Assembly (NCBI RefSeq): GCF_027942295.1
Contig: NZ_CP101416.1
Location: 2,086,001-2,150,000 of the forward strand
From: Pseudanabaena sp. Chao 1811
GTDB taxonomy: Bacteria > Cyanobacteriota > Cyanobacteriia > Pseudanabaenales > Pseudanabaenaceae
Direction of reading: 5' to 3'
Length of the DNA stretch: 64,000 bases
Shown in pieces: positions 1-64,000 of the stretch; the first letter of the stretch is position 1, and every line of letters begins with the position of its first letter. The notes below the pieces were generated by a model. The model saw nothing but the letters and a program-made list of their open reading frames with translations. It was not told the DNA's origin and did not search any database. The position numbers and the translations under genes are program-made.

Positions 1-430
1 AAGATTGATTGACTGAAGAAGGATTTGATTGAGGGATTAGTCCACTTTGCAAGCTTGTTTGTATAGCTTCTATGAGTAATACAATATCATCGCTACGCTT
101 ACAGAATATTTTCTGAGATTTCATATAACTAATCAAGGGATCATATCCTGTATCTTTAGAAATTATATGAAAAAATGATTTTGTCTCTTTCCCAACTAAC
201 TTGCCTAATTCAAAGGCAATATGAAAATCAAGAGCATTTTTACCATTACCATTAATTTGAATCCATTCAATTTGACTACCTAGTTTTTGAGATTTGATAA
301 CTAAGTCAGTTGGTATATTATTTTGCTTACTACCAATAAACATTTTAATGTAAATATTTTTATCCTTGATACAGGTGAGATCTATATTTTGGATGTTTTC
401 ATAATCTACTAGGATGTAATTGGTTAGCAT
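1..430 (-). CDS. NYN/PIN-like domain protein, partial (3' end outside window)
   Basis: Translating the minus strand from the ATG at 428-430 gives an open frame that runs off the left edge (143 codons visible). The N-terminus reads ILVDYENIQ, with Asp9 and Asn12 where PIN-like/NYN nucleases carry their first metal-binding acid. Later come the segments NGKNALDFHIAFELG and HIISKDTGYDPL, which carry the further acidic positions expected of this fold. From family knowledge such proteins are RNA-directed nucleases or their relatives. The true C-terminus is not visible, and the last visible residues are a Ser/Asn/Pro-rich linker, so a second domain may follow. Substrate is unknown. Confidence 0.7.
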   Translation of the reverse strand, partial: MLTNYILVDYENIQNIDLTCIKDKNIYIKMFIGSKQNNIPTDLVIKSQKLGSQIEWIQINGNGKNALDFHIAFELGKLVGKETKSFFHIISKDTGYDPLISYMKSQKIFCKRSDDIVLLIEAIQTSLQSGLIPQSNPSSVNQS

Positions 431-679
431 TTATAAATAGATATACTTAAAGTGATTTGAAAGCGAGTATTTCGCGTAACAGATAAATTAGCACTACTGT
501 GAAGAAAAGCAAAGTAACTTGCTATATCTCCGCCATGAATCATAAATTAAGTTGAATTATCGAAAGATTTGGCGATCGCAAGGATTAAGATCTGATGTAT
601 ACAAACTGATATAGCGAGTTTGAGCTTACCAATGGCAAGTTTGAGCTTGATGTAGCTACTCAGGAATGGAGAAAAGATC

Positions 680-2044
680 ATGGCGATCGCATCAATAAAT
701 CCTGTAACAGGAGAAGTGTTAAAGACCTTTGAGCCTTTGACGGATGAGCAACTTGAACATAAGCTAGCACTCGCCGATCGCACCTTTGTCACCTATAAAC
801 ATACGAGTTTTCGCGATCGCGCCCAATGGATGCACCAAGCCGCCGATATTCTGGAAGCGAAGAAAACCGAATTCGGGATTATTATGACCCTTGAGATGGG
901 GAAAACGCTCAAAAGTGCGATCGCCGAAATTGAGAAGTGCGCCAATCTTTGCCGTTTTTACGCCGAACATGCACCGAGTTTTTTAGCCGATACCCCTGCT
1001 CAAACCGATGCTAGTCGCACGATTATTTGCTATCAACCTTTAGGAATTATCCTCGCAGTCATGCCTTGGAACTTTCCTTTTTGGCAGGTGTTTCGCTTTG
1101 CTGTCCCTGCACTCATGGCAGGGAATGTGGGACTACTAAAGCACGCCTCAAATGTGCCGCAATGTGCCTTAGCGATCGCTGAAGTCTTCCATGCCGCAGG
1201 CATACCTGAAGGTGCATTTCAAACCCTTTTAGTGGGGGCGGATCGCGTAGCAGGAATAGTTGCCGACTCAAGGGTAAAAGCTGCCACATTGACGGGAAGT
1301 GAACCTGCGGGACAAAGCCTAGCTGCGATCGCAGGGCATCATCTCAAAAAAGTAGTATTGGAACTTGGGGGTAGCGATCCGTTTATTGTGCTTAAAAGTG
1401 CGGATTTGGAATTGGCTGTAAATACTGCGGTAACGGCGCGAGTCATGAACAATGGGCAGACCTGTATCGCAGCAAAGAGATTTATTATTGAAGAAGCGAT
1501 CGCGGATCAGTTCATTTCTAAATTTGTTGATAAGTTCAAAGCATTGAAAGTAGGAGATCCGATGCAGCCTGAAACTGATGTGGGGCCTCTTGCCACGCCG
1601 CAAATCTTAAATGAACTGGATGCACAGGTAAAAACAACAGTGGATTTAGGGGCTAAGGTTTTAGTCGGGGGCTATCGACTCAAGGAAAAAGGGAATTTTT
1701 ATGCACCAACGATTCTTGATCAGATTCCGCTTGGTGCGCCACCCTATCAAGAAGAATTTTTTGGTCCCGTGGCTTCAGTATTTCGGGTGCAGAATCTTGA
1801 TGAGGCGATCGCGCTTGCAAATAGTACTAGTTTTGGTTTAGGGGCAAGCTTTTGGAGCAATGATCCACAGGAAATCGAACAGGCGATCGAACAAATTGAG
1901 GCGGGAGCAGTCTTTGTAAATGGGATGGTCAAATCCGATCCGCGTGTTCCCTTTGGTGGCATCAAGCGATCGGGCTTTGGACGTGAATTGGGAATTGAAG
2001 GTATTCGTGAATTCGTGAATATCAAAACTATTTGGATTAAGTAA
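680..2044 (+). CDS. gabD: Succinate-semialdehyde dehydrogenase (aldehyde dehydrogenase family)
   Basis: A 454-residue aldehyde dehydrogenase. Glu228 (in LELGGSDPF) and Cys262 (in [10 protein letters not shown]) are the general base and the nucleophile; PWNFPFWQ near residue 130 is the cofactor-side motif. Length fits the short cyanobacterial/bacterial SSADH type. It oxidises succinic semialdehyde to succinate in the cytoplasm with NAD(P)+. The ATG is preceded by GGAG at a 7-nt spacing. A ThDP-dependent decarboxylase follows 57 nt downstream on the same strand; in Synechococcus PCC 7002 this pair forms the 2-oxoglutarate decarboxylase/SSADH route that closes the TCA cycle. A role in GABA breakdown is also possible. 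The family call is firm; the precise substrate comes from the neighbour. Confidence 0.88.
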
Positions 2045-2101
2045 ACCCTGTTTGTCATCATCAGTGTAGTTTACGATTACAAGCTTATTTGTGAGGACTC
2101 T

Positions 2102-3742
2102 ATGAACACCGCAGAACTATTAGTCAAATGTCTAGAGAATGAAGGAGTCGAATATATTTTCGGGCTTCCGGGGGAAGAGAATATGGCAGTTCTCAATGCC
2201 CTTGAGAATTCATCGATCAAATTTATTACCACTCGCCATGAGCAAGGGGCAGCCTTCATGGCAGATGTCTATGGTAGACTCACAGGCAAACCGGGCGTAT
2301 GCCTCTCCACGCTAGGACCGGGAGCCACAAATTTAATGACAGGTGTTGCTGATGCGAACTTGGACTGCGCTCCCTTAATCGCGATCACAGGACAGGTGGG
2401 AACTGATCGAATGCACACTAATTCCCATCAATATCTCGATCTAGTTGCTATGTTTGAGCCTGTGACTAAATGGAATGCTCAAGTAGTCCGTCCTAGTATT
2501 ACACCTGAAATTGTGCGTAAAGCCTTCAAACTGGCTAAGTCGGAGAAACCGGGGGCAGTACATATTGACCTACCCGAAAATATTGCTGATATGGAAGTTG
2601 ATGCAAAACCCTTATTGATTAAGGACGATCGCCATCCCATGTATGCTTCCTATCGCAGTCTTTCCGAAGCTGCTATTCTCATTGCACAGGCAAAAAATCC
2701 TTTGATTTTAGTAGGTAATGGTGCAATTCGTTCCCATGCTAGCCAAGCTGTAACCGACTTTGCAACACGCTTAAATATCCCTGTCGCCAATACCTTCATG
2801 GGTAAAGGTGTCATTCCCTACCGCCATCCTCTAGCGCTGTGGTCATTGGGATTACAGCAAAGAGATATTATTAACTGTGCCTTTGATGAAACGGATTTGG
2901 TAATAGCTGTTGGCTATGACCTCATCGAATATTCGCCGAAGAAATGGAATCCCAATAGTACAATTCCCATTATTCACATTGCCGAATTATCGGCGGAAGT
3001 GGATAGTAGCTATATGCCACAGGTAGAAATCGTTGGCGATATTTCTGACTCGCTAGTGGAAATTATGCACCGTTGCGATCGCACAGGAATGCCCGACCCT
3101 CACGCGATCGCCTTACGTCCACAGATTCTAGCCGCCTATGAGCAGTATGCTCATGATGAAGGCTTCCCCATTAAACCGCAAAAGATCGTCTATGACCTGC
3201 GCCAAGTGATGGGAGCAGAGGATGTGGTGATTTCCGATGTGGGCGCACATAAAATGTGGATGGCGCGGCATTATCACTGCGATCGCCCCAATACCTGTAT
3301 CATTTCCAATGGTTTCGCTGCGATGGGTATCGCGATTCCGGGGGCGATCGCGGCAAAATTAGTCAATCCTGATCGCAAGATTGTCGCGGTGACAGGCGAT
3401 GGCGGCTTCATGATGAATATGCAGGAACTAGAAACGGCTACCCGCATTGGTACAAACTTTGTCACCTTGATCTTCAATGATGGCGGCTATGGACTCATCG
3501 AATGGAAACAACAAATCCATTACGGAAAATCCTCATTTATTAAATTTGGCAATCCTGACTTTGTGAAACTTGCCGAGAGTATGGGTCTAAAAGGCTATCG
3601 AGTTAATTCAGCGATCGATCTCATGCCAACACTTAAGGAGGCTCTCGAACAAAATGTTCCTGCTGTTATCGATTGTCTCGTTGATTACCGCGAAAATATG
3701 CGCTTCTCCCGCAAGGTTGGCGAATTATCTTGTCCCCTTTAA
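2102..3742 (+). CDS. ThDP-dependent 2-oxoglutarate decarboxylase (often annotated acetolactate synthase)
   Basis: A 546-residue ThDP enzyme of the acetolactate synthase superfamily. Glu47 (in TTRHEQGAAF) is the Glu that activates the cofactor, and the ThDP/Mg motif starts at GDGG about residue 432 and ends near FNDGG. The N-terminal GLPGEEN motif differs from the GxPGG typical of biosynthetic IlvB. There is no ilvN small subunit beside it, and an SSADH gene lies immediately upstream. By analogy with the characterised Synechococcus PCC 7002 pair, it most likely decarboxylates 2-oxoglutarate to succinic semialdehyde. A catabolic acetolactate synthase is the alternative. Co-transcription with gabD is likely (57-nt gap, no hairpin seen between them); two strong hairpins follow the stop. 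Confidence 0.8.
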   Translation: MNTAELLVKCLENEGVEYIFGLPGEENMAVLNALENSSIKFITTRHEQGAAFMADVYGRLTGKPGVCLSTLGPGATNLMTGVADANLDCAPLIAITGQVGTDRMHTNSHQYLDLVAMFEPVTKWNAQVVRPSITPEIVRKAFKLAKSEKPGAVHIDLPENIADMEVDAKPLLIKDDRHPMYASYRSLSEAAILIAQAKNPLILVGNGAIRSHASQAVTDFATRLNIPVANTFMGKGVIPYRHPLALWSLGLQQRDIINCAFDETDLVIAVGYDLIEYSPKKWNPNSTIPIIHIAELSAEVDSSYMPQVEIVGDISDSLVEIMHRCDRTGMPDPHAIALRPQILAAYEQYAHDEGFPIKPQKIVYDLRQVMGAEDVVISDVGAHKMWMARHYHCDRPNTCIISNGFAAMGIAIPGAIAAKLVNPDRKIVAVTGDGGFMMNMQELETATRIGTNFVTLIFNDGGYGLIEWKQQIHYGKSSFIKFGNPDFVKLAESMGLKGYRVNSAIDLMPTLKEALEQNVPAVIDCLVDYRENMRFSRKVGELSCPL

Positions 3743-3777
3743 ACAGAAAGAGGTCGCATAGCGACCTCTTTCTGTTT
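3741..3777. terminator. Hairpin after the 2-oxoglutarate decarboxylase gene
   Basis: Perfect 17-bp stem with a 3-nt loop (ATA), ending in a T-rich arm. It starts at the stop codon of the upstream gene and fits a terminator for it. Confidence 0.75.
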
Positions 3778-3786
3778 GGTGTCTGA

Positions 3787-3819
3787 AAAACACAAAATAG
3801 CAACGCTATTTTGTGTTTT
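3787..3819. terminator. Second hairpin, between convergent genes
   Basis: A 15-bp stem with a 3-nt loop, flanked by A-rich and T-rich arms, just past the 3' end of the convergent desaturase gene. It can act for either strand; most likely the terminator of desB. Confidence 0.65.
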
Positions 3820-3826
3820 GGTATTA

Positions 3827-4906
3827 CTAGTCTTTAACGGATTGGTAATATACTCCAGTACCTGAATCGGGTACAAAAATACATTCCTTTTGAGAAGTAA
3901 AGAAAGCTTTCCAGATTGGCACATTAGACACTCGGTAATATTTACCTAAAACTGGTTTAATTGCTTCCGTAGCAGTTTTGAGGTGATAGTGAGGAATGCC
4001 AATAAAGATGTGATGGGCAACGTGAGTACCGATATTGTGATGAATATCGTTGAAAATGCCATAATCACGATCAATCGTCGAAAGCGCTCCCTTCAAGAAA
4101 TACCAATCTTTGCCGCGATACCAAGGAATATCAGCTTCAGTGTGATGCAAGTAGGTGACAAGATCCAACCATACGACGAAGATTAGGTAAGGAACGATAT
4201 AGAACTTGAATAGAAATAGGAACCCATAGGTAAAGCCTAAATATCCCAAAAAGCCTACCATTGCCAACCAAAGGCTAGTGCTAGTGATAATGTCTTGAGT
4301 TTCCGACTCGCGGAAAAGATCATTATTGGGCATGAAATGGGAAGCAGTAGGACGTGCAGGCGATCGCTTAAATAGGTAAAGAGGATAAGCCAACAACAGG
4401 GCATCAAAACGAATAAGTTTACCGAGCCAATCCATTTCTTTGTATTGAGTCTCGGTGACAGGATACCAACTTTCATCGGTGTCGATATTGCCTGTATTTT
4501 GGTGATGGGTGCGATGACTGATGCGCCAACCGTGATAAGGAACCAAAATCGGAATATGAGTTAGATGTCCAATCAGATTATTTAGCCATTTCAAACGCGA
4601 GAATGAACCATGTCCGCAGTCATGACCGACGACGAAGAAAGCCCAAAACATTGTCCCCGTGGCAAACCAGAAAATAGGATAAAACCACCAAGCATCTATA
4701 TATACCGCCGCCGCATATAACCCCACAATAATCGCGGTATCGGCAAAAAAATAGGCGAGCGATCGCCATACATTAGGAGCAAAACATTCAGCAGGAATAG
4801 CAGACTTTACATCTTGAAAGGTAAACGGAAGTTCAGTTTGAGCTGTTGAAGATGTATCGGTAAGAGGGTTTTCTAGATTGATCCGATGAATAGTCGTAGA
4901 CGACAC
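3827..4906 (-). CDS. desB: Omega-3 (delta-15) acyl-lipid fatty acid desaturase DesB
   Basis: A 359-residue membrane desaturase, the same length as the Synechocystis DesB. Three histidine boxes coordinate the di-iron centre: HDCGH at 95-99, HRTHH at 131-135, and HHNIGTHVAHH near 289-299. Hydrophobic hairpins lie before box 1 (about 55-92) and between boxes 2 and 3. The second box context (WRISHRTHH followed by NTGNIDTDESWYPV) is of the omega-3 type, not the delta-12 DesA type. It introduces the omega-3 double bond into acyl chains of membrane glycerolipids, using ferredoxin, and is typically cold-induced. It is a single-gene unit, divergent from nothing close by. The family is certain; the regiospecificity is inferred from the motifs. 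Confidence 0.88.
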   Translation of the reverse strand: MSSTTIHRINLENPLTDTSSTAQTELPFTFQDVKSAIPAECFAPNVWRSLAYFFADTAIIVGLYAAAVYIDAWWFYPIFWFATGTMFWAFFVVGHDCGHGSFSRLKWLNNLIGHLTHIPILVPYHGWRISHRTHHQNTGNIDTDESWYPVTETQYKEMDWLGKLIRFDALLLAYPLYLFKRSPARPTASHFMPNNDLFRESETQDIITSTSLWLAMVGFLGYLGFTYGFLFLFKFYIVPYLIFVVWLDLVTYLHHTEADIPWYRGKDWYFLKGALSTIDRDYGIFNDIHHNIGTHVAHHIFIGIPHYHLKTATEAIKPVLGKYYRVSNVPIWKAFFTSQKECIFVPDSGTGVYYQSVKD

Positions 4907-4938
4907 GTATTATTTCCCTGTTGTTAAGAAAAATTAAG

Positions 4939-6387
4939 TTAATTTTTTGATTTTAGCAGTAACTTGGCTTCTTCCTCAAATCCAAAGTTATTCAGTAAAA
5001 AAGCCCAGCGATCGCCTTTTACACGAATATAGTCTTGCATTTGCGCGACTGCACTCTGTACCCCAACGGATTGTTTTAGTTTTTGTTGTTGCTGGGGCAA
5101 GTTATAAATTTCATATTCAAAGGGTGTCAACCATACTAAATTACCCGCACGGTGCAACAGTCCTAACGCGATCGCCGCATCGGAATGTAACTTTGCAACT
5201 TCCGTAAAATTACCTCGCCGAGGTAGTCGGGGTAGCAGCAATTGCGCTTGCTGTTGCAGTTTTTGTTGTTGCTGGAGGAAAAAATTTACCCTCTGGCGAT
5301 CGCTATCATCGAGGAGTCCCGTTGGTTCACTCACCAACATCAATGCCTCCGCAGGTTTGTCATCACGCCCCGCCCGACCAATTTCTTGGATATATTCCGA
5401 AAGCGTCAAGGGCGGATGAAAATGTAAGACCCATCGGGTATCTGGTTTATTAATTCCGAGACCAAACGCCGAAGTGCAGATCACAAAAGGATATTGATTG
5501 TTGAGCCATTGCTGCTCAATATGTCGTCGCTCTTGGGGTGGTAAGCCTGCATGATAGGCAGCAGTCGCCAAGGAATTGTCCTGCAACCATGCGGCTAATT
5601 TCTCCGCATCGCCCCGACTGCGGACATAAATTAAGCCCGACTGCCCCTTGCGATCGCGAATAAATTTTAAAGTGCGCGATTTCCGTCCTGCGGGTGTCCA
5701 TGCAATTTCCACCTTGAGACTTAAATGGGGACGATAGGGACTAGTTCTTACAATGTTGGGATGATCTAGCTGCAAACAAGATTTTAATTCGGCAGTCGTA
5801 TCGCGATCGGCAGTTGCAGTAAATGCGGCTAGAGACATACGCGGATGATGATCAGGCTTATGTTGCATTAATGCTGATCTCACTGCCCCCAAGCGCCGAT
5901 AACTCGGACGAAATGAATCTCCCCATTGCGCCAAACAATGTGCCTCATCCAGCATTAACCCTGTAATTTTTAACTGGCGATCGCATAGCCTTTCCCAGAC
6001 AGGCTGACTTAATAGTGTTTCTGGTGAAACGTAAAGTAAACGAGTATTGGGGAGATTTCTCAATACTTCCCGCCGTTCTATTTGCGAGAGGTTACTATGC
6101 AGAGCCGCCGCAGGTAAATTGCGCGATCGTAAATCCCTCACCTGATCTTCCATCAAAGCTAGTAAGGGGGAAATAACCAAAGTTAAACCTTCATTAAGGA
6201 TTGCTGGTAACTGAAAACAAATAGATTTTCCCCCACCCGTCGCCATAATCGCTAAACTATCTTTGCCTTGCAGTAAGCTAGAAACTACCTCACGCTGAGA
6301 TTGGCGTAAATCTTTATATCCCCAGATCTTTTGAAATGTTTGCTGAACTTTTGTCCATTCCCCAGATATGTCGTCCATTAGCAACAA
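4939..6387 (-). CDS. recQ: RecQ-family ATP-dependent DNA helicase, short form
   Basis: A 482-residue superfamily 2 helicase. The N-terminal motif 0 is GYKDLRQSQREVV; Walker A is ATGGGKS (49-55); the DEAH box is at 147-150; the helicase C domain includes ICTSAFGLGINKPD and the arginine finger region EIGRAGRD. It unwinds DNA 3' to 5' in repair and recombination. The usual RQC and HRDC domains are absent or too reduced to recognise: the protein stops about 130 residues after the helicase core, so it is a short RecQ like other cyanobacterial copies. Two starts are possible, the listed one (M1) and an ATG three codons later (M4). It is transcribed towards desB with a 32-nt gap, so the two could share a transcript. 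Confidence 0.88.
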   Translation of the reverse strand: MLLMDDISGEWTKVQQTFQKIWGYKDLRQSQREVVSSLLQGKDSLAIMATGGGKSICFQLPAILNEGLTLVISPLLALMEDQVRDLRSRNLPAAALHSNLSQIERREVLRNLPNTRLLYVSPETLLSQPVWERLCDRQLKITGLMLDEAHCLAQWGDSFRPSYRRLGAVRSALMQHKPDHHPRMSLAAFTATADRDTTAELKSCLQLDHPNIVRTSPYRPHLSLKVEIAWTPAGRKSRTLKFIRDRKGQSGLIYVRSRGDAEKLAAWLQDNSLATAAYHAGLPPQERRHIEQQWLNNQYPFVICTSAFGLGINKPDTRWVLHFHPPLTLSEYIQEIGRAGRDDKPAEALMLVSEPTGLLDDSDRQRVNFFLQQQQKLQQQAQLLLPRLPRRGNFTEVAKLHSDAAIALGLLHRAGNLVWLTPFEYEIYNLPQQQQKLKQSVGVQSAVAQMQDYIRVKGDRWAFLLNNFGFEEEAKLLLKSKN

Positions 6388-7258
6388 CCATGAATGTTTT
6401 ATTTCTAATTTTATCTACAGCACAAGTCAGTAATTAGATTGATGACTTTCTAGCTGTTTGTTGTTCATAATAATAACCTTAAAATAATATATTTTAGGGT
6501 TTGATATTAATAATTTGGTTGCAGATGACACCTACGCAGAAGATAAATATCATTAATATTAAGGATTTACGGATTGATACTACTGATTGATATATCTATA
6601 AATCTATACAAAAGTACAGAAGGTTAAGTAGCTGAGCATAATTAAAAAACATAGCAAAAACCTGTGACTTACCCTCAGTATGCGCCACAGGCTTTTGGAT
6701 CTTATATTTAATTACGCCCAGTTCCTCAAAGGTAGATAAAAGAGGTATATCGCATATCCATCTTTTATTCCTCTTGTTTATCTTCATTCCCCAATAAATT
6801 AGCGGTATTGGCTTAAAAATACATGCCAAATCATCATCATAAGTACCTCCGCATAATTAAAAATAGAGCTAGAATCTGTGGTGCAAACTGTGTGTACATA
6901 ACTAAGTCCTAGTCATCCCAGCCGTAAATGTATAATTTGCAATCTTCAAGTTTCAGTTCGGGCTTCAGAGTTTTAATGTATTGCCACATTGTCGAGGATT
7001 GGGCTAAGGTATCTACTAGGAGTGATAAATAACAGAACTAGATAGTACAAACTAAATAAATTTATATAATCTGATAGATCGCCCTTAAAAATAATGGTAG
7101 TCCTACAGAAGTGATGATTTTCTGCATAAAGGTTGGAATATCATCACACCAAAAAATAATACTCTTCTTTAGAACTACCAAAATAAGATAGTCATTGGAT
7201 TCAAGAGTAAGTTTTAAGATAAATTGTTCAAAGCTCGTTGTAAAGGAAAATTATTCAG
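6388..7258. other. Long AT-rich gap with no convincing gene
   Basis: 871 bases between divergent recQ and the FHA-GGDEF-EAL gene. The base composition is clearly more AT-rich than its neighbours. A 77-codon minus-strand frame at 6596-6829 has no recognisable motif, no good ribosome binding site and ends in a low-complexity tail, so I do not call it a gene. A short protein-like remnant is listed separately at 6909-7046. The rest shows scattered A/T runs and should hold the promoters for both flanking genes. Confidence 0.6.
6909..7046 (-). pseudogene. Possible gene remnant (C-terminal fragment)
   Basis: Minus-strand translation gives about 45 codons ending in a stop just past the segment TLKPELKLEDCKLYIYGWDD. 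The composition looks like genuine protein (Trp, Tyr and charged residues mixed), unlike the surrounding AT-rich noise. There is an in-frame stop upstream and no start codon with a ribosome binding site. I do not recognise the family. It may be the tail of a lost gene or simply chance. Confidence 0.25.
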
Positions 7259-9415
7259 GTGAGATCACAGGAGTCATCTACTCTTGCAATGAAAGATATA
7301 CTTCATCACGTACTGACGGTTGAAGACCCGAAGGGATTTCGCAATTTTCTTTTGCAGAACATGACTTACTCCTTAGGACGCAGTTTAGACAATCTAATTG
7401 TGCTGCGTTCCAATCTCGTATCTCGTCAGCACGCTACGATATTGGCAGTAAATATTCCAAACAGAAATTCATGCCTTTTTCGGATTATTGATGGCACGCT
7501 CGAAGGTACAAGGAGTACTAATGGCATTCTCATCAATGGCAAAAAGCGCTTCTCTCATATCCTGTCTCATGGGGATGAAATTCTCTTTAGTAAAGATACT
7601 AAAGCTGTATATCAAATTATTAGTTCACTTTCTCCACGATCTAAAAATAAGGTTTCTCCAAATCATGCTACCAATGAGGATAGTTTTGGAGAAAACAAGC
7701 AGAGTTTAGATTTTATCGGCACTATTAGATGCTCTAACTTACTATCTATTGCTGATAGTGACTTATCTACACATATTCGGGACACTATCAATCAGTTTGT
7801 TTCATCTCCTGAACTAAATCCTCAACCAATTATTGAGTTGAATTTAGTAGGCAAAATTTTATATCTCAATCCCGCAGCTTTATATCAATTCCCAGAAATT
7901 GATGATATGCAGCTTAATCATCCATTACTCCAAAACTTGTTAACTCAGTTAACACCTTTAGTTACTCCCGTTCGTAACTTTTTTACCCGCGAAGTAGAAA
8001 TCAATAGCAAGGTATTTGAAGAAGTGATTCATTTTATGCCTTGGAATGAAGTAGTACGAGTACATATATCGGATATCACTAAGCAAAAGCAAGCTGAGGC
8101 AATTATTTCTTATCAGATGTATCATGACTCGCTTACTGGTCTACCTAATCGCAAATATCTACATCAATATTTAGTTGAGTTTGTCGAAAAGTTAGAGGAT
8201 AAGAACCAAAAATTCGCAGTGTTATTCCTTGATATTGATCGATTTAAATTAATCAATGATTCTCTAGGTCATGTAATTGGGGATTTGCTATTAAAAGCAG
8301 TGGGCGATCGCTTAAAAACGCTATTGCGCCAAGGGGATTTGCTGGTGCGCTGGGGTGGTGATGAATTTGCAATCATAGCCAAGGCGATCGCCTCGCCAGA
8401 CATTGTTGTGCAAATTGCAGAGACAATGATTCAATCTTTGACTGTGCCTTTTACCTGTAGTGGGCATGAGCTACATATCACCACCAGTATTGGTGCAAGC
8501 ATCTATCCCGATCATAATACAGATGTGGAAGCATTAATTCGCAATGCCGATATGGCGATGTATCGCGCCAAGGTAGATGGACGCAATAGTTTCCAGTTTT
8601 ATATTCCTAATATGCAGGAGCAAAGTTTCCAAAGATTGTTAATGGAAAATAATTTGCGAAGAGCGTTAGAGAATGAAGAACTAGAAACCTATTATCAACC
8701 ACAGGTTGATTTAACCACAGGTAAAATTGTTGGTTTAGAGGTTTTACTACGTTGGAAACATGTTGCTTTAGGGTCTATCCCACCTAGCAAATTTATTCCC
8801 TTAGCCGAAGAAACTGGCTTAATTATCGCAATTGGGGCTTGGGTATTGCGACATACTTGTTTACAGGCGATCGCATGGAAAAGTATGGGTTTACCACCAA
8901 TTCAGATTGGCGTAAATCTATCGATTATGCAGTTGCAGCAAAAAGATTTTCTACCTTCTTTACAACAGATTTTAGATGAGACAAATTTTGATCCTCACTA
9001 TCTAGAGTTGGAAATCACTGAAGGAATTATGATGGATAATGTGGAAGAAAAAATTGTCCTATTAAATCAATTCCGTCAGATGGGGATTCAGCTATCGATC
9101 GATGATTTTGGGACGGGTTATTCAGCACTTAGTTATCTTAAAAATTTACCAATTGATACACTCAAAATTGATCGTACTTTTATTGAATATATTGATCATA
9201 ATGAGCAAGATCAAGCCATTGTTGCTTCTTTAATTAATCTATCCCATAGCTTGAATTTAGTTGTCATTGCTGAAGGTGTAGAAACTCAAGAGCAAGCAGA
9301 ACTATTACGATCGCTAGGTTGCGATCGCATTCAAGGACATTTTTTCTACAAAGCTTTACCCGCCGAAGATATTGAGTCTTTATTAAGGGCGCAAGCAATA
9401 ACTAAACCAAGTTAA
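7259..9415 (+). CDS. FHA-PAS(?)-GGDEF-EAL cyclic-di-GMP signalling protein
   Basis: 718 residues. FHA domain at about 30-125, with SLGRSLDN, VSRQHA and STNGILINGKK, the phosphothreonine-binding signature. A poorly conserved PAS-like segment spans about 170-280. The GGDEF domain has an intact GGDEF at 366-370, preceded by a DIDRFKLIND metal site. The EAL domain has EVLLRW at 494-499 (EVL instead of EAL, seen in active enzymes), DDFGTGYSAL and AEGVET. It is a dual diguanylate cyclase/phosphodiesterase whose output may depend on a phosphorylated partner bound by FHA. A GTG start with AAGGA about 11 nt upstream is preferred; an ATG ten codons in (7289) is an alternative. Single gene, followed by two hairpins. 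Confidence 0.88.
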   Translation: MRSQESSTLAMKDILHHVLTVEDPKGFRNFLLQNMTYSLGRSLDNLIVLRSNLVSRQHATILAVNIPNRNSCLFRIIDGTLEGTRSTNGILINGKKRFSHILSHGDEILFSKDTKAVYQIISSLSPRSKNKVSPNHATNEDSFGENKQSLDFIGTIRCSNLLSIADSDLSTHIRDTINQFVSSPELNPQPIIELNLVGKILYLNPAALYQFPEIDDMQLNHPLLQNLLTQLTPLVTPVRNFFTREVEINSKVFEEVIHFMPWNEVVRVHISDITKQKQAEAIISYQMYHDSLTGLPNRKYLHQYLVEFVEKLEDKNQKFAVLFLDIDRFKLINDSLGHVIGDLLLKAVGDRLKTLLRQGDLLVRWGGDEFAIIAKAIASPDIVVQIAETMIQSLTVPFTCSGHELHITTSIGASIYPDHNTDVEALIRNADMAMYRAKVDGRNSFQFYIPNMQEQSFQRLLMENNLRRALENEELETYYQPQVDLTTGKIVGLEVLLRWKHVALGSIPPSKFIPLAEETGLIIAIGAWVLRHTCLQAIAWKSMGLPPIQIGVNLSIMQLQQKDFLPSLQQILDETNFDPHYLELEITEGIMMDNVEEKIVLLNQFRQMGIQLSIDDFGTGYSALSYLKNLPIDTLKIDRTFIEYIDHNEQDQAIVASLINLSHSLNLVVIAEGVETQEQAELLRSLGCDRIQGHFFYKALPAEDIESLLRAQAITKPS

Positions 9416-9417
9416 TC

Positions 9418-9473
9418 AGCGCAAAGCGCTGTAATAATTGTTTGGAGCAGCGAAGCTGCTCCAAACAATTATT
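9418..9473. terminator. Double hairpin between convergent genes
   Basis: A small stem CAGCGC-AAA-GCGCTG (9418-9432) is followed by a perfect 19-bp stem with a GAA loop (9433-9473). It lies between the 3' ends of the GGDEF-EAL gene and the M61 peptidase gene and can terminate both. Confidence 0.75.
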
Positions 9474-9476
9474 GGT

Positions 9477-11225
9477 TTAGATGCTTAACCATAATTTCAA
9501 GTTTGTCTCTTGACTGGGGGAAGCATTGGGTAACTGCACAATATCAAAATGGGTATAAATCGGTTCCTGCAAAACGACTTCTACAGTTTTTAGTAAATCT
9601 TGATGGAAGATGGTCAGAGCGATCGCCTCACCTACAGCAAAATCCTTAAGACGCTCATTAAAGTTTTCCGCAGTCACGCGAACCCCTGCGATCGCTAACA
9701 AACTATCTCCAGTGCTAATACCTGCTTTTTGAGCTGGCGAACCAAACTCAACCTTTTCTACTTCAGCAATTCCATTTTTTGATTTTAGGGTTAAGCCAAT
9801 AAAGGGAATATCCTGACGTGCGCTGCGTAGCTCTAGTCCAAAGGGTTCTAGATAGTAGTTATAGTCTAGCTCCTTTGTACCATAGAGATAATTATTCCAG
9901 AAGTCTGATAGATCAACACCTGCCACCTTCTCGATTACCTCATGGAGTTCTGCTTCACTAAAGCCAATCTCCTCTTTACCAAAGCGTTCCCACATAATCT
10001 GTAAGACTCGATCAAGCGATCGCAAGTTATTGCTTTGCTTACGAATTAGTAAATCCAGCAGCATGGATACTAACTCGCCCTTAAGGTAGTAGGAAATCTG
10101 GTTATTATGAGTATTCGCATCAGGACGGTAGAGCTTGATCCATGTATCAAAACTGGAATCATAGAGCGATTGCACATGCCGCCCATAGGTTGTTTGTAAT
10201 CTAGTAATGCTCTTGCTAACAAGCTTCAGGTAATGTTTCGCATCGTACAAGCCTGTCCTCAGAGGAAAGATTTGATCGTAATAGCTGGTAGTTCCTTCGC
10301 TAAACCAAAGGGAACCTGTGTAATTCTCATTGTCATAATCAAAGGTTTCTAGTGCTTTAGGGCGAAGTCGTTTCACATTCCAAGTATGGAAAAATTCATG
10401 GGCAACTAGATTCATAAATTGGAGATAGCTTTCTTCCTTGCGAAATCCTAAGCGGTTGTAAAGCAGTACGGTGCTATTTTTATGTTCTAAGCCGCCAAAT
10501 CCATTACTAGCATGAAGGATAAAGTCATAGCGATCGTAGGGCAAACCACCAAATATGTCCGCTTCTACGGCAATGATTTCCGAGGTGTCTTTGATAATAC
10601 GCTGTACATCGGCATTATGCTGTCCCCAAATGATCCAACGATGGGGTTTACCATGAACTGTAAACTCATGCTGTTCTTGAATGCCGATCTCGAAGGGGCT
10701 ATCAACCAAAGTATCGAAATCCTTGGCGTAGAAACTATTAGAACTATTGGCATTAGGTAAGGCAGTAGCAATCCGCCAGTTCTCTTTAGGGATATCAATC
10801 TCAATTTGAAATGGATGATGCTGATATTCGGGAATATACATAAATACTGCCGCACCTGTAAAAAAGGCATGGGTACTATCAATGTGATTAGTCCGCACAG
10901 TTAATTCATTACAGAAAATGCGATAGCGGATTTTGATTAGTGAATTATTGCCAGTATTTACCCGCCAATGATTTTTACTGATTTTCTGCCATAACAGCTT
11001 TTCACCATTAGCAGTAGTCGCCTCGAAATTCTGGAGATGTTTGGCATATTCACGTACTAGATATGAGCCGGGTGTCCAAACTGGTAGCTTTAGATCGATA
11101 AATTCATTTTGCCAATTGGCGATCGCTAGTTCGACATGTAATAGATGATTTTCTGGCTCAGGTATTGATATGTGGTAGGTAAATTGATTGCTGAAAATAT
11201 TACCTGCTTTTTGTGAATCAACCAT
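9477..11225 (-). CDS. M61 (glycyl aminopeptidase-like) metallopeptidase with PDZ domain
   Basis: 582 residues. The N-terminal half is the beta-rich M61 N domain. The zinc motif HEFFHTW lies near residue 275 (HExxH), followed by the family sequence NVKRLRPKAL. The catalytic domain runs to about residue 450. A PDZ domain occupies about 465-560 (GSPAQKAGISTGDSLLAIAGV is its ligand-groove signature). No signal peptide is seen, so it is probably cytoplasmic. Family members cleave N-terminal glycine or other residues from peptides; the physiological substrate here is unknown. It is a single-gene unit ending at a shared bidirectional terminator. Confidence 0.87.
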   Translation of the reverse strand: MVDSQKAGNIFSNQFTYHISIPEPENHLLHVELAIANWQNEFIDLKLPVWTPGSYLVREYAKHLQNFEATTANGEKLLWQKISKNHWRVNTGNNSLIKIRYRIFCNELTVRTNHIDSTHAFFTGAAVFMYIPEYQHHPFQIEIDIPKENWRIATALPNANSSNSFYAKDFDTLVDSPFEIGIQEQHEFTVHGKPHRWIIWGQHNADVQRIIKDTSEIIAVEADIFGGLPYDRYDFILHASNGFGGLEHKNSTVLLYNRLGFRKEESYLQFMNLVAHEFFHTWNVKRLRPKALETFDYDNENYTGSLWFSEGTTSYYDQIFPLRTGLYDAKHYLKLVSKSITRLQTTYGRHVQSLYDSSFDTWIKLYRPDANTHNNQISYYLKGELVSMLLDLLIRKQSNNLRSLDRVLQIMWERFGKEEIGFSEAELHEVIEKVAGVDLSDFWNNYLYGTKELDYNYYLEPFGLELRSARQDIPFIGLTLKSKNGIAEVEKVEFGSPAQKAGISTGDSLLAIAGVRVTAENFNERLKDFAVGEAIALTIFHQDLLKTVEVVLQEPIYTHFDIVQLPNASPSQETNLKLWLSI

Positions 11226-11377
11226 TTTGTCTTGACCTTACTCAGCGATGCCTATAGATACTATATCAGTAAGATCTCATACAAGCAAAATTCGGACAAT
11301 GCGCTTGAGCAAGCCATTTGCTCTATCACGGTAAATCATTCCTAAACTCAAAATCTCAAATTTCTTCCTTCAACGCA

Positions 11378-11665
11378 TCACTCAATAAAGCGGATAAATT
11401 TAACTTGAGGATTTTCTAGATTTTGATACTCAGATGCTCTAGCCTCGATATCTTGTAACTGCCCGATCGCTAATCCACAGGGAAATCCATACTTAGCCTT
11501 AACGCGATCGCTAGCAATGTTAAGAGCCGTTCGCGCAGATTCTACGAACTCATCTAGTGCATATTCAACATTAGGTTCAAAGTATTCTTTAACGATCAGT
11601 GATGGAGAATAGCAGGTTTGTTCAGAACCATCGGGCCAGCTAATTTGAAAGTTGATTTGAGGCAT
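11378..11665 (-). CDS. MSMEG_0570-family nitrogen starvation response protein (orphan)
   Basis: 95 residues beginning MPQINFQISWPDGSEQ, with TCYSPSLIVKEYF, ALNIASDRVKAKYGF and a C-terminal acidic end. This matches the small MSMEG_0570 family, named after a mycobacterial nitrogen-starvation gene and usually found inside the conserved Nit1 (nitrilase) gene cluster together with a radical SAM protein, a nitrilase and an acetyltransferase. None of those partners is near. The molecular function is unknown. An IS630 element begins 18 nt upstream of the ATG, separating the gene from whatever promoter it had, so expression may be lost or driven from the IS end. Confidence 0.72.
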   Translation of the reverse strand: MPQINFQISWPDGSEQTCYSPSLIVKEYFEPNVEYALDEFVESARTALNIASDRVKAKYGFPCGLAIGQLQDIEARASEYQNLENPQVKFIRFIE

Positions 11666-11751
11666 AGGGTTAATGGTGATTGTTACAGCCTATTGAGGGA
11701 AAGAGTAGTACAAGATAAGCTAGGATAGCAAAACCCAAAAGAGAGTAAAAA

Positions 11752-12120
11752 ATGGCACCTTACTCACTAGATCTCAGAGAAAAGATCGTAGCAAACTACG
11801 AAGCAGGAAATACATCGATTCGGGAAGTAGCGAAGCAATTTCAAGTCGCGACGAAAACAGTGCAAAAACTACTGAATCAATACCGAGAGACAGGAGAACT
11901 AAACCACAAACCATTAGGTAGTCCAATCAAAAGTCCCCTCGAAGCGCATCAGGAGAAAATCCTCGAAATTGTCTCAGAGCATCCAGATTGGACACTATGG
12001 CAGTACTGTGAAGAAGTAGCAGAACAAACAGGAGTATCAGTGACCACAGGCAGCATGTGCCGATTTTTCCAGAGGCATAACATCACTCTAAAAAAAAGAC
12101 CTATCGCCATGAAAAGGTAA
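11752..12120 (+). CDS. IS630 transposase, first frame (helix-turn-helix part), copy A
   Basis: 122 codons starting MAPYSLDLREKIV, the classical IS630 N-terminus. Two helix-turn-helix modules (about 5-50 and 65-115) bind the terminal repeats. The frame ends shortly after the run of eight A residues at 12090-12097. Reading CT A AAA AAA AG in the zero frame gives a canonical slippery heptamer, and a -1 slip there joins it to the DDE frame for a product of about 315 residues. Without the slip, a short DNA-binding protein is made that could act as a repressor. Confidence 0.9.
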   Translation: MAPYSLDLREKIVANYEAGNTSIREVAKQFQVATKTVQKLLNQYRETGELNHKPLGSPIKSPLEAHQEKILEIVSEHPDWTLWQYCEEVAEQTGVSVTTGSMCRFFQRHNITLKKRPIAMKR

Positions 12121-12698
12121 AAAGTGAGGCAGTACAACAGCAAAGATGTGAATTTTGGGAAGCATTGAATGAAGTGAAAGCTGAAGATCTGATTTGTATT
12201 GATGAAACGGGAGTATGGCAGGGGATGGAACGCTCTGTGGCAAGAAGTGAATGTGGCAAAAGAGTATTCAGTCTTCGTCCCTTTTACAAAGGTCAGAAAT
12301 ACACAATAATTGGCGCTATTTCAGTTGATGGGATTGTTTGCCTGAAAACGATTCAGGGTTCTATGAAAGGAGCAGATTTTCTCACCTTTGTCCAAGATGA
12401 CCTAGTACCTAAATTACGTCCTGAGCATAGGATCATCATGGATAACCTCAACTGCCATAAAGTTGAGGGGGTCGCAAAAGCAATTACAGCGACAGGTGCT
12501 AAGATTTTGTACTTACCCACCTATTCTCCTGATTTTAATCCAATTGAGATGATGTGGTCGGTTCTCAAATATTTTATTAGATTGCTTAGACCTCATTCTC
12601 AAAAACTACTTCAGCATTTAATCAACGTTTTCCCTTACTTGTTAGAAAAAGATTTCTTCAAAAATTGGTTTACTAAGTGTTGTTACTGTACTACTTAA
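12090..12698 (+). CDS. IS630 transposase, second frame (DDE catalytic part), copy A
   Basis: Open in the -1 frame from the A8 run to 12698. The DDE triad is visible: Asp in LICIDETGVW, Asp in IIMDNLNCHK, Glu in DFNPIEMMWSVLK. The only initiator-like codon at the start of the domain is TTG at 12165 with no good ribosome binding site, and the residues before it (KTYRHEKVKSEA) continue the family alignment. Expression as a frameshift fusion with the upstream frame is therefore the best reading. All catalytic residues are present, so the element is probably active. Confidence 0.88.
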   Translation, partial: KKKTYRHEKVKSEAVQQQRCEFWEALNEVKAEDLICIDETGVWQGMERSVARSECGKRVFSLRPFYKGQKYTIIGAISVDGIVCLKTIQGSMKGADFLTFVQDDLVPKLRPEHRIIMDNLNCHKVEGVAKAITATGAKILYLPTYSPDFNPIEMMWSVLKYFIRLLRPHSQKLLQHLINVFPYLLEKDFFKNWFTKCCYCTT

Positions 12699-12833
12699 TC
12701 CCTCAATGGACTGTAATTGCTAATCGGTGATTGAATTATAGCTTTTGTGGATAAAATAGGTTCTATAACAAAGGTTTTTGGATAGGTGTTAAGGTGTATT
12801 TTTGATGTGATTATTTCAGTGATCGCATGGCTA

Positions 12834-14045
12834 CTAAATCTGAATATTCCAACATTCTCTAGCAATTTCCCAATCTTCTTGAGTATGAATCACTAAAACT
12901 CGCACGGCTGATTCAGGAGCTGCAATGTCCACATCGATCGCCCGTTGGTTATTTTTTTCTAGGTCTAGCTTTAATCCTAGAAATTCAAAACCCTCACAGG
13001 TGGCGGCTCTAATATCTGGAGCATTTTCGCCAATGCCTGCGGTGAAGACTAAGGCATCTAAGCCGCCAAGACTAGCTAACATTGCGCCAATATGCGATCG
13101 CAAACTATGCACATAAACATCAAAGGCAATCTGCGCTTGTGAGTTACCCTCCGCGATCGCTTGCAGGATTGGACGTAAATCCGCAGAAATTCCTGAGATG
13201 CCTAATAGCCCAGATTCGCGATTGAGTAGGCGATCGAGTTTCTCCACATCCATATTTGGTTGACGCAGTAAATGGATGAGAATCCCTGCATCAATGGAAC
13301 CAGAACGGCTACCCATGACTAAACCTTCGAGGGGTGTAAATCCCATAGTTGTATCAATACTATGACCATTACGAATTGCGGCTAAGGAACATCCATTTCC
13401 TAAATGACAGGTAATTAAGCGTAAATCATTAACTGGGCGATTGAGGATTTGGGCGGCGCGATCGCGACAATATTGGTGGCTAATTCCATGAAAGCCATAA
13501 CGCCGAATTCCTTGCTCTGCATATTTACTGGGAATTGCGTAGGTGTAGGCGGCAGGAGATAAATGAGCATGAAAGGCAGTATCAAATACCGCAACTTGAG
13601 GAATCTTCCCAAATACATTTTCCGTTGCGGCAATGCCTTCTAAATTCGCAGGATTATGGACAGGGGCAAAGACTGAGAGTTTTGCGATCGCCTCTTTTAC
13701 TTCCGCATTAAGCATAGTACTTTGGCGATATTCTGCTCCGCCATGTACCACTCGATGCCCTATGATATCTACATCTGAAGGCTCTTTGATGACTGCGGTT
13801 TCTCCATTCCACAGAGTCTCTAACATATGCGCGATAATCTTTGGGCGCGAAGTTGCAGCAATTTCTTCTTGGAGAACTTTGCCCTGATGGGTTTTAACTT
13901 TGATTTCGGCAAATCCTGTATGGTGCGTCCAGTCTACCATCGCTTCCCAAATCGGTTCAGGTGGTGTGTCAGGCAATACATTCCCTAACTCATACAAACA
14001 ACTTTTTTGGCTACTCGATCCTGCATTGAGAACTAATATTTTCAT
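12834..14045 (-). CDS. ackA: Acetate kinase
   Basis: 403 residues, the usual length. N-terminal phosphate-binding motif NAGSSSQKSCLY; RVVHGG; GFHGISHQY; HLGNGCS (ATP site); and ENAPDIRA near the C-terminus. It interconverts acetate plus ATP with acetyl phosphate plus ADP in the cytoplasm. The usual partner phosphotransacetylase (pta) is not in the window. It is divergent from cutA across a 130-bp intergenic region that must hold both promoters. The family assignment is essentially certain. Confidence 0.95.
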   Translation of the reverse strand: MKILVLNAGSSSQKSCLYELGNVLPDTPPEPIWEAMVDWTHHTGFAEIKVKTHQGKVLQEEIAATSRPKIIAHMLETLWNGETAVIKEPSDVDIIGHRVVHGGAEYRQSTMLNAEVKEAIAKLSVFAPVHNPANLEGIAATENVFGKIPQVAVFDTAFHAHLSPAAYTYAIPSKYAEQGIRRYGFHGISHQYCRDRAAQILNRPVNDLRLITCHLGNGCSLAAIRNGHSIDTTMGFTPLEGLVMGSRSGSIDAGILIHLLRQPNMDVEKLDRLLNRESGLLGISGISADLRPILQAIAEGNSQAQIAFDVYVHSLRSHIGAMLASLGGLDALVFTAGIGENAPDIRAATCEGFEFLGLKLDLEKNNQRAIDVDIAAPESAVRVLVIHTQEDWEIARECWNIQI

Positions 14046-14175
14046 GTTTTTGGGGATGATTATTTTGAAATGGATGAGCGCAACTGAGCAGGTTTTGAAA
14101 ATTGAGGTTAGGACTGCTATATATTTATAACAAGTCCTACTGACTCAGACTTGTTACTAATTACTCGTTTTACGG

Positions 14176-14505
14176 ATGAAACTTTATTACGTTACCCTGA
14201 ATACAGTAGATGAAGCCCGACAGATTGGGCGATCGCTACTAGAGCAGCAGTTAGCCGTATGTGTAAATTGGTTTCCGATTACCTGTGCCTACCGTTGGGA
14301 GGGGGAAATTACGGAAGAGCCTGAAGTTGTGTTAATGATCAAAACCCAATCAGGACTACAGACAGAAATCGAACAAGCCATTCGCGATCGCATTAGCTAT
14401 ACCAATTTCATTGCCGAGATTTCACCGAGCCATGTAAATGAATGCTTTTTAGGCTGGTTAAATCGCGAAGTCCCCTACGAAGTCACTAATAAAGAGGCGC
14501 AATGA
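14176..14505 (+). CDS. cutA: CutA divalent-cation tolerance protein
   Basis: 109 residues, the length of CutA1. The fold signature TLNTVDEARQIGRSLLEQQLAVCVNWFP is recognisable at the start (short segments TLNTVDEA and LAVCVNW), followed by YRWEGEITEEPEVVLMIKT. CutA forms very stable ferredoxin-like trimers; a role in copper tolerance was reported in E. coli, but the cyanobacterial role is unclear. Its stop overlaps the next start by 4 nt (ATGA), so it is translationally coupled to the HAD phosphatase. Confidence 0.9.
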   Translation: MKLYYVTLNTVDEARQIGRSLLEQQLAVCVNWFPITCAYRWEGEITEEPEVVLMIKTQSGLQTEIEQAIRDRISYTNFIAEISPSHVNECFLGWLNREVPYEVTNKEAQ

Positions 14506-15137
14506 CTCGCATAGTATTCTGTGATTTCGATGGCACAATTACGGCGGTAGAAACCTTTGTCGCGATCTTGAAAGAATTTGCCCCAGAGATTTCGCAGCAG
14601 CTACTGCCACAAATTTATGATCAGACCTTAACGCTGCGGGAAGGAGTGCGCCAAATTTTGGAATCCATTCCTTCGAGACTCTATCCTGAAATTCTCGAAT
14701 TTACGCGATCGCAACCGATGCGGGCTGGTTTTGTCGAACTTCTGGATTTTCTAGATGCTAAAAAAGTGCCTTTGATCGTGGTTTCGGGAGGATTACAAGG
14801 AATGGTAGAAGTAGTTCTAGGAGATCTAAAACAGCGCGTTCATGCCATCCATGCGATCGCTATTGATCCTAGTCAGGAATATTTACAACTTCATTCCGAC
14901 TATGAATACGGGACAGAACTAGTTGCTAAGGTAAAGGTGATCGAGGCATATGGAGCAACGGAAGCGATCGCCATTGGTGACTCGATTACGGATTTGAATA
15001 TGGCGCTCTATGCCCCGACCGTATTTGCTCGCGATCGCCTTGCGGTTTATCTTGATCAACACCAAAAAGCCTATATTCCTTGGAATGATTTCTTTGATGT
15101 GCGTGATTATTTAAAAGCATCATGGAAATGGAAATAG
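14502..15137 (+). CDS. mtnX: MtnX-like HAD-IB phosphatase (2-hydroxy-3-keto-5-methylthiopentenyl-1-phosphate phosphatase)
   Basis: 211 residues of the HAD superfamily. Motif I is DFDGTI (nucleophile Asp and acid/base Asp), motif II VVSGG, motif IV GDSITDLNMA. Length and motif spacing match MtnX of the methionine salvage pathway, which dephosphorylates the enol intermediate formed after MtnW. No other salvage gene is nearby, so the substrate is inferred; a phosphoserine phosphatase-like activity is possible. It is coupled to cutA through an ATGA overlap and followed by a strong hairpin. Confidence 0.75.
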   Translation: MTRIVFCDFDGTITAVETFVAILKEFAPEISQQLLPQIYDQTLTLREGVRQILESIPSRLYPEILEFTRSQPMRAGFVELLDFLDAKKVPLIVVSGGLQGMVEVVLGDLKQRVHAIHAIAIDPSQEYLQLHSDYEYGTELVAKVKVIEAYGATEAIAIGDSITDLNMALYAPTVFARDRLAVYLDQHQKAYIPWNDFFDVRDYLKASWKWK

Positions 15138-15160
15138 CGGCAGCCGCTAAAACCCATTAA

Positions 15161-15189
15161 AAGAAAGCGCGGCTTTGCCGCGCTTTCTT
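15161..15189. terminator. Hairpin after the cutA-mtnX pair
   Basis: Perfect 13-bp stem with a TTT loop, GC-rich core and T-rich 3' arm, 23 nt past the mtnX stop. Confidence 0.8.
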
Positions 15190-15290
15190 GTCATAGGAGC
15201 TGTCTATCTCCTTAGAGTTTGATTGCGATCAAGTTGTAAACTAGTAGCAATATAGAAAAAATTAAAAATAGAACCAACTAAGCAAGTTTT

Positions 15291-15422
15291 ATGACAGAGG
15301 TTATTCTTTTCAACTCTTTCTTTTGGATTGCCGCAGCATTACTAGCGATCGCTACTGGTGGGGTGGGCTACCTTACTTATTTAGAATGGCAAGATCGTCG
15401 TCGCCGTGGTGGAAAAAGTTAA
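15291..15422 (+). CDS. Small single-span membrane protein, 43 residues
   Basis: ATG at 15291 opens 43 codons. Residues 7-32 form one hydrophobic span ([19 protein letters not shown]), followed by an Arg-rich tail ([11 protein letters not shown]) that would face the cytoplasm. The shape is that of small subunits of thylakoid complexes such as NDH-1 or the photosystems; a subunit like NdhP is possible, but I cannot name it. Its 3' end overlaps the convergent ribBA 3' end by 50 nt. A real gene is supported by coding-like composition and isolation behind its own promoter gap, but the overlap counts against it. Confidence 0.5.
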
Positions 15423-17076
15423 ACCACTCATAAATGCGATCCGTTAGCCAAGGTGTATGCCATGCCAATCCAAGGTTAATTGTTTCCGCAAAACCTGTGG
15501 GTGTTTCAGCATCATTACTGGCTACGCAAAATTTAAAGTTTTTAACCTGTTCCCATTGTTTGAGATGCTTTAGCACACGGATGATTGCCTGACGATAGGG
15601 ATGATTTGGCTCAGCATACCAATCATCAGAAATTTCGTTAGAGCTATCAAAGCCTAAATGCACAATTGTGAACTTATTAGCTAGATCCTTCTCGGACTCT
15701 TTATTTACCTCTTGCGTATCCGCATCCGCAAACAAACTTGCAAAGGCAGTAGAAGTTTCTTCCTGCAAAAGGAGATCGTTACTAGCAGCAGCTTCACGCA
15801 ATTGGTCAAGCAATTCCGTTGATTTTTCGGTTGTCCAATGGATACCTAAAGTCACAAGCTTTGTTTGCAAGAGCAAATGCCCTAGTTTTTCGGCTTTAGT
15901 TTCTAGATAGCGCAAATTATATTCATTGGTTTCGATCAAGAGGGGCAAGCGTCCTACGATTTCAATATCAAAACCTTTGAGTCCTGCAAGTTTGCGAGGA
16001 TTGTTGGTAATCAAGCGCATCTTTTTGATGCCGAGATCATGCAAAATTTGCGCCCCAACACCATAGGTACGCAGATCTGCGCCAAATCCCAGTTTTTCAT
16101 TGGCTTCAACTGTATCAAGTCCCCCATCTTGGAGGGAATATGCCTTAATTTTATTAATCAAGCCGATGCCGCGACCCTCCTGACGCAGGTAGACAACTAC
16201 GCCCCAATTGGCAAACTCGATCATTTTCAAGGCGCTTTGTAACTGTCCGCGACAGTCGCAACGCAAAGAACCGAGGGCATCTCCCGTCAGACATTCGGAA
16301 TGAACGCGCACTAGGACTTCATTTTCTGGAAAATCCTGTAAATCACCTTTGACGATCGCCAAATGTTCGGTGTTATCCAAGGTATTGCGATAACCGTAAA
16401 CGCGGAAATTACCAAATAACGATGGCAAACTGGCGATCGCCTCACGCTTGACAAAGCGATCGTGTTCCAGACGATAGCTGATTAAATCCGCAATGCTAAT
16501 TAACTTGAGATTATGCAGCTTGGCATATTCGATTAGCTCAGGCAACCGTGCCATCGAGCCATCATCATTCTGAATTTCGCAAATAACACCTGCGGGATAT
16601 AACCCTGACATCTGCGCTAGATCCACTGCGGCTTCGGTATGTCCTGCCCGCTTGAGGACACCACCATCCTTTGCTCTCAAGGGAAAAACATGACCCGGAC
16701 GACGCAGATCATTAGGACGAGTATTAGGATTAATTGCTGCTTGAATGGTGCGCGAGCGATCCTCGGCGGAAATACCTGTAGATGTGCCTTCCACCGCATC
16801 AATGCTCACGGTAAAGGCAGTTTGTTGGCTATCGGTATTGCGATCGACCATTAAGGGTAAATCTAAGCGATCAAGGCGATCGCCTGTCATCGCTAAACAA
16901 ATCAAACCCCGTGCCTTGACTGCCATAAAGTTCACCATTTCAGGTGTGGCAAATTGGGCTGCACCAATCAGATCGCCTTCATTTTCGCGGTTTTCATCAT
17001 CGACAACGACAATGAGGCGACCAGATTTGAGATCGTTCAGGGCATCGGGAATGGAATCAAATTGAAACTTTGTCAA
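15373..17076 (-). CDS. ribBA: Bifunctional DHBP synthase / GTP cyclohydrolase II
   Basis: 567 residues. Residues 1-200 are 3,4-dihydroxy-2-butanone-4-phosphate synthase ([33 protein letters not shown]). Residues about 206-400 are GTP cyclohydrolase II ([17 protein letters not shown] zinc cysteines; [16 protein letters not shown]). A further ~150-residue C-terminal extension (after about 415) is typical of cyanobacterial and plant RibBA and has no known catalytic role. It makes both precursors of riboflavin. The gene starts at an ATG 20 nt inside a repeat-rich gap and is convergent with the small membrane protein gene. Confidence 0.93.
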
Positions 17077-17232
17077 GGCTTACTATCAGGGATTCTAGCT
17101 ATTTATATCCATCATATAGCAATCTCTAGGATGCTTGCTCCAGAAATAGATCCCATCAATCACTCTCTATGGTTCTGCAATTTAATAAACCATGAGTTTG
17201 ATATAGCAATTTGCGCTGTACAAAGCACAGCA

Positions 17233-17287
17233 CGAACATGGCAAATGGTAAAAATAGCTTGGCTATTTTTACCATTTGCCATGTTCG
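17233..17287. repeat. Perfect 26-bp hairpin, family with copies near 49760 and 57086
   Basis: Arms 17233-17258 and 17262-17287 are exact complements with a TTG loop. The core GGTAAAAAT...ATTTTTACC recurs at 49760-49805 and 57086-57132. This is a dispersed palindromic repeat rather than a terminator, since no gene ends here. Confidence 0.8.
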
Positions 17288-17554
17288 TCGAACTAGCGTT
17301 AATTGAAAGAACCAAATTTTTTGAGGTGTGGCTTTGCTGTATGACAAAAAATGGTACAGAGTTACCAAATTCATTAAGTAAGTAGTCAAGCGTAAGTAAA
17401 CTTAAAACCTAGATTTCTGTACCGTCCGTGTAGCAGGCAGCACAGAAATCTAGGTTTTGTTTAGAACTATGCTGAGCTACCTAGATTTTTACAGAGGATT
17501 TTGTATAGAGCTTACTTGACATATTTTCAGAATTCTTCTGTTGAATAAGCAAAA

Positions 17555-17645
17555 TATAGCAATCCTAAATCATTTGTAGATTTTTAGGTTTGTGGAAACG
17601 CACTCCTTTAGGGTGTGCTTCCACAAACCATTTAGGATTGCTATA
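17555..17645. repeat. 91-bp MITE, copy 1
   Basis: Begins and ends with the 16-bp perfect inverted repeat TATAGCAATCCTAAAT and carries an internal hairpin (GGTTTGTGGAA...TTCCACAAACC). A same-length copy in the opposite orientation lies at 29099-29189, and a degraded copy near 44174. Confidence 0.85.
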
Positions 17646-17947
17646 TCAGGCGATCGCGTCATGGAGGTATTCAGCTTTATGTACATTTATAAAGTCTCTC
17701 TAAAGGTTTTTAGATCAATAATCAAAATTTGTTGAAAATATCCAATGTTTGATTTGCTTGATTTGTTGAATTGACTTTATGCTTGATTGCTCTATTTCCA
17801 TTCATGTCTGATTGATTTGTTTGATTTATAGAATTAGTGAGCAGAACTAGCAACAGATTTTGAGAGCTAGCATTGCTAAACTCCAAAATTTGTGAGGAAC
17901 ATTTGAGTTGGATATACAGTCGATAATTAGGATATGCACGAAAGTAT

Positions 17948-19195
17948 ATGGGAAAAATTAAAATGACAAATCAAACTAGACGTTCTGGCACAGCCTTACT
18001 GGTTGCTGTTAGTTTTATTGGTAGTTCTGCAATTCCTTTAATTAGTGCAACATCTGCTTTGGCTCAAACTACATTTAATGATGTGCCTACTAACTATTGG
18101 GCACAGCCTTTTATTCAAGAATTAGCTTCCAGAGATATTCTTAAAGGGTTTCCTGACGGGGGGTTCCGTCCAAATGATCCCGTAACTAGAGCGCAATTTG
18201 CGGCGATTCTTAGTAAAGCTACTAACAAATCACCAATTCGTGGGGATGTATCGTTTGTTGATGTTTCTTCCAACTATTGGGCAGCTTCAGCAATTCAGAA
18301 ATCATACACAACTGGCTTTATGTCGGGATACCCCGGAAATATTTTTGAACCTACCCAAAATATTCCTCGTGTCCAGATTTTAGTGTCTCTCGCTAACGGA
18401 CTAAATTATTCCGCTAGCCAAGCCCCTGAAACAATTCTACAGACTTATGCTGATGCTTCGGGCATTCCGAACTACGCTAGAAATAGTGTGGCAGCAGCTA
18501 CCGAAAATCGCTTGGTCGTGAACTATCCCAATGTTCAATTTTTAAATCCCAATCAACCAGCAACTAGAGCCGAAGTCGCCGCCTTTATTTACCAAGCGTT
18601 AGTTCGCTCAGGTCAAGTAACTGCGATCGCTTCACCCTATATCGTTGGTCAAACCACCACGACACCTCCAGTCCAAAATCAAGTCCGAATCCCCGCAGGC
18701 AATACAATTGCAGTGCAGTATTCCAAGGATAAAATCTTGTTAGGTCCTGATGAAAAAGTACCTTTGACTTTGACTGTATCGCAAAATATTGCGAATCCCC
18801 AAGGCATGATCTTGATTCCTTCTGGTACGCAAGTGGTGGGTGAATTGCGAACTGTATCAGGGGGCGCTCAGTTCTTTGCCAGTGAACTTGTCTTTAGTAA
18901 TGGTAGACGTGTAGCCATCAATGGTACTTCCAAAGTAGTGACTACTACTGAGAAAGTTGATAAGGGTATTAGCGTTGGCAAAGTTGTCCAAAATGCCGCT
19001 CTCGGTGCTGCTGCCGCCGCTGCGATCGCTGCTGTAACTGGTGATCGAGCGATCGCTACTGAAGAAGTTCTTGGTGGTGCAGGTATTGCGACATTACTTG
19101 GTCTATTTTTAGGACGAGACAGCGTCACCCTCGCTTCTGTGAATCCAAATACGGATTTGGCTGTAACTTTAAATTCCGATCTATTGCTACAGTAG
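17948..19195 (+). CDS. SLH-domain envelope protein
   Basis: 415 residues. A signal peptide (hydrophobic core about 16-36, cleavage near ALAQT) is followed by three S-layer-homology modules at about 40-220 (FNDVPTNYWA, DVSSNYWA, YADASGIPNYA; TRAQFAAIL and TRAEVAAFI). The C-terminal half is a beta-rich domain ending in an Ala-rich hydrophobic segment (KVVQNAALGAAAAAA) and a strand-rich tail. I recognise a vague similarity to VirB10/TrbI-like barrels (IPAGNTIAVQY; MILIPSGTQVVG), which is inference only. SLH domains anchor proteins to the periplasmic cell-wall layer. An in-frame ATG five codons later (17963), behind GGAAAAA, is an equally good start. Single-gene unit. Confidence 0.8.
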   Translation: MGKIKMTNQTRRSGTALLVAVSFIGSSAIPLISATSALAQTTFNDVPTNYWAQPFIQELASRDILKGFPDGGFRPNDPVTRAQFAAILSKATNKSPIRGDVSFVDVSSNYWAASAIQKSYTTGFMSGYPGNIFEPTQNIPRVQILVSLANGLNYSASQAPETILQTYADASGIPNYARNSVAAATENRLVVNYPNVQFLNPNQPATRAEVAAFIYQALVRSGQVTAIASPYIVGQTTTTPPVQNQVRIPAGNTIAVQYSKDKILLGPDEKVPLTLTVSQNIANPQGMILIPSGTQVVGELRTVSGGAQFFASELVFSNGRRVAINGTSKVVTTTEKVDKGISVGKVVQNAALGAAAAAAIAAVTGDRAIATEEVLGGAGIATLLGLFLGRDSVTLASVNPNTDLAVTLNSDLLLQ

Positions 19196-19356
19196 AACCT
19201 TTTATTTTTCCCTGTTTTTGTCATATTTAGAAAATAGAAGCTAATTCTAGTTTTCTATTCTCTAGAAGATGTCACAAAAATTTATTCCTAAAAGATCAAA
19301 CTTAAAGAGTCTTGCTTAGCAAGGCTCTTTAGGTTTTTGTAACCTACGATAAAACT

Positions 19357-20001
19357 ATGAGCGATCGCACAGAGATATTACGTCAATATATGCAGCTAGC
19401 TGGTATATCTAGCTTTCAATTACTAAGTGAGCGTACGGGGGTATCACGACGCATGATCGATACCCTTCGCAAAGGGAATGCGAAAACTTTAAAATATGTA
19501 GACCTAGCTAAGCTAGCGGAAGTCTTACAGATTGAATTAATAGAACTGATTGCCAAATTTATTAATCCAGATTTATCTAGCAATGATGAATCTACAGGTT
19601 CAGAGATCGCATCTTTGCGTGAGGAATATCAACGTTTACAGCAGACTTTAGCCAATCAACAACAAGAATTGCGATCGCAATTTGAAAGAGAAACAATTCA
19701 GCAATTAGAATCTCTGCTGCTGCAATTACCCTCAGCTGCCTATGCCGCGCAAAACAATCCTGATATGCTAGCAAAAAATATTTTGCCTTTATTGCGTCCT
19801 ATCGATGCGCTCTTACAAAAATGGGGCATTACAGCGATCGGTTCCGTTGGAGAGGAAGTTGCCTACGATCCACAAAGGCATCAGTTAATGGAAGGAAGTG
19901 ATGAGGTTGAAGAAGGTAGTTCTGTAATCATTCGCTATATCGGTTATATACAAGGGGAAAAGCTATTGTATCGAGCTAGAGTGGCAGTCAAGCAGTCTTA
20001 A
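19357..20001 (+). CDS. XRE-type HTH protein with GrpE-like C-terminal domain
   Basis: 214 residues. An XRE/Cro helix-turn-helix at about 8-62 (SSFQLLSERTGVSRRMIDTL) is followed by a coiled coil (about 80-120) and then a GrpE-like head (GEEVAYDPQRHQLMEG; VIIRYIGYIQGEKLLYRARV). Canonical GrpE carries a coiled coil and a beta head but no HTH. I recognise this XRE plus GrpE-head arrangement from other cyanobacteria, where a link to DnaK or heat-shock control is assumed but untested. A DNA-binding regulator that senses chaperone load is one hypothesis. A strong hairpin follows. Confidence 0.72.
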   Translation: MSDRTEILRQYMQLAGISSFQLLSERTGVSRRMIDTLRKGNAKTLKYVDLAKLAEVLQIELIELIAKFINPDLSSNDESTGSEIASLREEYQRLQQTLANQQQELRSQFERETIQQLESLLLQLPSAAYAAQNNPDMLAKNILPLLRPIDALLQKWGITAIGSVGEEVAYDPQRHQLMEGSDEVEEGSSVIIRYIGYIQGEKLLYRARVAVKQS

Positions 20002-20043
20002 TAAACTCGCTGTTATCGCTGTAGCCAGTTATGTTAGGAGTCC

Positions 20044-20082
20044 AGAAAAGAGTTGTGACCCAAAGCGTCATAACTCTTTTCT
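20044..20082. terminator. Hairpin after the XRE-GrpE gene
   Basis: 16-bp stem with one G.U pair and a 7-nt loop (CCAAAGC), 43 nt after the stop, ending in TTTTCT. Confidence 0.75.
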
Positions 20083-20110
20083 AGGTTATCCAAAATCAGA
20101 GCTTAGCTAC

Positions 20111-20263
20111 TTACTTTTGTTGTTACGTGGAAGGTTAGGTTCTACAGCCCTCACCCCTAGCCCCTCTCCCGCAGGAGAGGGGAACAAGAAAATAATATGG
20201 GTTCTGCTCCCCTTCTCCTGCGGGAAAAGGGGTTGGGGGATGAGAGTTCCATGTAACATCAGT
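20111..20263. repeat. ~145-bp MITE with GC-rich hairpins, copy 1
   Basis: Contains the pairs CCTCTCCCGCAGGAGAGG and CCCCTTCTCCTGCGGG and terminal inverted repeats of the type TTACGTGGAA / TTCCATGTAA. A second copy in the opposite orientation lies at 24583-24722. The IS630 element of copy B was inserted at its outer TA. The right end reads CATCAGTTA, so on the minus strand it supplies TAACTGATG. Confidence 0.8.
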
Positions 20264-20331
20264 TACAGCCTATTGAGGGAAAGAGTAGTACAAGATAAGC
20301 TAGGATAGCAAAACCCAAAAGAGAGTAAAAA

Positions 20332-20700
20332 ATGGCACCTTACTCACTAGATCTCAGAGAAAAGATCGTAGCAAACTACGAAGCAGGAAATACATCGATT
20401 CGGGAAGTAGCGAAGCAATTTCAAGTCGCGACGAAAACAGTGCAAAAACTACTGAATCAATACCGAGAGACAGGAGAACTAAACCACAAACCATTAGGTA
20501 GTCCAATCAAAAGTCCCCTCGAAGCGCATCAGGAGAAAATCCTCGAAATTGTCTCAGAGCATCCAGATTGGACACTATGGCAGTACTGTGAAGAAGTAGC
20601 AGAACAAACAGGAGTATCAGTGACCACAGGCAGCATGTGCCGATTTTTCCAGAGGCATAACATCACTCTAAAAAAAAGACCTATCGCCATGAAAAGGTAA
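20332..20700 (+). CDS. IS630 transposase, first frame (helix-turn-helix part), copy B
   Basis: Identical to the frame at 11752-12120, including the A8 slippery run, here at 20670-20677. Expected to be joined to the DDE frame by a -1 shift. Confidence 0.9.
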   Translation: MAPYSLDLREKIVANYEAGNTSIREVAKQFQVATKTVQKLLNQYRETGELNHKPLGSPIKSPLEAHQEKILEIVSEHPDWTLWQYCEEVAEQTGVSVTTGSMCRFFQRHNITLKKRPIAMKR

Positions 20701-21278
20701 AAAGTGAGGCAGTACAACAGCAAAGATGTGAATTTTGGGAAGCATTGAATGAAGTGAAAGCTGAAGATCTGATTTGTATTGATGAAACGGGAGTATGGCA
20801 GGGGATGGAACGCTCTGTGGCAAGAAGTGAATGTGGCAAAAGAGTATTCAGTCTTCGTCCCTTTTACAAAGGTCAGAAATACACAATAATTGGCGCTATT
20901 TCAGTTGATGGGATTGTTTGCCTGAAAACGATTCAGGGTTCTATGAAAGGAGCAGATTTTCTCACCTTTGTCCAAGATGACCTAGTACCTAAATTACGTC
21001 CTGAGCATAGGATCATCATGGATAACCTCAACTGCCATAAAGTTGAGGGGGTCGCAAAAGCAATTACAGCGACAGGTGCTAAGATTTTGTACTTACCCAC
21101 CTATTCTCCTGATTTTAATCCAATTGAGATGATGTGGTCGGTTCTCAAATATTTTATTAGATTGCTTAGACCTCATTCTCAAAAACTACTTCAGCATTTA
21201 ATCAACGTTTTCCCTTACTTGTTAGAAAAAGATTTCTTCAAAAATTGGTTTACTAAGTGTTGTTACTGTACTACTTAA
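20670..21278 (+). CDS. IS630 transposase, second frame (DDE catalytic part), copy B
   Basis: Identical to 12090-12698, with all three catalytic acids. Its stop lies inside the right-hand inverted repeat, as in copy A. Confidence 0.88.
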   Translation, partial: KKKTYRHEKVKSEAVQQQRCEFWEALNEVKAEDLICIDETGVWQGMERSVARSECGKRVFSLRPFYKGQKYTIIGAISVDGIVCLKTIQGSMKGADFLTFVQDDLVPKLRPEHRIIMDNLNCHKVEGVAKAITATGAKILYLPTYSPDFNPIEMMWSVLKYFIRLLRPHSQKLLQHLINVFPYLLEKDFFKNWFTKCCYCTT

Positions 21279-21568
21279 TCCCTCAATGGACTGTACTTGA
21301 TAAATGCTTTGATTATATTGAGTGCAATCACAACTATTCCAAATATCCAAACAGGAAGAAAAAAAAGCATTCCACCAAAGTTTTTTTGAAGTAGCCAACC
21401 TACAGATGGACGAAAACGCAAGCGGAATAGTAAATCTATCAGACTTAGAGAGCCGCCAATACAGCTCATAGTCACAGGATCGGCTAATTTGAGAACAAAA
21501 GCACCGATGAAGGCAATGGGATTGACTGCTACAAACATCATTAATCCCAGAATATTTCCGCGAATCAT
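21275..21568 (-). CDS. Small membrane protein of unknown function, C-terminus altered by IS630
   Basis: 97 residues as read now, with hydrophobic spans at about 8-28, 31-50 and 62-88. I recognise no family. The last six residues (YSPLRD) are encoded by the IS630 terminal repeat: the element inserted between T and A of the original TAA stop, so the ancestral product ended after residue 91 (KAFIK). The original TAA itself matches the end of the adjacent MITE, so the natural stop may have been further downstream still. Function may survive, since all membrane spans are intact. Confidence 0.55.
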   Translation of the reverse strand: MIRGNILGLMMFVAVNPIAFIGAFVLKLADPVTMSCIGGSLSLIDLLFRLRFRPSVGWLLQKNFGGMLFFLPVWIFGIVVIALNIIKAFIKYSPLRD

Positions 21569-21595
21569 CTAAATCCCCATAGCTTCTTATAGGTA

Positions 21596-21635
21596 AAAAA
21601 ATAAGAGGTGATGCCAAGCATCACCTCTTATTTTT
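21596..21635. terminator. Hairpin at the 3' end of the beta-helix/SPOR gene
   Basis: About 18-bp stem with a CAA loop and an A/T-rich tract on both sides; on the minus strand it follows the stop of the gene at 21634. Confidence 0.75.
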
Positions 21636-23160
21636 AGCGAAATGGAATGATTTCCGCAATGACTCCAGCTTGGGTTAATTTCTGGACTAACTGAGTAGCC
21701 GCAGGGCGATCGCTATAGGCTCCTACTTGTAGCATTACTCTTCCGCTACGGGATAGACGAAATGCATCAGGAACAATGGTTCTTACCTTCTGCATCACAG
21801 ATGGAGCAGTGCTAGGTACAATCACTCGATATTGGAATGGTTTGCCTGTCGTGGGATCAAGCGTTGCTGGTGGTAGAGCCGCCACGCGAGGGGAAGCATT
21901 GGAAGATGTAGGAGAGCTATATTCGCGTTCAATCGTGATCGTTGTTGGCGAATTATTACTAGAACTAGGATTGGTCGCAATAACGGGACTGGGGAGTATT
22001 TGGCTAGAGCTAGGAGGTTTTGCGGGGACAAATACCGTTGTTGGCGTAGGATTTGGTTTTGGTTGAATAGGAACAGCAACTGTTGGTGATACTGTTACTG
22101 GTTTCGTATTTGTAGGAACAGTAACTATAGGAATAGATGGAAGTGGTGAAGCATTTGTAATGGGATTAGTAACGGGCGATCGCGATGCTGTGAGATCGAG
22201 TAATCCCTTAACCTTGGTGCGATTGACTTGATTTCCGACAGCCACTATGGGAATAGTGGTGGCATTGTTAATGTCAAATTCACGATTGTTAAAGAAAGTA
22301 TTATTTCCCTGCGAAGCTGTTGTACCTAGATCAGGACGTGGTGAACCATTACTACTACTGAGAATGACTAACCCATTACGTTGATTATCCGCGATCGCAT
22401 TGCCGCGCAAAGTTGGCTGAGCTGTATTAGAAATGACGATACCATCGACATTACGCGAGATTTGATTATTAATCAGACTTACTTGAGAGGATTGTCCAAT
22501 GGATAAACCAAAGCCTGTATTCTCAAAGCGGTTATCCCGAATTTCCCCTGTACTTGTACCGAGAGCCGAGATTCCACTACCCGTATTGCCAGTAAAGACA
22601 TTTTTACTAATATAGGCATTAGCTGCCCCCGTTAAGAAGATGCCATCATGGGTATTGCGAATGAAATTACTATTGGTGATGACGACATTACGGCTTGACT
22701 CTAGCCATAGTCCATAACCGCGTGGATTACTATTTGTGACGGTAATTCCCTCAATGCGAGAGTTATTTGCGGCGACGATCGCAATATTTTGACTAGCAAA
22801 GGTGGAACTGACAAAACGCCCCCCGCCACTAATTACGACATTGTTGCCATTAACATTGGGATTACCCCGTAAAACTGCTCCTTTGGGTAATCGAATCGGA
22901 AAACTTTCACCAGTGGTTGCACTATAAGTACCTGCACCTAATTGGAAGATCGTGCCTTCTTGAGGATTGGCAGCGATCGCGGCGGTGAGGGTGCGGAAAG
23001 TTTGGGTTTCTGTACCTGCGCCAACGGTGTCAGCGCCTTGGGGTGAGACAAAAACTATTTTTTGAGGAGCATTTTGGGCAAAGGCGATCGATGGTGCGCC
23101 TAGGGCGATCGCTAGGGAGATACTAGAAGTGAGAGTAATAAGACAGGGAAACTTATTCAT
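21634..23160 (-). CDS. Secreted right-handed beta-helix protein with C-terminal SPOR domain
   Basis: 508 residues. A signal peptide (about 1-28, ending AFAQ) is followed by a DUF1565/pectate-lyase-like parallel beta-helix (about 35-320; repeated NTHDGIFLTG, NTGSGISALG, NVDGIVIS). A Pro/Thr/Ser-rich linker (about 325-430) leads to a SPOR domain (about 465-508; MLQVGAYSDRPAATQLVQKL). SPOR domains bind denuded glycan strands of peptidoglycan, so the protein is probably periplasmic and wall-associated. The beta-helix may bind or modify polysaccharide. No catalytic residues were identified. Single-gene unit. Confidence 0.82.
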   Translation of the reverse strand: MNKFPCLITLTSSISLAIALGAPSIAFAQNAPQKIVFVSPQGADTVGAGTETQTFRTLTAAIAANPQEGTIFQLGAGTYSATTGESFPIRLPKGAVLRGNPNVNGNNVVISGGGRFVSSTFASQNIAIVAANNSRIEGITVTNSNPRGYGLWLESSRNVVITNSNFIRNTHDGIFLTGAANAYISKNVFTGNTGSGISALGTSTGEIRDNRFENTGFGLSIGQSSQVSLINNQISRNVDGIVISNTAQPTLRGNAIADNQRNGLVILSSSNGSPRPDLGTTASQGNNTFFNNREFDINNATTIPIVAVGNQVNRTKVKGLLDLTASRSPVTNPITNASPLPSIPIVTVPTNTKPVTVSPTVAVPIQPKPNPTPTTVFVPAKPPSSSQILPSPVIATNPSSSNNSPTTITIEREYSSPTSSNASPRVAALPPATLDPTTGKPFQYRVIVPSTAPSVMQKVRTIVPDAFRLSRSGRVMLQVGAYSDRPAATQLVQKLTQAGVIAEIIPFR

Positions 23161-23241
23161 GGATCGATATCCTCAAGACATCTTGCAAACATGCATCCTT
23201 AGACTAGCAGGAAGTTGGTTTTGTTTCTAGAATTCGTCAGA

Positions 23242-23275
23242 ATGTGAGGCTCACCCAGACGGGTGAGCCTCACAT
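23242..23275. terminator. Hairpin between the beta-helix gene and pyrB
   Basis: 15-bp perfect stem with an AGAC loop and GC-rich core. It is upstream of the beta-helix gene and downstream of pyrB on the minus strand, with a second hairpin directly after pyrB. Confidence 0.65.
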
Positions 23276-23283
23276 GAACCAGA

Positions 23284-23320
23284 ATTTTTAGGATAGTCGC
23301 TCTGCAACTATCCTAAAAAT
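23284..23320. terminator. Hairpin at the 3' end of pyrB
   Basis: 14-bp perfect stem (ATTTTTAGGATAGT / ACTATCCTAAAAAT) six bases past the pyrB stop on the minus strand, ending in a T-rich arm. Confidence 0.8.
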
Positions 23321-23325
23321 AGAAC

Positions 23326-24294
23326 TTAAATTGCTGTGCCCAGCAAATACAACAAACTCATCCGAATGGCTACTCCATTTGTGACCTGTTTATCGATTAA
23401 GCTCAGGCGCGGATCGTCCATCAAGTCAGAACTGATTTCTACACCACGATTTACGGGACCAGGGTGCAAGACTTGGACATTGGGCGCACATTTGGCAAGG
23501 CGATCGCGAGTGATGCCATACTTCGCATGATATTCGCGCAAACTGGGAATCAGGAATTGTCCCATCCGTTCCATTTGTAAGCGCAGAGTCATCACAAAAT
23601 CGGCATCCTCAAGGGCTGGCTCTAGGGAATAATGGATTTTCGCGCCATATTCGGCAAATTCTGGTGGTAGTAAAGTCGGTGGAGCAGCAAGGTGGACATC
23701 TGCGCCATTGGTGAGCAGACTCCAGAGATTAGATCGCGCTACCCGTGAATGCAGAATATCGCCAACGATCGCTACTTTTTTGCCCTTAAGATCCTTTGCC
23801 GTGGGAGCCGTGGGATTGAGATACATGCAGAAGGTCAGCAAATCGAGCAAGGCTTGAGATGGATGTTCATGCTTGCCATCCCCTGCATTGAGAATTGCGA
23901 CCTTGCCACTGAGGGCATCCATATCTTTGGCGATCGCTAAGGGTACACCCGCCGATTGATGGCGAATTACCATGATGTCCGTTCCCATCGCCAGAAATGT
24001 TCGTGCCGTATCGAGAATCGTTTCTCCTTTAGAAAGGGAGGAAGTTCCAGGAGCAAAATTGAGCGTATCCGCCGAGAGACGCTTGGCAGCAAGCTCAAAA
24101 CTATTGCGTGTGCGCGTGGAGGACTCAAAAAATAAATTAGCAACAACTTTGCTCTGCAAGGTTGGTACTTTTTTGTTGCGGCGCGACAGAACTTCTAAGA
24201 AGCTAACGGCTGTCTGCAAAACCGTTTCGTAATCGTTCGGCGTAAAATCAGACAGCGAGATCACATGTCGTCGCTGCCAAGTAAGTTCAGTCAT
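23326..24294 (-). CDS. pyrB: Aspartate carbamoyltransferase catalytic subunit
   Basis: 322 residues. Carbamoyl phosphate-binding [16 protein letters not shown] (about 55), the HPSQALLDL motif and the [11 protein letters not shown] motif near the C-terminus identify ATCase. It forms carbamoyl aspartate from carbamoyl phosphate and aspartate, the committed step of pyrimidine synthesis. No pyrI regulatory subunit is adjacent, as is usual in cyanobacteria. A small open frame ends 12 nt upstream on the same strand and may be in the same transcript. Confidence 0.95.
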
Positions 24295-24306
24295 GGTGCG
24301 GTGCAG

Positions 24307-24459
24307 CTAGGAAATAAAGCGATGAGATAACATTGCGCCAACAGGGGCAGGGGCAACCATATCGTTAGGCAAGAAGGCGCGAGAGCTAACTAGTACTAGC
24401 GTAAATAGGAAGATTGCAAAAATAATAAATGGTGCAATGTACTGGCGAAAGAAAGGCAC
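24307..24459 (-). CDS. Small membrane protein upstream of pyrB, 50 residues
   Basis: GTG at 24457-24459 opens 50 codons ending in TAG 12 nt before pyrB. Residues 6-28 are a hydrophobic span (QYIAPFIIFAIFLFTLVLV) with an N-terminal basic start (PFFRQ) and a Pro/Ala-rich tail. No ATG is in frame and the ribosome binding site is weak. Upstream, the frame stays open for a few codons. I recognise no family. Position between the sulP terminator and pyrB suggests it heads the pyrB transcript. Confidence 0.4.
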   Translation of the reverse strand: MPFFRQYIAPFIIFAIFLFTLVLVSSRAFLPNDMVAPAPVGAMLSHRFIS

Positions 24460-24531
24460 GGTTGTAGCGATGTATATGACTACTACATTGTAATCTGCGA
24501 TTCTACCTTTGTAAGTAGCTGGTGATAATTA

Positions 24532-24572
24532 AAATTTTGGATGGCTCGGCTCTGCCGAGCCATCCAAAATTT
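24532..24572. terminator. Hairpin downstream of the sulP gene
   Basis: Perfect 19-bp stem with a TCT loop; GC-rich core and AAATTTT/AAAATTT arms. It lies beyond the MITE that follows sulP. Confidence 0.75.
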
Positions 24573-24582
24573 GGTTAATTAC

Positions 24583-24722
24583 TGATTTTACTTGGAACCC
24601 TCATCCCCCAACCCCTTCTCCCGCAGGAGAAGGGGAGCAAAACCCCTATTATTTTCTTGTTCCCCTCTCCTGCGGGAGAGGGGCTAGGGGTGAGGGCTTT
24701 ACAGCCTTCCACGTAACACCAG
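24583..24722. repeat. ~145-bp MITE with GC-rich hairpins, copy 2
   Basis: Opposite orientation to the copy at 20111-20263. Terminal inverted repeats TTACTGATTTTACTTGG and, read from the other side, TAACTGGTGTTACGTGG. It abuts the sulP stop: the TAA of that gene is the first three bases of the MITE end. Confidence 0.8.
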
Positions 24723-26387
24723 TTAATTATGAATATTTGGCATGATCTTTTGCAAAGCCTCATCGGTGGAATTAAAGCTATTGTCATGTCCAATTTCCTG
24801 AAGTAGTCCACTGCGATCTAAAAGTTGTTCGACTTCAGGACGCAATCCACTCAAAATTAGTTGGCAATTATGACGCTGCAAATCGTGATAAATCTCTTCG
24901 AGGGCAACTAAGCCCGTTGTGTCCATACTCGGTACATAGCGCATTCTCAAAATTAAGAACTTGACTTCAGGAGCATCACGCAAGAAACTGACAAATCTCT
25001 CGGCTGCACCGAAGAACATTGGCCCGTCAATCCGATAGATGGCGATTTGTTTGCCAAATTCTAGGGGGATACCAGAGAGAAACGCACTATCTTCAGGCAT
25101 TTTCACGAGGCTAAGTTCGCTCATGCGCTTGATAAAGAGAATTCCTGCGGCAATCAATCCCACTTCTACGGCTAGGACGAGGTCAAAGCAGACGGTTACT
25201 AACCAAGTCAGCAGCATCACCCCAAAATCAGCATAGGTGGTATGAATCAATAACCCGATCGCTTTCCATTCCATCATGCGGATACTGGTAATCATCAGGA
25301 TACCTGCAAGGGCGGCGAGGGGAACCTGTGAAGCGAGGGGCGCAAATATTAAGACGATTAGGGCGAGGGCGATTCCATGAATCACTCCCGATAGCCGAGT
25401 TTTGCCGCCAGCACGGACATTGACCGCAGTACGCGCGATCGCACCCGTTGCAGGAATCCCGCCAAAGAACGGCACGACCATATTCGCTAAGCCTTGACCG
25501 ATTAATTCCCGATCGCTATTGTGGCGATCGCTGACACTCATTCCATCGGCAACTACTGCGGCTAATAGTGATTCGATACTGCCTAGAGCGGCTAGGGCGA
25601 TCGCAGGATTAATGAGTTCTCTGATTAATTTAAAGTCATTCCAGTGGGGAATCCCTTGCAGCATCGGCAAAGATTGGGGAATGATGCCAATGGTTGGTAC
25701 TTCGAGCTGCCATTGGGATTTGGCAAAGACGGCGGCGAGGGTGGCGACGATTAGCCCAACTAAGGAACCGGGGATCGATTGATTAATGCGATTCCATAAT
25801 AGTTTTGTACCAATGGTGAGCAGGGCTAAGGTGATCGCTAACCATTTATAGGCTTCTAAATTCGTGACGGTTTGCCAGAGGGCTTGGAGAAAATGCTCTT
25901 GATTTGGTAAATGTAACCCGAAGAAATTATTTAACTGACCACAGAAAATAATTACTGCGATCCCGTTGGTAAAGCCTGCGGTGACGGGGTAGGGAATGAA
26001 TTTAACTAAGCGTCCTAATTTGGCAACACCGAGGGCAATTTGGATGATCCCCGCCATCACACCCGCGATCCAAACTTTTTCAAGCCCGTACTTAGCGACA
26101 ATGCCCACTAAAACTACCGCCATTGCTCCTGTGGGGCCTGTAATCTGCACAGGTGATCCCCCAAAGATGGCAGCGACTACTCCTGCCACGATCGCTGTAT
26201 AAAGTCCTGCTTTTGGCTCTACGCCACTGGCGACCGCAAAGGCAAGGGCTAAGGGCAGTGCTACGACTGCGGCGGTCAATCCTCCCGTCAAGTCTCCACG
26301 AAAGTTCGTAAATAGTCCCTTGAATGGATTATTGAAGGGATTATTTTTAGGACTTTGGATGTGATCTAAGCTGCCTACTTGTGTCAT
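24723..26387 (-). CDS. SulP-family inorganic anion transporter with STAS domain
   Basis: About 554 residues from the preferred ATG at 26385-26387 (product starts MTQVGSLDH); an ORF start 15 codons upstream would overlap the arsR gene by 35 nt. Ten or more hydrophobic spans follow, with the SulP signature near GLYTAIVAGVVAAIFGGSPVQITGPTGA (short segments GLYTAI and ITGPTGA) and a C-terminal STAS domain from about residue 440 (MDTTGLVAL). Family members move sulfate or bicarbonate, including BicA. Substrate cannot be decided from this sequence. It sits 10 nt after an ArsR-family regulator, so the two form an operon. The C-terminus coincides with the edge of a MITE. Confidence 0.85.
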   Translation of the reverse strand: MTQVGSLDHIQSPKNNPFNNPFKGLFTNFRGDLTGGLTAAVVALPLALAFAVASGVEPKAGLYTAIVAGVVAAIFGGSPVQITGPTGAMAVVLVGIVAKYGLEKVWIAGVMAGIIQIALGVAKLGRLVKFIPYPVTAGFTNGIAVIIFCGQLNNFFGLHLPNQEHFLQALWQTVTNLEAYKWLAITLALLTIGTKLLWNRINQSIPGSLVGLIVATLAAVFAKSQWQLEVPTIGIIPQSLPMLQGIPHWNDFKLIRELINPAIALAALGSIESLLAAVVADGMSVSDRHNSDRELIGQGLANMVVPFFGGIPATGAIARTAVNVRAGGKTRLSGVIHGIALALIVLIFAPLASQVPLAALAGILMITSIRMMEWKAIGLLIHTTYADFGVMLLTWLVTVCFDLVLAVEVGLIAAGILFIKRMSELSLVKMPEDSAFLSGIPLEFGKQIAIYRIDGPMFFGAAERFVSFLRDAPEVKFLILRMRYVPSMDTTGLVALEEIYHDLQRHNCQLILSGLRPEVEQLLDRSGLLQEIGHDNSFNSTDEALQKIMPNIHN

Positions 26388-26397
26388 GAAATTTTCG

Positions 26398-26718
26398 TTA
26401 CTCCAATTTTTGCAGTGATTCCCGCATTTCAATGACGTGATTGTGAAAAAGCTCTAGGGCTGCATCCAATACCTTAAAAATCGTGGCATCGCCGACGGAA
26501 TAGTAGACAAAGTTGCCTTGCTTTCGCGATCGCACCAAGTTATAACGGCGCATTACGGCAAGCTGTTGGGAAACTGCCGATGGTTCTGCCTCAATTTGTT
26601 GGGCGATCGAGTTAACGCTTTGTTCACCGACGCGGAGGGCATCGAGGATTTGGATTCTGACGGGGTTGGATAAAACTTTAAACAAATCAGCCTTGAAATA
26701 GCTTGGTTCAAATGCCAT
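26398..26718 (-). CDS. ArsR/SmtB-family winged-helix regulator
   Basis: 106 residues; winged helix with LFKVLSNPVRIQILDAL at the start and SAVSQQLAVMRRYNLV as recognition helix. No cysteine is present (the sequence has none of the CxC metal sites of ArsR/SmtB), so it does not look like a metal sensor. Immediate upstream neighbour of the sulP transporter (10-nt gap), which it most likely represses. The signal could be redox, sulfur or carbon status; unknown. Confidence 0.85.
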   Translation of the reverse strand: MAFEPSYFKADLFKVLSNPVRIQILDALRVGEQSVNSIAQQIEAEPSAVSQQLAVMRRYNLVRSRKQGNFVYYSVGDATIFKVLDAALELFHNHVIEMRESLQKLE

Positions 26719-27114
26719 ATAAATGACCTCTAAATGACCTCATATAGCGAAGGTTTGTGTCCCCGCCTTTGGCGGGGACACAAACTACAACCTCATCACT
26801 TTACGAGATTGGGTTACAAGGGCAAAGGTACATTAAGCAAATTCTATATACTTAAAGATGTAAGTATTATAACCTATATATATTCAAAGTATTGCAGATA
26901 GTTTTAAACGAATGAGCTTGATCACCCTGAAACTCTTAGCTAACGTCAGTTCGGTTTAAGCTAGCGAATTTTAAAAGCCTAAAAGTAAAATCTTTGCGTA
27001 GCAAGGCTTTTCTTTTTAGGCTTTGAGAGAGGGTTTGCGTAGCAAATCCTCTTTTAAAAAGTAAAATCTTTGCTTCTAGTTTTGTGAAACTTGTGAACTT
27101 AATCTGAACTGGTG
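26719..27114. repeat. Repeat-containing gap upstream of arsR
   Basis: Contains a 15-bp perfect hairpin (26753-26785, GGCGGGGACACAAAC arms), an AT-rich stretch that must hold the arsR promoter, and a repeat at about 26942-27114 with the terminal motif AACGTCAGTTCG. The latter resembles the element at 49533-49690 (GCCTAAAAGT / CAAGGCTTTT palindrome, GAGAGAGGGTTTGCGTAGCAAA). The ORFs seen here are shadows of it. Confidence 0.7.
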
Positions 27115-29061
27115 TTAGTTCGTTTTGATTAACTCCTGCACCCAGAATACAGCCGTAGCACTGAGAGCGGCGATTGTCCATTCAACCCCATTGAGAGGGA
27201 CGGTTGATATAATTTCGCCAAACCAAGGGATTTGGATAAACATAACTTGGCAAACAGTGATGAAGGATATGCCCAGTAACAATGGTAAGTTTCTTAAAAC
27301 CCCCTGACGGGCGATCGCGCAGGCATGGAAAACTTGACTGAAGACAAGGGTGATAAAAGCCATCGATCTCGCTTGGGAAAACATCGCCGCCTGTCCTTGA
27401 TACTTCAACCAAAAGACTAGGGAAATAGCCGTGATTGTGGCAGTGACCGCCAGCAAAATCCGTAGATAATTGCTAGGGCGTAACATCGTTTGAAAGCGTC
27501 GGGCAGGCTGGAATAATAGACTCTCATGGGTAGGTTCTAAGACTAGGGGAAAGGAGACAATCGGTGTAGCGATCGCACCAACCCAGATTAATTGCAACGG
27601 AGGAATCGAGAATCCTGCGGCAGTGTCCATTAAAGTCAAAACTGCCAAGGTAAAGGCACTAGAGGCAGTGATTAGGGCTGTGCGTTGAAGGCGATCAAAA
27701 ATGGCACGTCCTTCAAGAATGGCAATTGGTAAATAATGAAATTCTTCTTTGGGTAAAATCAGTCCCGAACTATCTTGCAATTCTTTTCGACAGGTGCGAT
27801 CGCAAATTCCTACATCTGCCAAGCGTAGTAGCGGAATATCTTCAATATCATTACCAATTACAGCAACTGCATCCATCGATTTGGGGCGATCGCCTTGCCA
27901 TTGGCGGATTCTCTCTTGTGGCGCATCAAAGTAGCTATGGGTTTCCACACCGATGACTTCCCCAAAGGCTTGAGCATCTTCTTCAGAAGTTCTCAATAGA
28001 CCTCGCCACTCTATCCCCGCTTGATGCAAATTATCAAAACTCAAGATCACATCTGATTCCAAAATTGGCACAATTGTTGTCACTCTCGCTAAAGCATCCA
28101 AAATCGATGGAAACCTCGCCCAGATCCTCTGTCTAGCGAGATCACGCATTCCTAACAACTGTACCTGAGTTGCCATCCGCAACAAATTTTGAGGATAGGT
28201 ACTAACGATTAAGGCAGCAGCAGTCATGGCATTGATGATAATTCCCCTATGCCATGCAAACGCGATCGCGATAATTGTTACTAATCCCAATAGATAGAGC
28301 CAGACTTGGCGCAGTTGACGTAGCTCAGCATGAATTGCTGAAAATGAGCGTTCTTTAATTAGTGAGATCTGTTCATAGGTGAAGCGTCCTGTAGCGATCA
28401 CCACGCCCTTAGCTGTTCCTGAGGAGATTTCTGTTCCTGCATAAATCATATTCCCTCGCTCAAGGGCTGGTGTATTCTCCTCAAAGCCCAGAACTTGCTT
28501 GGGACAAATTGCCTCACCCCCTAAATTAGTTTGATTAACTAGTAAGTCTTCTGATACCTCCAGCAGTCGGAGATCGACATTAGGGCGATCGCCTGCTTTT
28601 AAGATCAATACATCACCAAGGACTAAATCCCGTAATGGTAGTTCCATTTCTTCATGATCGCGTAAGACGATGACGGAATTAGAAGTCTCATATTGACGAC
28701 GCTGGGGGCGATCGCGACTAACTTTCTCTCTGGTTTTCATAGACCATAAAGAGATGCCAATTCCAATGCTTCCATGCAGGACTCCTACAAGGATCAATGC
28801 CCATCCTTCCGCTCCATTCCATTGTAAATAAGTTGCTGACCCCAGTAGCAAATAGGTCAAAGGATCGAGTAAAGGCTGTAAGAGAATTTTGCTAATAGGG
28901 CGCGATCGCGGTAGTTTATTTGCTCCCAAATGCCTTAATCTTTGCCTTGCATTGACATAGGATAAACCTTCTATCGAAGACTCTAAGGATGCCAATACCT
29001 GCTCAACATCCATATGATGCCAAGATTTTTGAGTGTCTGATAGAAAGTCAAATTTTGTCAT
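27115..29061 (-). CDS. Degenerate P2-type ATPase-like membrane protein (pseudoenzyme)
   Basis: 648 residues. The N-terminus is the cation-ATPase N-terminal domain (WHHMDVEQVLASLESS; VNARQRLRHLGANKLP). The actuator domain carries NLGGEA where LTGES is expected. The membrane segments are present (about M1-M4 before residue 310 and M5-M10 after about 470). The phosphorylation segment that should read CSDKTGTLT is replaced by IVPILESDVIL, so the catalytic Asp is lost, and about 250 residues of nucleotide-binding domain are missing. The GDGxND hinge is degraded to VIGNDIEDIPLL, though ADVGIC follows. The frame is intact from end to end, so it is not simply decaying. An autophosphorylating pump is excluded; a regulatory or channel role is a guess. 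Confidence 0.75.
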   Translation of the reverse strand: MTKFDFLSDTQKSWHHMDVEQVLASLESSIEGLSYVNARQRLRHLGANKLPRSRPISKILLQPLLDPLTYLLLGSATYLQWNGAEGWALILVGVLHGSIGIGISLWSMKTREKVSRDRPQRRQYETSNSVIVLRDHEEMELPLRDLVLGDVLILKAGDRPNVDLRLLEVSEDLLVNQTNLGGEAICPKQVLGFEENTPALERGNMIYAGTEISSGTAKGVVIATGRFTYEQISLIKERSFSAIHAELRQLRQVWLYLLGLVTIIAIAFAWHRGIIINAMTAAALIVSTYPQNLLRMATQVQLLGMRDLARQRIWARFPSILDALARVTTIVPILESDVILSFDNLHQAGIEWRGLLRTSEEDAQAFGEVIGVETHSYFDAPQERIRQWQGDRPKSMDAVAVIGNDIEDIPLLRLADVGICDRTCRKELQDSSGLILPKEEFHYLPIAILEGRAIFDRLQRTALITASSAFTLAVLTLMDTAAGFSIPPLQLIWVGAIATPIVSFPLVLEPTHESLLFQPARRFQTMLRPSNYLRILLAVTATITAISLVFWLKYQGQAAMFSQARSMAFITLVFSQVFHACAIARQGVLRNLPLLLGISFITVCQVMFIQIPWFGEIISTVPLNGVEWTIAALSATAVFWVQELIKTN

Positions 29062-29479
29062 GGTTTAATGCGTGGAACTTGCTATGGATAGCTATTGTTA
29101 TAGCAATCCTAAATGGTTTGTGGAAGCGTACCCCTTCGAGGTACGCTTCCACAAACCTAAAAATCTACAAATGATTTAGGACTGTTATAGTTGATTGGTT
29201 GTCAGCAAATTAATAAAGCCAAAATCTTCTTTAGTTTATAGCAATAAGCAGCTCACATAGCTTAAACCGATTGTGATGCTGCCCAAGTAGTGGACGGCAC
29301 AACAATTGTGGTTTTAAGCTTAATTTTGATGGTTGCAAATGAGCAAATAATTAGCTCAGGATAAATAACCTTGAAACCAAGAAATATGTTTCGCACGCGA
29401 AGCGTGCGAAACATATTTCTTGGTTCTCCCTTTGTGCTAGTATTGCCAACGCTTTGAGATGATTATGCTGAAATAAAAA
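29062..29479. repeat. Gap with MITE and long hairpin upstream of sfsA
   Basis: Holds the 91-bp MITE (29099-29189) and a 24-bp perfect hairpin with a GAA loop (29375-29425). The remaining sequence is AT-rich and should contain the divergent promoters. No reading frame is supported. Confidence 0.75.
29099..29189. repeat. 91-bp MITE, copy 2 (inverted)
   Basis: Same length and sequence plan as 17555-17645, in opposite orientation. Left end TATAGCAATCCTAAAT exact; right end has two changes (ATTTAGGACTGTTATA). Internal hairpin GGTTTGTGGAAGCGTACC / GGTACGCTTCCACAAACC. Confidence 0.85.
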
Positions 29480-30187
29480 ATGACACAAGTCCATACTTAT
29501 TCCGATTTACGCATAGGTCATCTAGTTAGTCGCTACAAGCGCTTTTTTGCAGATATAGAACTAGAAAATGGGGAGCTAATCACTGCCCATTGTGCAAATA
29601 CAGGCCCAATGACGGGAGTATGTCAAATAGGAAGTCCTGTCTTGGTTTCCTATCACTCCAACCCTAAGCGCAAACTCGCCTATAGTTGGGAAGCAATTTA
29701 TTTGGATAATGAATGGATTGGAGTGAATACGAGTCTTCCTAATCGGGTGATTGGACATATGCTCGATCGCCATTTGCTCCCAGAGCTAGAACCTTATACA
29801 ACCGTGAAGAGTGAAGTGGCTTACGGTAATGAAAAGAGCCGTATTGATTTTCTCCTCACAGATGCTGCTAATGGAAAAAGAACCTATGTGGAAGTTAAAA
29901 ATACTACTTGGTGTATGGGAAATTTAGCTTTATTTCCTGATACTGTGACGACACGCGGACAAAAGCACCTGCGCGAACTCATGTCGGTAATTTCGGAAGA
30001 TACTGCTGCCGCTCTGATCTTCTTTATTAATCGTGGAGATTGCGATCGCTTTGCCGCAGGAGCAGAAGCCGATCCTGAATATACGAAACTACTCGCAGAG
30101 GCACTCACCCGAGGCGTTAAGGTATTAGCCTGTCGATTTAAGATCGAACCGACAAAAATCACTTATTTGGGCTTAGCAGATCTATAA
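29480..30187 (+). CDS. sfsA: SfsA-family DNA/RNA nuclease
   Basis: 235 residues, the usual length. N-terminal OB-like part contains RYKRFFADIELENGE and AHCANTGPMTGV; the C-terminal PD-(D/E)XK-like part contains RIDFLL and YVEVKNTTW, ending with LACRFKI. SfsA was first described as a maltose-fermentation stimulator in E. coli and later as a sugar/RNA nuclease; the cyanobacterial role is not known. It is a single-gene unit with a hairpin behind it. Confidence 0.9.
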   Translation: MTQVHTYSDLRIGHLVSRYKRFFADIELENGELITAHCANTGPMTGVCQIGSPVLVSYHSNPKRKLAYSWEAIYLDNEWIGVNTSLPNRVIGHMLDRHLLPELEPYTTVKSEVAYGNEKSRIDFLLTDAANGKRTYVEVKNTTWCMGNLALFPDTVTTRGQKHLRELMSVISEDTAAALIFFINRGDCDRFAAGAEADPEYTKLLAEALTRGVKVLACRFKIEPTKITYLGLADL

Positions 30188-30615
30188 ACTCAAAGCTTAA
30201 GATCCTGAAATTCCAAAAAGTATGGAGTTGTATCACATACTTTTTGGATTATTGGAGTTCTAAGAATCTGTAAAGGGTCTCACAATTGTCCAGAATGTGT
30301 AAGGCACTCCGACGCTCAAAACAAAATAGACTGCTAATTCTGCCATAGGTCAATAGATGCGTACTATGTAAAAGTCTTTGTTTGCTGCGAGTATTACTCG
30401 ATAGTTACCTACTATACAACTTTGTCCAAACTTTGGCTATCTCCATTTGGGGGATTTCATTTTGCTAAGAAGGTGCTGCCTAATTCTTGTAACTTCTTGT
30501 ATTTGGTTGTAAAATTTTTCGCCAATTTATCCAACTTATGCTAGTCTGTCTGCCTGAAGGGGTTATTCCTAAAGATAAATCAATAAATTGTTTCTTATAT
30601 AAGGAAGGGATATCT
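30188..30615. other. Non-coding gap between sfsA and the outer-membrane-like gene
   Basis: A terminator hairpin lies at its left end (30213-30247). The rest is AT-rich and shows no frame of interest apart from an in-frame upstream extension of the next gene (from 30538), which lacks a ribosome binding site and has no signal-peptide-like composition. It should hold the promoter of the gene at 30616. Confidence 0.6.
30213..30247. terminator. Hairpin after sfsA
   Basis: 12-bp perfect stem CCAAAAAGTATG / CATACTTTTTGG with an 11-nt loop, 25 nt after the stop. Confidence 0.65.
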
Positions 30616-31140
30616 GTGAAAAATTTGACTAATTTAAGTAAGATACTGCTTGGCTTAACTGCCCTAGGTTGTGTATCCGCGATCGCCGTCCCCTCAGCCA
30701 ATGCCCAGCCTGCCTATGGTAGCTACTTAGGGGCAGGGGCTAGTTTTGGGTTTACCAGTGGTAATTCTGCGGCGGGTGAAAGTTCTCGTACATCTGGTCT
30801 TATCGCTGCCCGTTATAAGTTTCTTGAATTTCCTGTTTCTATTCGCACGCAAATTTTAATTGGCAACAGTACCGCAGTTGTACCTACTGTTTCCTTTGAT
30901 GTACCACTCAACTTTGATACAGATGTTTACATCGGTGCAGGGGTATCACTTTCTAATACCGTTGATACCACTCCCGTCGGCAACAAAAATAGTTTTGTTG
31001 TGCAACCAGGGATTGATTACACCGTACCTAATAGCAATCTAGTATTATTTGGTAACGTCATTTTTGCCTTTGATGCCTATCGTAATTCTCCAGGTACATC
31101 TGCAACTTCGTTGCAAACTGGTTTAGGTCTACGATTCTAG
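30616..31140 (+). CDS. Small secreted outer-membrane beta-barrel-like protein
   Basis: 174 residues from the GTG at 30616, chosen because AAGGAAGGG lies 7 nt upstream and the product then begins with a regular signal peptide (KNLTNLSKILLGLTALG, cleavage near ANAQP). The mature part (about 145 residues) is Gly/Ser-rich with alternating hydrophobic residues and ends in GLGLRF, with the terminal Phe typical of outer-membrane barrels. It is likely an 8-strand porin-like or OmpA-like barrel. The function is unknown. A longer ORF starting at 30538 has no support. Confidence 0.6.
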   Translation: MKNLTNLSKILLGLTALGCVSAIAVPSANAQPAYGSYLGAGASFGFTSGNSAAGESSRTSGLIAARYKFLEFPVSIRTQILIGNSTAVVPTVSFDVPLNFDTDVYIGAGVSLSNTVDTTPVGNKNSFVVQPGIDYTVPNSNLVLFGNVIFAFDAYRNSPGTSATSLQTGLGLRF

Positions 31141-31183
31141 AAAGGTCGCGTTAAATGCTTTTGATACCTCTAAAAACTTCTTC

Positions 31184-32317
31184 ATGCAAGATCTCGTAGC
31201 TGCGTTTGAGAGTCAGTTCGCTCATCAACAGTTCTCCGCCGCTTCAGCAACGCTTCAGCAATTGCTGTCAGATTTTCCTGACGATCCGCAGTTACGGATT
31301 TTGCAGGGTCGCCTCTATGATGCTATGGGCAAACCCAATGAAGCTGAGGAGATTTTTCGCCGTCTGCTTAAGGCTCAGTTACCTGCTAAGTTAATCGCAC
31401 AGGCGCGTCAAGGCTTGCTGGCGATCGAGATGGCTGAGGTAAATGCTCGTCAAGGCAGGATTGATGAGTTATTAGCACTTGAGGGTGGTTCTAGTCTTGC
31501 CTATCTTGCGCTATTGCCAGTGACACCAGAGCGCAAAGACTGGGCGATCGCCAAAATTGCCCGCATTTTTCGTACTGATCCCTATACCGCAAGATTTAAA
31601 ATCCCTAATCGCCATCCCAAAATTATTCGCACGGGGACATTGGCGGAGATGCGCGCCTATGGTGAAGATTTACAAAATTATGGCATTGCGGCGATTTGGT
31701 TAAGTATTGACGTGATCGCCAAGATTCCTGTTTACCAAGTTGAATATTTTAGTGAGTTTCAAGTTCACCCAAAAGCTGATCTTCAAATAAAGGCGATCGC
31801 AGGTATTGATGAAATTACTTTTGCTCCTCAAGATGTGATTGTGAAAGTAGAGGGGATTTTGCCAACCTTTGGTGATGTGGTGGTGGTCGATGCTAAGCAC
31901 AAACTTGCCCGTAAGGAACAAATTTTAGATCGTGTCCATATTTGCGATTTACATCTGCGGAGTTACAAAGTGAATGGCAAAACTAGCGATCGCGCAGGGA
32001 TTCTCCGCTTTCATGACAATCAGTACCGCTTTGAGTTTGGTTTGCAATTGCCTGTGGAGCGATCGCTCAAGCATATTGCCCCAACCGTTCAAGAACATTG
32101 GACAGAATTAAGTAAGTGGCTTACTCGAACGATGCCCAAGGCAAAAACTGCCAATGATTTTCAAAGTTTCGCGGAAATGGCAATTGTTTATCCAGAATTT
32201 TTAAATGCGATCGAGGTAACGCATATTAACCTTGATCGACCTAAGCCCAGTTTGTGGGACAACAGTTTTCAGCTATATAGCAGCACTATTTTTAGTTATG
32301 TCGATCTGGCAACTTAA
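31184..32317 (+). CDS. TPR-containing protein of unknown function
   Basis: 377 residues. The N-terminal part (about 1-90) has two TPR-like helical pairs (FSAASATLQQLLSDFPDDPQLRILQGRLYDAMGKPNEAEEIFRRLL pattern, visible as QLRILQGRLYDAMG and NEAEEIFRRLL). The remainder is a mixed alpha/beta region with no motif that I recognise (KIARIFRTDPYTARFKIPN; RFEFGLQLPVERS). It resembles cyanobacterial proteins with no assigned function. Starts 43 nt after the barrel gene on the same strand and could share its transcript. Followed by a strong terminator. Confidence 0.6.
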   Translation: MQDLVAAFESQFAHQQFSAASATLQQLLSDFPDDPQLRILQGRLYDAMGKPNEAEEIFRRLLKAQLPAKLIAQARQGLLAIEMAEVNARQGRIDELLALEGGSSLAYLALLPVTPERKDWAIAKIARIFRTDPYTARFKIPNRHPKIIRTGTLAEMRAYGEDLQNYGIAAIWLSIDVIAKIPVYQVEYFSEFQVHPKADLQIKAIAGIDEITFAPQDVIVKVEGILPTFGDVVVVDAKHKLARKEQILDRVHICDLHLRSYKVNGKTSDRAGILRFHDNQYRFEFGLQLPVERSLKHIAPTVQEHWTELSKWLTRTMPKAKTANDFQSFAEMAIVYPEFLNAIEVTHINLDRPKPSLWDNSFQLYSSTIFSYVDLAT

Positions 32318-32332
32318 ATTAGGGACATGAGT

Positions 32333-32385
32333 AAGGAGCCGATTTTTGTGGTGCGGCGAAGCCGCACCACAAAAATCGGCTCCTT
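32333..32385. terminator. Hairpin after the TPR protein gene
   Basis: Perfect 25-bp stem with a GAA loop (32358-32360), GC-rich centre. Confidence 0.8.
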
Positions 32386-32523
32386 GTTAAATAGCTTTGA
32401 CCCAAGAATTTAAGTTCTTGGCTTGTTTCCGTAAGTTTTATTAATTAATTTTCAGTACTGTAATCGCTGAAAAATAAAATTGGTTTTGATGATAATATTC
32501 GTAAAACTGTCTCAGGTAAGACG

Positions 32524-32748
32524 ATGAGCGCACCAACAGCAACCAAAATCGGACTCAACACCTCTCTACCAAGTATTCGTCGGATTCATGGCATTATTCG
32601 CGACAAGCATGAAGTTGAAATTAAACTGCTTACAGGCGATCAATTGCGGGGCAAAATTAGCTGGATTGATGATCAATGTATTTGCCTAGACACATCTGGT
32701 CATAAAGTGGTGATTTGGCAACATGCGATCGCCTTTATCAAGGGCTAA
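32524..32748 (+). CDS. hfq: Hfq-like Sm protein (cyanobacterial type)
   Basis: 74 residues. Sm1 motif EVEIKLLTGDQLRGKISWID, Sm2 shortened to HKVVIWQHAIAFI, as in the divergent cyanobacterial Hfq, which lacks the usual YKHA and does not bind RNA strongly but is needed for motility through the pilus base in Synechocystis. It forms hexamers in the cytoplasm. An AGG lies 8 nt upstream of the ATG. A 31-codon frame overlaps its 3' end in another phase (32723-32818). Confidence 0.85.
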   Translation: MSAPTATKIGLNTSLPSIRRIHGIIRDKHEVEIKLLTGDQLRGKISWIDDQCICLDTSGHKVVIWQHAIAFIKG

Positions 32749-32818
32749 GGCAGAAAAATTAGCTAACTATTTGCGATCGCAGGGCATTAATCTCGATGAT
32801 TTGTCACAATTAGAATAG
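32723..32818 (+). CDS. Possible 31-codon overlapping ORF after hfq
   Basis: ATG at 32723, in a different frame from hfq and overlapping its last 26 nt, gives 31 codons ending in TAG (includes AKAEKLANYLRSQGINLDDL). The composition is protein-like and free of the AT-rich noise of true intergenic DNA. It may be a small gene, a lost C-terminal tail of hfq thrown out of phase by a frameshift, or chance. No ribosome binding site was found. Confidence 0.3.
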   Translation: MRSPLSRAKAEKLANYLRSQGINLDDLSQLE

Positions 32819-32889
32819 GCGGTGCAATGTGCTGTCTATTCTCTGATGCTAATTTCTACTGCTAAAAATAGCGATCGCAATAACGCAAT

Positions 32890-33999
32890 ATGAAAGCGGA
32901 GTTTTACTATAGCCAGCGTAAATATGAATGTAGTGTGGTTTCGCTTTCTAGCGATCAGGGCGAGATTAAGGAATTAAGAATCCGCAATCCTGAAGGTGAA
33001 ATTCTCGCAGTGCAGCAGGGACAAAAAATTGCTTTGCGGGGCAAGAGTCGTGCTACCTCCCAAGAAGTTGATATTTTAAAGAGTAATTACTACAACTTAG
33101 TCAAGGCAGCAGTTACTGCACTAGACCTAGAGGAAAAACAAAAGTTAATCAAAGATAAAGACGAGCAAATCCGCTTGCTAAATGCAGAGATATCGATCTT
33201 TAAAGAAAAGGCTGATTTGTCAGATACGGAAAGAGAAGAAATACTCCATCTGCGCGATCAAATTAAAGCTTTATCTGAGCAACAAACTACATCCGTCTTT
33301 AACTATGATGAGCAAGAAATTGAGGCGAAATTACTCAAAAGGTTAGGGAAAAATGCTTGGCATCAGCTAGAAACGGCAAGTCGTAAAGACCTTTTTAGTG
33401 CCTACAAGCATAAATATTTAGTAGAGTCAGATATTTTTACGGAGAACTTTTCTGACTATAAGCCTTCGTGTTTGTACATTGCTAGTGTGGTTGAACGCGA
33501 GATTGTGCATAGCTTCTTTAAAAGTTTTTATCGGTTTATGTGTCAGCAATATTCGCAGCAAAAAGAATTTGTAATTGCGGGAGTGACATTGAGAAATCGA
33601 GGCAAATATACAATTGGGAGTTTGCCCTATTTGATTGCGAAGGAATGGGACACTTTTCGTGAAGAAGTTTTAAATCAAGAGTATTTATCTAGTGACGATC
33701 ACGATCGCCTGTATTACCAAAAGTTTAATGATCAGAAAATATCCTCCAGCGATCGCCAATTAGTAAATGAATTTCTCGAACAATGGCAACATCCACTTTC
33801 GCAATGGTTGCGCTCTAATCGCAAAGCCGCCAGCAAAATCGATCAAGTTGCCAAATTACGGAATTTGACTGCCCATCCTATGCCAATATACAAATGGCAA
33901 TTCACGGAATTATGGCTACTAGTAATTGGTGGCAAAACTAAAAGTGGTCGTACTCAAAAAGGACTGCTTAAAGAAATCTATGAAACAGTGGTTCTTTGA
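32890..33999 (+). CDS. Coiled-coil protein with C-terminal HEPN-like motif
   Basis: 369 residues. A small beta-rich N-terminal part (about 1-60) is followed by a helical coiled coil at about 75-130 (LEEKQKLIKDKDEQIRLLNA; EEILHLRDQIKALSEQ) and a helical C-terminal half. Near residue 330 the sequence KLRNLTAHPMP contains R-x4-H, the motif of HEPN-type ribonucleases, followed by hydrophobic helices. No function is known to me. The arrangement suggests a sensor coiled coil with an RNA-binding or RNase effector, as in defence or stress systems; this is inference from one short motif. Single gene after hfq. Confidence 0.5.
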   Translation: MKAEFYYSQRKYECSVVSLSSDQGEIKELRIRNPEGEILAVQQGQKIALRGKSRATSQEVDILKSNYYNLVKAAVTALDLEEKQKLIKDKDEQIRLLNAEISIFKEKADLSDTEREEILHLRDQIKALSEQQTTSVFNYDEQEIEAKLLKRLGKNAWHQLETASRKDLFSAYKHKYLVESDIFTENFSDYKPSCLYIASVVEREIVHSFFKSFYRFMCQQYSQQKEFVIAGVTLRNRGKYTIGSLPYLIAKEWDTFREEVLNQEYLSSDDHDRLYYQKFNDQKISSSDRQLVNEFLEQWQHPLSQWLRSNRKAASKIDQVAKLRNLTAHPMPIYKWQFTELWLLVIGGKTKSGRTQKGLLKEIYETVVL

Positions 34000-34166
34000 T
34001 CAGTACATCACGCACTGTAAAGGAACGTCCTGCATAACAGCAAATGGCAACCATTATAAATAATCTATGTTTTTAGGGATTACGCAATCCTTAAATTAAT
34101 GCTTAGTTTTAAATATGATTTCTAGAAATCCCAAATAATTAAAAATTAGTTAAAACCTTGAAGTTT

Positions 34167-36053
34167 ATGCCCAATTCTGTTCATACCTCGCAGGTACAAC
34201 AATTCAATAGTCTCTGGCAAATATGGGAGCAAGGAGCAGAATCACATCCTGATGCGATCGCTCTCTACGATCCCCATGCTAAGCCACCTGTGCGAATTTC
34301 TTATAAAGATACCTTTGAACAAATTAATGCGTTCGGGGCAGGTTTGCGATCGCTGGGTGTGAACTTTGGCGACAAGGTAGCACTCATTGCCGATAACTCA
34401 CCAAGGTGGTTGATTGCCGATCAGGGGATTTTAGCGATCGGGGCAGCCAATGCTACGCGAAGTTCGCAAGCTGAGCGGAGTGAACTGCTCTACATCATTG
34501 AGCATAGTGATAGCGTGGCGATCGTGGTCGAAAATCTGGCGACCCTCAAAAAGCTCGAACCAGAATTGCATAGCCTGCCAGTCAAACAAATTATTTTGCT
34601 GTCGGACGAAACGCCACCCGAAGGAGCCTATAACTTTCAACAATTATTAGATAAAGGTAGCAGCAAGGATTTAGGTAATCCAACTATCAAACGCGACACC
34701 CTTGCAACGCTGATCTACACTTCTGGGACAACTGCCAGACCCAAGGGGGTCATGCTCACCCACGGCAATTTTCTCTACGAAGTGGAAGGGGCGCAGTCAG
34801 TTTTAAAATTGCAAGTTAACGAAAAAGTTCTCAGTATTCTCCCCACATGGCATTCCTACGAGCGCACCTTTGAATATTTTATCTTTTCCCAAGGCTGCAC
34901 GCAGATTTACACCAATCTCCGCACCATCAAAAAGGATCTAAAAGAACATAAACCCCATTACATGGTTGCTGTGCCACGTCTGTGGGAATCAATCTATGAA
35001 GGTGTGCAAAAAAACTTTCGTGATCAACCTGAGAGCAAACAGCGCTTAGTCAAATTTTTCCTCACAGCTAGCCAAAAATACATCACTGCCAAACGGGTTG
35101 TCCAAGGCTTAAATGTCGAAAATCTCTATCCTTCTCTAGGTGACAAATTTAAAGCATCACTGGTAGTTTTGGGACTATGGGCAGTTCACAAACTTGGTCA
35201 TAAATTGGTTTATCAAAAAGTACGCGAAGCAACGGGTGGCAACTTTAAATACATTGTTAGCGGTGGTGGCTCGATCGCTGAACACCTCGAAGACTTCTAT
35301 GAAATTGTCGGCATCGAAATTTTGGGGGGATATGGCTTGACCGAAACCTCACCGATTACCCATGTGCGCCGTCCACATCGCAATATTCGTGGTGGAGATG
35401 GGCAGCCCTTGCCCCAGACCGAAACCCGCATCGTCGATATGTCTACCAGAGCCGATGTGCCAATTGGTCATCAAGGATTAGTCCTCATTCGTGGTCCCCA
35501 AGTGATGCAGGGCTACTACAAAAATCCTGAAGCGACAGCTAAGGCGATCGATCCAGAGGGGTGGTTTGATACAGGCGATTTGGGCTATGTCAGCAAGTGG
35601 CAAGATCTAGTAATTACAGGTCGCGCCAAAGATACGATTGTCTTGACTAATGGCGAGAATATTGAACCTCAGCCTATTGAAGATGCCTGTATTCGCAGTC
35701 CTTATATTGATCAGGTCGTCTTAGTGGGGCAAGACCAGAAACAATTGGGTGTTTTAATCGTTCCTAACCTTTCAGCACTGGAATCTGCGGGTTTAATTCC
35801 CCCCGATTCAACATTATCAAGCGTTTTGCCAGAGTTGAATCAGCCTAAAATTCGTAATCTTTATCGCGAAGAACTGAATCGTGAAGTGCAAAACCGCCCC
35901 GGCTATAGCATTAACGATCGCATTGGTGTTTTTGAGTTCTTGCCTGAACCCTTTACAATCGAAAATGGGTTCCTCACGCAGACATTCAAAATCCGACGTA
36001 ACATCGTATTTGAGCGTTATCAAGATATTATTGTCAAAATGTTTACTTCATGA
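34167..36053 (+). CDS. aas: Long-chain acyl-ACP synthetase / AMP-dependent ligase
   Basis: About 628 residues from ATG 34167 (a TTG 9 nt upstream is the longer start). ANL-family motifs: IYTSGTTARPKG near residue 190, YGLTETSP, WFDTGDLGY and GRAKDTIVLTNGENIEPQPIED. Related to cyanobacterial acyl-ACP synthetase Aas, which recycles free fatty acids by loading them on ACP with ATP; the same fold serves acyl-CoA ligases, and the CoA/ACP preference cannot be read here. Cytoplasmic or membrane-associated. It precedes a small ylqD-like gene with a 60-nt gap and may be co-transcribed. Confidence 0.85.
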   Translation: MPNSVHTSQVQQFNSLWQIWEQGAESHPDAIALYDPHAKPPVRISYKDTFEQINAFGAGLRSLGVNFGDKVALIADNSPRWLIADQGILAIGAANATRSSQAERSELLYIIEHSDSVAIVVENLATLKKLEPELHSLPVKQIILLSDETPPEGAYNFQQLLDKGSSKDLGNPTIKRDTLATLIYTSGTTARPKGVMLTHGNFLYEVEGAQSVLKLQVNEKVLSILPTWHSYERTFEYFIFSQGCTQIYTNLRTIKKDLKEHKPHYMVAVPRLWESIYEGVQKNFRDQPESKQRLVKFFLTASQKYITAKRVVQGLNVENLYPSLGDKFKASLVVLGLWAVHKLGHKLVYQKVREATGGNFKYIVSGGGSIAEHLEDFYEIVGIEILGGYGLTETSPITHVRRPHRNIRGGDGQPLPQTETRIVDMSTRADVPIGHQGLVLIRGPQVMQGYYKNPEATAKAIDPEGWFDTGDLGYVSKWQDLVITGRAKDTIVLTNGENIEPQPIEDACIRSPYIDQVVLVGQDQKQLGVLIVPNLSALESAGLIPPDSTLSSVLPELNQPKIRNLYREELNREVQNRPGYSINDRIGVFEFLPEPFTIENGFLTQTFKIRRNIVFERYQDIIVKMFTS

Positions 36054-36113
36054 TGTGAAAGTGGCTTTGCCTCTTTCACATCAACATAAATTATTAGCCA
36101 ACTGGAGATAACT

Positions 36114-36575
36114 GTGAGTTTCGATTTTTCTAATCAGCTTTTATTACGTCGCACTGCAAATATTCAAGTGATTGTGACGCAACGCTGGAAAGAGGAAATG
36201 CAGCAACAACTGCAACAACAAATTGCTCAAATCGATGCCCAAGTACAGCAAGTTGATGCCCAAGGCTCTCGCCAAATCAATGAAATTGAGCGCCAAAGTA
36301 TCAAGCCATTTTCTGCAGAAGTATCCAATGCTCTTGAAGGCATTCGGGCAGAAATGAATCGCGTTAAAGCCGAATTATTAGAACAAAAGAATCAATTGCT
36401 AACCCAATTGACCCAAGTGCAAAATTTGGAACTAGAACAAGAAGTTTCTCAAGGACAACTTGATAGCTACTTCCCTGCTGCCAAAGGCGATAACTTGATT
36501 GCTCAGATGCGTGTGGAAATAGTCCTCCGCGATGGCGTAATCGAAGATATCCGTACTGGTTTCCCTGCTGTCTAA
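36114..36575 (+). CDS. YlqD-family protein
   Basis: 153 residues starting at GTG 36114 with GGAG 8 nt before it. The N-terminus (QLLLRRTANIQVIVTQRWKEEM) is followed by a long coiled coil rich in Gln/Glu (about 25-110; QQQLQQQIAQIDAQVQQVD) and a small beta C-terminal part (QMRVEIVLRDGVIEDIRTG). It fits the YlqD family of small, widespread proteins of unknown function in Firmicutes and cyanobacteria. A terminator follows. Confidence 0.78.
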   Translation: MSFDFSNQLLLRRTANIQVIVTQRWKEEMQQQLQQQIAQIDAQVQQVDAQGSRQINEIERQSIKPFSAEVSNALEGIRAEMNRVKAELLEQKNQLLTQLTQVQNLELEQEVSQGQLDSYFPAAKGDNLIAQMRVEIVLRDGVIEDIRTGFPAV

Positions 36576-36576
36576 A

Positions 36577-36613
36577 GCTTAAGGACATCTCCTCTTAAGG
36601 GATGTCCTTAAGC
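36577..36613. terminator. Hairpin after ylqD
   Basis: 13-bp perfect stem GCTTAAGGACATC / GATGTCCTTAAGC, loop of 11 nt, directly after the stop. Confidence 0.75.
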
Positions 36614-36641
36614 ATATCCGCCCACTTAAACCCCAAAAGGT

Positions 36642-38228
36642 ATGAACGTTCTACTGGTTTACCCACTTTTTCCAAAAACATTTTGGTCTTATGAAAAAAT
36701 CCTAGAGCTAGTAAATCGCAAGGTGCTACTACCTCCTCTAGGATTGATTACTGTTGCGGCGATCTTGCCCCAAGAATGGAATTTTAAATTGGTCGATCGC
36801 AATGTTCGCACAATTACGGAGGCGGAATGGCAATGGGCGGATATGGTTATTCTGTCGGCAATGATCGTGCAGAAAGATGACCTGCTATCCCTGATTAAAG
36901 AAGCGAAACGCCGTGGCAAAAAAGTTGCCTGCGGTGGTCCTTACCCCACCTCAATGCCCGAAGAACCCCAAGCCGCAGGTGTTGATTACCTGATTTTGGA
37001 TGAGGGTGAAATTACGCTACCGATGTTTGTCGAGGCGATCGCTAAGGGTGAACCCAGTGGCATTTTCCGCACCAATGAAAAGCCCGATGTCACGACTACG
37101 CCCGTCCCCCGCTTTGACCTCTTAGAATTTGATGCCTACGACTCAATGTCGGTGCAGTTCTCCCGTGGTTGCCCCTTCCAATGCGAATTTTGCGACATCA
37201 TCGTTTTGTACGGACGCAAGCCGCGTACCAAGAGTCCTGCTCAGTTATTAGCCGAACTCGACTATTTATATAGCCTTGGCTGGCGACGGGGTGTATTTAT
37301 GGTCGATGACAACTTCATCGGCAACAAACGCAATGTGCGCTTACTCCTGCTTGAACTGAAGGAATGGCAAAAAGCCCATGGCTATCCCTTCCGCTTCAAC
37401 ACCGAAGCCTCAATCGATCTCGCCGCCGATCAAGAACTCATGGATCTGATGGTGGAATGTTATTTCGATGCCGTATTCCTTGGCATTGAAACTCCCGATG
37501 AAGATAGCTTGCAGATGACCAAGAAGTTTCAAAATACAAGGTCATCACTACTAGATTCGGTGGAAGCCATCACCAAAACAGGGATTCGCGTCATGGCGGG
37601 CTTCATCATCGGCTTTGATGGTGAGAAAAAAGGAGCAGGCGATCGCATTGTGAGATTTGCCGAACTAACAGGCATCCCCACCACCACCTTCGCAATGTTG
37701 CAAGCATTGCCCCATACTGCCCTCTGGCATCGTCTCGAAAAAGAAGGACGATTACGCAGTCAGAATGGCAACTTGAATCAGACCACCTTGATGAACTTTG
37801 TGCCAACGCGCCCCGTCGAGGAAATTGCCCGCGAATATGTGGAAGCTTTCTGTGCTTTGTATGAGCCTCATGCCTACCTCGATCGCGTTTACAGCTATTT
37901 CTTAAAGCTTGGCGCACCAAGGGTTAAGGTGGAAGCCAAACTTCCCACCCTTACCGACCTGAAGGCATTAGCCATTATCGTCTGGCGGCAAGGCATCAAG
38001 CGCGATACCCGTTGGAAGTTCTGGCATCATCTATTTAGCATGATCAAGAAGAATCCTGCGGTGTGGGAGCATTACCTGATCGTCTGCGCCCACAATGAAC
38101 ATTTCATGGAGTACCGCGATATTGTCCGTCGTGAAATTGAAGGACAATTAGCCGCCTATTGGCAAGAGGAAGAGCGTCTAAAGCTTGTAACTCCCACTCC
38201 AGCCAGAGAATTAGATCTAGCAAGCTAG
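36642..38228 (+). CDS. B12-binding-domain radical SAM protein, paralogue 1
   Basis: 528 residues. N-terminal Rossmann-like domain of the B12-binding type (about 1-130; no DxHxxG is seen, so base-off His ligation is not supported). Radical SAM core with CPFQCEFC (C177, C181, C184) binding [4Fe-4S]. Then a DUF4070-type C-terminal region (about 400-510). Relatives include HpnP-type hopanoid methylases and many uncharacterised cyanobacterial proteins, so a methylation or rearrangement on a lipid or secondary metabolite is possible but unproved. A paralogue follows 132 nt downstream on the same strand, product of a tandem duplication. Confidence 0.82.
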   Translation: MNVLLVYPLFPKTFWSYEKILELVNRKVLLPPLGLITVAAILPQEWNFKLVDRNVRTITEAEWQWADMVILSAMIVQKDDLLSLIKEAKRRGKKVACGGPYPTSMPEEPQAAGVDYLILDEGEITLPMFVEAIAKGEPSGIFRTNEKPDVTTTPVPRFDLLEFDAYDSMSVQFSRGCPFQCEFCDIIVLYGRKPRTKSPAQLLAELDYLYSLGWRRGVFMVDDNFIGNKRNVRLLLLELKEWQKAHGYPFRFNTEASIDLAADQELMDLMVECYFDAVFLGIETPDEDSLQMTKKFQNTRSSLLDSVEAITKTGIRVMAGFIIGFDGEKKGAGDRIVRFAELTGIPTTTFAMLQALPHTALWHRLEKEGRLRSQNGNLNQTTLMNFVPTRPVEEIAREYVEAFCALYEPHAYLDRVYSYFLKLGAPRVKVEAKLPTLTDLKALAIIVWRQGIKRDTRWKFWHHLFSMIKKNPAVWEHYLIVCAHNEHFMEYRDIVRREIEGQLAAYWQEEERLKLVTPTPARELDLAS

Positions 38229-38360
38229 TCTATGTAGCGAAATCTTTTATCTATTGAAAGATTTTATTTTCTAATAACCCTTTTTAATTCTTGTTAATAA
38301 GCAAGTCTTATTAATAGGAATTGAGAAGGGTTTTGTTTTATCAATTAACCCCAAAATATA

Positions 38361-39977
38361 ATGCGTGTTTTACTCGTCTATCCGTTATTTCCGAAAAGCT
38401 TCTGGTCATTTGAGAAAACACTAGAATTAGTTGGTTATAAGGCTCAGCTTCCACCCCTTGGGATGGTCACGGTTGCCGCGATCTTGCCCCAAACTTGGGA
38501 ATTTAAACTCGTCGATCGCAATGTGCGCGATATCACTGAAGCCGAATGGGAATGGGCGGAAGTGGTGATTCTCTCGGCGATGATTGTGCAGAAGGATGAC
38601 TTTCTCGCGCAAATTCAAGAGGCGAAAAAACGCGGCAAATTAGTTGCTGTGGGCGGTCCCTATCCCACCGCTTTACCTGAAGAAGCAAAGGTTTCGGGCG
38701 CAGATTTCTTGATTCTCGATGAGGGGGAAATTACGTTACCGATGTTTGTCGAGGCGATCAAAAGAGGCGATCGCAGTGGTATTTTGCGAGCCAATGGCGA
38801 AAAGCCTGCGGTGACAGATACGCCGATTCCTCGGTTTGATCTCCTAGAAATGAATCGTTATGCGGAAATGTCGGTACAGTTCTCTCGCGGTTGCCCCTTC
38901 CAATGCGAATTTTGCGACATCATCGTTCTCTATGGACGGAAGCCACGCACTAAGACTCCTGCTCAGATTCTGGCGGAATTGCAATGTCTCTATGATCTTG
39001 GTTGGAGACGCAGCATTTTCATGGTCGATGATAATTTCATCGGCAACAAGCGCAACGTGAAAGTGATGCTGCAAGAACTGAAGCCTTGGATGAAGGAGCG
39101 CAATTATCCCTTCTCCTTTGCTACGGAAGCCTCAGTGGATCTTGCTCAAGATCCTGAAATGATGCAGATGATGGTGGAATGTAATTTTGGATCGGTATTC
39201 CTTGGCATTGAAACCCCTGACACTGATAGTCTTGCGCTCACCAAGAAGTTCCAAAACAATCGTGATCCGCTTTCAGAATCGGTGATCAATATCGCCAGAG
39301 CAGGGATTCGGGTGATGGCAGGATTTATCATCGGCTTTGATGGTGAAAAGAAAGGAGCAGGCGATCGCATTGTTCAATTTGTCGAACTCACGGCAGTTCC
39401 TACGGCGCTATTCAGTATGCTGCAAGCCTTGCCTGATACAGGTCTATGGCATCGTTTGAATAAGGAAGGACGGATGATTACCCAGAATAGCAATGGGCAT
39501 CAAACCACCTTGATGAACTTCATGCCTACTCGTCCTTTGGAAGACATTGCAACGGAATATGTTCATGCCTTTTGGACTCTTTACGATCCCCTTGTCTTTC
39601 TCAATCGCACCTACCGCCATTTCTTGATTTTGGGTGAGTCGCCATACAAGCGCATCAAGCGTGAGAAGACTGATCAGAAGAAGAAAACTGATTGGACTGC
39701 GATTAAAGCTTTACTAATTCTCTGCTGGCGACAAGGTTTTGTTCGCAAAACCCGTTTCCAATTCTGGATTAATCTCTTTGACTTGATGAAGCGCTATCCC
39801 AATGTCGTCACCAGCTACCTATCAGTCTGCGCTCAGGGTGAGCATTTCCTCGAATATCGCTCGATTGTGCGTGAACAGATTGAAGCTCAATTGGCAGATT
39901 ATCTCGCTAATCCTCCTGTGCTTCAACCCAAGGTTGTACCTGTGGAGAAAAAGTTGGATTTACAAGAAGTGAAGTAG
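38361..39977 (+). CDS. B12-binding-domain radical SAM protein, paralogue 2
   Basis: 538 residues, close to the upstream paralogue over the full length (same N-terminal pattern VLLVYPLFPKSFWSFEKTLELV and same CPFQCEFCDIIVLYGRKP at C178, C182, C185). It differs by a Lys-rich insert near residue 435 (KREKTDQKKKTD) and in the C-terminal tail. Domains: B12-like fold, radical SAM, DUF4070. The pair may act in one pathway on different substrates, or one copy may have taken on a new role. A terminator follows the stop. Confidence 0.82.
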   Translation: MRVLLVYPLFPKSFWSFEKTLELVGYKAQLPPLGMVTVAAILPQTWEFKLVDRNVRDITEAEWEWAEVVILSAMIVQKDDFLAQIQEAKKRGKLVAVGGPYPTALPEEAKVSGADFLILDEGEITLPMFVEAIKRGDRSGILRANGEKPAVTDTPIPRFDLLEMNRYAEMSVQFSRGCPFQCEFCDIIVLYGRKPRTKTPAQILAELQCLYDLGWRRSIFMVDDNFIGNKRNVKVMLQELKPWMKERNYPFSFATEASVDLAQDPEMMQMMVECNFGSVFLGIETPDTDSLALTKKFQNNRDPLSESVINIARAGIRVMAGFIIGFDGEKKGAGDRIVQFVELTAVPTALFSMLQALPDTGLWHRLNKEGRMITQNSNGHQTTLMNFMPTRPLEDIATEYVHAFWTLYDPLVFLNRTYRHFLILGESPYKRIKREKTDQKKKTDWTAIKALLILCWRQGFVRKTRFQFWINLFDLMKRYPNVVTSYLSVCAQGEHFLEYRSIVREQIEAQLADYLANPPVLQPKVVPVEKKLDLQEVK

Positions 39978-39989
39978 CAATCTCAACAT

Positions 39990-40022
39990 AAGCAAAAGAG
40001 TCACAAAGCGACTCTTTTGCTT
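39990..40022. terminator. Hairpin between convergent genes
   Basis: 13-bp stem AAGCAAAAGAGTC / GACTCTTTTGCTT, seven-base loop. Serves paralogue 2 and possibly the convergent Uma2 gene. Confidence 0.75.
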
Positions 40023-40618
40023 TATTCAAAAATCTGGGATAGGGGACAAGAAAATTCTGGTAATAATGGGGAAGTGAGGGTGTCGGTTACAAATAGGGTC
40101 ATCGCTAATTTGAGAACTCCATTTTCACGTCGATAGATTTGGAGTTTCTTTTCTCGCCAATCAGCGATCCAATATTCCAAAACTCCCTGTGATGAATAGA
40201 GCTTTAACTTAACTTCGCGATCGCGCTTTTCATTATCAGTTCCTGCCGATAGCACCTCGATCGCTAGATCAGGCGCACCAAGTAGGTGTCCAGATTGATC
40301 AATCAAAGCTTCATATTTTTCTTTACTGAGCCACACCACATCAGGAATCACATCATCCTTATTGCCAAAGATTACACCTGCACCCACTGCGGCATAGCCC
40401 AATCCTGTGATTTTTGACCAAGCTTTTAGCTCGAAGTAAAAATTGCCGCAAGTGGTTTGATGTTTCCAGTGGGGCGCTCTCGTCACGTAAAGTTCTCCTT
40501 CAATAATTTCATAACGGTTGCCGTTGTCAGGTAACAATTCGAGGTCAGCACTTGTCCAGAGCAGTTTGTCCTCTGGGGCATTGGCTGAGAGATTTGGAGG
40601 TGCGATCGCTTGAGTCAT
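40022..40618 (-). CDS. Uma2-family (DUF820) putative endonuclease
   Basis: 198 residues. PD-(D/E)XK-like restriction fold: RYEIIEGELYV, VIPDVVWLSKE and APDLAIEVLSAGT with the paired acids, then LKLYSSQGVLEYWIAD. The family is strongly expanded in cyanobacteria and is often encoded by many similar genes in a genome; its biological substrate is unknown. Cytoplasmic. Confidence 0.85.
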   Translation of the reverse strand: MTQAIAPPNLSANAPEDKLLWTSADLELLPDNGNRYEIIEGELYVTRAPHWKHQTTCGNFYFELKAWSKITGLGYAAVGAGVIFGNKDDVIPDVVWLSKEKYEALIDQSGHLLGAPDLAIEVLSAGTDNEKRDREVKLKLYSSQGVLEYWIADWREKKLQIYRRENGVLKLAMTLFVTDTLTSPLLPEFSCPLSQIFE

Positions 40619-40980
40619 GATGTTTTCCTAAGCAGAGCGATATGGTGATTATAGCAATCATCCTCTTTTGTCAGAATTTTGGATTGACAAAGATTTTGTA
40701 GGGACAAAGCATTCCCACACAGATTTATAAATCCTCAGATTCCCTTGATTTGGGAATGCTCTGTCCTAAATCTCATAACGCAGGGACAATTATTATTGTA
40801 GTTTTTCATTTTGCCGTAGGCAAAATGAAAAACCACGATGCAGGGATAGTTTATCGGTGAAAGGGGAGAGGGTTAAGCATTTGCGGATTGAGATTTTGGT
40901 GAGGAGTTTTGGAATTGTGGCGCAAATGCTTAACCCCTACTTTTTCTTAAAAATTTTATCTGTATTTCAAAATCTATTTA
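40619..40980. repeat. Palindrome-rich gap
   Basis: Contains the hairpin 40801-40833 (GTTTTTCATTTTGCC / GGCAAAATGAAAAAC), a 16-bp inverted repeat GGGTTAAGCATTTGCG (40870-40885) / CGCAAATGCTTAACCC (40921-40936) and an interrupted one around GGACAAAGCATTCCC / GGGAATGCTCTGTCC. An ORF in this stretch (40857-41084, plus strand) is a shadow of these palindromes and of the toxin remnant. Confidence 0.7.
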
Positions 40981-41097
40981 TCACCCGATGTCATCGCTTA
41001 AATTTGTTAGCAATTTTGAAGCGTGAAATATTGTCAGAAGATAGATTGTGTCATTCTCTAAGGAATAGACAATACGGTAATTGAGAAAAATCACTTC
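40981..41097 (-). pseudogene. Remnant of a RelE/ParE-family toxin (last ~38 codons)
   Basis: Minus-strand frame ending in TGA at 40981-40983, open back to a stop at 41116. The translated end EVIFLNYRIVYSLENDTIYL...TIFHASKLLTN is the conserved C-terminus of RelE/ParE toxins (YRIVY, ILTIFHxS). Everything before about 40 residues from the end is missing, and an antitoxin gene overlaps the front. So the toxin has lost its N-terminal two thirds. Confidence 0.65.
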
Positions 41098-41098
41098 T

Positions 41099-41281
41099 TT
41101 ATTTGTGCCATGTTTTTAAACTAAGCATGGCTTGTGAGTGGGTAAGCGTGTCTCCTGCCTGAACTTGTTGCAATCCTGTCTCTACTTTGTAGAGAAAATA
41201 AATACGCTCTAATATATCCTCAAAGTCAACATTTTGAAGGAGTTCGGTGACTGCATTTAGAACTTGTTCTTTAATAGTCAT
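41099..41281 (-). CDS. Putative antitoxin (partner of the decayed RelE/ParE toxin)
   Basis: 60 residues starting MTIKEQVLNAVTELLQNVD, with FEDILERIYFLYKVETGLQQV and GDTLTHSQAMLSL. I recognise it as the type of short helical antitoxin encoded before RelE/ParE toxins in cyanobacteria. The start at 41279-41281 is chosen because a longer upstream frame extends into the neighbouring gene in another phase. The downstream toxin is a remnant (40981-41097), so this antitoxin is probably solitary and perhaps still a regulator. Confidence 0.6.
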   Translation of the reverse strand: MTIKEQVLNAVTELLQNVDFEDILERIYFLYKVETGLQQVQAGDTLTHSQAMLSLKTWHK

Positions 41282-41405
41282 CTTTTTGGATTTCTCGTTA
41301 GATGATTTCAAGTATATTGTAAAAAATTTTTGATCATCAGAGTCGAAAGGGGAAAAGATAAAAGGCAAAAGAGAAAAAAGCAAAGAACAGATGATTTTCT
41401 TTCGC

Positions 41406-43346
41406 TTAAAAAGTGACAATAACCCGAAAGCTAGTATAGTCGTTCTGCAAGCGTGCGCGCCCCCTGAACCGATTAGCCGACCGACAATAGATTGCATAGT
41501 TGAGCCAAGAGCCACCACGAAGTAAGCGATAACGATTGTCATTATCATTTATGTTGATATTGCCCCAAGCTTGATTTCCCTGCTTCTTGAGATTCTCTGG
41601 TTTATCAGCATAGTTATCGTGCCACTCATCTAAACACCATTCCCAGACATTGCCGTGCATTTGATAAATACCCCATGCATTCGGCTGAAAACTATCCACA
41701 TTTACTGTTACTTCTCGATATTTGCCATTGGGTGCATCACCATAGGGATAGTTACCATTATAGTTAACTTGATCAGTGGTAACTACTTTACCAAAAGCAA
41801 AGGACGTAGTCGTACCTGCGCGACAGGCATATTCCCATTCCGCTTCAGTGGGTAGTCTTGCTGACTTTCCTATCTGCTCTGATAGCTTTTTACAGAATGC
41901 CCTAGCCTGATGCCAAGACACTCCCACTACAGGCTGTTGAAAATCACGTTGAAACTTTTTGTCATACATTTCACCACTTTTAGTTTTCATCACCACTTGC
42001 CATTGAGCATTTGTCACTGCATATTTGCCAATTAGAAATTCCTGTAACTGTACCTCATGAATAGGTTTCTCACTGTCAAGCTCATAACTCCCCATAATGA
42101 ATTTTCCTGTGGGAACCTTTACTAATTCTAGCTTTACGCCATTGAGATCTAAGGTCAAGCCCTCATTGGAAGCATAGGGAATGGGGATATCTGTTTTATT
42201 CGCTGAGATCGTAAGTGTATCGACTGCCTTAGAAGCATAGAGGCTATAAACTTCTAGTCTATCCATAGTGATCGCAGGCACTTCAATCTCAGTGATTGAC
42301 TCAAGTTTTAAATCCAGAAAATCACAAATATTTCCTAAACATTCAGAAATTGTCACTCCATTACCAGTTCCCATCATCCGAGCATCAAATTCCGACTCTG
42401 ATCGCACATTACCCATTCGCTCTAGAGCATCCTGTAGTCGATCTTTTTTCATTTCACCAGTTGCTAAGAAATTGGCAATACGTTGAGATTCGAGATCAGA
42501 CTCAATACTGCGAAACTGCTGTGCTTCTAGCAAGTTCGCAATATTCTGAATCTCATCCATTGCCTTAGATAGCTCTTTGTCTACCCTTGAGACATTAGTC
42601 AATAAATCCTGAAAACTGCCCATAAATGGCTTCATGTATTCCTCAAAATTCAGAGCAATATCCACAAACTCCGCAGTTTTAGCTTGCAGTGCATTAATTT
42701 CTAATTGCAACTCATAGAGATCCTTTTGTGACCTAATCTCTTCCAGTACTTGTGCCAATAACTGCTTTTGAGAATCCTGATCACTAGCAATACGTTTTAA
42801 GCTCTCACTCATCAAATCTAATTTTTTGAGCATCAGTACCGCCGCATAGCCCGTTGATTTGGCAATTTCAAAAAGTTGAGACTGCATGTTGCCCAGCATC
42901 GCTAAAGCTTGGGGATTAGGATTCGCTTTCTGGCGTTCTTGCTGTTCTTTGAGCAGGCGCTTTTGTTCTTTTTCAGCGATCTCATTACAATTTTCGCCAA
43001 TGGTTTCCTTAATCTCTTTCGCTAATTCCTGAAAGAACCTTTGATAGTCATACTGATGGTGCTTGAGAACCTGCACCATTTCATCATAATTTTGCACGAT
43101 CTCATTTAGCTCTCGATAGCGTTCTTCAAAGCTAAGAGCCTGACGAGTTTTATGCTCAATGACCTTTTTACTAAATATGCCTCGTTTTTCTTCCTTTTTG
43201 ATAACTAATCGCCCCTTGCTCAAATGCTCATTACGCTGACGAATTTGCTTTTGCAATTGATCGAGTTTACCCCCCGACAGTGCTGGCAAGCGATAGGTTT
43301 TCTTGTAAATCTTGATCTCGCGCTTGCCGTCATTGTTATTGGTCAT
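41406..43346 (-). CDS. Coiled-coil protein with C-terminal SUMF1/FGE-like domain
   Basis: 646 residues. A long helical, charge-rich N-terminal region (about 1-370; LQKQIRQRNEHLSKG; KEQKRLLKEQQERQK; LVLEEIRSQKD-type heptads) is followed by a SUMF1 domain at about 410-646: GKFIMGSYE, FLIGKYAVTNAQWQ, VVGVSWHQARAFCKKLS, ARLPTEAEWEYACRAG, MHGNVWEWCLDEW, LLRGGSWLNY, RSANRFRGRA. The active cysteine pair of true formylglycine-generating enzyme is not seen in the last motif (RSANRFRGR), so it is probably a binding or scaffold domain rather than an oxidase. Cyanobacteria have many such proteins, often with a kinase or caspase-like head; here the head is a coiled coil. Function unknown. Confidence 0.75.
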   Translation of the reverse strand: MTNNNDGKREIKIYKKTYRLPALSGGKLDQLQKQIRQRNEHLSKGRLVIKKEEKRGIFSKKVIEHKTRQALSFEERYRELNEIVQNYDEMVQVLKHHQYDYQRFFQELAKEIKETIGENCNEIAEKEQKRLLKEQQERQKANPNPQALAMLGNMQSQLFEIAKSTGYAAVLMLKKLDLMSESLKRIASDQDSQKQLLAQVLEEIRSQKDLYELQLEINALQAKTAEFVDIALNFEEYMKPFMGSFQDLLTNVSRVDKELSKAMDEIQNIANLLEAQQFRSIESDLESQRIANFLATGEMKKDRLQDALERMGNVRSESEFDARMMGTGNGVTISECLGNICDFLDLKLESITEIEVPAITMDRLEVYSLYASKAVDTLTISANKTDIPIPYASNEGLTLDLNGVKLELVKVPTGKFIMGSYELDSEKPIHEVQLQEFLIGKYAVTNAQWQVVMKTKSGEMYDKKFQRDFQQPVVGVSWHQARAFCKKLSEQIGKSARLPTEAEWEYACRAGTTTSFAFGKVVTTDQVNYNGNYPYGDAPNGKYREVTVNVDSFQPNAWGIYQMHGNVWEWCLDEWHDNYADKPENLKKQGNQAWGNININDNDNRYRLLRGGSWLNYAIYCRSANRFRGRARLQNDYTSFRVIVTF

Positions 43347-43431
43347 ATTTAGCAGATTTTTGAGCGATTATTGACTGACTATTATCATACAAAAAACAAA
43401 GGTGGTGGAAGCTCTGTTGCTAATTACTGGG

Positions 43432-43779
43432 TTATTGCTGCTCTTGCTGAAGTAAATACTCTAATTGTTTTCTTAAAATCTCAAAATCTTCAATGTAAGT
43501 ATCCCAAACAATTTCTAAACTTACACGAAAGTATTCATGAGCTACCCTATTTCTCATTGAGATAATTGCATCCCAAGGAATTTCAGGATATTTTTGTTGT
43601 AAGTCATCTGGAAGATTAGCCGAAGCCTCACCAATAATTACAAAGTCATACAAAACTGCCTTAGCTATAGTTTCATTAGCCACCAGATCTTCAAAAGTTA
43701 AATCCTCCAAACGTTTTGCGATCGCGTTTATTGAGTCTAAAATATCTTGAATTCTTAGATTCCAAGCTCTAGAAGACAC
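43432..43779 (-). CDS. hepT: HepT-like ribonuclease toxin (DUF86 family)
   Basis: 115 residues from the GTG at 43777-43779 (product starts VSSRAWNLRIQDIL, with the initiator read as Met), chosen because family members begin MSSRxWxLRIxDIL. The conserved R-x4-H-x-Y motif is intact (RNRVAHEY). HEPN-type RNase; in the known systems it cleaves RNA unless AMPylated by MntA. It overlaps the end of mntA by 11 nt (43769-43779) and is translated after it on the same strand. Confidence 0.85.
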   Translation of the reverse strand: MSSRAWNLRIQDILDSINAIAKRLEDLTFEDLVANETIAKAVLYDFVIIGEASANLPDDLQQKYPEIPWDAIISMRNRVAHEYFRVSLEIVWDTYIEDFEILRKQLEYLLQQEQQ

Positions 43780-44071
43780 TGACAACCTCTTTAAGTACAA
43801 TTTCACGAATAGAATTTTTTAGCATTTCTCGCGTTCCTAAGTCCACTTTACAGCCTAGCAAATCCTGTAAATAGTGCTGAATCCCAATAAATTTTATTAA
43901 CCCAGTTGGACGCGATAAATCTACTAAGACATCGACATCACTACCTAAATGCGCCTCATCCCTTGCAACAGAGCCAAATAAATCAAGCGATCGCACACCC
44001 AGTTTTTGCAACTCTTCCTTATGTTCATCAATGATTCTTAATACTTCACTGCGCCTTAAAATATTACTCAT
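43769..44071 (-). CDS. mntA: MntA-like nucleotidyltransferase antitoxin
   Basis: 100 residues. The minimal nucleotidyltransferase motif GSVARDEAHLGSDVDVLVDL (GSxARx...SDxD) is intact. In characterised MntA/HepT pairs it attaches AMP units to the HepT tyrosine and so silences the RNase. It is followed by, and overlaps, hepT, giving the standard operon order. A small loose toxin-antitoxin module on the chromosome. Confidence 0.87.
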   Translation of the reverse strand: MSNILRRSEVLRIIDEHKEELQKLGVRSLDLFGSVARDEAHLGSDVDVLVDLSRPTGLIKFIGIQHYLQDLLGCKVDLGTREMLKNSIREIVLKEVVSVF

Positions 44072-44340
44072 TTGTATTTATTTTAGTTAGCTATAAATGC
44101 ATCATATAGCAATCCTAAAAAGTGATGGGAAATGTTCCCATTTGAGAAAGAACTTGTAGTAGAAATCACGATTGCTATAGCAGTCTTAAATCATTTGTAG
44201 ATTTTGGGTTTGTGGAGGCATACCCCAGAGGGGTGTGCCTGCATTAGGGTGAAGAATTATTGAGAACCCTCAACGGATTTTGTTGACTGCTGTAGGCTAA
44301 CCATTATTAAAAAAATTTCTAAGGGTCGGTATTTTATAAA
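44072..44340. repeat. Degraded MITE pair upstream of mntA
   Basis: Two elements of the TATAGCAAT family. One runs about 44103-44178 with ends TATAGCAATC and GATTGCTATA. The second (from 44174) is a damaged copy of the 91-bp MITE; its right end is lost near 44250. No gene is supported before the small ORF at 44341. Confidence 0.65.
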
Positions 44341-44514
44341 ATGTACAATAAATCAACTAAAGATCCTGTAGTTGCCGCAGTTACAGCAGGTTTGGGTGCA
44401 GGCGCAGTTGCTTGCTTTAGTGTGAGTCAAGGTCAAAATGTTTTTGTAGCGATTGGGGTAACAGCTTTCGCCACAGCCGTTGCTTTGATCATCGATCGCT
44501 TGTTTTTCAACTAA
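44341..44514 (+). CDS. Small membrane protein, 57 residues
   Basis: ATG at 44341, stop at 44512-44514. Two hydrophobic stretches, about 10-27 (VVAAVTAGLGAGAVACFSV) and 35-52 (FVAIGVTAFATAVALII), are joined by a short polar loop (SQGQN). Gly/Ala-rich helices suggest tight helix packing. The N-terminus is MYNKSTKDP. I recognise no family. A clear terminator follows immediately (44519-44559), which supports a real transcript. Confidence 0.55.
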   Translation: MYNKSTKDPVVAAVTAGLGAGAVACFSVSQGQNVFVAIGVTAFATAVALIIDRLFFN

Positions 44515-44518
44515 AATT

Positions 44519-44559
44519 AAATAATCAAAAAGACTGCTCAGCAGTCTTTTTGATTATTT
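44519..44559. terminator. Hairpin after the 57-residue membrane protein
   Basis: 19-bp perfect stem with a TCA loop and T-rich 3' arm, four bases past the stop. Confidence 0.8.
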
Positions 44560-44586
44560 AATTTATTTTTTGGGATTTTTAGGAAA

Positions 44587-44868
44587 TTGAGTACCGAATT
44601 AAAGAAATTTGTGGTGTGGGGCAGCTATTGCGAAAATGTCCTCGAAAAACGCGCTCCCTTTCGCCAAGCACATCTAGATAATCTGAAAGCTTTGCACGAA
44701 GCTGGGAAGTTATTAACCATTGGCCCGACTCAAGATGTCACTAAAGTATTTGCGGTATATGCTGCTCCTGACTTAGATTCCGCCAAGCAACTAGTAGAAG
44801 CCGATCCGTATTGGCAAAATGGGATTTGGACAGACTACGAAGTTCATGAATGGATTCAGGTTTACTAA
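44587..44868 (+). CDS. YciI-family protein
   Basis: 93 residues. The YciI ferredoxin-like fold is recognised from FVVWGSYCENVLEKRAPFRQAHLDNL and the ending DYEVHEWIQVY. Members are small enzymes or dimers of uncertain activity; His24 in the RQAHLD segment is the conserved catalytic-type residue. The start is TTG at 44587, as no ATG precedes the domain in frame. Confidence 0.85.
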   Translation: MSTELKKFVVWGSYCENVLEKRAPFRQAHLDNLKALHEAGKLLTIGPTQDVTKVFAVYAAPDLDSAKQLVEADPYWQNGIWTDYEVHEWIQVY

Positions 44869-44877
44869 TAATTACTA

Positions 44878-44906
44878 AATAAAAGGGCGCTTTGCGCCCT
44901 TTTATT
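44878..44906. terminator. Hairpin between convergent genes
   Basis: 13-bp stem AATAAAAGGGCGC / GCGCCCTTTTATT with a TTT loop, between yciI and the AI-2E family gene. Confidence 0.8.
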
Positions 44907-45960
44907 CTTCCGAATCAGTTGTAGCAGGACTAGCAAAGTGATTGAAGAGTATTCTGCCCGTGCCTGCGATCGGTGGAGCGATGATTGCGCCGACTACTCC
45001 AAATAGCTCTGCACCGACAATGATGGAAAGTAGAAGTTCAAAGGGATCGAGGTTGAGATAGGGGGCGACGAGCCACGGTTGGAGAATAAAAGCTTCAATC
45101 TGTTGCAGACTAAAGCAGATAAAAAGAGCGATCGCCCCTCGATTAAAATCTACACCCCATGCAGCAATAAACATCGCACCTAGGGCAACTAAACCACCGA
45201 TATAGGGCACAAGATTAGCGATCGCTACTAATAACCCTAATGCTCCTGAATAGGGAATGCCAAATAGAGAGAGGGTTAAGTAAGTACAGAATCCCAACAA
45301 AGTCGAAGTACCGATGCGACCGACCACATAGGCTCCCAGACATCGGGTAATGGGTGGAATCAGAAATTCGATTTCATGGCGAACTCTTTTAGAAAAAGGG
45401 CTTAAACATCGCCGCATTAAACTACTGGAATTGATCACCATATAGGCAGTAATCAAGAGACTTAAAATGCCCACACCGATCGCATTAAAAATTTGGAGAG
45501 TAAACCCAAAGGTCTGGCTCACAATTTCCTTACCAAAATTTTGAGCTTGATCTATGAGTGGTTGAGTTTGGAGAATGCGATTGAGCTGTTCTTGACTGAG
45601 ATTGAATAGTCCTCCTTTGGGAAGTTGAATTTGCTCTAGTAGATTGGGAAGCTTAATAAAAAATTGACCAAGTTCTAAAATAATCTGCGGTGCTGGGGCG
45701 ATCGCTAAGACCACGATGATTAATAAAACTAGATAAAGTAATACAACTGCCCAGACTCGATTTAAACCAATGCGCCAGTTGCGAATATTGATCCGCACGC
45801 TGGTAATCTTTTCAATAATGGGGGAAATTGCTCCAGCTAAAAATAAGCTGGTCAGTAATAATTGCAAAGTCTGACGCAAGCGAAAGGCAAGATAAATCGC
45901 GATCGCTGCAATTAAAAAGCGTTTGAGGTATTTGCTAAAGATAGTTTTGCCATCTAACAC
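44902..45960 (-). CDS. AI-2E family membrane transporter
   Basis: 352 residues with about eight hydrophobic spans. The central PIGG-like stretch AIANLVPYIGGLVALGAMF and the N-terminal FLAGAISPIIEKI place it in the AI-2E (TqsA/YdiK-like) family. Such proteins export autoinducer-2 or other small molecules; no substrate can be inferred here. A single gene read towards yciI, sharing a terminator. Confidence 0.85.
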   Translation of the reverse strand: MLDGKTIFSKYLKRFLIAAIAIYLAFRLRQTLQLLLTSLFLAGAISPIIEKITSVRINIRNWRIGLNRVWAVVLLYLVLLIIVVLAIAPAPQIILELGQFFIKLPNLLEQIQLPKGGLFNLSQEQLNRILQTQPLIDQAQNFGKEIVSQTFGFTLQIFNAIGVGILSLLITAYMVINSSSLMRRCLSPFSKRVRHEIEFLIPPITRCLGAYVVGRIGTSTLLGFCTYLTLSLFGIPYSGALGLLVAIANLVPYIGGLVALGAMFIAAWGVDFNRGAIALFICFSLQQIEAFILQPWLVAPYLNLDPFELLLSIIVGAELFGVVGAIIAPPIAGTGRILFNHFASPATTDSEE

Positions 45961-46074
45961 AATTATGCTTCTATCTTAGGATTTTGATCTTTGTCTGATT
46001 TACATTACTTGGTCGTCAGGTAAATCACAATATTTTTATTAAAAATTTTGTTTTGCAATATTTTCAATAAAAAC

Positions 46075-46133
46075 ATAAAGCCCCAAAAGCGGTGGCGCAC
46101 GCTGCGCGTGCGCCACCGCTTTTGGGGCTTTAT
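46075..46133. repeat. 28-bp GC-rich palindrome upstream of the ABC permease
   Basis: Perfect 28-bp stem with a TGC loop, starting ATAAAGCCCC and centred on CGCACGC/GCGTGCG. Not next to a gene end except that it lies between two divergent genes; it belongs to the dispersed palindromes of the region. Confidence 0.75.
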
Positions 46134-46218
46134 TAGGTAAAATGCAACCTGTTATGACTGGAAAGCTGATCCTACTTTTACAATTACTATACAAGTAATC
46201 AATCACTGCAAAGCTCAC

Positions 46219-46998
46219 ATGAACTATGGGTATGAAGCGATCGCGATCGGGCGACGTATTTTATTAGAACTATTTCGGACATACCGCACCTTGCTCCTGT
46301 GGGTAATCTTCCCCATTTCGATGCTCTTGCTCAATGGCTTTGTCTTGGCGGAAGGCTCAAAAATTACAACTGCCGAATCTTTCAAACTGGCTGCTCCTGC
46401 CTCATTAATTGGCTCAGCCCTATTTTTTAGCTGTCTCGGCGGCACGATGTCCACCATTGTCGCTGAGCGGGAAAGTCTGACCATTAAACGTTTATTAATT
46501 TCCCCAATTAACGGAATTTCTTATTTCTTAGGTATTTTCTTTGCCTATGCCGCGATTGGCGTGGGGCAAACCCTGATTATCTATACCGTAGCTGCCTTTT
46601 GGGAAGTGCGCTTTAGTGGATCGATCGCGGTGGGAGCCTTAGTGATCTTGGCGAGCATTGGTTCCTATGTGGGAATGGGATTTGTCCTTGCCACTAAATT
46701 TGCGCGTAAGGTCGAAGATGTGAATTCGCTAGTGGCAGGTTTTGGCGTACCGCTATTGATGTTAGGTGGTGCGTTTTTCCCTACCACCTTTTTATCGAAG
46801 GATTTACTGTTAATCACCCAATTCAATCCTGTCTATCACATGAGCGAAGCTTTTACAGCCCTCTCAACCGATAGCAAATCTTTAACCAGTACAGACATGC
46901 TGATCCACTTGCGATTTTTAGTAGGATTTTTTATTGTGGCGATCGCCTCAGGATGGCTTGCCTATAAACGGATGTTACGAAAAGAAAGTCATTTATAA
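46219..46998 (+). CDS. ABC-2 type transporter permease
   Basis: 259 residues with six predicted hydrophobic spans and a linker typical of ABC-2 permeases (AERESLTIKRLLISPINGISYFLG; NPVYHMSEAF). There is no ATPase gene beside it, so its partner must be encoded elsewhere. It may export a lipid, polysaccharide or drug. It ends just before a terminator and the proline iminopeptidase gene. Confidence 0.8.
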   Translation: MNYGYEAIAIGRRILLELFRTYRTLLLWVIFPISMLLLNGFVLAEGSKITTAESFKLAAPASLIGSALFFSCLGGTMSTIVAERESLTIKRLLISPINGISYFLGIFFAYAAIGVGQTLIIYTVAAFWEVRFSGSIAVGALVILASIGSYVGMGFVLATKFARKVEDVNSLVAGFGVPLLMLGGAFFPTTFLSKDLLLITQFNPVYHMSEAFTALSTDSKSLTSTDMLIHLRFLVGFFIVAIASGWLAYKRMLRKESHL

Positions 46999-47005
46999 GA
47001 AATAT

Positions 47006-47044
47006 AAAGAAAGAAAGGGTCGCTTTGCGACCCTTTCTTTCTTT
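47006..47044. terminator. Hairpin after the ABC permease
   Basis: 18-bp perfect stem AAAGAAAGAAAGGGTCGC / GCGACCCTTTCTTTCTTT with a TTT loop. Confidence 0.8.
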
Positions 47045-47098
47045 TGGCGCTATATTTAGCATTTCCATAATTTACCGAGCTATAAATTCTTGCTTTCT

Positions 47099-48073
47099 AT
47101 GCGCGAACTATATCCAGCGATCGAGCCATATCACCAAGGATTCCTCCAAGTCTCAGATTTACACACAATTTATTTTGAAGAATCAGGCAATCCTCAAGGT
47201 CAACCCGTCGTAATTTTGCATGGCGGACCTGGAGGTGGTAGTCAACCGATTTATCGACAGTATTTTGATGCTAATTGGTGGCGAATTGTCCAATTTGATC
47301 AACGTGGCTGTGGTCAAAGTACACCCCATGCAGAACTTCGTGAAAACACCACATGGCATTTGGTGGAGGATATTGAAACTTTACGGAAATATCTGAACAT
47401 CGATCGCTGGACTGTGTCAGGAGGCAGTTGGGGCAGTACCCTTGCGCTTTCCTATAGCCAAACCTATCCCGAATATTGCAAGGCTCTAATTTTGAGGGGT
47501 ATCTTTCTGCTGCGAAAAAAAGAACTGGATTGGTTTTATCAAGAGGGAGCTAGTTACTTTTTCCCAGATGCTTGGGAAGAATACCTGCAACCGATCCCTA
47601 TCGATGAACGTGACGATATGATTTCCGCTTACTATCGTCGTCTTACCAGTGATGACCAACAAGTGCGATCACAAGCTGCCCGTGCTTGGTCAATTTGGGA
47701 GGCAAGCACTAGTAAGTTGATTCCTGACGCATCATTAATTGAGCGCTTTGGGACAGAAGATTTTGCTGATGCCTTTTCCCGACTTGAGTGCCATTATTTT
47801 ATGAATAAAGGCTTTTTCACATCTGAACAGCAGCTATTGCAAAACATTGATCGCATTCGCCATATTCCAACGGTGATTGTCCAAGGTCGTTATGACGTAG
47901 TGTGCCCCATGTTTACGGCTTGGGAATTACATCAAGCTTTTCCCGAAGCAGAATTTGTAATTGTTCCTGATGCGGGACACTCCATGACTGAGGTGGGTAT
48001 CAGGAGTGCATTGATCGAGGCTGGTGATCGTATGTCAGACGGTAAATCCAGACAAAGTAGCGCTAAATCATAA
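47099..48073 (+). CDS. pip: Proline iminopeptidase
   Basis: About 324 residues from ATG 47099 (a TTG start 9 nt upstream is possible). Alpha/beta hydrolase with oxyanion motif HGGPGGGS and nucleophile Ser in GGSWGSTLAL, WWRIVQFDQRGCGQS, and a C-terminal DAGHSM with the catalytic His. It removes N-terminal proline from peptides. Cytoplasmic, no signal peptide. Confidence 0.9.
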   Translation: MRELYPAIEPYHQGFLQVSDLHTIYFEESGNPQGQPVVILHGGPGGGSQPIYRQYFDANWWRIVQFDQRGCGQSTPHAELRENTTWHLVEDIETLRKYLNIDRWTVSGGSWGSTLALSYSQTYPEYCKALILRGIFLLRKKELDWFYQEGASYFFPDAWEEYLQPIPIDERDDMISAYYRRLTSDDQQVRSQAARAWSIWEASTSKLIPDASLIERFGTEDFADAFSRLECHYFMNKGFFTSEQQLLQNIDRIRHIPTVIVQGRYDVVCPMFTAWELHQAFPEAEFVIVPDAGHSMTEVGIRSALIEAGDRMSDGKSRQSSAKS

Positions 48074-48227
48074 CTCTAAATCAAATTTACGTTATAGTTA
48101 CGCAGACATTTATGTAATGCTGTCAAACCTTGACTTAAAGGTTTAGGAATCAAACTCGATCGCCGTGGTAAGCCACTCGACACAACCTGATACGTAGCTA
48201 GTTGTAACAGGTACGGAAGAATAACTA

Positions 48228-49532
48228 ATGAGTAAAATAATGGCAGGTAAAAAGCGCTTAAAAACTAGCATTAGTATAATTACTCAGTTTTATCCACCTG
48301 ATTATGCAGCGACTGGACAATTTATATATGACTTAGCTACTGCGCTAGTGCAAGAGGGCTTTGATGTCAGTGTGTTTACGGGAATGCCAGGATACGCCTT
48401 TAGACAAATGGATGTAGAACACCAAGAGCAGATTAATGGTGTATTTGTAAGGCGGACTGGTTCGATCCATCTGATGTCTAAGCGTATTCGCAATAAAGTT
48501 GTTAGTAGTGTGTTGTTCCTCCTCCGATGTGTAATTAAATTTCGGCGTAAAAGTATACGCGGTTCGCATTTAGTTTTAACTTCAGCTCCACCGTTTTTGG
48601 GATTAATTGGTTGGTTTTATAACAAGATTTTTGGGCATACCTATAGCTGCATTATTTATGATGTTTATCCTGAAGTAGCTGTGCGCTTGCGGGTCGTTGC
48701 TCCCGATCATTGGATCATCAAATTTTGGGAATTTGTAAATCTTAAGGTTTGGGAGAGGGCGGAATCTTTAATTGTGTTAAGTGAGCCAATGAAGCAGCTC
48801 TTAGTCAAAAAAAACAAATATTTGGCTGACAAAATTCATGTGATTCATAGCTGGGCAGATCCTAAATTTATTCGTCCCCTTGCTAAGTCGGAGAATTGGT
48901 TTGCTCGACAATATGGACTAACTGATTGTTTTGTAGTGCTGTACTCAGGCAACTTAGGGCGCTGTCATGATAGTCGGACAATTCTCAAATGTATGCAGTT
49001 GCTGAGCGATCGCCCTGATATTAAATTTTTGTTCATAGGCAATGGTGTTGGCTCACAGGTTGTGGCTAAAGCGATCGCCGCAGGTGAACTGCCAAATGTG
49101 CTGCAATTGCCTTACCAAGATCGGGAAGTTCTGCCCTTTTCTCTTACAGCCTGTGATCTCTCTTTAGTAAGCATTTTGCCGAATGTTGGTGACACGATCG
49201 CCCCATCGAAAATCTATGGCATCTTAGCGGCGGAGCGACCCGTTGCCGTAATCTGTCCTCCCAATAACTATTTACGTGAAATGGTGGATCAAGGAGACTG
49301 TGGCAGTTACTTTGATAATGGTGATGCACAGGGTTTGGCGGATTACATTTGTTGGCTAGCGGCAAATCCCCAGATTCAAGAAAGACTTGGCAAAAATGCC
49401 CGTAGATTTCTGGAGCTTTATTACACGATTGATCAAGCTATCCCTAGATATATTGAAGCTCTGGGGCTAAAAAAGCATTATGAGACTGGAAATACCCGAC
49501 CACAATCTCCTCAATCTCCTATTTGCCATTAA
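48228..49532 (+). CDS. Glycosyltransferase family 4 protein
   Basis: 434 residues. GT-B fold: N-terminal glycine-rich segment DYAATGQFIYDLA and C-terminal nucleotide-sugar part (VLYSGNLGRCHDSRTI; IAPSKIYGILAAERPVAVI). It transfers a sugar from a nucleotide donor to an unknown acceptor, likely for envelope or exopolysaccharide synthesis. It is separated by 154 nt from the iminopeptidase gene, with no sign of coupling. The C-terminal tail (PQSPQSPICH) runs into the neighbouring repeat, so the natural end may be affected by it. Confidence 0.85.
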   Translation: MSKIMAGKKRLKTSISIITQFYPPDYAATGQFIYDLATALVQEGFDVSVFTGMPGYAFRQMDVEHQEQINGVFVRRTGSIHLMSKRIRNKVVSSVLFLLRCVIKFRRKSIRGSHLVLTSAPPFLGLIGWFYNKIFGHTYSCIIYDVYPEVAVRLRVVAPDHWIIKFWEFVNLKVWERAESLIVLSEPMKQLLVKKNKYLADKIHVIHSWADPKFIRPLAKSENWFARQYGLTDCFVVLYSGNLGRCHDSRTILKCMQLLSDRPDIKFLFIGNGVGSQVVAKAIAAGELPNVLQLPYQDREVLPFSLTACDLSLVSILPNVGDTIAPSKIYGILAAERPVAVICPPNNYLREMVDQGDCGSYFDNGDAQGLADYICWLAANPQIQERLGKNARRFLELYYTIDQAIPRYIEALGLKKHYETGNTRPQSPQSPICH

Positions 49533-49880
49533 CGTTAGTTCGGGTTAAGCTGGCAAATTTTAAACACCCAAAAGTAAAAGCCTTGCTACGCAAGGCTTTT
49601 ACTTTTGGGTGTTGAGAGAGGGTTTGCGTAGCAAACCCTCTCTCACTCTCAATACCAGTTTCAAATTATCTCGAACTCACGTTTCATTAACGTCAGTTCG
49701 ACAAAAGTACAAAATGGTCGGTCATATATCATGTTTGTCATTAACGTCAGTTCGACGAAGGCGGAAAATGGTAAAAATCGCTAAGTGATTTTTACCATTT
49801 TCCGCCATTTGCGCGCCGCGAAGCGCCGCGCAAATGCGTTACGAACTCACGTGTCATTAAGGTCTATGGACGTTATCAGT
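49533..49880. repeat. Composite of palindromic repeats with AACGTCAGTTCG termini
   Basis: Two elements in tandem. The first (about 49533-49690) starts AACGTTAGTTCG and includes the palindrome AAAGTAAAAGCC...GGCTTTTACTTT and GAGAGAGGGTTTGCGTAGCAAA. The second (about 49741-49859) starts AACGTCAGTTCG, carries the hairpin 49760-49805 (AAAATGGTAAAAATCGC / GTGATTTTTACCATTTT, one G.T) and a GC-rich hairpin (49806-49840). Both end in CGAACTCACG. They have relatives at 26942-27114, 17233 and 57086. The end of the glycosyltransferase gene touches the first element. Confidence 0.8.
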
Positions 49881-49890
49881 GTCATTGCCT

Positions 49891-50310
49891 TTAGGTTATA
49901 AAAGCTTGCTCTATATAGGTCTGTAAGCAAAATTCTGATAGGACTTGAGGCTGTTGCTTGTTGAGATCCTGTGACATCTGGTAACTGCGATCGCGATTGA
50001 TGCGGCGTACTAGAGCAACATCAAACCGACAAGCCAATGTCGCTAGCTCTGGATGTTGACATAAAAATAGCGAGGCAGCTTGAATCAGTTTGGTTTGTTT
50101 TTGCGGTGTAATTGCCAAAATGCCATCACCATCCCAGTTGCGATCGCTACGAGTTTTAACCTCAACAAAGATTAACCATTGGCGATCGCAAGCGATCAAA
50201 TCTAATTCTCCCCACCGACACCGCCATTGCGTCGCTAAGATTTCCCAACCCTGCGCTTGCAAAAGTTGTGCCACCAACATTTCCCCGCGATCGCCTACTT
50301 TCTTGGTCAT
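49891..50310 (-). CDS. YraN-family (UPF0102) putative endonuclease
   Basis: 139 residues. [35 protein letters not shown] and [11 protein letters not shown] match the small YraN/UPF0102 fold, related to Holliday-junction resolvases; function unproved. It sits on the opposite strand to the neighbouring genes with the repeat block behind its stop. Confidence 0.88.
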
Positions 50311-50434
50311 AGGTCTTTCCCTAACAGAAATTGATGGTATGCAGCTACCGTATCAAGAAAGTACAGGTGGAACTGAGTAGTGCTTTTACTTTCGCCCGCT
50401 TGTGATAGTCTCAATAACATACAGAATTAAGATT

Positions 50435-50938
50435 ATGAAAATCACAGATTTTAGCTTACGCAATTTTATCTTCAAAGCCATCAATTTATTGTTGTGCTTA
50501 GCTCTGATCGTAATTGGGGCTAAACCTGTTGCGGCAGATGTATACGTAAAAGCCTTTCTCGAAGGAGCTGATTTTTCTGGGCGATCGCTTCAAGGCTATC
50601 AATTCAACGAATCCGATCTACGGAATGCCTCCTTTGTCAATGCTGATGCCCAAGGAGTTAGTTTCTTCGCTGCCAATATGAAAGAGGCAAACTTGACAGG
50701 AGCAAATCTAAGCAATAGCACTCTTGATAATGCGCGGCTTGACAAAGCAGACTTAACTAACGTGGTTTTAGAGGGTTCCTTTGCCTATGGCACTTCTTTT
50801 AATAACGTGATTATAGATGGTGCTGATTTTACTGATGTAGATTTAAGACCACCAATTCGCAAAAAGCTGTGTCAATTTGCTAAGGGTCAAAACCCTAAAA
50901 CTGGCAGACTAACTCGTGAAACCCTTGAATGTAACTAG
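50435..50938 (+). CDS. Secreted pentapeptide-repeat protein (probably thylakoid lumen)
   Basis: 167 residues from ATG 50435; an in-frame GTG 33 nt upstream is less likely. A signal peptide (about 1-34, ending PVAADVY) is followed by pentapeptide repeats A(D/N)LXX at about 50-140 (ADFSG, ANLTG, ANLSN, ADLTN) and a Cys-containing tail (KLCQFAKGQN; ETLECN). The two cysteines may form a disulfide in an oxidising compartment. Such proteins are found in the lumen; function unknown. Confidence 0.8.
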   Translation: MKITDFSLRNFIFKAINLLLCLALIVIGAKPVAADVYVKAFLEGADFSGRSLQGYQFNESDLRNASFVNADAQGVSFFAANMKEANLTGANLSNSTLDNARLDKADLTNVVLEGSFAYGTSFNNVIIDGADFTDVDLRPPIRKKLCQFAKGQNPKTGRLTRETLECN

Positions 50939-51373
50939 ACCTATTGCGCTCTTCATCGATAGAACTACGATATTTGTATTAAAAGTACTGGTAAGTCGTA
51001 ATTTTAATACAAATATTGGTTGTGGTTTCAGTCCAAAGCGTTGTAATAGTTAAGTTACTATTGTGTCTGACACATCAATTTTTAACGATTTAAAAATTAT
51101 GAAAAGGCAAAACAAACTTAGTAATAATCTTTGCAGTTTTCTTTTGATAGATAATGTGGATTATGGCTAATCTATCAAAATTAAAATTAAGATTTTACTT
51201 GTATTAATTTATTCTATTTTAGAGGTTATGATGCTCTGTGTGCATAGCGTCACAATTTTTGAAAATAGCCTGTAGTGAATGATTTGACTATTCAAAATAC
51301 AGAAGATTCGTGTTGCTAGTAGAAGATTCGTGTTGCTAGTATTTGTTCTGAGAATCGCTCTGCCTATCAGTAT
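50939..51373. other. AT-rich gap with hairpin and a 20-bp tandem duplication
   Basis: 435 bases. A 15-bp hairpin lies at 50970-51016 (ATATTTGTATTAAAA / TTTTAATACAAATAT) behind the pentapeptide gene. A direct repeat of AGAAGATTCGTGTTGCTAGT occurs at 51301-51320 and 51321-51340 just before the WD40 gene. No supported reading frame. The WD40 gene promoter should lie here. Confidence 0.7.
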
Positions 51374-54300
51374 ATGCAGTTAAATGAAACTTCCAATGAC
51401 CTATCAAGTGGCAGATTGCTTCAAAGAAGCTTATTGCCACAGAGCTTGCCTTCTTATCCTGGGCTAGATATTGCTGCGGAAGTTTGGACAGCAGTAGATC
51501 TTGGTGGGGACTATTACCAATTCTTAGAGCAATCAGGGACATTGGCAGTAGCGATCGCTGATTCTTCAGGTAAATCCGTTGCAGGCGCGATTCATGCCGC
51601 TTTGTTTAAAGGTCAGCTTGATGCCTATGCGCAGCAGGGTAGGTTACAAAATCCTGCGTCAATGCTGAATTCTTTAAATCAACTACTCTGTAAAAGTGGG
51701 ACTGATGATGCGATCGCCTTTTGTTATGGAGCGATCGATCTGCTCACCTATGACCTGCATTTAGGGAATGCGGGTATTCCAGGTCCTTTGATTTATCGGG
51801 CGGAAACTAATACTTGCGAAGAAGTCGTTAATCCTGCGATCGCCCTTGGTCGTTTTGACAGTGCTACTTACAGAGCCACAGCTCGGGCGCTGCATGAAGG
51901 CGATATTGCAATCTTTTTCAGTGATGGGCTATTTGAAGCCACTAATGAGCAGGGCGAAGAATTTGGCAGATCGAAGGGGCAAATGATCTCGCCACTGCGT
52001 CAAACGGTTATTAAACTAGCACAACGACCAGCGATCGAGATCTTACATGGCTTAAAAAAAGCACTGGATGTATTTTCAGGGCTAGATATTCCTGAAGACG
52101 ATGTTTCGATCGTAGTGATCAAACTCAAGCAAAAGGTACATTTTTCGGAGCTGCGTAACTGCCCATATCTGGAAGCATTGCAGGCATGGGAGCGATCTGA
52201 AGAAACGGATGAGTCAGCTCTATTGCGGGGTACACGTTTAGCTGAGGCACTGGCTTGGGCAGAGGGGCAGACTGATCTATCGCGCATTGATCGTAATTTT
52301 TTAGAAGCATCGGCGAGGATTAATGAACGCGAGCAATTGATGGCAGCCCGTGCCGCCGATGCTGATCGTCTTGAAAAGCTGAGTCAAGAACTCGAAAAAA
52401 GCCTTGATGCCGAACGTCGCCAGCGTGTAATTGCGGAGATGGGCGAGATCAATGAAAAAATTGTGGCGCTAACCATTTCTTCGGAAGCCCTCTATTTATC
52501 TAACAATCATATTGAAGCGATGATTGCAGGCGTAATTGGTGGTGTCCAGCTAAAACGCCTAACTACTCAAGTTGATGCCAGTACTCTCGACAATCTCCGT
52601 GCTAATACCCAAATTCGAGCGATCACAGCTTTAGAGCAAGTTGTCTATGGAACCCATGAATATAATCGTCTCGAAGGACATGGATTCTGGGTTAACAAAG
52701 TTTGCTATTCTCGCGATGGTAAGTTTATTGCCTCTGCAAGTAGCGATCGCACGATCAAAATCTGGAATATTTCAGGAATTTTGCTCCAAACATTAGTGGG
52801 GCATACGAACTGGGTCACTAGTGTTGCCTTTAGCCCCGATGGAAATCTACTAGTTTCAGGTAGTCGGGACAATATGGTCAAAATTTGGCAACGTAATGCC
52901 GAAACAGGGGATTTTGAACCACAACCGATCGCTACTTTGCGGGGGCATGAAGGCCCTGTGTTGGATGTCTGCTTTAGTAATGATGGCGAAATGATTGCCT
53001 CAGCTAGTGAAGATACGACGATTAGGCTGTGGAAAAGTGATGGCACGGTGATTCGGACTTTGCGTGGTGGTCATGATCGCTGGGTAACTTGCGTTGCTTT
53101 TCACCCCAACAGTAAGTCCCTCGTGTCAGGAAGCGCCGATCGCAATCTGATTATTTGGAATATACAGGGTGTACCGATCAGGCATTTACGGGGACATGAT
53201 AGCTTTGTCGAAAGTGTTGCCTACGCCCCTAACGGTCTTGCGATTGTTTCTGGAAGTCGCGATCGCACTGTCAAAATGTGGGGTTCCGATGGCATTTTAC
53301 TTAAAAGTTTTTATGGACATTCCGACAAGGTATGGAGTGTCGCTTTTAGTAATGACAATCACACCATTGCTTCTAGTGGCTTTGATCGCACTATCCGTGT
53401 CTGGGATATTGAGCAAGGCTTAATATCGACATTTCAAGGACATGGGGATGTCGTGCATAGTATTGCCTTTAGTCCTGACGGAAAAACTCTTGCTTCTGCC
53501 AGCAGAGACACCACGGTCAAGCTTTGGGTAATTCGTGGTACACCCTTAAGAACCTTGATGGGACATACAGATGAAGTTTCTTGCGTTGTCGTTAGCCCCA
53601 ACTCCAAATTCCTCGCCTCTGCTTGTAAAGATAAAACAGTTAATCTGTGGAATGCTAATGGCACATTAGAGGCAGTACTTGAAGGTCATAACGACAAAGT
53701 CAACTGTGTGACCTTTAGCCCAGACAGTTCCACCATTCTCACCGCAGGAGCGGATGCCTGCATTAAAATTTGGCACACCGATGGAACCCTAATTGATACA
53801 CTTAGTGCCCACCGAGCCGAAATTTATAGTGTGGTCTATCGTTGTGATGGACAAGTTTTTGCATCCTGTAGTGCCGATGGTACAGTCAGAGTCTGGAGTG
53901 CTGATGGTAAATGGTTACAAACTCTTACTGGTCACTCAGGTGAGGTCTATAGTATTGACTTTAGTCCCGACGGCAGTATGCTTGCTTCCGCCAGCAAAGA
54001 TAAATTGATTAACCTCTGGAGTTGGGATGGTACTCTCCTGAAAACCCTAGATGGGCATAGTGCTGAAGTCTATACAGTTTCCTTTAACCCCAATGGCAAA
54101 ATGCTGGCTAGTGGCAGTATGGATCAGAGTGTAAAACTATGGAGCATTGAAGGAGAATTAATTAAAACTCTAAATGGACATAGCGCGGAAGTAACCAGCA
54201 TATGTTTTAGCCCCGATGGTAAGTCGATAGTCTCTGCTAGTGAAGATTCTACAATCCAGTTTTGGAGTGGAGATGGGACACTCTTACGCACCTTTAATGG

Positions 54301-54475
54301 TCATCAAGGACGGGTCAGGAGTGTTTGCTTTAGCCCCAATGGCAAAATCTTAGTATCAACTGGTGAAGATCGGAAAATCATTATGTGGAATCTTGATCTG
54401 GAAAACCTATTAATGCGAGGCTGCCAATGGTTACAAGAATATCTAAGAACAAATATAAATGAGACTGTCAAGTAA
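51374..54475 (+). CDS. SpoIIE-type PP2C phosphatase fused to 14 WD40 repeats, 3' end interrupted by IS256
   Basis: 1033 residues as read now. N-terminal SpoIIE/RsbU-type phosphatase at about 15-250 with DLGGDYYQF, AIADSSGKSVAG (metal Asp), FFSDGLFEATN and DDVSIVVI. A linker with ALLRGTRLAEALAWAEGQ and a long helix (about 265-425) is the kind found before WD40 arrays in cyanobacteria. Fourteen WD40 repeats (about 428-1010) have the regular GH...W(D/N) pattern, enough for two seven-bladed propellers. The last four residues (ETVK) and the stop are IS256 sequence: the gene was cut at codon 1029. The lost 26 codons lie at 55796-55876. A phosphatase that is regulated by, or assembled on, the propellers is inferred. 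Confidence 0.88.
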   Translation: MQLNETSNDLSSGRLLQRSLLPQSLPSYPGLDIAAEVWTAVDLGGDYYQFLEQSGTLAVAIADSSGKSVAGAIHAALFKGQLDAYAQQGRLQNPASMLNSLNQLLCKSGTDDAIAFCYGAIDLLTYDLHLGNAGIPGPLIYRAETNTCEEVVNPAIALGRFDSATYRATARALHEGDIAIFFSDGLFEATNEQGEEFGRSKGQMISPLRQTVIKLAQRPAIEILHGLKKALDVFSGLDIPEDDVSIVVIKLKQKVHFSELRNCPYLEALQAWERSEETDESALLRGTRLAEALAWAEGQTDLSRIDRNFLEASARINEREQLMAARAADADRLEKLSQELEKSLDAERRQRVIAEMGEINEKIVALTISSEALYLSNNHIEAMIAGVIGGVQLKRLTTQVDASTLDNLRANTQIRAITALEQVVYGTHEYNRLEGHGFWVNKVCYSRDGKFIASASSDRTIKIWNISGILLQTLVGHTNWVTSVAFSPDGNLLVSGSRDNMVKIWQRNAETGDFEPQPIATLRGHEGPVLDVCFSNDGEMIASASEDTTIRLWKSDGTVIRTLRGGHDRWVTCVAFHPNSKSLVSGSADRNLIIWNIQGVPIRHLRGHDSFVESVAYAPNGLAIVSGSRDRTVKMWGSDGILLKSFYGHSDKVWSVAFSNDNHTIASSGFDRTIRVWDIEQGLISTFQGHGDVVHSIAFSPDGKTLASASRDTTVKLWVIRGTPLRTLMGHTDEVSCVVVSPNSKFLASACKDKTVNLWNANGTLEAVLEGHNDKVNCVTFSPDSSTILTAGADACIKIWHTDGTLIDTLSAHRAEIYSVVYRCDGQVFASCSADGTVRVWSADGKWLQTLTGHSGEVYSIDFSPDGSMLASASKDKLINLWSWDGTLLKTLDGHSAEVYTVSFNPNGKMLASGSMDQSVKLWSIEGELIKTLNGHSAEVTSICFSPDGKSIVSASEDSTIQFWSGDGTLLRTFNGHQGRVRSVCFSPNGKILVSTGEDRKIIMWNLDLENLLMRGCQWLQEYLRTNINETVK

Positions 54476-55787
54476 AATGTGTAAAGTCTAGAAGCTAGAC
54501 GTGGAGACGATCCTCGAAGAGGATGGCAAAGCGATTAAGAGCAGGTTTCCAATCACGAATCGGCATCGTCCACTTCTTCGAGATATTCCGCATTGCTAAA
54601 TAAACGAGCTTGAAAGCAGCATCATCAGAGGGAAAAATCTGTTGGGATTTAATCACCTTCCGCAAACTACTGTTCATCGACTCAATCGCATTGGTGGTAT
54701 AAATCGCCCTGCGAATCTCGGTCGGGAAAGCAAAGAAGGGGATAATGTTTGCCCAATGACTGCGCCAAGACTTGGAGATTGATGGATATTGCTTGTCCCA
54801 CTTTTCAGCAAAGAGTTCGAGATTAAACTCAGCCTCCGATTCCGTCGCCGCGCTATAAATAGCCTTGAGGTCAGCACAAACTTGCTTGCGTTGTTGCCAA
54901 GGTACAAAAGCGACCGAGTTTCTGACCATGTGGACAATGCATAACTGCACCTGAGTTTTAGGAAATACCGTCTCAATCGCATTAGGGAAACCAGTCAAGC
55001 CATCGACACAGGCAATCAAAATATCTTTGACCCCACGGTTGTGAATTTCGGTGAGTACTGACAACCAGAATTTCGCACCTTCATTCGGAGAAATCCACAT
55101 ACCCAGTAATTCCTTGTACCCGTCCATATTCACGCCCAAGGCAAAGTACAAGGATTTGTTAATCACTCTGCCATTGTCTCGGACTTTGATGACTAGACAG
55201 TCCAGAAAGACGATTGGATAGACTGCTTCAAGGGGACGGTTTTGCCATTGCTTCACCTCGTCAATTACTGCATCTGTAACATTGGAAATAAGTGTTGGTG
55301 ATACTTCAACACCATACATTTCTTGCAACTGGGCTTGAATATCCCTGACACTCATACCTCGTGCGTAGAGAGCAATGATCTTTTCATCTAGTCCTGACAA
55401 GCGACTTTGTCCTTTCTTCACCATCTGCGGTTCAAACTCCCCTTGCCGATCTCGGGGGACTGCGATTTCGGCTACGCCAAAGTCACCTTGCACTTTTTTC
55501 TGGCTATAACCGTTGCGACTGTTGGTTTGTCCTTCTGGTCTAGGTTCGTGCTTACCGTATCCCAGATGGGTTGATAGTTCTGCTTCCAATGCTCGCTCCA
55601 CTAATGCGGTCGTCAGTTGTTTCAGAATGCCTCCTTCTCCGAATAGGTCAGGTGGTGTTTTACATTCTTGCAGCAATTCGTCGAGCAATTCTTTGCGTAT
55701 ATTCATCAGTTTTAGTGTTGGTAATTGTGTGTCTAGATCATCTCTCTGTATATATCCCAGACTTTACACACTTCACTTTACACTCTC
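54461..55787. mobile_element. IS256-family insertion sequence with 8-bp target duplication
   Basis: Bounded by 29-bp inverted repeats (54461-54489 and 55759-55787, e.g. GAGACTGTCAAGT and its partner GAGAGTGTAAAGT) that agree at most positions. Flanked on both sides by ATATAAAT (54453-54460 and 55788-55795), the 8-bp target duplication of this family. Carries a single transposase gene on the minus strand. It disrupts the 3' end of the WD40 gene. Confidence 0.93.
54495..55706 (-). CDS. IS256-family (mutator type) transposase
   Basis: 403 residues. The DDE residues are in FLDCLVIK (Asp), CVDGLTGF (Asp) and NAIESMNS (Glu), with an IHMVRN C/H-type motif ([11 protein letters not shown]). N-terminal region [24 protein letters not shown] is diagnostic of the family. 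All catalytic residues are present and no frameshift is seen, so the element may be active. Single gene on the element. Confidence 0.93.
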
Positions 55788-55876
55788 ATATAAATGTTTC
55801 TGAAGAGGACAAACGTACTTGTTTAGGTGGCTGCTCTTGGCTCTACAAGCATCTTAGATCTACCCCTCCCAAATAA
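55788..55876 (+). pseudogene. Severed 3' end of the WD40 gene
   Basis: Joining codon 1029 before the IS to this segment after it (through the ATATAAAT duplication) restores an open frame of 26 more codons (V SEEDKRTC...STPPK) ending in TAA at 55876. The restored protein would be about 1055 residues. The tail contains a Cys-rich stretch (CLGGCSWLYK) resembling the C-terminal segment that ends many cyanobacterial WD40 proteins. Confidence 0.85.
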
Positions 55877-55895
55877 AAATAAAAATATTGGTTTT

Positions 55896-57065
55896 ATGTT
55901 AGCGATTCCTTTAGCATGGCTACAACTTACCTATCAAAAGGGACGCTTAGCGATCGCGATCGCAGGGATTATGTTTGCGGTAATTCTAATTGCGATGCAG
56001 TTAGGTTTTCAGGAGGCTTTATTTAAAAGTGCAGTGCTACTACACCTGAACTTACGTAGCGACCTAATCTTAATTCATCCCAGCTCTAATAACTTGCTCA
56101 ATCTCAGGCAGTTCCCTCGTCGTCGTCTGTACCAAGCGGAAGGATTTGCAGGTGTTAAGTCAGTGCATCCTGTATATATTGGCTTAGCTGTATGGAATGC
56201 TCCTGAATTGGGGGTCAAAGAGGATATTTTAGCGATCGGAGTTTCTCCTCAAGCTCATCCTTTCCTATTTCCCAATATTCAACCAGATTTAGAGAAAACG
56301 CTACTCCCCGATGTCGTTCTATTCGATCGCGGTTCAAGAGAAGATTTTTATGGTGCTGTGGCTGCTCAATATGAAGCAGCGATCGCCCAAGGCAAAATTC
56401 TCACGAAAGAAGTTACTAACCGTGCCATTACTATTGGTGGGTTATTTACCATGGGAGTCTCTTTTGCTTCCAATGGCACGTTGATTACAAGTGAACAAAA
56501 TTTCCTACGCATTTTCCCTGATCGTCCTATAGGCAATATTAATTTGGGCTTAGTGCAATTGGAAAAAAGTGCACAGGCGATCTCCATTCGAGATGCCATG
56601 CGATCGCAGCTAGATCAGGATGTGAAAATATTAACTAGGCAAGAATTTATCGATCTAGAGCTAAATTATTGGTCAGAAGCCACCCCGATTGGTTTTATCT
56701 TTGGCTTAGGCGTGATTATGGGCTTTATCGTTGGTGTCGTTATTGTCTATCAAGTTTTATACAAAGATGTTTCTGATCATCTTGCGGAATATGCCACGCT
56801 CAAAGCTATGGGCTATAGCAACTTCTTTCTATTCAGGCTGATTTTGCAAGAGTCATTGCTTTTATCTTTATGTGGATTTTTACCCGCCCTATCAATTTGT
56901 GCCGTTCTCTATAGCATTACTCAAAATGCAACGGGCTTATTAATGGATTTAAATAGCGATCGCATTGTGCAATTATTTTTGTTAACGGTGGCGATGTGTG
57001 CAATTTCTGGAACACTATCCCTGCGCAAAGTCCAAACTGCTGATCCTGCGGAAATATTTGACTAA
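55896..57065 (+). CDS. devC: DevC-family ABC transporter permease
   Basis: 389 residues from the ATG at 55896 (the ORF opens 23 codons earlier, but that part overlaps the severed WD40 tail and looks unlike the family). FtsX/MacB-like topology: one span near the N-terminus (IAIAGIMFAVILIAMQLGF), a large periplasmic domain (about 45-265), and three C-terminal spans. DevC is the permease of the DevBCA exporter, known for heterocyst glycolipid export in Anabaena, but relatives occur in non-heterocystous strains. No devA or devB is adjacent, so partner and substrate are unknown. Confidence 0.8.
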   Translation: MLAIPLAWLQLTYQKGRLAIAIAGIMFAVILIAMQLGFQEALFKSAVLLHLNLRSDLILIHPSSNNLLNLRQFPRRRLYQAEGFAGVKSVHPVYIGLAVWNAPELGVKEDILAIGVSPQAHPFLFPNIQPDLEKTLLPDVVLFDRGSREDFYGAVAAQYEAAIAQGKILTKEVTNRAITIGGLFTMGVSFASNGTLITSEQNFLRIFPDRPIGNINLGLVQLEKSAQAISIRDAMRSQLDQDVKILTRQEFIDLELNYWSEATPIGFIFGLGVIMGFIVGVVIVYQVLYKDVSDHLAEYATLKAMGYSNFFLFRLILQESLLLSLCGFLPALSICAVLYSITQNATGLLMDLNSDRIVQLFLLTVAMCAISGTLSLRKVQTADPAEIFD

Positions 57066-57174
57066 CAACACATCATCTCGACAAAGGCGAAAAATGGTAA
57101 AAATCGCTAAGCGATTTTTACCATTTTTCGCCATTTGCGCGCCGCGCAAATGGCGTTATCAAACTCAAGTTAAC
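57066..57174. repeat. Palindromic repeat after devC
   Basis: Contains the hairpin GGCGAAAAATGGTAAAAATCGC / GCGATTTTTACCATTTTTCGCC (arms 57086-57107 and 57111-57132) and GCGCGCCGCGCAAATGGCG. Related to the palindromes at 17233 and 49760. It lies just after the devC stop. Confidence 0.8.
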
Positions 57175-57209
57175 AACAAAAAAGCCTCGCTAAGCGAGGC
57201 TTTTTTGTT
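57175..57209. terminator. Terminator of the str operon
   Basis: 16-bp perfect stem AACAAAAAAGCCTCGC / GCGAGGCTTTTTTGTT with a TAA loop. On the minus strand it follows tuf, and the T-rich arm is suited to terminate it. Confidence 0.85.
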
Positions 57210-57224
57210 AGAAAACCTAGAATT

Positions 57225-58457
57225 TTACTTCAAGATATTGGTAACAACGCCAGATCCAACGGTGCGACCACCTTCACGGATTGCGAAGCGCATTTCTTGC
57301 TCGATCGCGATGGGGTTGATCAACTCAACAGTTACCTTGATGCGATCGCCAGGCATGACCATTTCTGCATCGCTGCCATCATCAGCAGTGAAGCTAACAA
57401 TGGTTCCAGTTACGTCAGTTGTACGTACATAGAACTGAGGACGATAGCCAGGGAAGAAAGGAGTCTTACGACCGCCTTCTTTTTCAGTCAAAATGTAAAC
57501 TTGACCTTCAAATTGAGTGTGAGGATTAATTGACTTAGGTTTAGCCAATACAATACCGCGTTCGATATCATTCTTTTGAATACCACGGAGCAAGAGACCT
57601 GCATTGTCGCCAGCCAGACCTTCTTCCAAGCTCTTTTTGAACATTTCAATACCAGTAACGGTAGTGGAACGGGTTTCTCTGATACCAACGAGTTCAACGG
57701 TATCGCCAACCTTGACAGTACCACGCTCAATACGACCAGTTGCAACAGTACCACGACCAGTAATCGAGAATACGTCTTCAACAGCCATCAAGAAGGGCTT
57801 GTCAACAGCACGCTCAGGAGTAGGAATGTAGGAGTCAACGGAATCCATCAAAGCCCAGATCTTGTCAACCCAAGGATTTTCGCCACGTTGGGTCTTAGGA
57901 TTAGCGGTCATTTGCTCAACTGCTTTCAATGCAGAACCACGAGTGATGGGAATATTATCGCCATCAAAGTCGTAGGAGGAGAGCAATTCACGAACTTCGA
58001 GTTCAACTAGTTCAACTAGTTCTTCTTCGCCTTCCATTTGGTCTTCTTTATTCAAGAAAACTACTAGGTTAGGTACACCTACTTGACGAGCAAGCAAGAT
58101 GTGTTCACGGGTTTGAGGCTCAGGACCATCAGCCGCAGATACGAGCAAAATAGCTCCGTCCATCTGAGCAGCCCCAGTGATCATGTTCTTAACATAGTCA
58201 GCGTGACCGGGACAGTCAACGTGAGCATAGTGGCGTTCAGTGGTTTGATACTCAACGTGAGCAGTATTAATCGTAATACCACGAGCTTTTTCTTCAGGAG
58301 CAGCATCGATTTGGTCGTATGCTTTTGCGGTTGCTTGTCCTGCTGCTGCTAAGGACATGGTGATTGCAGCAGTTAAAGTGGTCTTACCGTGGTCAACGTG
58401 ACCGATAGTACCGATATTAACGTGGGGTTTAGTTCTCTCAAATTTAGCGCGTGCCAT
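57225..58457 (-). CDS. tuf: Elongation factor Tu
   Basis: 410 residues. GTP-binding motifs GHVDHGKT (18-25), DCPGHADY (81-88), NKED (136-139, where NKxD is expected) and GSALKA (174-179). Domains 2 and 3 follow, including [11 protein letters not shown]. Delivers aminoacyl-tRNA to the ribosome. Last gene of the str operon, after fusA; a 106-bp gap contains a direct repeat (58489-58543) that may serve an extra promoter. Confidence 0.97.
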
Positions 58458-58488
58458 TTTTTCGTAATTATCCTTACTTTTGTAGTTG

Positions 58489-58543
58489 TTACTCTAGTTT
58501 ATAGAGCATTTTCGGTAATTATTACTCTAGTTTATAGAGTATT
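58489..58543. repeat. 33-bp spaced direct repeat in the fusA-tuf gap
   Basis: TTACTCTAGTTTATAGAG occurs twice (58489-58506 and 58522-58539), each followed by (C/T)ATT. The sequence between them is AT-rich (TTTTCGGTAATTA). It may be a leftover of a slippage or a regulatory site for tuf; no function is proved. Confidence 0.7.
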
Positions 58544-58563
58544 GGTTGAGTATTTTATAAGGA

Positions 58564-60645
58564 CTACTCTTTTTTGCCCTTGTTTTTAGCAATGATGGCT
58601 TCAGCCACATTTTTCGGTACTTCTTCGTAATGGCTGAATTCCATTGAGAAGCTTGCTCTGCCTTGAGTGGCTGAGCGCAGGTCAGTGGAGTAACCAAACA
58701 TTTCCGACAAAGGAACTCTGGACTCAACCTTCTTGCCAGAAGGAGTATCATCCATGCCTGCAATGTTGCCACGACGACGACTAAGGTCACCGATGACATC
58801 ACCCATGTAGTCCTCAGGGGTTTCTACTTCAACCTTCATTACAGGTTCAAGCAGGACAGGTTGAGCTTTCATTACAGCTTCCTTAATTGCCATAGAGCCA
58901 GCAATTTTGAAAGCCATTTCTGAAGAGTCCACATCATGGAAAGAACCATGTACGAGGGTTGCTCTAACGTCAATCAAAGGATAGCCCGCAAGAATTCCTG
59001 ATTCACAGGCTTCTTTCATACCTTGTTCAGAAGGTTTGATGAATTCCTTAGGAATGACACCACCAACGATCTTCGATACGAATTCAAATCCTGTACCTGG
59101 CTCAGTAGGCTCTAAGTTGATCACAACGTGACCATACTGACCCTTACCACCACTCTGACGTGCAAACTTACCTTCAATATCGGTGACAGTCTTGCGAATG
59201 GTTTCACGATAAGCAACTTGAGGTGCGCCCACGTTAGCTTCAACGTTAAACTCACGCTTCATCCGATCAACGAGAATTTCTAGGTGTAGCTCACCCATGC
59301 CAGAGATAATTGTTTGATTGGTTTCTGAATCTGTTGCTACACGGAAGGTAGGATCTTCCTCAGACAGAGACTGTAGCGCCTTGGATAATTTTTCCATATC
59401 CTGTTTTGTTTTTGGCTCAACAGCAACGGAAATAACAGGTTCAGGAATGAATAGAGTTTCAAGAACAATTGGCGATTCAATATCGCAAAGAGTATCACCT
59501 GTGAATGTATCTTTCAGTCCTAAAACTGCTCCAAGATCACCTGCTCTGAGTTCATCAACTTCTTGGCGATCGTCAGCCTTTAATACGATCAAACGAGAAA
59601 TACGCTCTTTCTTGTTCTTAACAGGATTAAGCGCGTAGGAGCCTTTCTTCAAGATGCCAGAATAAACCCGCACGAAGGTAAGACGACCATAGGGATCAGA
59701 CATGATTTTGAAGGCAAGTGCTGACATGGGCGCGTCATCCTTGGCTTCACGAATCGCTTCTTCGCCATTAGCAAGTAAACCTTGAACTGGTTTAACATCG
59801 CTAGGAGCAGGAAGATAGTCGATAACGGCATCAAGTAATAGCTGTACGCCTTTATTTTTGAAAGCAGAACCACAAGTCATTGGTACGATCTTGCCGTTCA
59901 AGGTTCCTTTGCGTAGACCTGTTCTAACTTCATCTTCGGTGAGTTCTTCACCTTCAAGATATTTTTCCATTAAAACATCATCAGAATCTGCCACTGATTC
60001 AAGTAACTTACCGCGCCAATCGTTGGCGAGATCAGCTAAATCATCAGGAATATCTACTTCGTCAATATCCTTACCTATTTCATCTTTATAGATATAGGCT
60101 TTCATTTTGACGAGATCAATGATACCTACGAGTTCTGCTTCGCTACCGATGGGTAGTTGGATTGGAACTGCATTAGAACCGAAACGAGCGCGAATTTGCT
60201 CTCTTACTCGCAAAAAGTTCGCGCCCATGCGATCCATTTTGTTAACGAATACGAGGCGAGGTACTTTATAACGATCTGCTTGTCTCCATACGGTTTCAGA
60301 CTGAGGTTGGACACCACCTACAGCACAGAAAACTGCAACTACGCCATCAAGTACACGCATGGAACGTTCCACTTCAATAGTGAAGTCTACGTGTCCAGGA
60401 GTATCAATGATGTTAATGCGGTGATCTTTCCAACTGGTACTGATCGCTGCGGCAGTAATGGTAATACCACGCTCACGTTCTTGTGCCATCCAGTCTGTCG
60501 TTGCGGTTCCATCATGGACTTCACCTATTTTGTGAACAACGCCAGAATAAAATAGAATCCGTTCTGTAGTTGTGGTTTTACCAGCGTCAATATGCGCCGC
60601 AATACCTATATTGCGTACCTTATCTAAGGCAATAGTGCGTTCCAC
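58564..60645 (-). CDS. fusA: Elongation factor G
   Basis: 693 residues. G1 [10 protein letters not shown] (about 17-26), [16 protein letters not shown], then domains II-V ([34 protein letters not shown]). Catalyses translocation on the ribosome. Second gene downstream of rpsG in the minus-strand str operon; spacing to rpsG is 79 nt. Confidence 0.97.
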
Positions 60646-60724
60646 AATGGTTTCCTCGTGTTTGTCAGGAATTGAGAATTTATATTAAGAATAGTATAGC
60701 GAGGTAAGCTACGGTTTAATAGCG

Positions 60725-61195
60725 TTAGTAACGGTAGTGGGCGAAGGCTTTGTTTGCTTCTGCCATTTTGTGGGTTTCTTCGCGTTTACGGATGGTTTGA
60801 CCAGTTTCGTTGGCAGCATCCATTAATTCATTAGCCAGCTTAGTTACCATGCTACGTCCAGCACGAGCGCGGGAGTATTGGACTAACCAGCGAAGAGCAA
60901 GTGCTACACCGCGATCTGTACGAACTTCCATGGGTACTTGATAGGTAGCACCACCAACACGACGAGCCTTAACTTCAACTAATGGGGTTGCATTACGAAT
61001 TGCACGATCAAACACCTCTAGAGGTGGGTTGCCTGTACGCTCGCCGATGGTGTCGAGAGCCTTATAAACAATGTGGGAAGCTACAGAGTGCTTACCGCGT
61101 GACATTACACGACGGATCAGCATACTAATGAGGCGGCTGTTATAAACCGAGTCAGGGGGAGTTATGCGCTTTGACGCTTTCGTTCTACGGGACAT
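60725..61195 (-). CDS. rpsG: 30S ribosomal protein S7
   Basis: 156 residues, the length of bacterial S7. Motif [21 protein letters not shown] near the start and [15 protein letters not shown]. It binds the 3' domain of 16S rRNA. It follows rpsL with a 70-nt gap in the str operon. Confidence 0.97.
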
Positions 61196-61265
61196 TACGG
61201 TACTAAATTCACCTTATAAAATGAATTGCTAATTTTACTTAAATGGCTGAATTAATTACTGGCTG

Positions 61266-61679
61266 TTATTTTTTCTTCTTGCCAGTGCTTGCGGCTGGAG
61301 CTTGACCGGGCTTGGGTCTCTTTGCGCCATACTTGGAGCGTCCTTGCTTGCGATCCTTTACGCCTGAAGTATCGAGAGTGCCACGGATAATGTGGTAACG
61401 CACACCTGGTAAATCTTTTACACGACCGCCTCTAATCATCACAACGGAGTGCTCTTGGAGGTTATGCCCAATGCCAGGGATGTATGCGGTGACTTCAAAT
61501 CCAGAAGTCAAGCGTACCCGTGCCACTTTTCTAAGTGCAGAGTTAGGCTTTTTGGGTGTTGTAGTGTAGACGCGCGTACATACTCCCCTGCGTTGAGGAC
61601 AACTTTTTAGGGCAGGAGACTTTGTCTTTGTATTTATGGTTTGGCGCTCACTGCGGATGAGCTGTTGGATCGTGGGCAT
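61266..61679 (-). CDS. rpsL: 30S ribosomal protein S12
   Basis: 137 residues from ATG 61677-61679; an ORF start 16 codons upstream adds a non-family extension. Motifs [19 protein letters not shown] and [13 protein letters not shown], the decoding-centre loops of S12, and a basic tail (GKKKK). First gene of the str operon. The usual rpsJ at the other end of the operon is not present after tuf. Confidence 0.97.
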
Positions 61680-61859
61680 AAGTGATGATTTGGTATATCT
61701 GCGGCTGTGTATTCTAATCAACAGCACATAATTATAACAAAGTTGATCTCACAAAGTCAATTTTTATAACTTAATAAGCTTTGTTATGTTATGTCGGCTG
61801 TGGCGATCGCTGTTTTTATATGTTTGTATATGGACAGCGTTATAAACAAAAAGGGAATA

Positions 61860-62609
61860 TTAACGATAATTCACAATTCTGGCAAAGCCTGCTGGGTCAA
61901 GACTGGCCCCACCAACTAGCACACCATCGATTTCAGGTTGCGCCATGATTTCGTCGATATTATCTGGTTTGACGGAACCACCATATTGAATTGTAACGTC
62001 GCGATTTGTTAGTTTACTACGAATTAGACCAATTACGCGATTAGCTTCGCTGGATGCACAGGTATCACCTGTACCGATCGCCCAAATTGGTTCGTAGGCA
62101 ATGATCAAATTATTTTGGTCAACATCGACAAGATCTGCTGCAAGTTGCGCGAAAATCCAAGCCTCAGTTTCGTTGGCATCACGTTGCTGTTTGCTTTCAC
62201 CGACGCAGAGGATAGGGGTAAGCCCATGAGCCTGAGCTGCTTTAAGACGCTTGTTTACAGTTTCATCGGTTTCACCAAAAAACTGACGACGCTCACTATG
62301 TCCAATGATCACATGCTTGATACCAAGCTCAACTAGCATTGGTGCAGAAATCTCACCTGTAAATGCGCCATTTTCTGACCAATGGACATTTTGAGCACCA
62401 ATACTGAGGTTGGCTTGACCAAGAGATGGCACAACTGTTTGTAAGATGCCTAGATTTGTATAAGGGACGCAAATAAGGATTTGCTGATCAGCGATCGCCG
62501 CTTGGGATGCGGTGGCTTTGAGTTGGGCGGGAAATTCTGAGAAAAATGCTTTGGCTTCGGACTGGGTTTTATACATTTTCCAGTTGCCAGCAATAACGAT
62601 TTTAGGCAA
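61860..62609 (-). CDS. tpiA: Triosephosphate isomerase
   Basis: 249 residues. AGNWKMYKT (N-terminal Lys13), the catalytic His in [10 protein letters not shown], catalytic Glu in [11 protein letters not shown], and [10 protein letters not shown] phosphate loop. Interconverts dihydroxyacetone phosphate and glyceraldehyde 3-phosphate. The start is TTG at 62607-62609, as no ATG lies in frame before the conserved N-terminus. A GGGG sits about 10 nt upstream. Separated from rpsL by 180 bases. Confidence 0.95.
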
Positions 62610-62717
62610 GGCTCGTTTACCCCTGAGTTAGGATTATGAAAATAATGAATTGTTGTTTATTTTACCGAAAGATGGAACATTCACAGCAAAGGTATTGTGT
62701 TGCGACATCTTTTAGAT

Positions 62718-63221
62718 ATCCCCCTAAAAACTCAATGAGTCTAGCAGAAGGCTGCCAGACTCATGTCTTAAAATAATTCAATTAGTTATCTACTAGAGGT
62801 TTAACTGGACGTGTTCGGTATTGATTAACTGTACGCTGTAGCCCTTATTTTTAAGCTAAATCAGTTTGTCTCACTTGTTACAATGCTAGGTCAAAACCTA
62901 CAGATACATCGAACAAAAAACTTAAGAGACCCTAATCACAATACAGGCTATCGAAGCTATCAAAACTACACCGATCTTTGGAACAAGCACTACCCTGTAA
63001 AGATCGAAGAATCGTGGGGAGCAACAAAGCGCCAATCCGATTTTGACTTTTAACTCTTTCTATTTGCTTATCCTCCTTTTTTAATGAAAAGGTTGCTTAA
63101 AATTCAAGCTGGGTTTGCGTTTGGATTGAGTTGCTTTGTCTCTTGTGCTATGAATACAGATTAACTCAGATGGTGTTGCAAGATACTATTTCTTTACATA
63201 AATTCATAGATTTCTTGATTG
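62718..63221. repeat. ~500-bp non-coding unit, tandem copy 1
   Basis: Diverged direct repeat of 63324-63822. It has a 12-bp imperfect stem-loop (62735-62764, ATGAGTCT...AGACTCAT, one A-C mismatch), TAGGT-CAAA-ACCTA (62887-62900), and a stem CGATCTTT...AAAGATCG (62972-63006). The stretch 62940-62985 (GGCTATCGAAGCTATCAAAA and the following bases) is almost invariant. No reading frame is conserved between the two copies. The unit ends with a promoter-like box pair. Confidence 0.75.
63126..63154 (+). promoter_or_regulatory. Candidate promoter in repeat copy 1
   Basis: TTGAGT (63126-63131), 17-bp spacer, TATGAA (63149-63154). The same layout is conserved in copy 2. Transcription would run rightwards through copy 2. 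Confidence 0.4.
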
Positions 63222-63323
63222 TAAAAATACCTATCAAAAGTCCTTAAAGATAACATCTAAATCTAATATCTAAATCTATCAAATTTATTGAGTACAAATA
63301 CTTGGTTGGTAGCATGAAAATTT

Positions 63324-63822
63324 ATCCCCTAAAAACTCAATGAGTCTAGCAGAAGGCTGCTAGACTCATGTTTTAATATAATTCAATTGGTTGTCGTACT
63401 AGAGGTTTGCTAATGCGTGTTAGATATTGATTAACTATGCGCTGTAGCCTTTATTTTTTCAACTACATAAGCTTGTCTCATTTACTCGTAGTACTAGGTC
63501 AAAACCTAAACAGGTACTAGAAAAATTTAAGAGACCCTAATTACAACGTAGGCTATCGAAGCTATCAAAACTACACCGATCTTTGGAATAAGCACTGCCC
63601 CGTAAAGATCGAAGAATCGTGGGGAGCAATAAAGCGTCAATCCGATTTGACTTTTAACTCTTTCTTTTGCTTCCTCCTCCTATTGAAAGCTTAATTTCAA
63701 TATGTAAGCTGGAACTGCGTTTGGATTGAGTTGCCTTATCTCTTGTGCTATGTATATACATTAACTCAGAAGGTATTCCACAACACTATTTCTTTACATA
63801 AATTTATGAGTTTCTGAGTTGG
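63324..63822. repeat. ~500-bp non-coding unit, tandem copy 2
   Basis: Second copy of the unit at 62718-63221. Its first stem (63340-63369) is perfect, correcting the mismatch of copy 1. Stem CGATCTTT...AAAGATCG at 63577-63611; TAGGT-CAAA-ACCTA at 63495-63508. Base changes in these stems fall mainly in loops. Lies upstream of the gene that begins at 63934. Confidence 0.75.
63726..63754 (+). promoter_or_regulatory. Candidate promoter in repeat copy 2
   Basis: TTGAGT (63726-63731), 17-bp spacer, TATGTA (63749-63754). Likely the closer promoter for the gene at 63934, with a start near 63760 and a ~170-nt leader. Confidence 0.45.
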
Positions 63823-63933
63823 GGAAAAAGTAAAACTCTGGAAGATTGGCGAATTGTCGTTATGACTTTTGTTATTGGCTTTTGTTAAGCTATGTATACT
63901 AAATACTTTACTTAGCATTGCCAAGACTTTTAC

Positions 63934-64000
63934 TATGCTGCAACAGGCTTCCCGTTATACGACGACTTGGGTAGATACAGTTAACAAGGTCAAGGCTGAA
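63934..64000 (+). CDS. Unidentified gene, 5' end only
   Basis: ATG at 63934 opens a frame that runs off the window: 22 codons (MLQQASRYTTTWVDTVNKVK and on). The composition is protein-like, and the position behind the tandem repeat and its promoter boxes suggests a real gene. Too little is visible to name it. There is no clear ribosome binding site. Confidence 0.5.

Follow-up and report, generated by a model that had tools for sequence, protein, structure and literature searches.

P-type ATPases couple ATP hydrolysis tightly to ion binding, and the locus considered here raises the question of why a bacterium should keep a member of that superfamily which has no phosphorylation site. The window, ie the whole 64,000-nucleotide stretch of Pseudanabaena sp. 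Chao 1811 DNA that was analysed, contains on its minus strand a gene of 648 codons (Table 1). It was originally predicted to encode a P-type ATPase-like protein with a recognisable membrane scaffold and actuator domain, no DKTGT segment, no nucleotide-binding (N) domain and an altered GDGxND hinge, maintained by selection as a pseudoenzyme. The analysis below agrees with that description on each of these points. On the sequences compared, the protein is almost certainly a former P2-type (P2A-like) cation ATPase, now a maintained pseudoenzyme, whose N domain and phosphorylation strand would have been lost, most simply once, in an ancestor within the Pseudanabaena family.

The predicted absence of any stop or frameshift was confirmed, since the gene is a single ATG-initiated frame, uninterrupted and without internal stops, and the corresponding frame of the plus strand has stops throughout. 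Three Pfam domains (Cation_ATPase_N, E1-E2_ATPase and Cation_ATPase_C) are matched above their cut-offs, covering the membrane scaffold and the actuator domain. Residues 311 to 488 are empty, with no Pfam-A match to an N or HAD domain. The four intact P2-type open frames in the same genome encode 884-978 amino acids, and the pseudo-ATPase is thus 236-330 residues shorter, which makes the shortfall of about 250 first estimated a fair figure. By profile comparison, residues 303-331, 346-372 and 380-468 are collinear with residues 315-343, 574-600 and 635-723, respectively, of an intact ATPase. By themselves the first two of these segments would be poor matches (E = 0.041 and 0.39); the third is strong (1.4e-9). 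Among PDB entries, ATP2C1 and SERCA match best (phmmer, 7.9e-29 to ATP2C1), and both alignments shown consist of two matching blocks flanking the gap. Within the N-terminal region, W14 and H15 are invariant in a 29-row alignment. The P-type ATPase subfamily model TIGR01494 gives 61.3 bits, slightly below its cut-off of 62.3. Taken together, the homologous actuator and membrane domains support descent from the P-type ATPase superfamily.

Table 1. Features of the pseudo-ATPase gene. Positions are those of the window.
Feature	Position	Strand	Basis
Pseudo-P-type ATPase gene, 648 aa, ATG start, one frame	27115..29061	-	Reading frame, Pfam, orthologues
Cation_ATPase_N (residues 14-76)	28834..29022	-	Pfam, 2.2e-12
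E1-E2_ATPase, actuator domain and M3-M4 (residues 127-311)	28129..28683	-	Pfam, 1.5e-22
TGE position, G181-G182-E183	28513..28521	-	Joint alignment; Thr lost in 30/30 orthologues
M4 motif YPQNLLR (residues 289-295), replacing PEGL	28177..28197	-	Joint alignment
Residues 332-345, where about 14 residues correspond to about 230 in intact ATPases (DKTGT and N domain)	28027..28068	-	Collinear profile segments, joint alignment
P-domain remnant (residues 313-462), without catalytic motifs	27676..28125	-	Profile (best segment E = 1.4e-9), alignment
Hinge GNDIED (residues 403-408), replacing GDGxND	27838..27855	-	Joint alignment
C-terminal membrane helices, Cation_ATPase_C (residues 488-646)	27124..27600	-	Pfam, 3.3e-22; M6 cation ligands replaced

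The fate of the individual motifs was followed by aligning 30 full-length orthologues jointly with 31 intact ATPases. Opposite the Asp and Lys of DKTGT all 30 orthologues have a gap, and the letters of the motif occur nowhere in their sequences. Several losses go beyond those originally predicted, ie the change of TGE to GGE and of PEGL to PQNL in the window protein, and the replacement of cation ligands in M5 and M6. The Thr of TGE has become Gly in 29 orthologues and Ser in one, and the position of its Glu is occupied by Glu (23), Asp (5), Gly (1) or Met (1). The letters TGE near residue 84 in two orthologues are a chance occurrence. The Glu of PEGL is replaced by Gln in 29 orthologues and by Lys in one. 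Five residues past the P of that motif there is an Arg in all 30 (Arg295), compared to Ala (26) or Pro (5) in the intact enzymes. The M6 Asn is Gly in every orthologue, and in place of the M6 Asp 29 have Thr and one has Met. Over all the tested cation-ligand positions the orthologues have Gln or Lys in M4; Ser, Ala or Leu and Leu, Ile or Thr in M5; and Gly, Ala or Val, and Thr or Met in M6. The first Asp of GDGxND, which reads GNDIED in the window protein, is replaced in 30/30 and the last is kept in 27, with Glu in the other three; the acidic positions of GNDIED hold Asp in 28/30, Glu in 26/30 and Asp in 27/30, counts in which 25 of the 30 rows come from one genus. The TGD segment, another loss beyond the original prediction, is apparently gone too: the letters TGD are absent from all 30, and the segment aligns as R-T-S-E within a profile segment that is weak alone (E = 0.39).

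By comparison, TGE, PEG, DK and GDG-ND are kept in 31/31 of the aligned intact ATPases, while the M5 and M6 ligands vary among them, the M6 Asp for example being found in 20 of the 31. Three further intact frames (L077, L095 and L097), which were included in the tree described below and kept out of the joint alignment, all carry DKTGT, TGE and GDGxND; L077 is without PEGL. Truncated or split intact ATPases (L102, L103, L104 and L114) were left out of both. The pattern in the pseudo-ATPase is far beyond chance and is common to the 30 full-length orthologues. From it we infer that the protein would be incapable of phosphorylation or cation passage at the canonical sites and of canonical ATP binding. 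Loss of the ion ligands disfavours a role in cation pumping, sensing or leakage by way of the canonical site. The ion sensor and leak channel suggested by the original prediction are accordingly less likely in that form, with the PEGL Glu and the M6 Asn replaced, and the M4 Arg fixed, in 30/30.

A search with a 29-row profile found the pseudo-ATPase in 34 of the 38 genomes of the order, all of which are coded as one family, with one match each below 1e-60. It is single copy in the window's genome. By genus the counts are 25/26 for that of the window, 1/1 for g2, 3/3 for g3, 1/1 for g4, 0/2 for g5, 1/1 for g6, 1/2 for g7 (cut by a contig end) and 2/2 for g8. Of the four genomes that gave no match, G006 has a completeness of 99%, which makes a true absence probable there, and G029, G007 and G034 are 77-85% complete. 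G006 also contains a P-type ATPase that is apparently in two pieces, with frames of 547 and 358 aa (L114). The g3 copies are short, with frames of 580 and 588 aa in two genomes. The third, in G002, is a divergent short orthologue in two overlapping frames of 128 and 496 aa (L101:2352-4132), and the smaller frame aligns with the beginning of the G004 copy at 45%; this two-frame state is possibly decay or an assembly error. The G003 copy has 26% identity with the window protein. A gene order common to G003 and G005, with genes that we take from their sequences to be of the pentapeptide-repeat and cysH-like types, supports the g3 copies as orthologues.

The search was extended outside the family to 291 genomes of the class (by protein) and 386 of the phylum (by profile), both being parts of larger groups, with at most 4 or 3 candidates scored per genome. 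No orthologue was seen among the matches listed from the profile scan of the 386-genome phylum sample. The matches listed cover one half of the protein, either ending by about residue 336 or starting at about residue 363, as do intact ATPases. Inspection of short frames covered L102, L103 and L104, all of which carry DKTGT, and not those of G294, G410, G065 and G068.

Selection on the gene was estimated by the Nei-Gojobori method from the 144 of 435 pairs of full-length orthologues with 0.05 < dS < 1.5. The median dN/dS is 0.081 (range 0.045-0.115). The other 291 pairs lie outside the dS limits and include the near-identical L014/L015, with a ratio of 0.47 at a dS of 0.004. In the divergent pair G003/G004, dN is 0.206 and dS 1.53. 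For six genomes of the genus the range of 0.045-0.115 can be set against 0.036-0.099 for three intact ATPases, a comparison in which not every intact ATPase is present in every pair and many dS values are above 1, a range in which they are uncertain. The two ranges are similar. With orthologues present and dN/dS far from 1, the outcome named beforehand as refuting a pseudoenzyme kept by selection did not occur. The pseudo-ATPase is often the less conserved, eg between G000 and G010 its identity is 69.6% and its dN/dS 0.108, compared to 81.7% and 0.070 for an intact ATPase. The loss of catalytic residues, together with the persistence of purifying selection, supports classification of the protein as a pseudoenzyme.

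Constraint was also compared region by region. Median regional dN/dS values are 0.103 for the N-terminus with M1-M2, 0.090 for the actuator domain, 0.045 for M3-M4 (120 pairs), 0.078 for the P-domain remnant and 0.076 for M5-M10 (143 pairs). A second contrast was made with one intact P2A-like pump, using raw proportions of nonsynonymous differences (pN) from 10 pairs among five genomes, ie few and related pairs. The median pN values for the pseudo-ATPase and the pump are 0.114 and 0.190 in the N-terminus with M1-M2, 0.148 and 0.078 in the actuator domain, 0.118 and 0.099 in M3-M4, 0.108 and 0.089 in the P-domain remnant, and 0.094 and 0.090 in M5-M10. The actuator is set apart by the pN contrast, whereas its dN/dS is not distinct from that of the N-terminal part. 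M3-M4 has the lowest dN/dS, yet its pN is above that of the intact pump.

The ancestry of the family was examined in a tree of 8 of the 30 full-length orthologues and 34 intact sequences, with the divergent genus g3 left out. The pseudo-ATPases form one side of a branch with an SH-aLRT of 100, their stem being 2.3 changes per column long. Because they form a single clade, loss of the enzyme is most simply taken to have happened once, a reading of the tree that falls short of proof. The point at which the clade attaches is not trustworthy, because long branches and odd composition were flagged (two pseudo-ATPase rows). The best NCBIfam score is that of TIGR01522, at 112.6 bits against a cut-off of 798.3, with TIGR01116 at 105.1 against 703.4. 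The second-best group is P3B, at 110.3 bits against 610.75. All are far under their cut-offs, so the scores cannot decide between P2A and P3B as ancestor. The TIGR01522 and TIGR01116 cut-offs are a weak test of membership, as several intact ATPases of these genomes likewise fall below them.

The original prediction had proposed looking for a conserved partner ATPase, and none was identified. Further P-type ATPase matches are present in all 34 genomes with the pseudo-ATPase and equally in all four without it, so that their co-occurrence is uninformative. In the window, ArsR and SulP genes lie downstream, an arrangement that recurs in 1 of 18 other gene-containing regions (L055), some of these regions being short. 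On its other side the pseudo-ATPase gene is divergent from a gene that is presumably sfsA-like, from its sequence. As an operon partner, a 446-aa protein with no Pfam match was considered (L053:9265-10602, minus strand). In 14/14 genomes of the genus that have this gene, it is the immediate upstream neighbour, in the same orientation and no more than about 130 nt away. A search at 1e-20 gives no match in 12 of the 26 genomes of the genus, the window's included, where a 551-aa frame is matched weakly and in part. It is distant in G005, on another contig in G001, and present without the pseudo-ATPase in G007. These absences, its distant location and its occurrence alone rule it out as an obligate partner. 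Further upstream is a gene for what we take, again from sequence, to be a DegT-type aminotransferase, and this looks like plain synteny. L020, L022 and L026 have apparent first codons of the 446-aa gene before the pseudo-ATPase gene, from which this neighbour has seemingly been lost there while the pseudo-ATPase stayed. No neighbour conserved across all genera was seen.

Two perfect inverted repeats were observed upstream of the gene in the window. One, at 29115-29157, has 18-nt arms and a 7-nt loop, lies about 53 nt before the start codon, and could be a 5' UTR hairpin of the pseudo-ATPase gene; its arm core has no second occurrence within the window. The other, at 29375-29425, has 24-nt arms and a 3-nt loop and lies between the pseudo-ATPase gene and the divergent upstream gene, and a 75-base query containing it matches a single place in the genome.

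What the protein does must be judged against several explanations. Decay of the gene, or a deletion introduced in assembly, could draw on the three members of g3, which are shorter and divergent, one of them (G002) lying in two frames. It is nevertheless most improbable, as the gene is present in 34/38 assemblies, dN/dS is about 0.08, and dN is far below dS even between G003 and G004. The sequencing deletion that was named beforehand as an alternative is refuted by independent assemblies which share it. In the window's genus, decay or assembly deletion is excluded by the orthologues and their dN/dS, and is possible in G002 alone. A split enzyme, in which the N domain and P strand are encoded separately and complement the protein in trans, would account for the partial retention of the P domain. 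There is no lone N domain in the window's genome, the matches to PF13246 being four frames which are all intact ATPases, and DKTGT and the TGE Thr have been lost as well; this explanation can be given hardly any weight.

Two further explanations deserve more attention, though both are unlikely. If the membrane domain were freed from ATP control, it might conduct or equilibrate a solute passively, perhaps an anion or a lipid in view of the M4 Arg. The membrane domain is indeed kept, M5-M10 is constrained about as in the intact pump, M3-M4 ranks lowest in dN/dS among the five regions, and the M4 Arg is fixed in 30/30. Against such a passive transporter or channel, the tested cation-ligand positions are replaced in M4, M5 and M6, and constraint on the P-domain remnant would be left unexplained. 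It is equally improbable that the protein is a sensor, in which the actuator and P-domain remnant would move when a ligand is present in the membrane or the cytosol and so pass a signal on to a partner. The cytosolic parts are retained, the acidic GNDIED could bind a divalent ion, and an excerpt of PMC6592433 proposes a regulatory role for the ATPase domain of a Toxoplasma cyclase. The actuator is, however, looser than in the intact pump, no output domain was found by Pfam, and no conserved signalling neighbour was seen.

The pseudo-ATPase probably does something other than pumping. We favour, tentatively, a role as a non-hydrolysing partner of another membrane protein over passive transport or sensing. 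A looser actuator with constrained membrane and P-domain regions is what would be expected if dephosphorylation had gone and those surfaces were still needed, and the observed constraint is compatible with their use in binding. The helices and P-domain remnant would dock onto a second membrane protein, for which an intact P-type ATPase is a plausible candidate, and would modulate or stabilise that protein. The M4 Arg would occupy the vacant cation site and keep the scaffold in a single conformation. Regulation of a real pump, as originally suggested, is possible. The whole statement, a maintained pseudoenzyme acting by this partner mechanism, comes close to an even chance. A more speculative proposal than either is that a free-standing bacterial P-type ATPase has been turned into a membrane subunit devoted to regulation or structure, in which an arginine acts as cation stand-in and locks the scaffold.

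If that proposal is correct, the family would be a P-type counterpart of the pseudokinases. The transport scaffold has been kept while the engine and ion ligands were dropped, suggesting that the remaining parts are useful on their own, and the protein offers structural work a natural N-domain deletion. There is also a warning for annotation, as a protein which passes three Pfam cut-offs may be called a cation-transporting ATPase.

No published description of the family was seen among the matches listed in the open-licence literature. The nearest known systems are the P2A Ca2+ ATPases of the PMR1, SERCA and LMCA1 type, which have the same order of N-terminal region, actuator, membrane and C-terminal helices; unlike them, the pseudo-ATPase is without the N domain, DKTGT, the TGE Thr, GDGxND and the cation ligands. 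The likeness to the P3B Mg2+ ATPases (MgtA type) is the second-best NCBIfam score, far under the cut-off. By description, replacement of the M6 aspartate is shared with the P6 ATPases (CtpE), which, according to the review PMC10654040, keep PEGL and are discussed as Ca2+ importers. The degenerate ATPase domain of Plasmodium GC-beta is P4-type, fused to a guanylate cyclase and found in a protist, whereas the pseudo-ATPase is free-standing, bacterial and P2-like, and has had its N domain removed.
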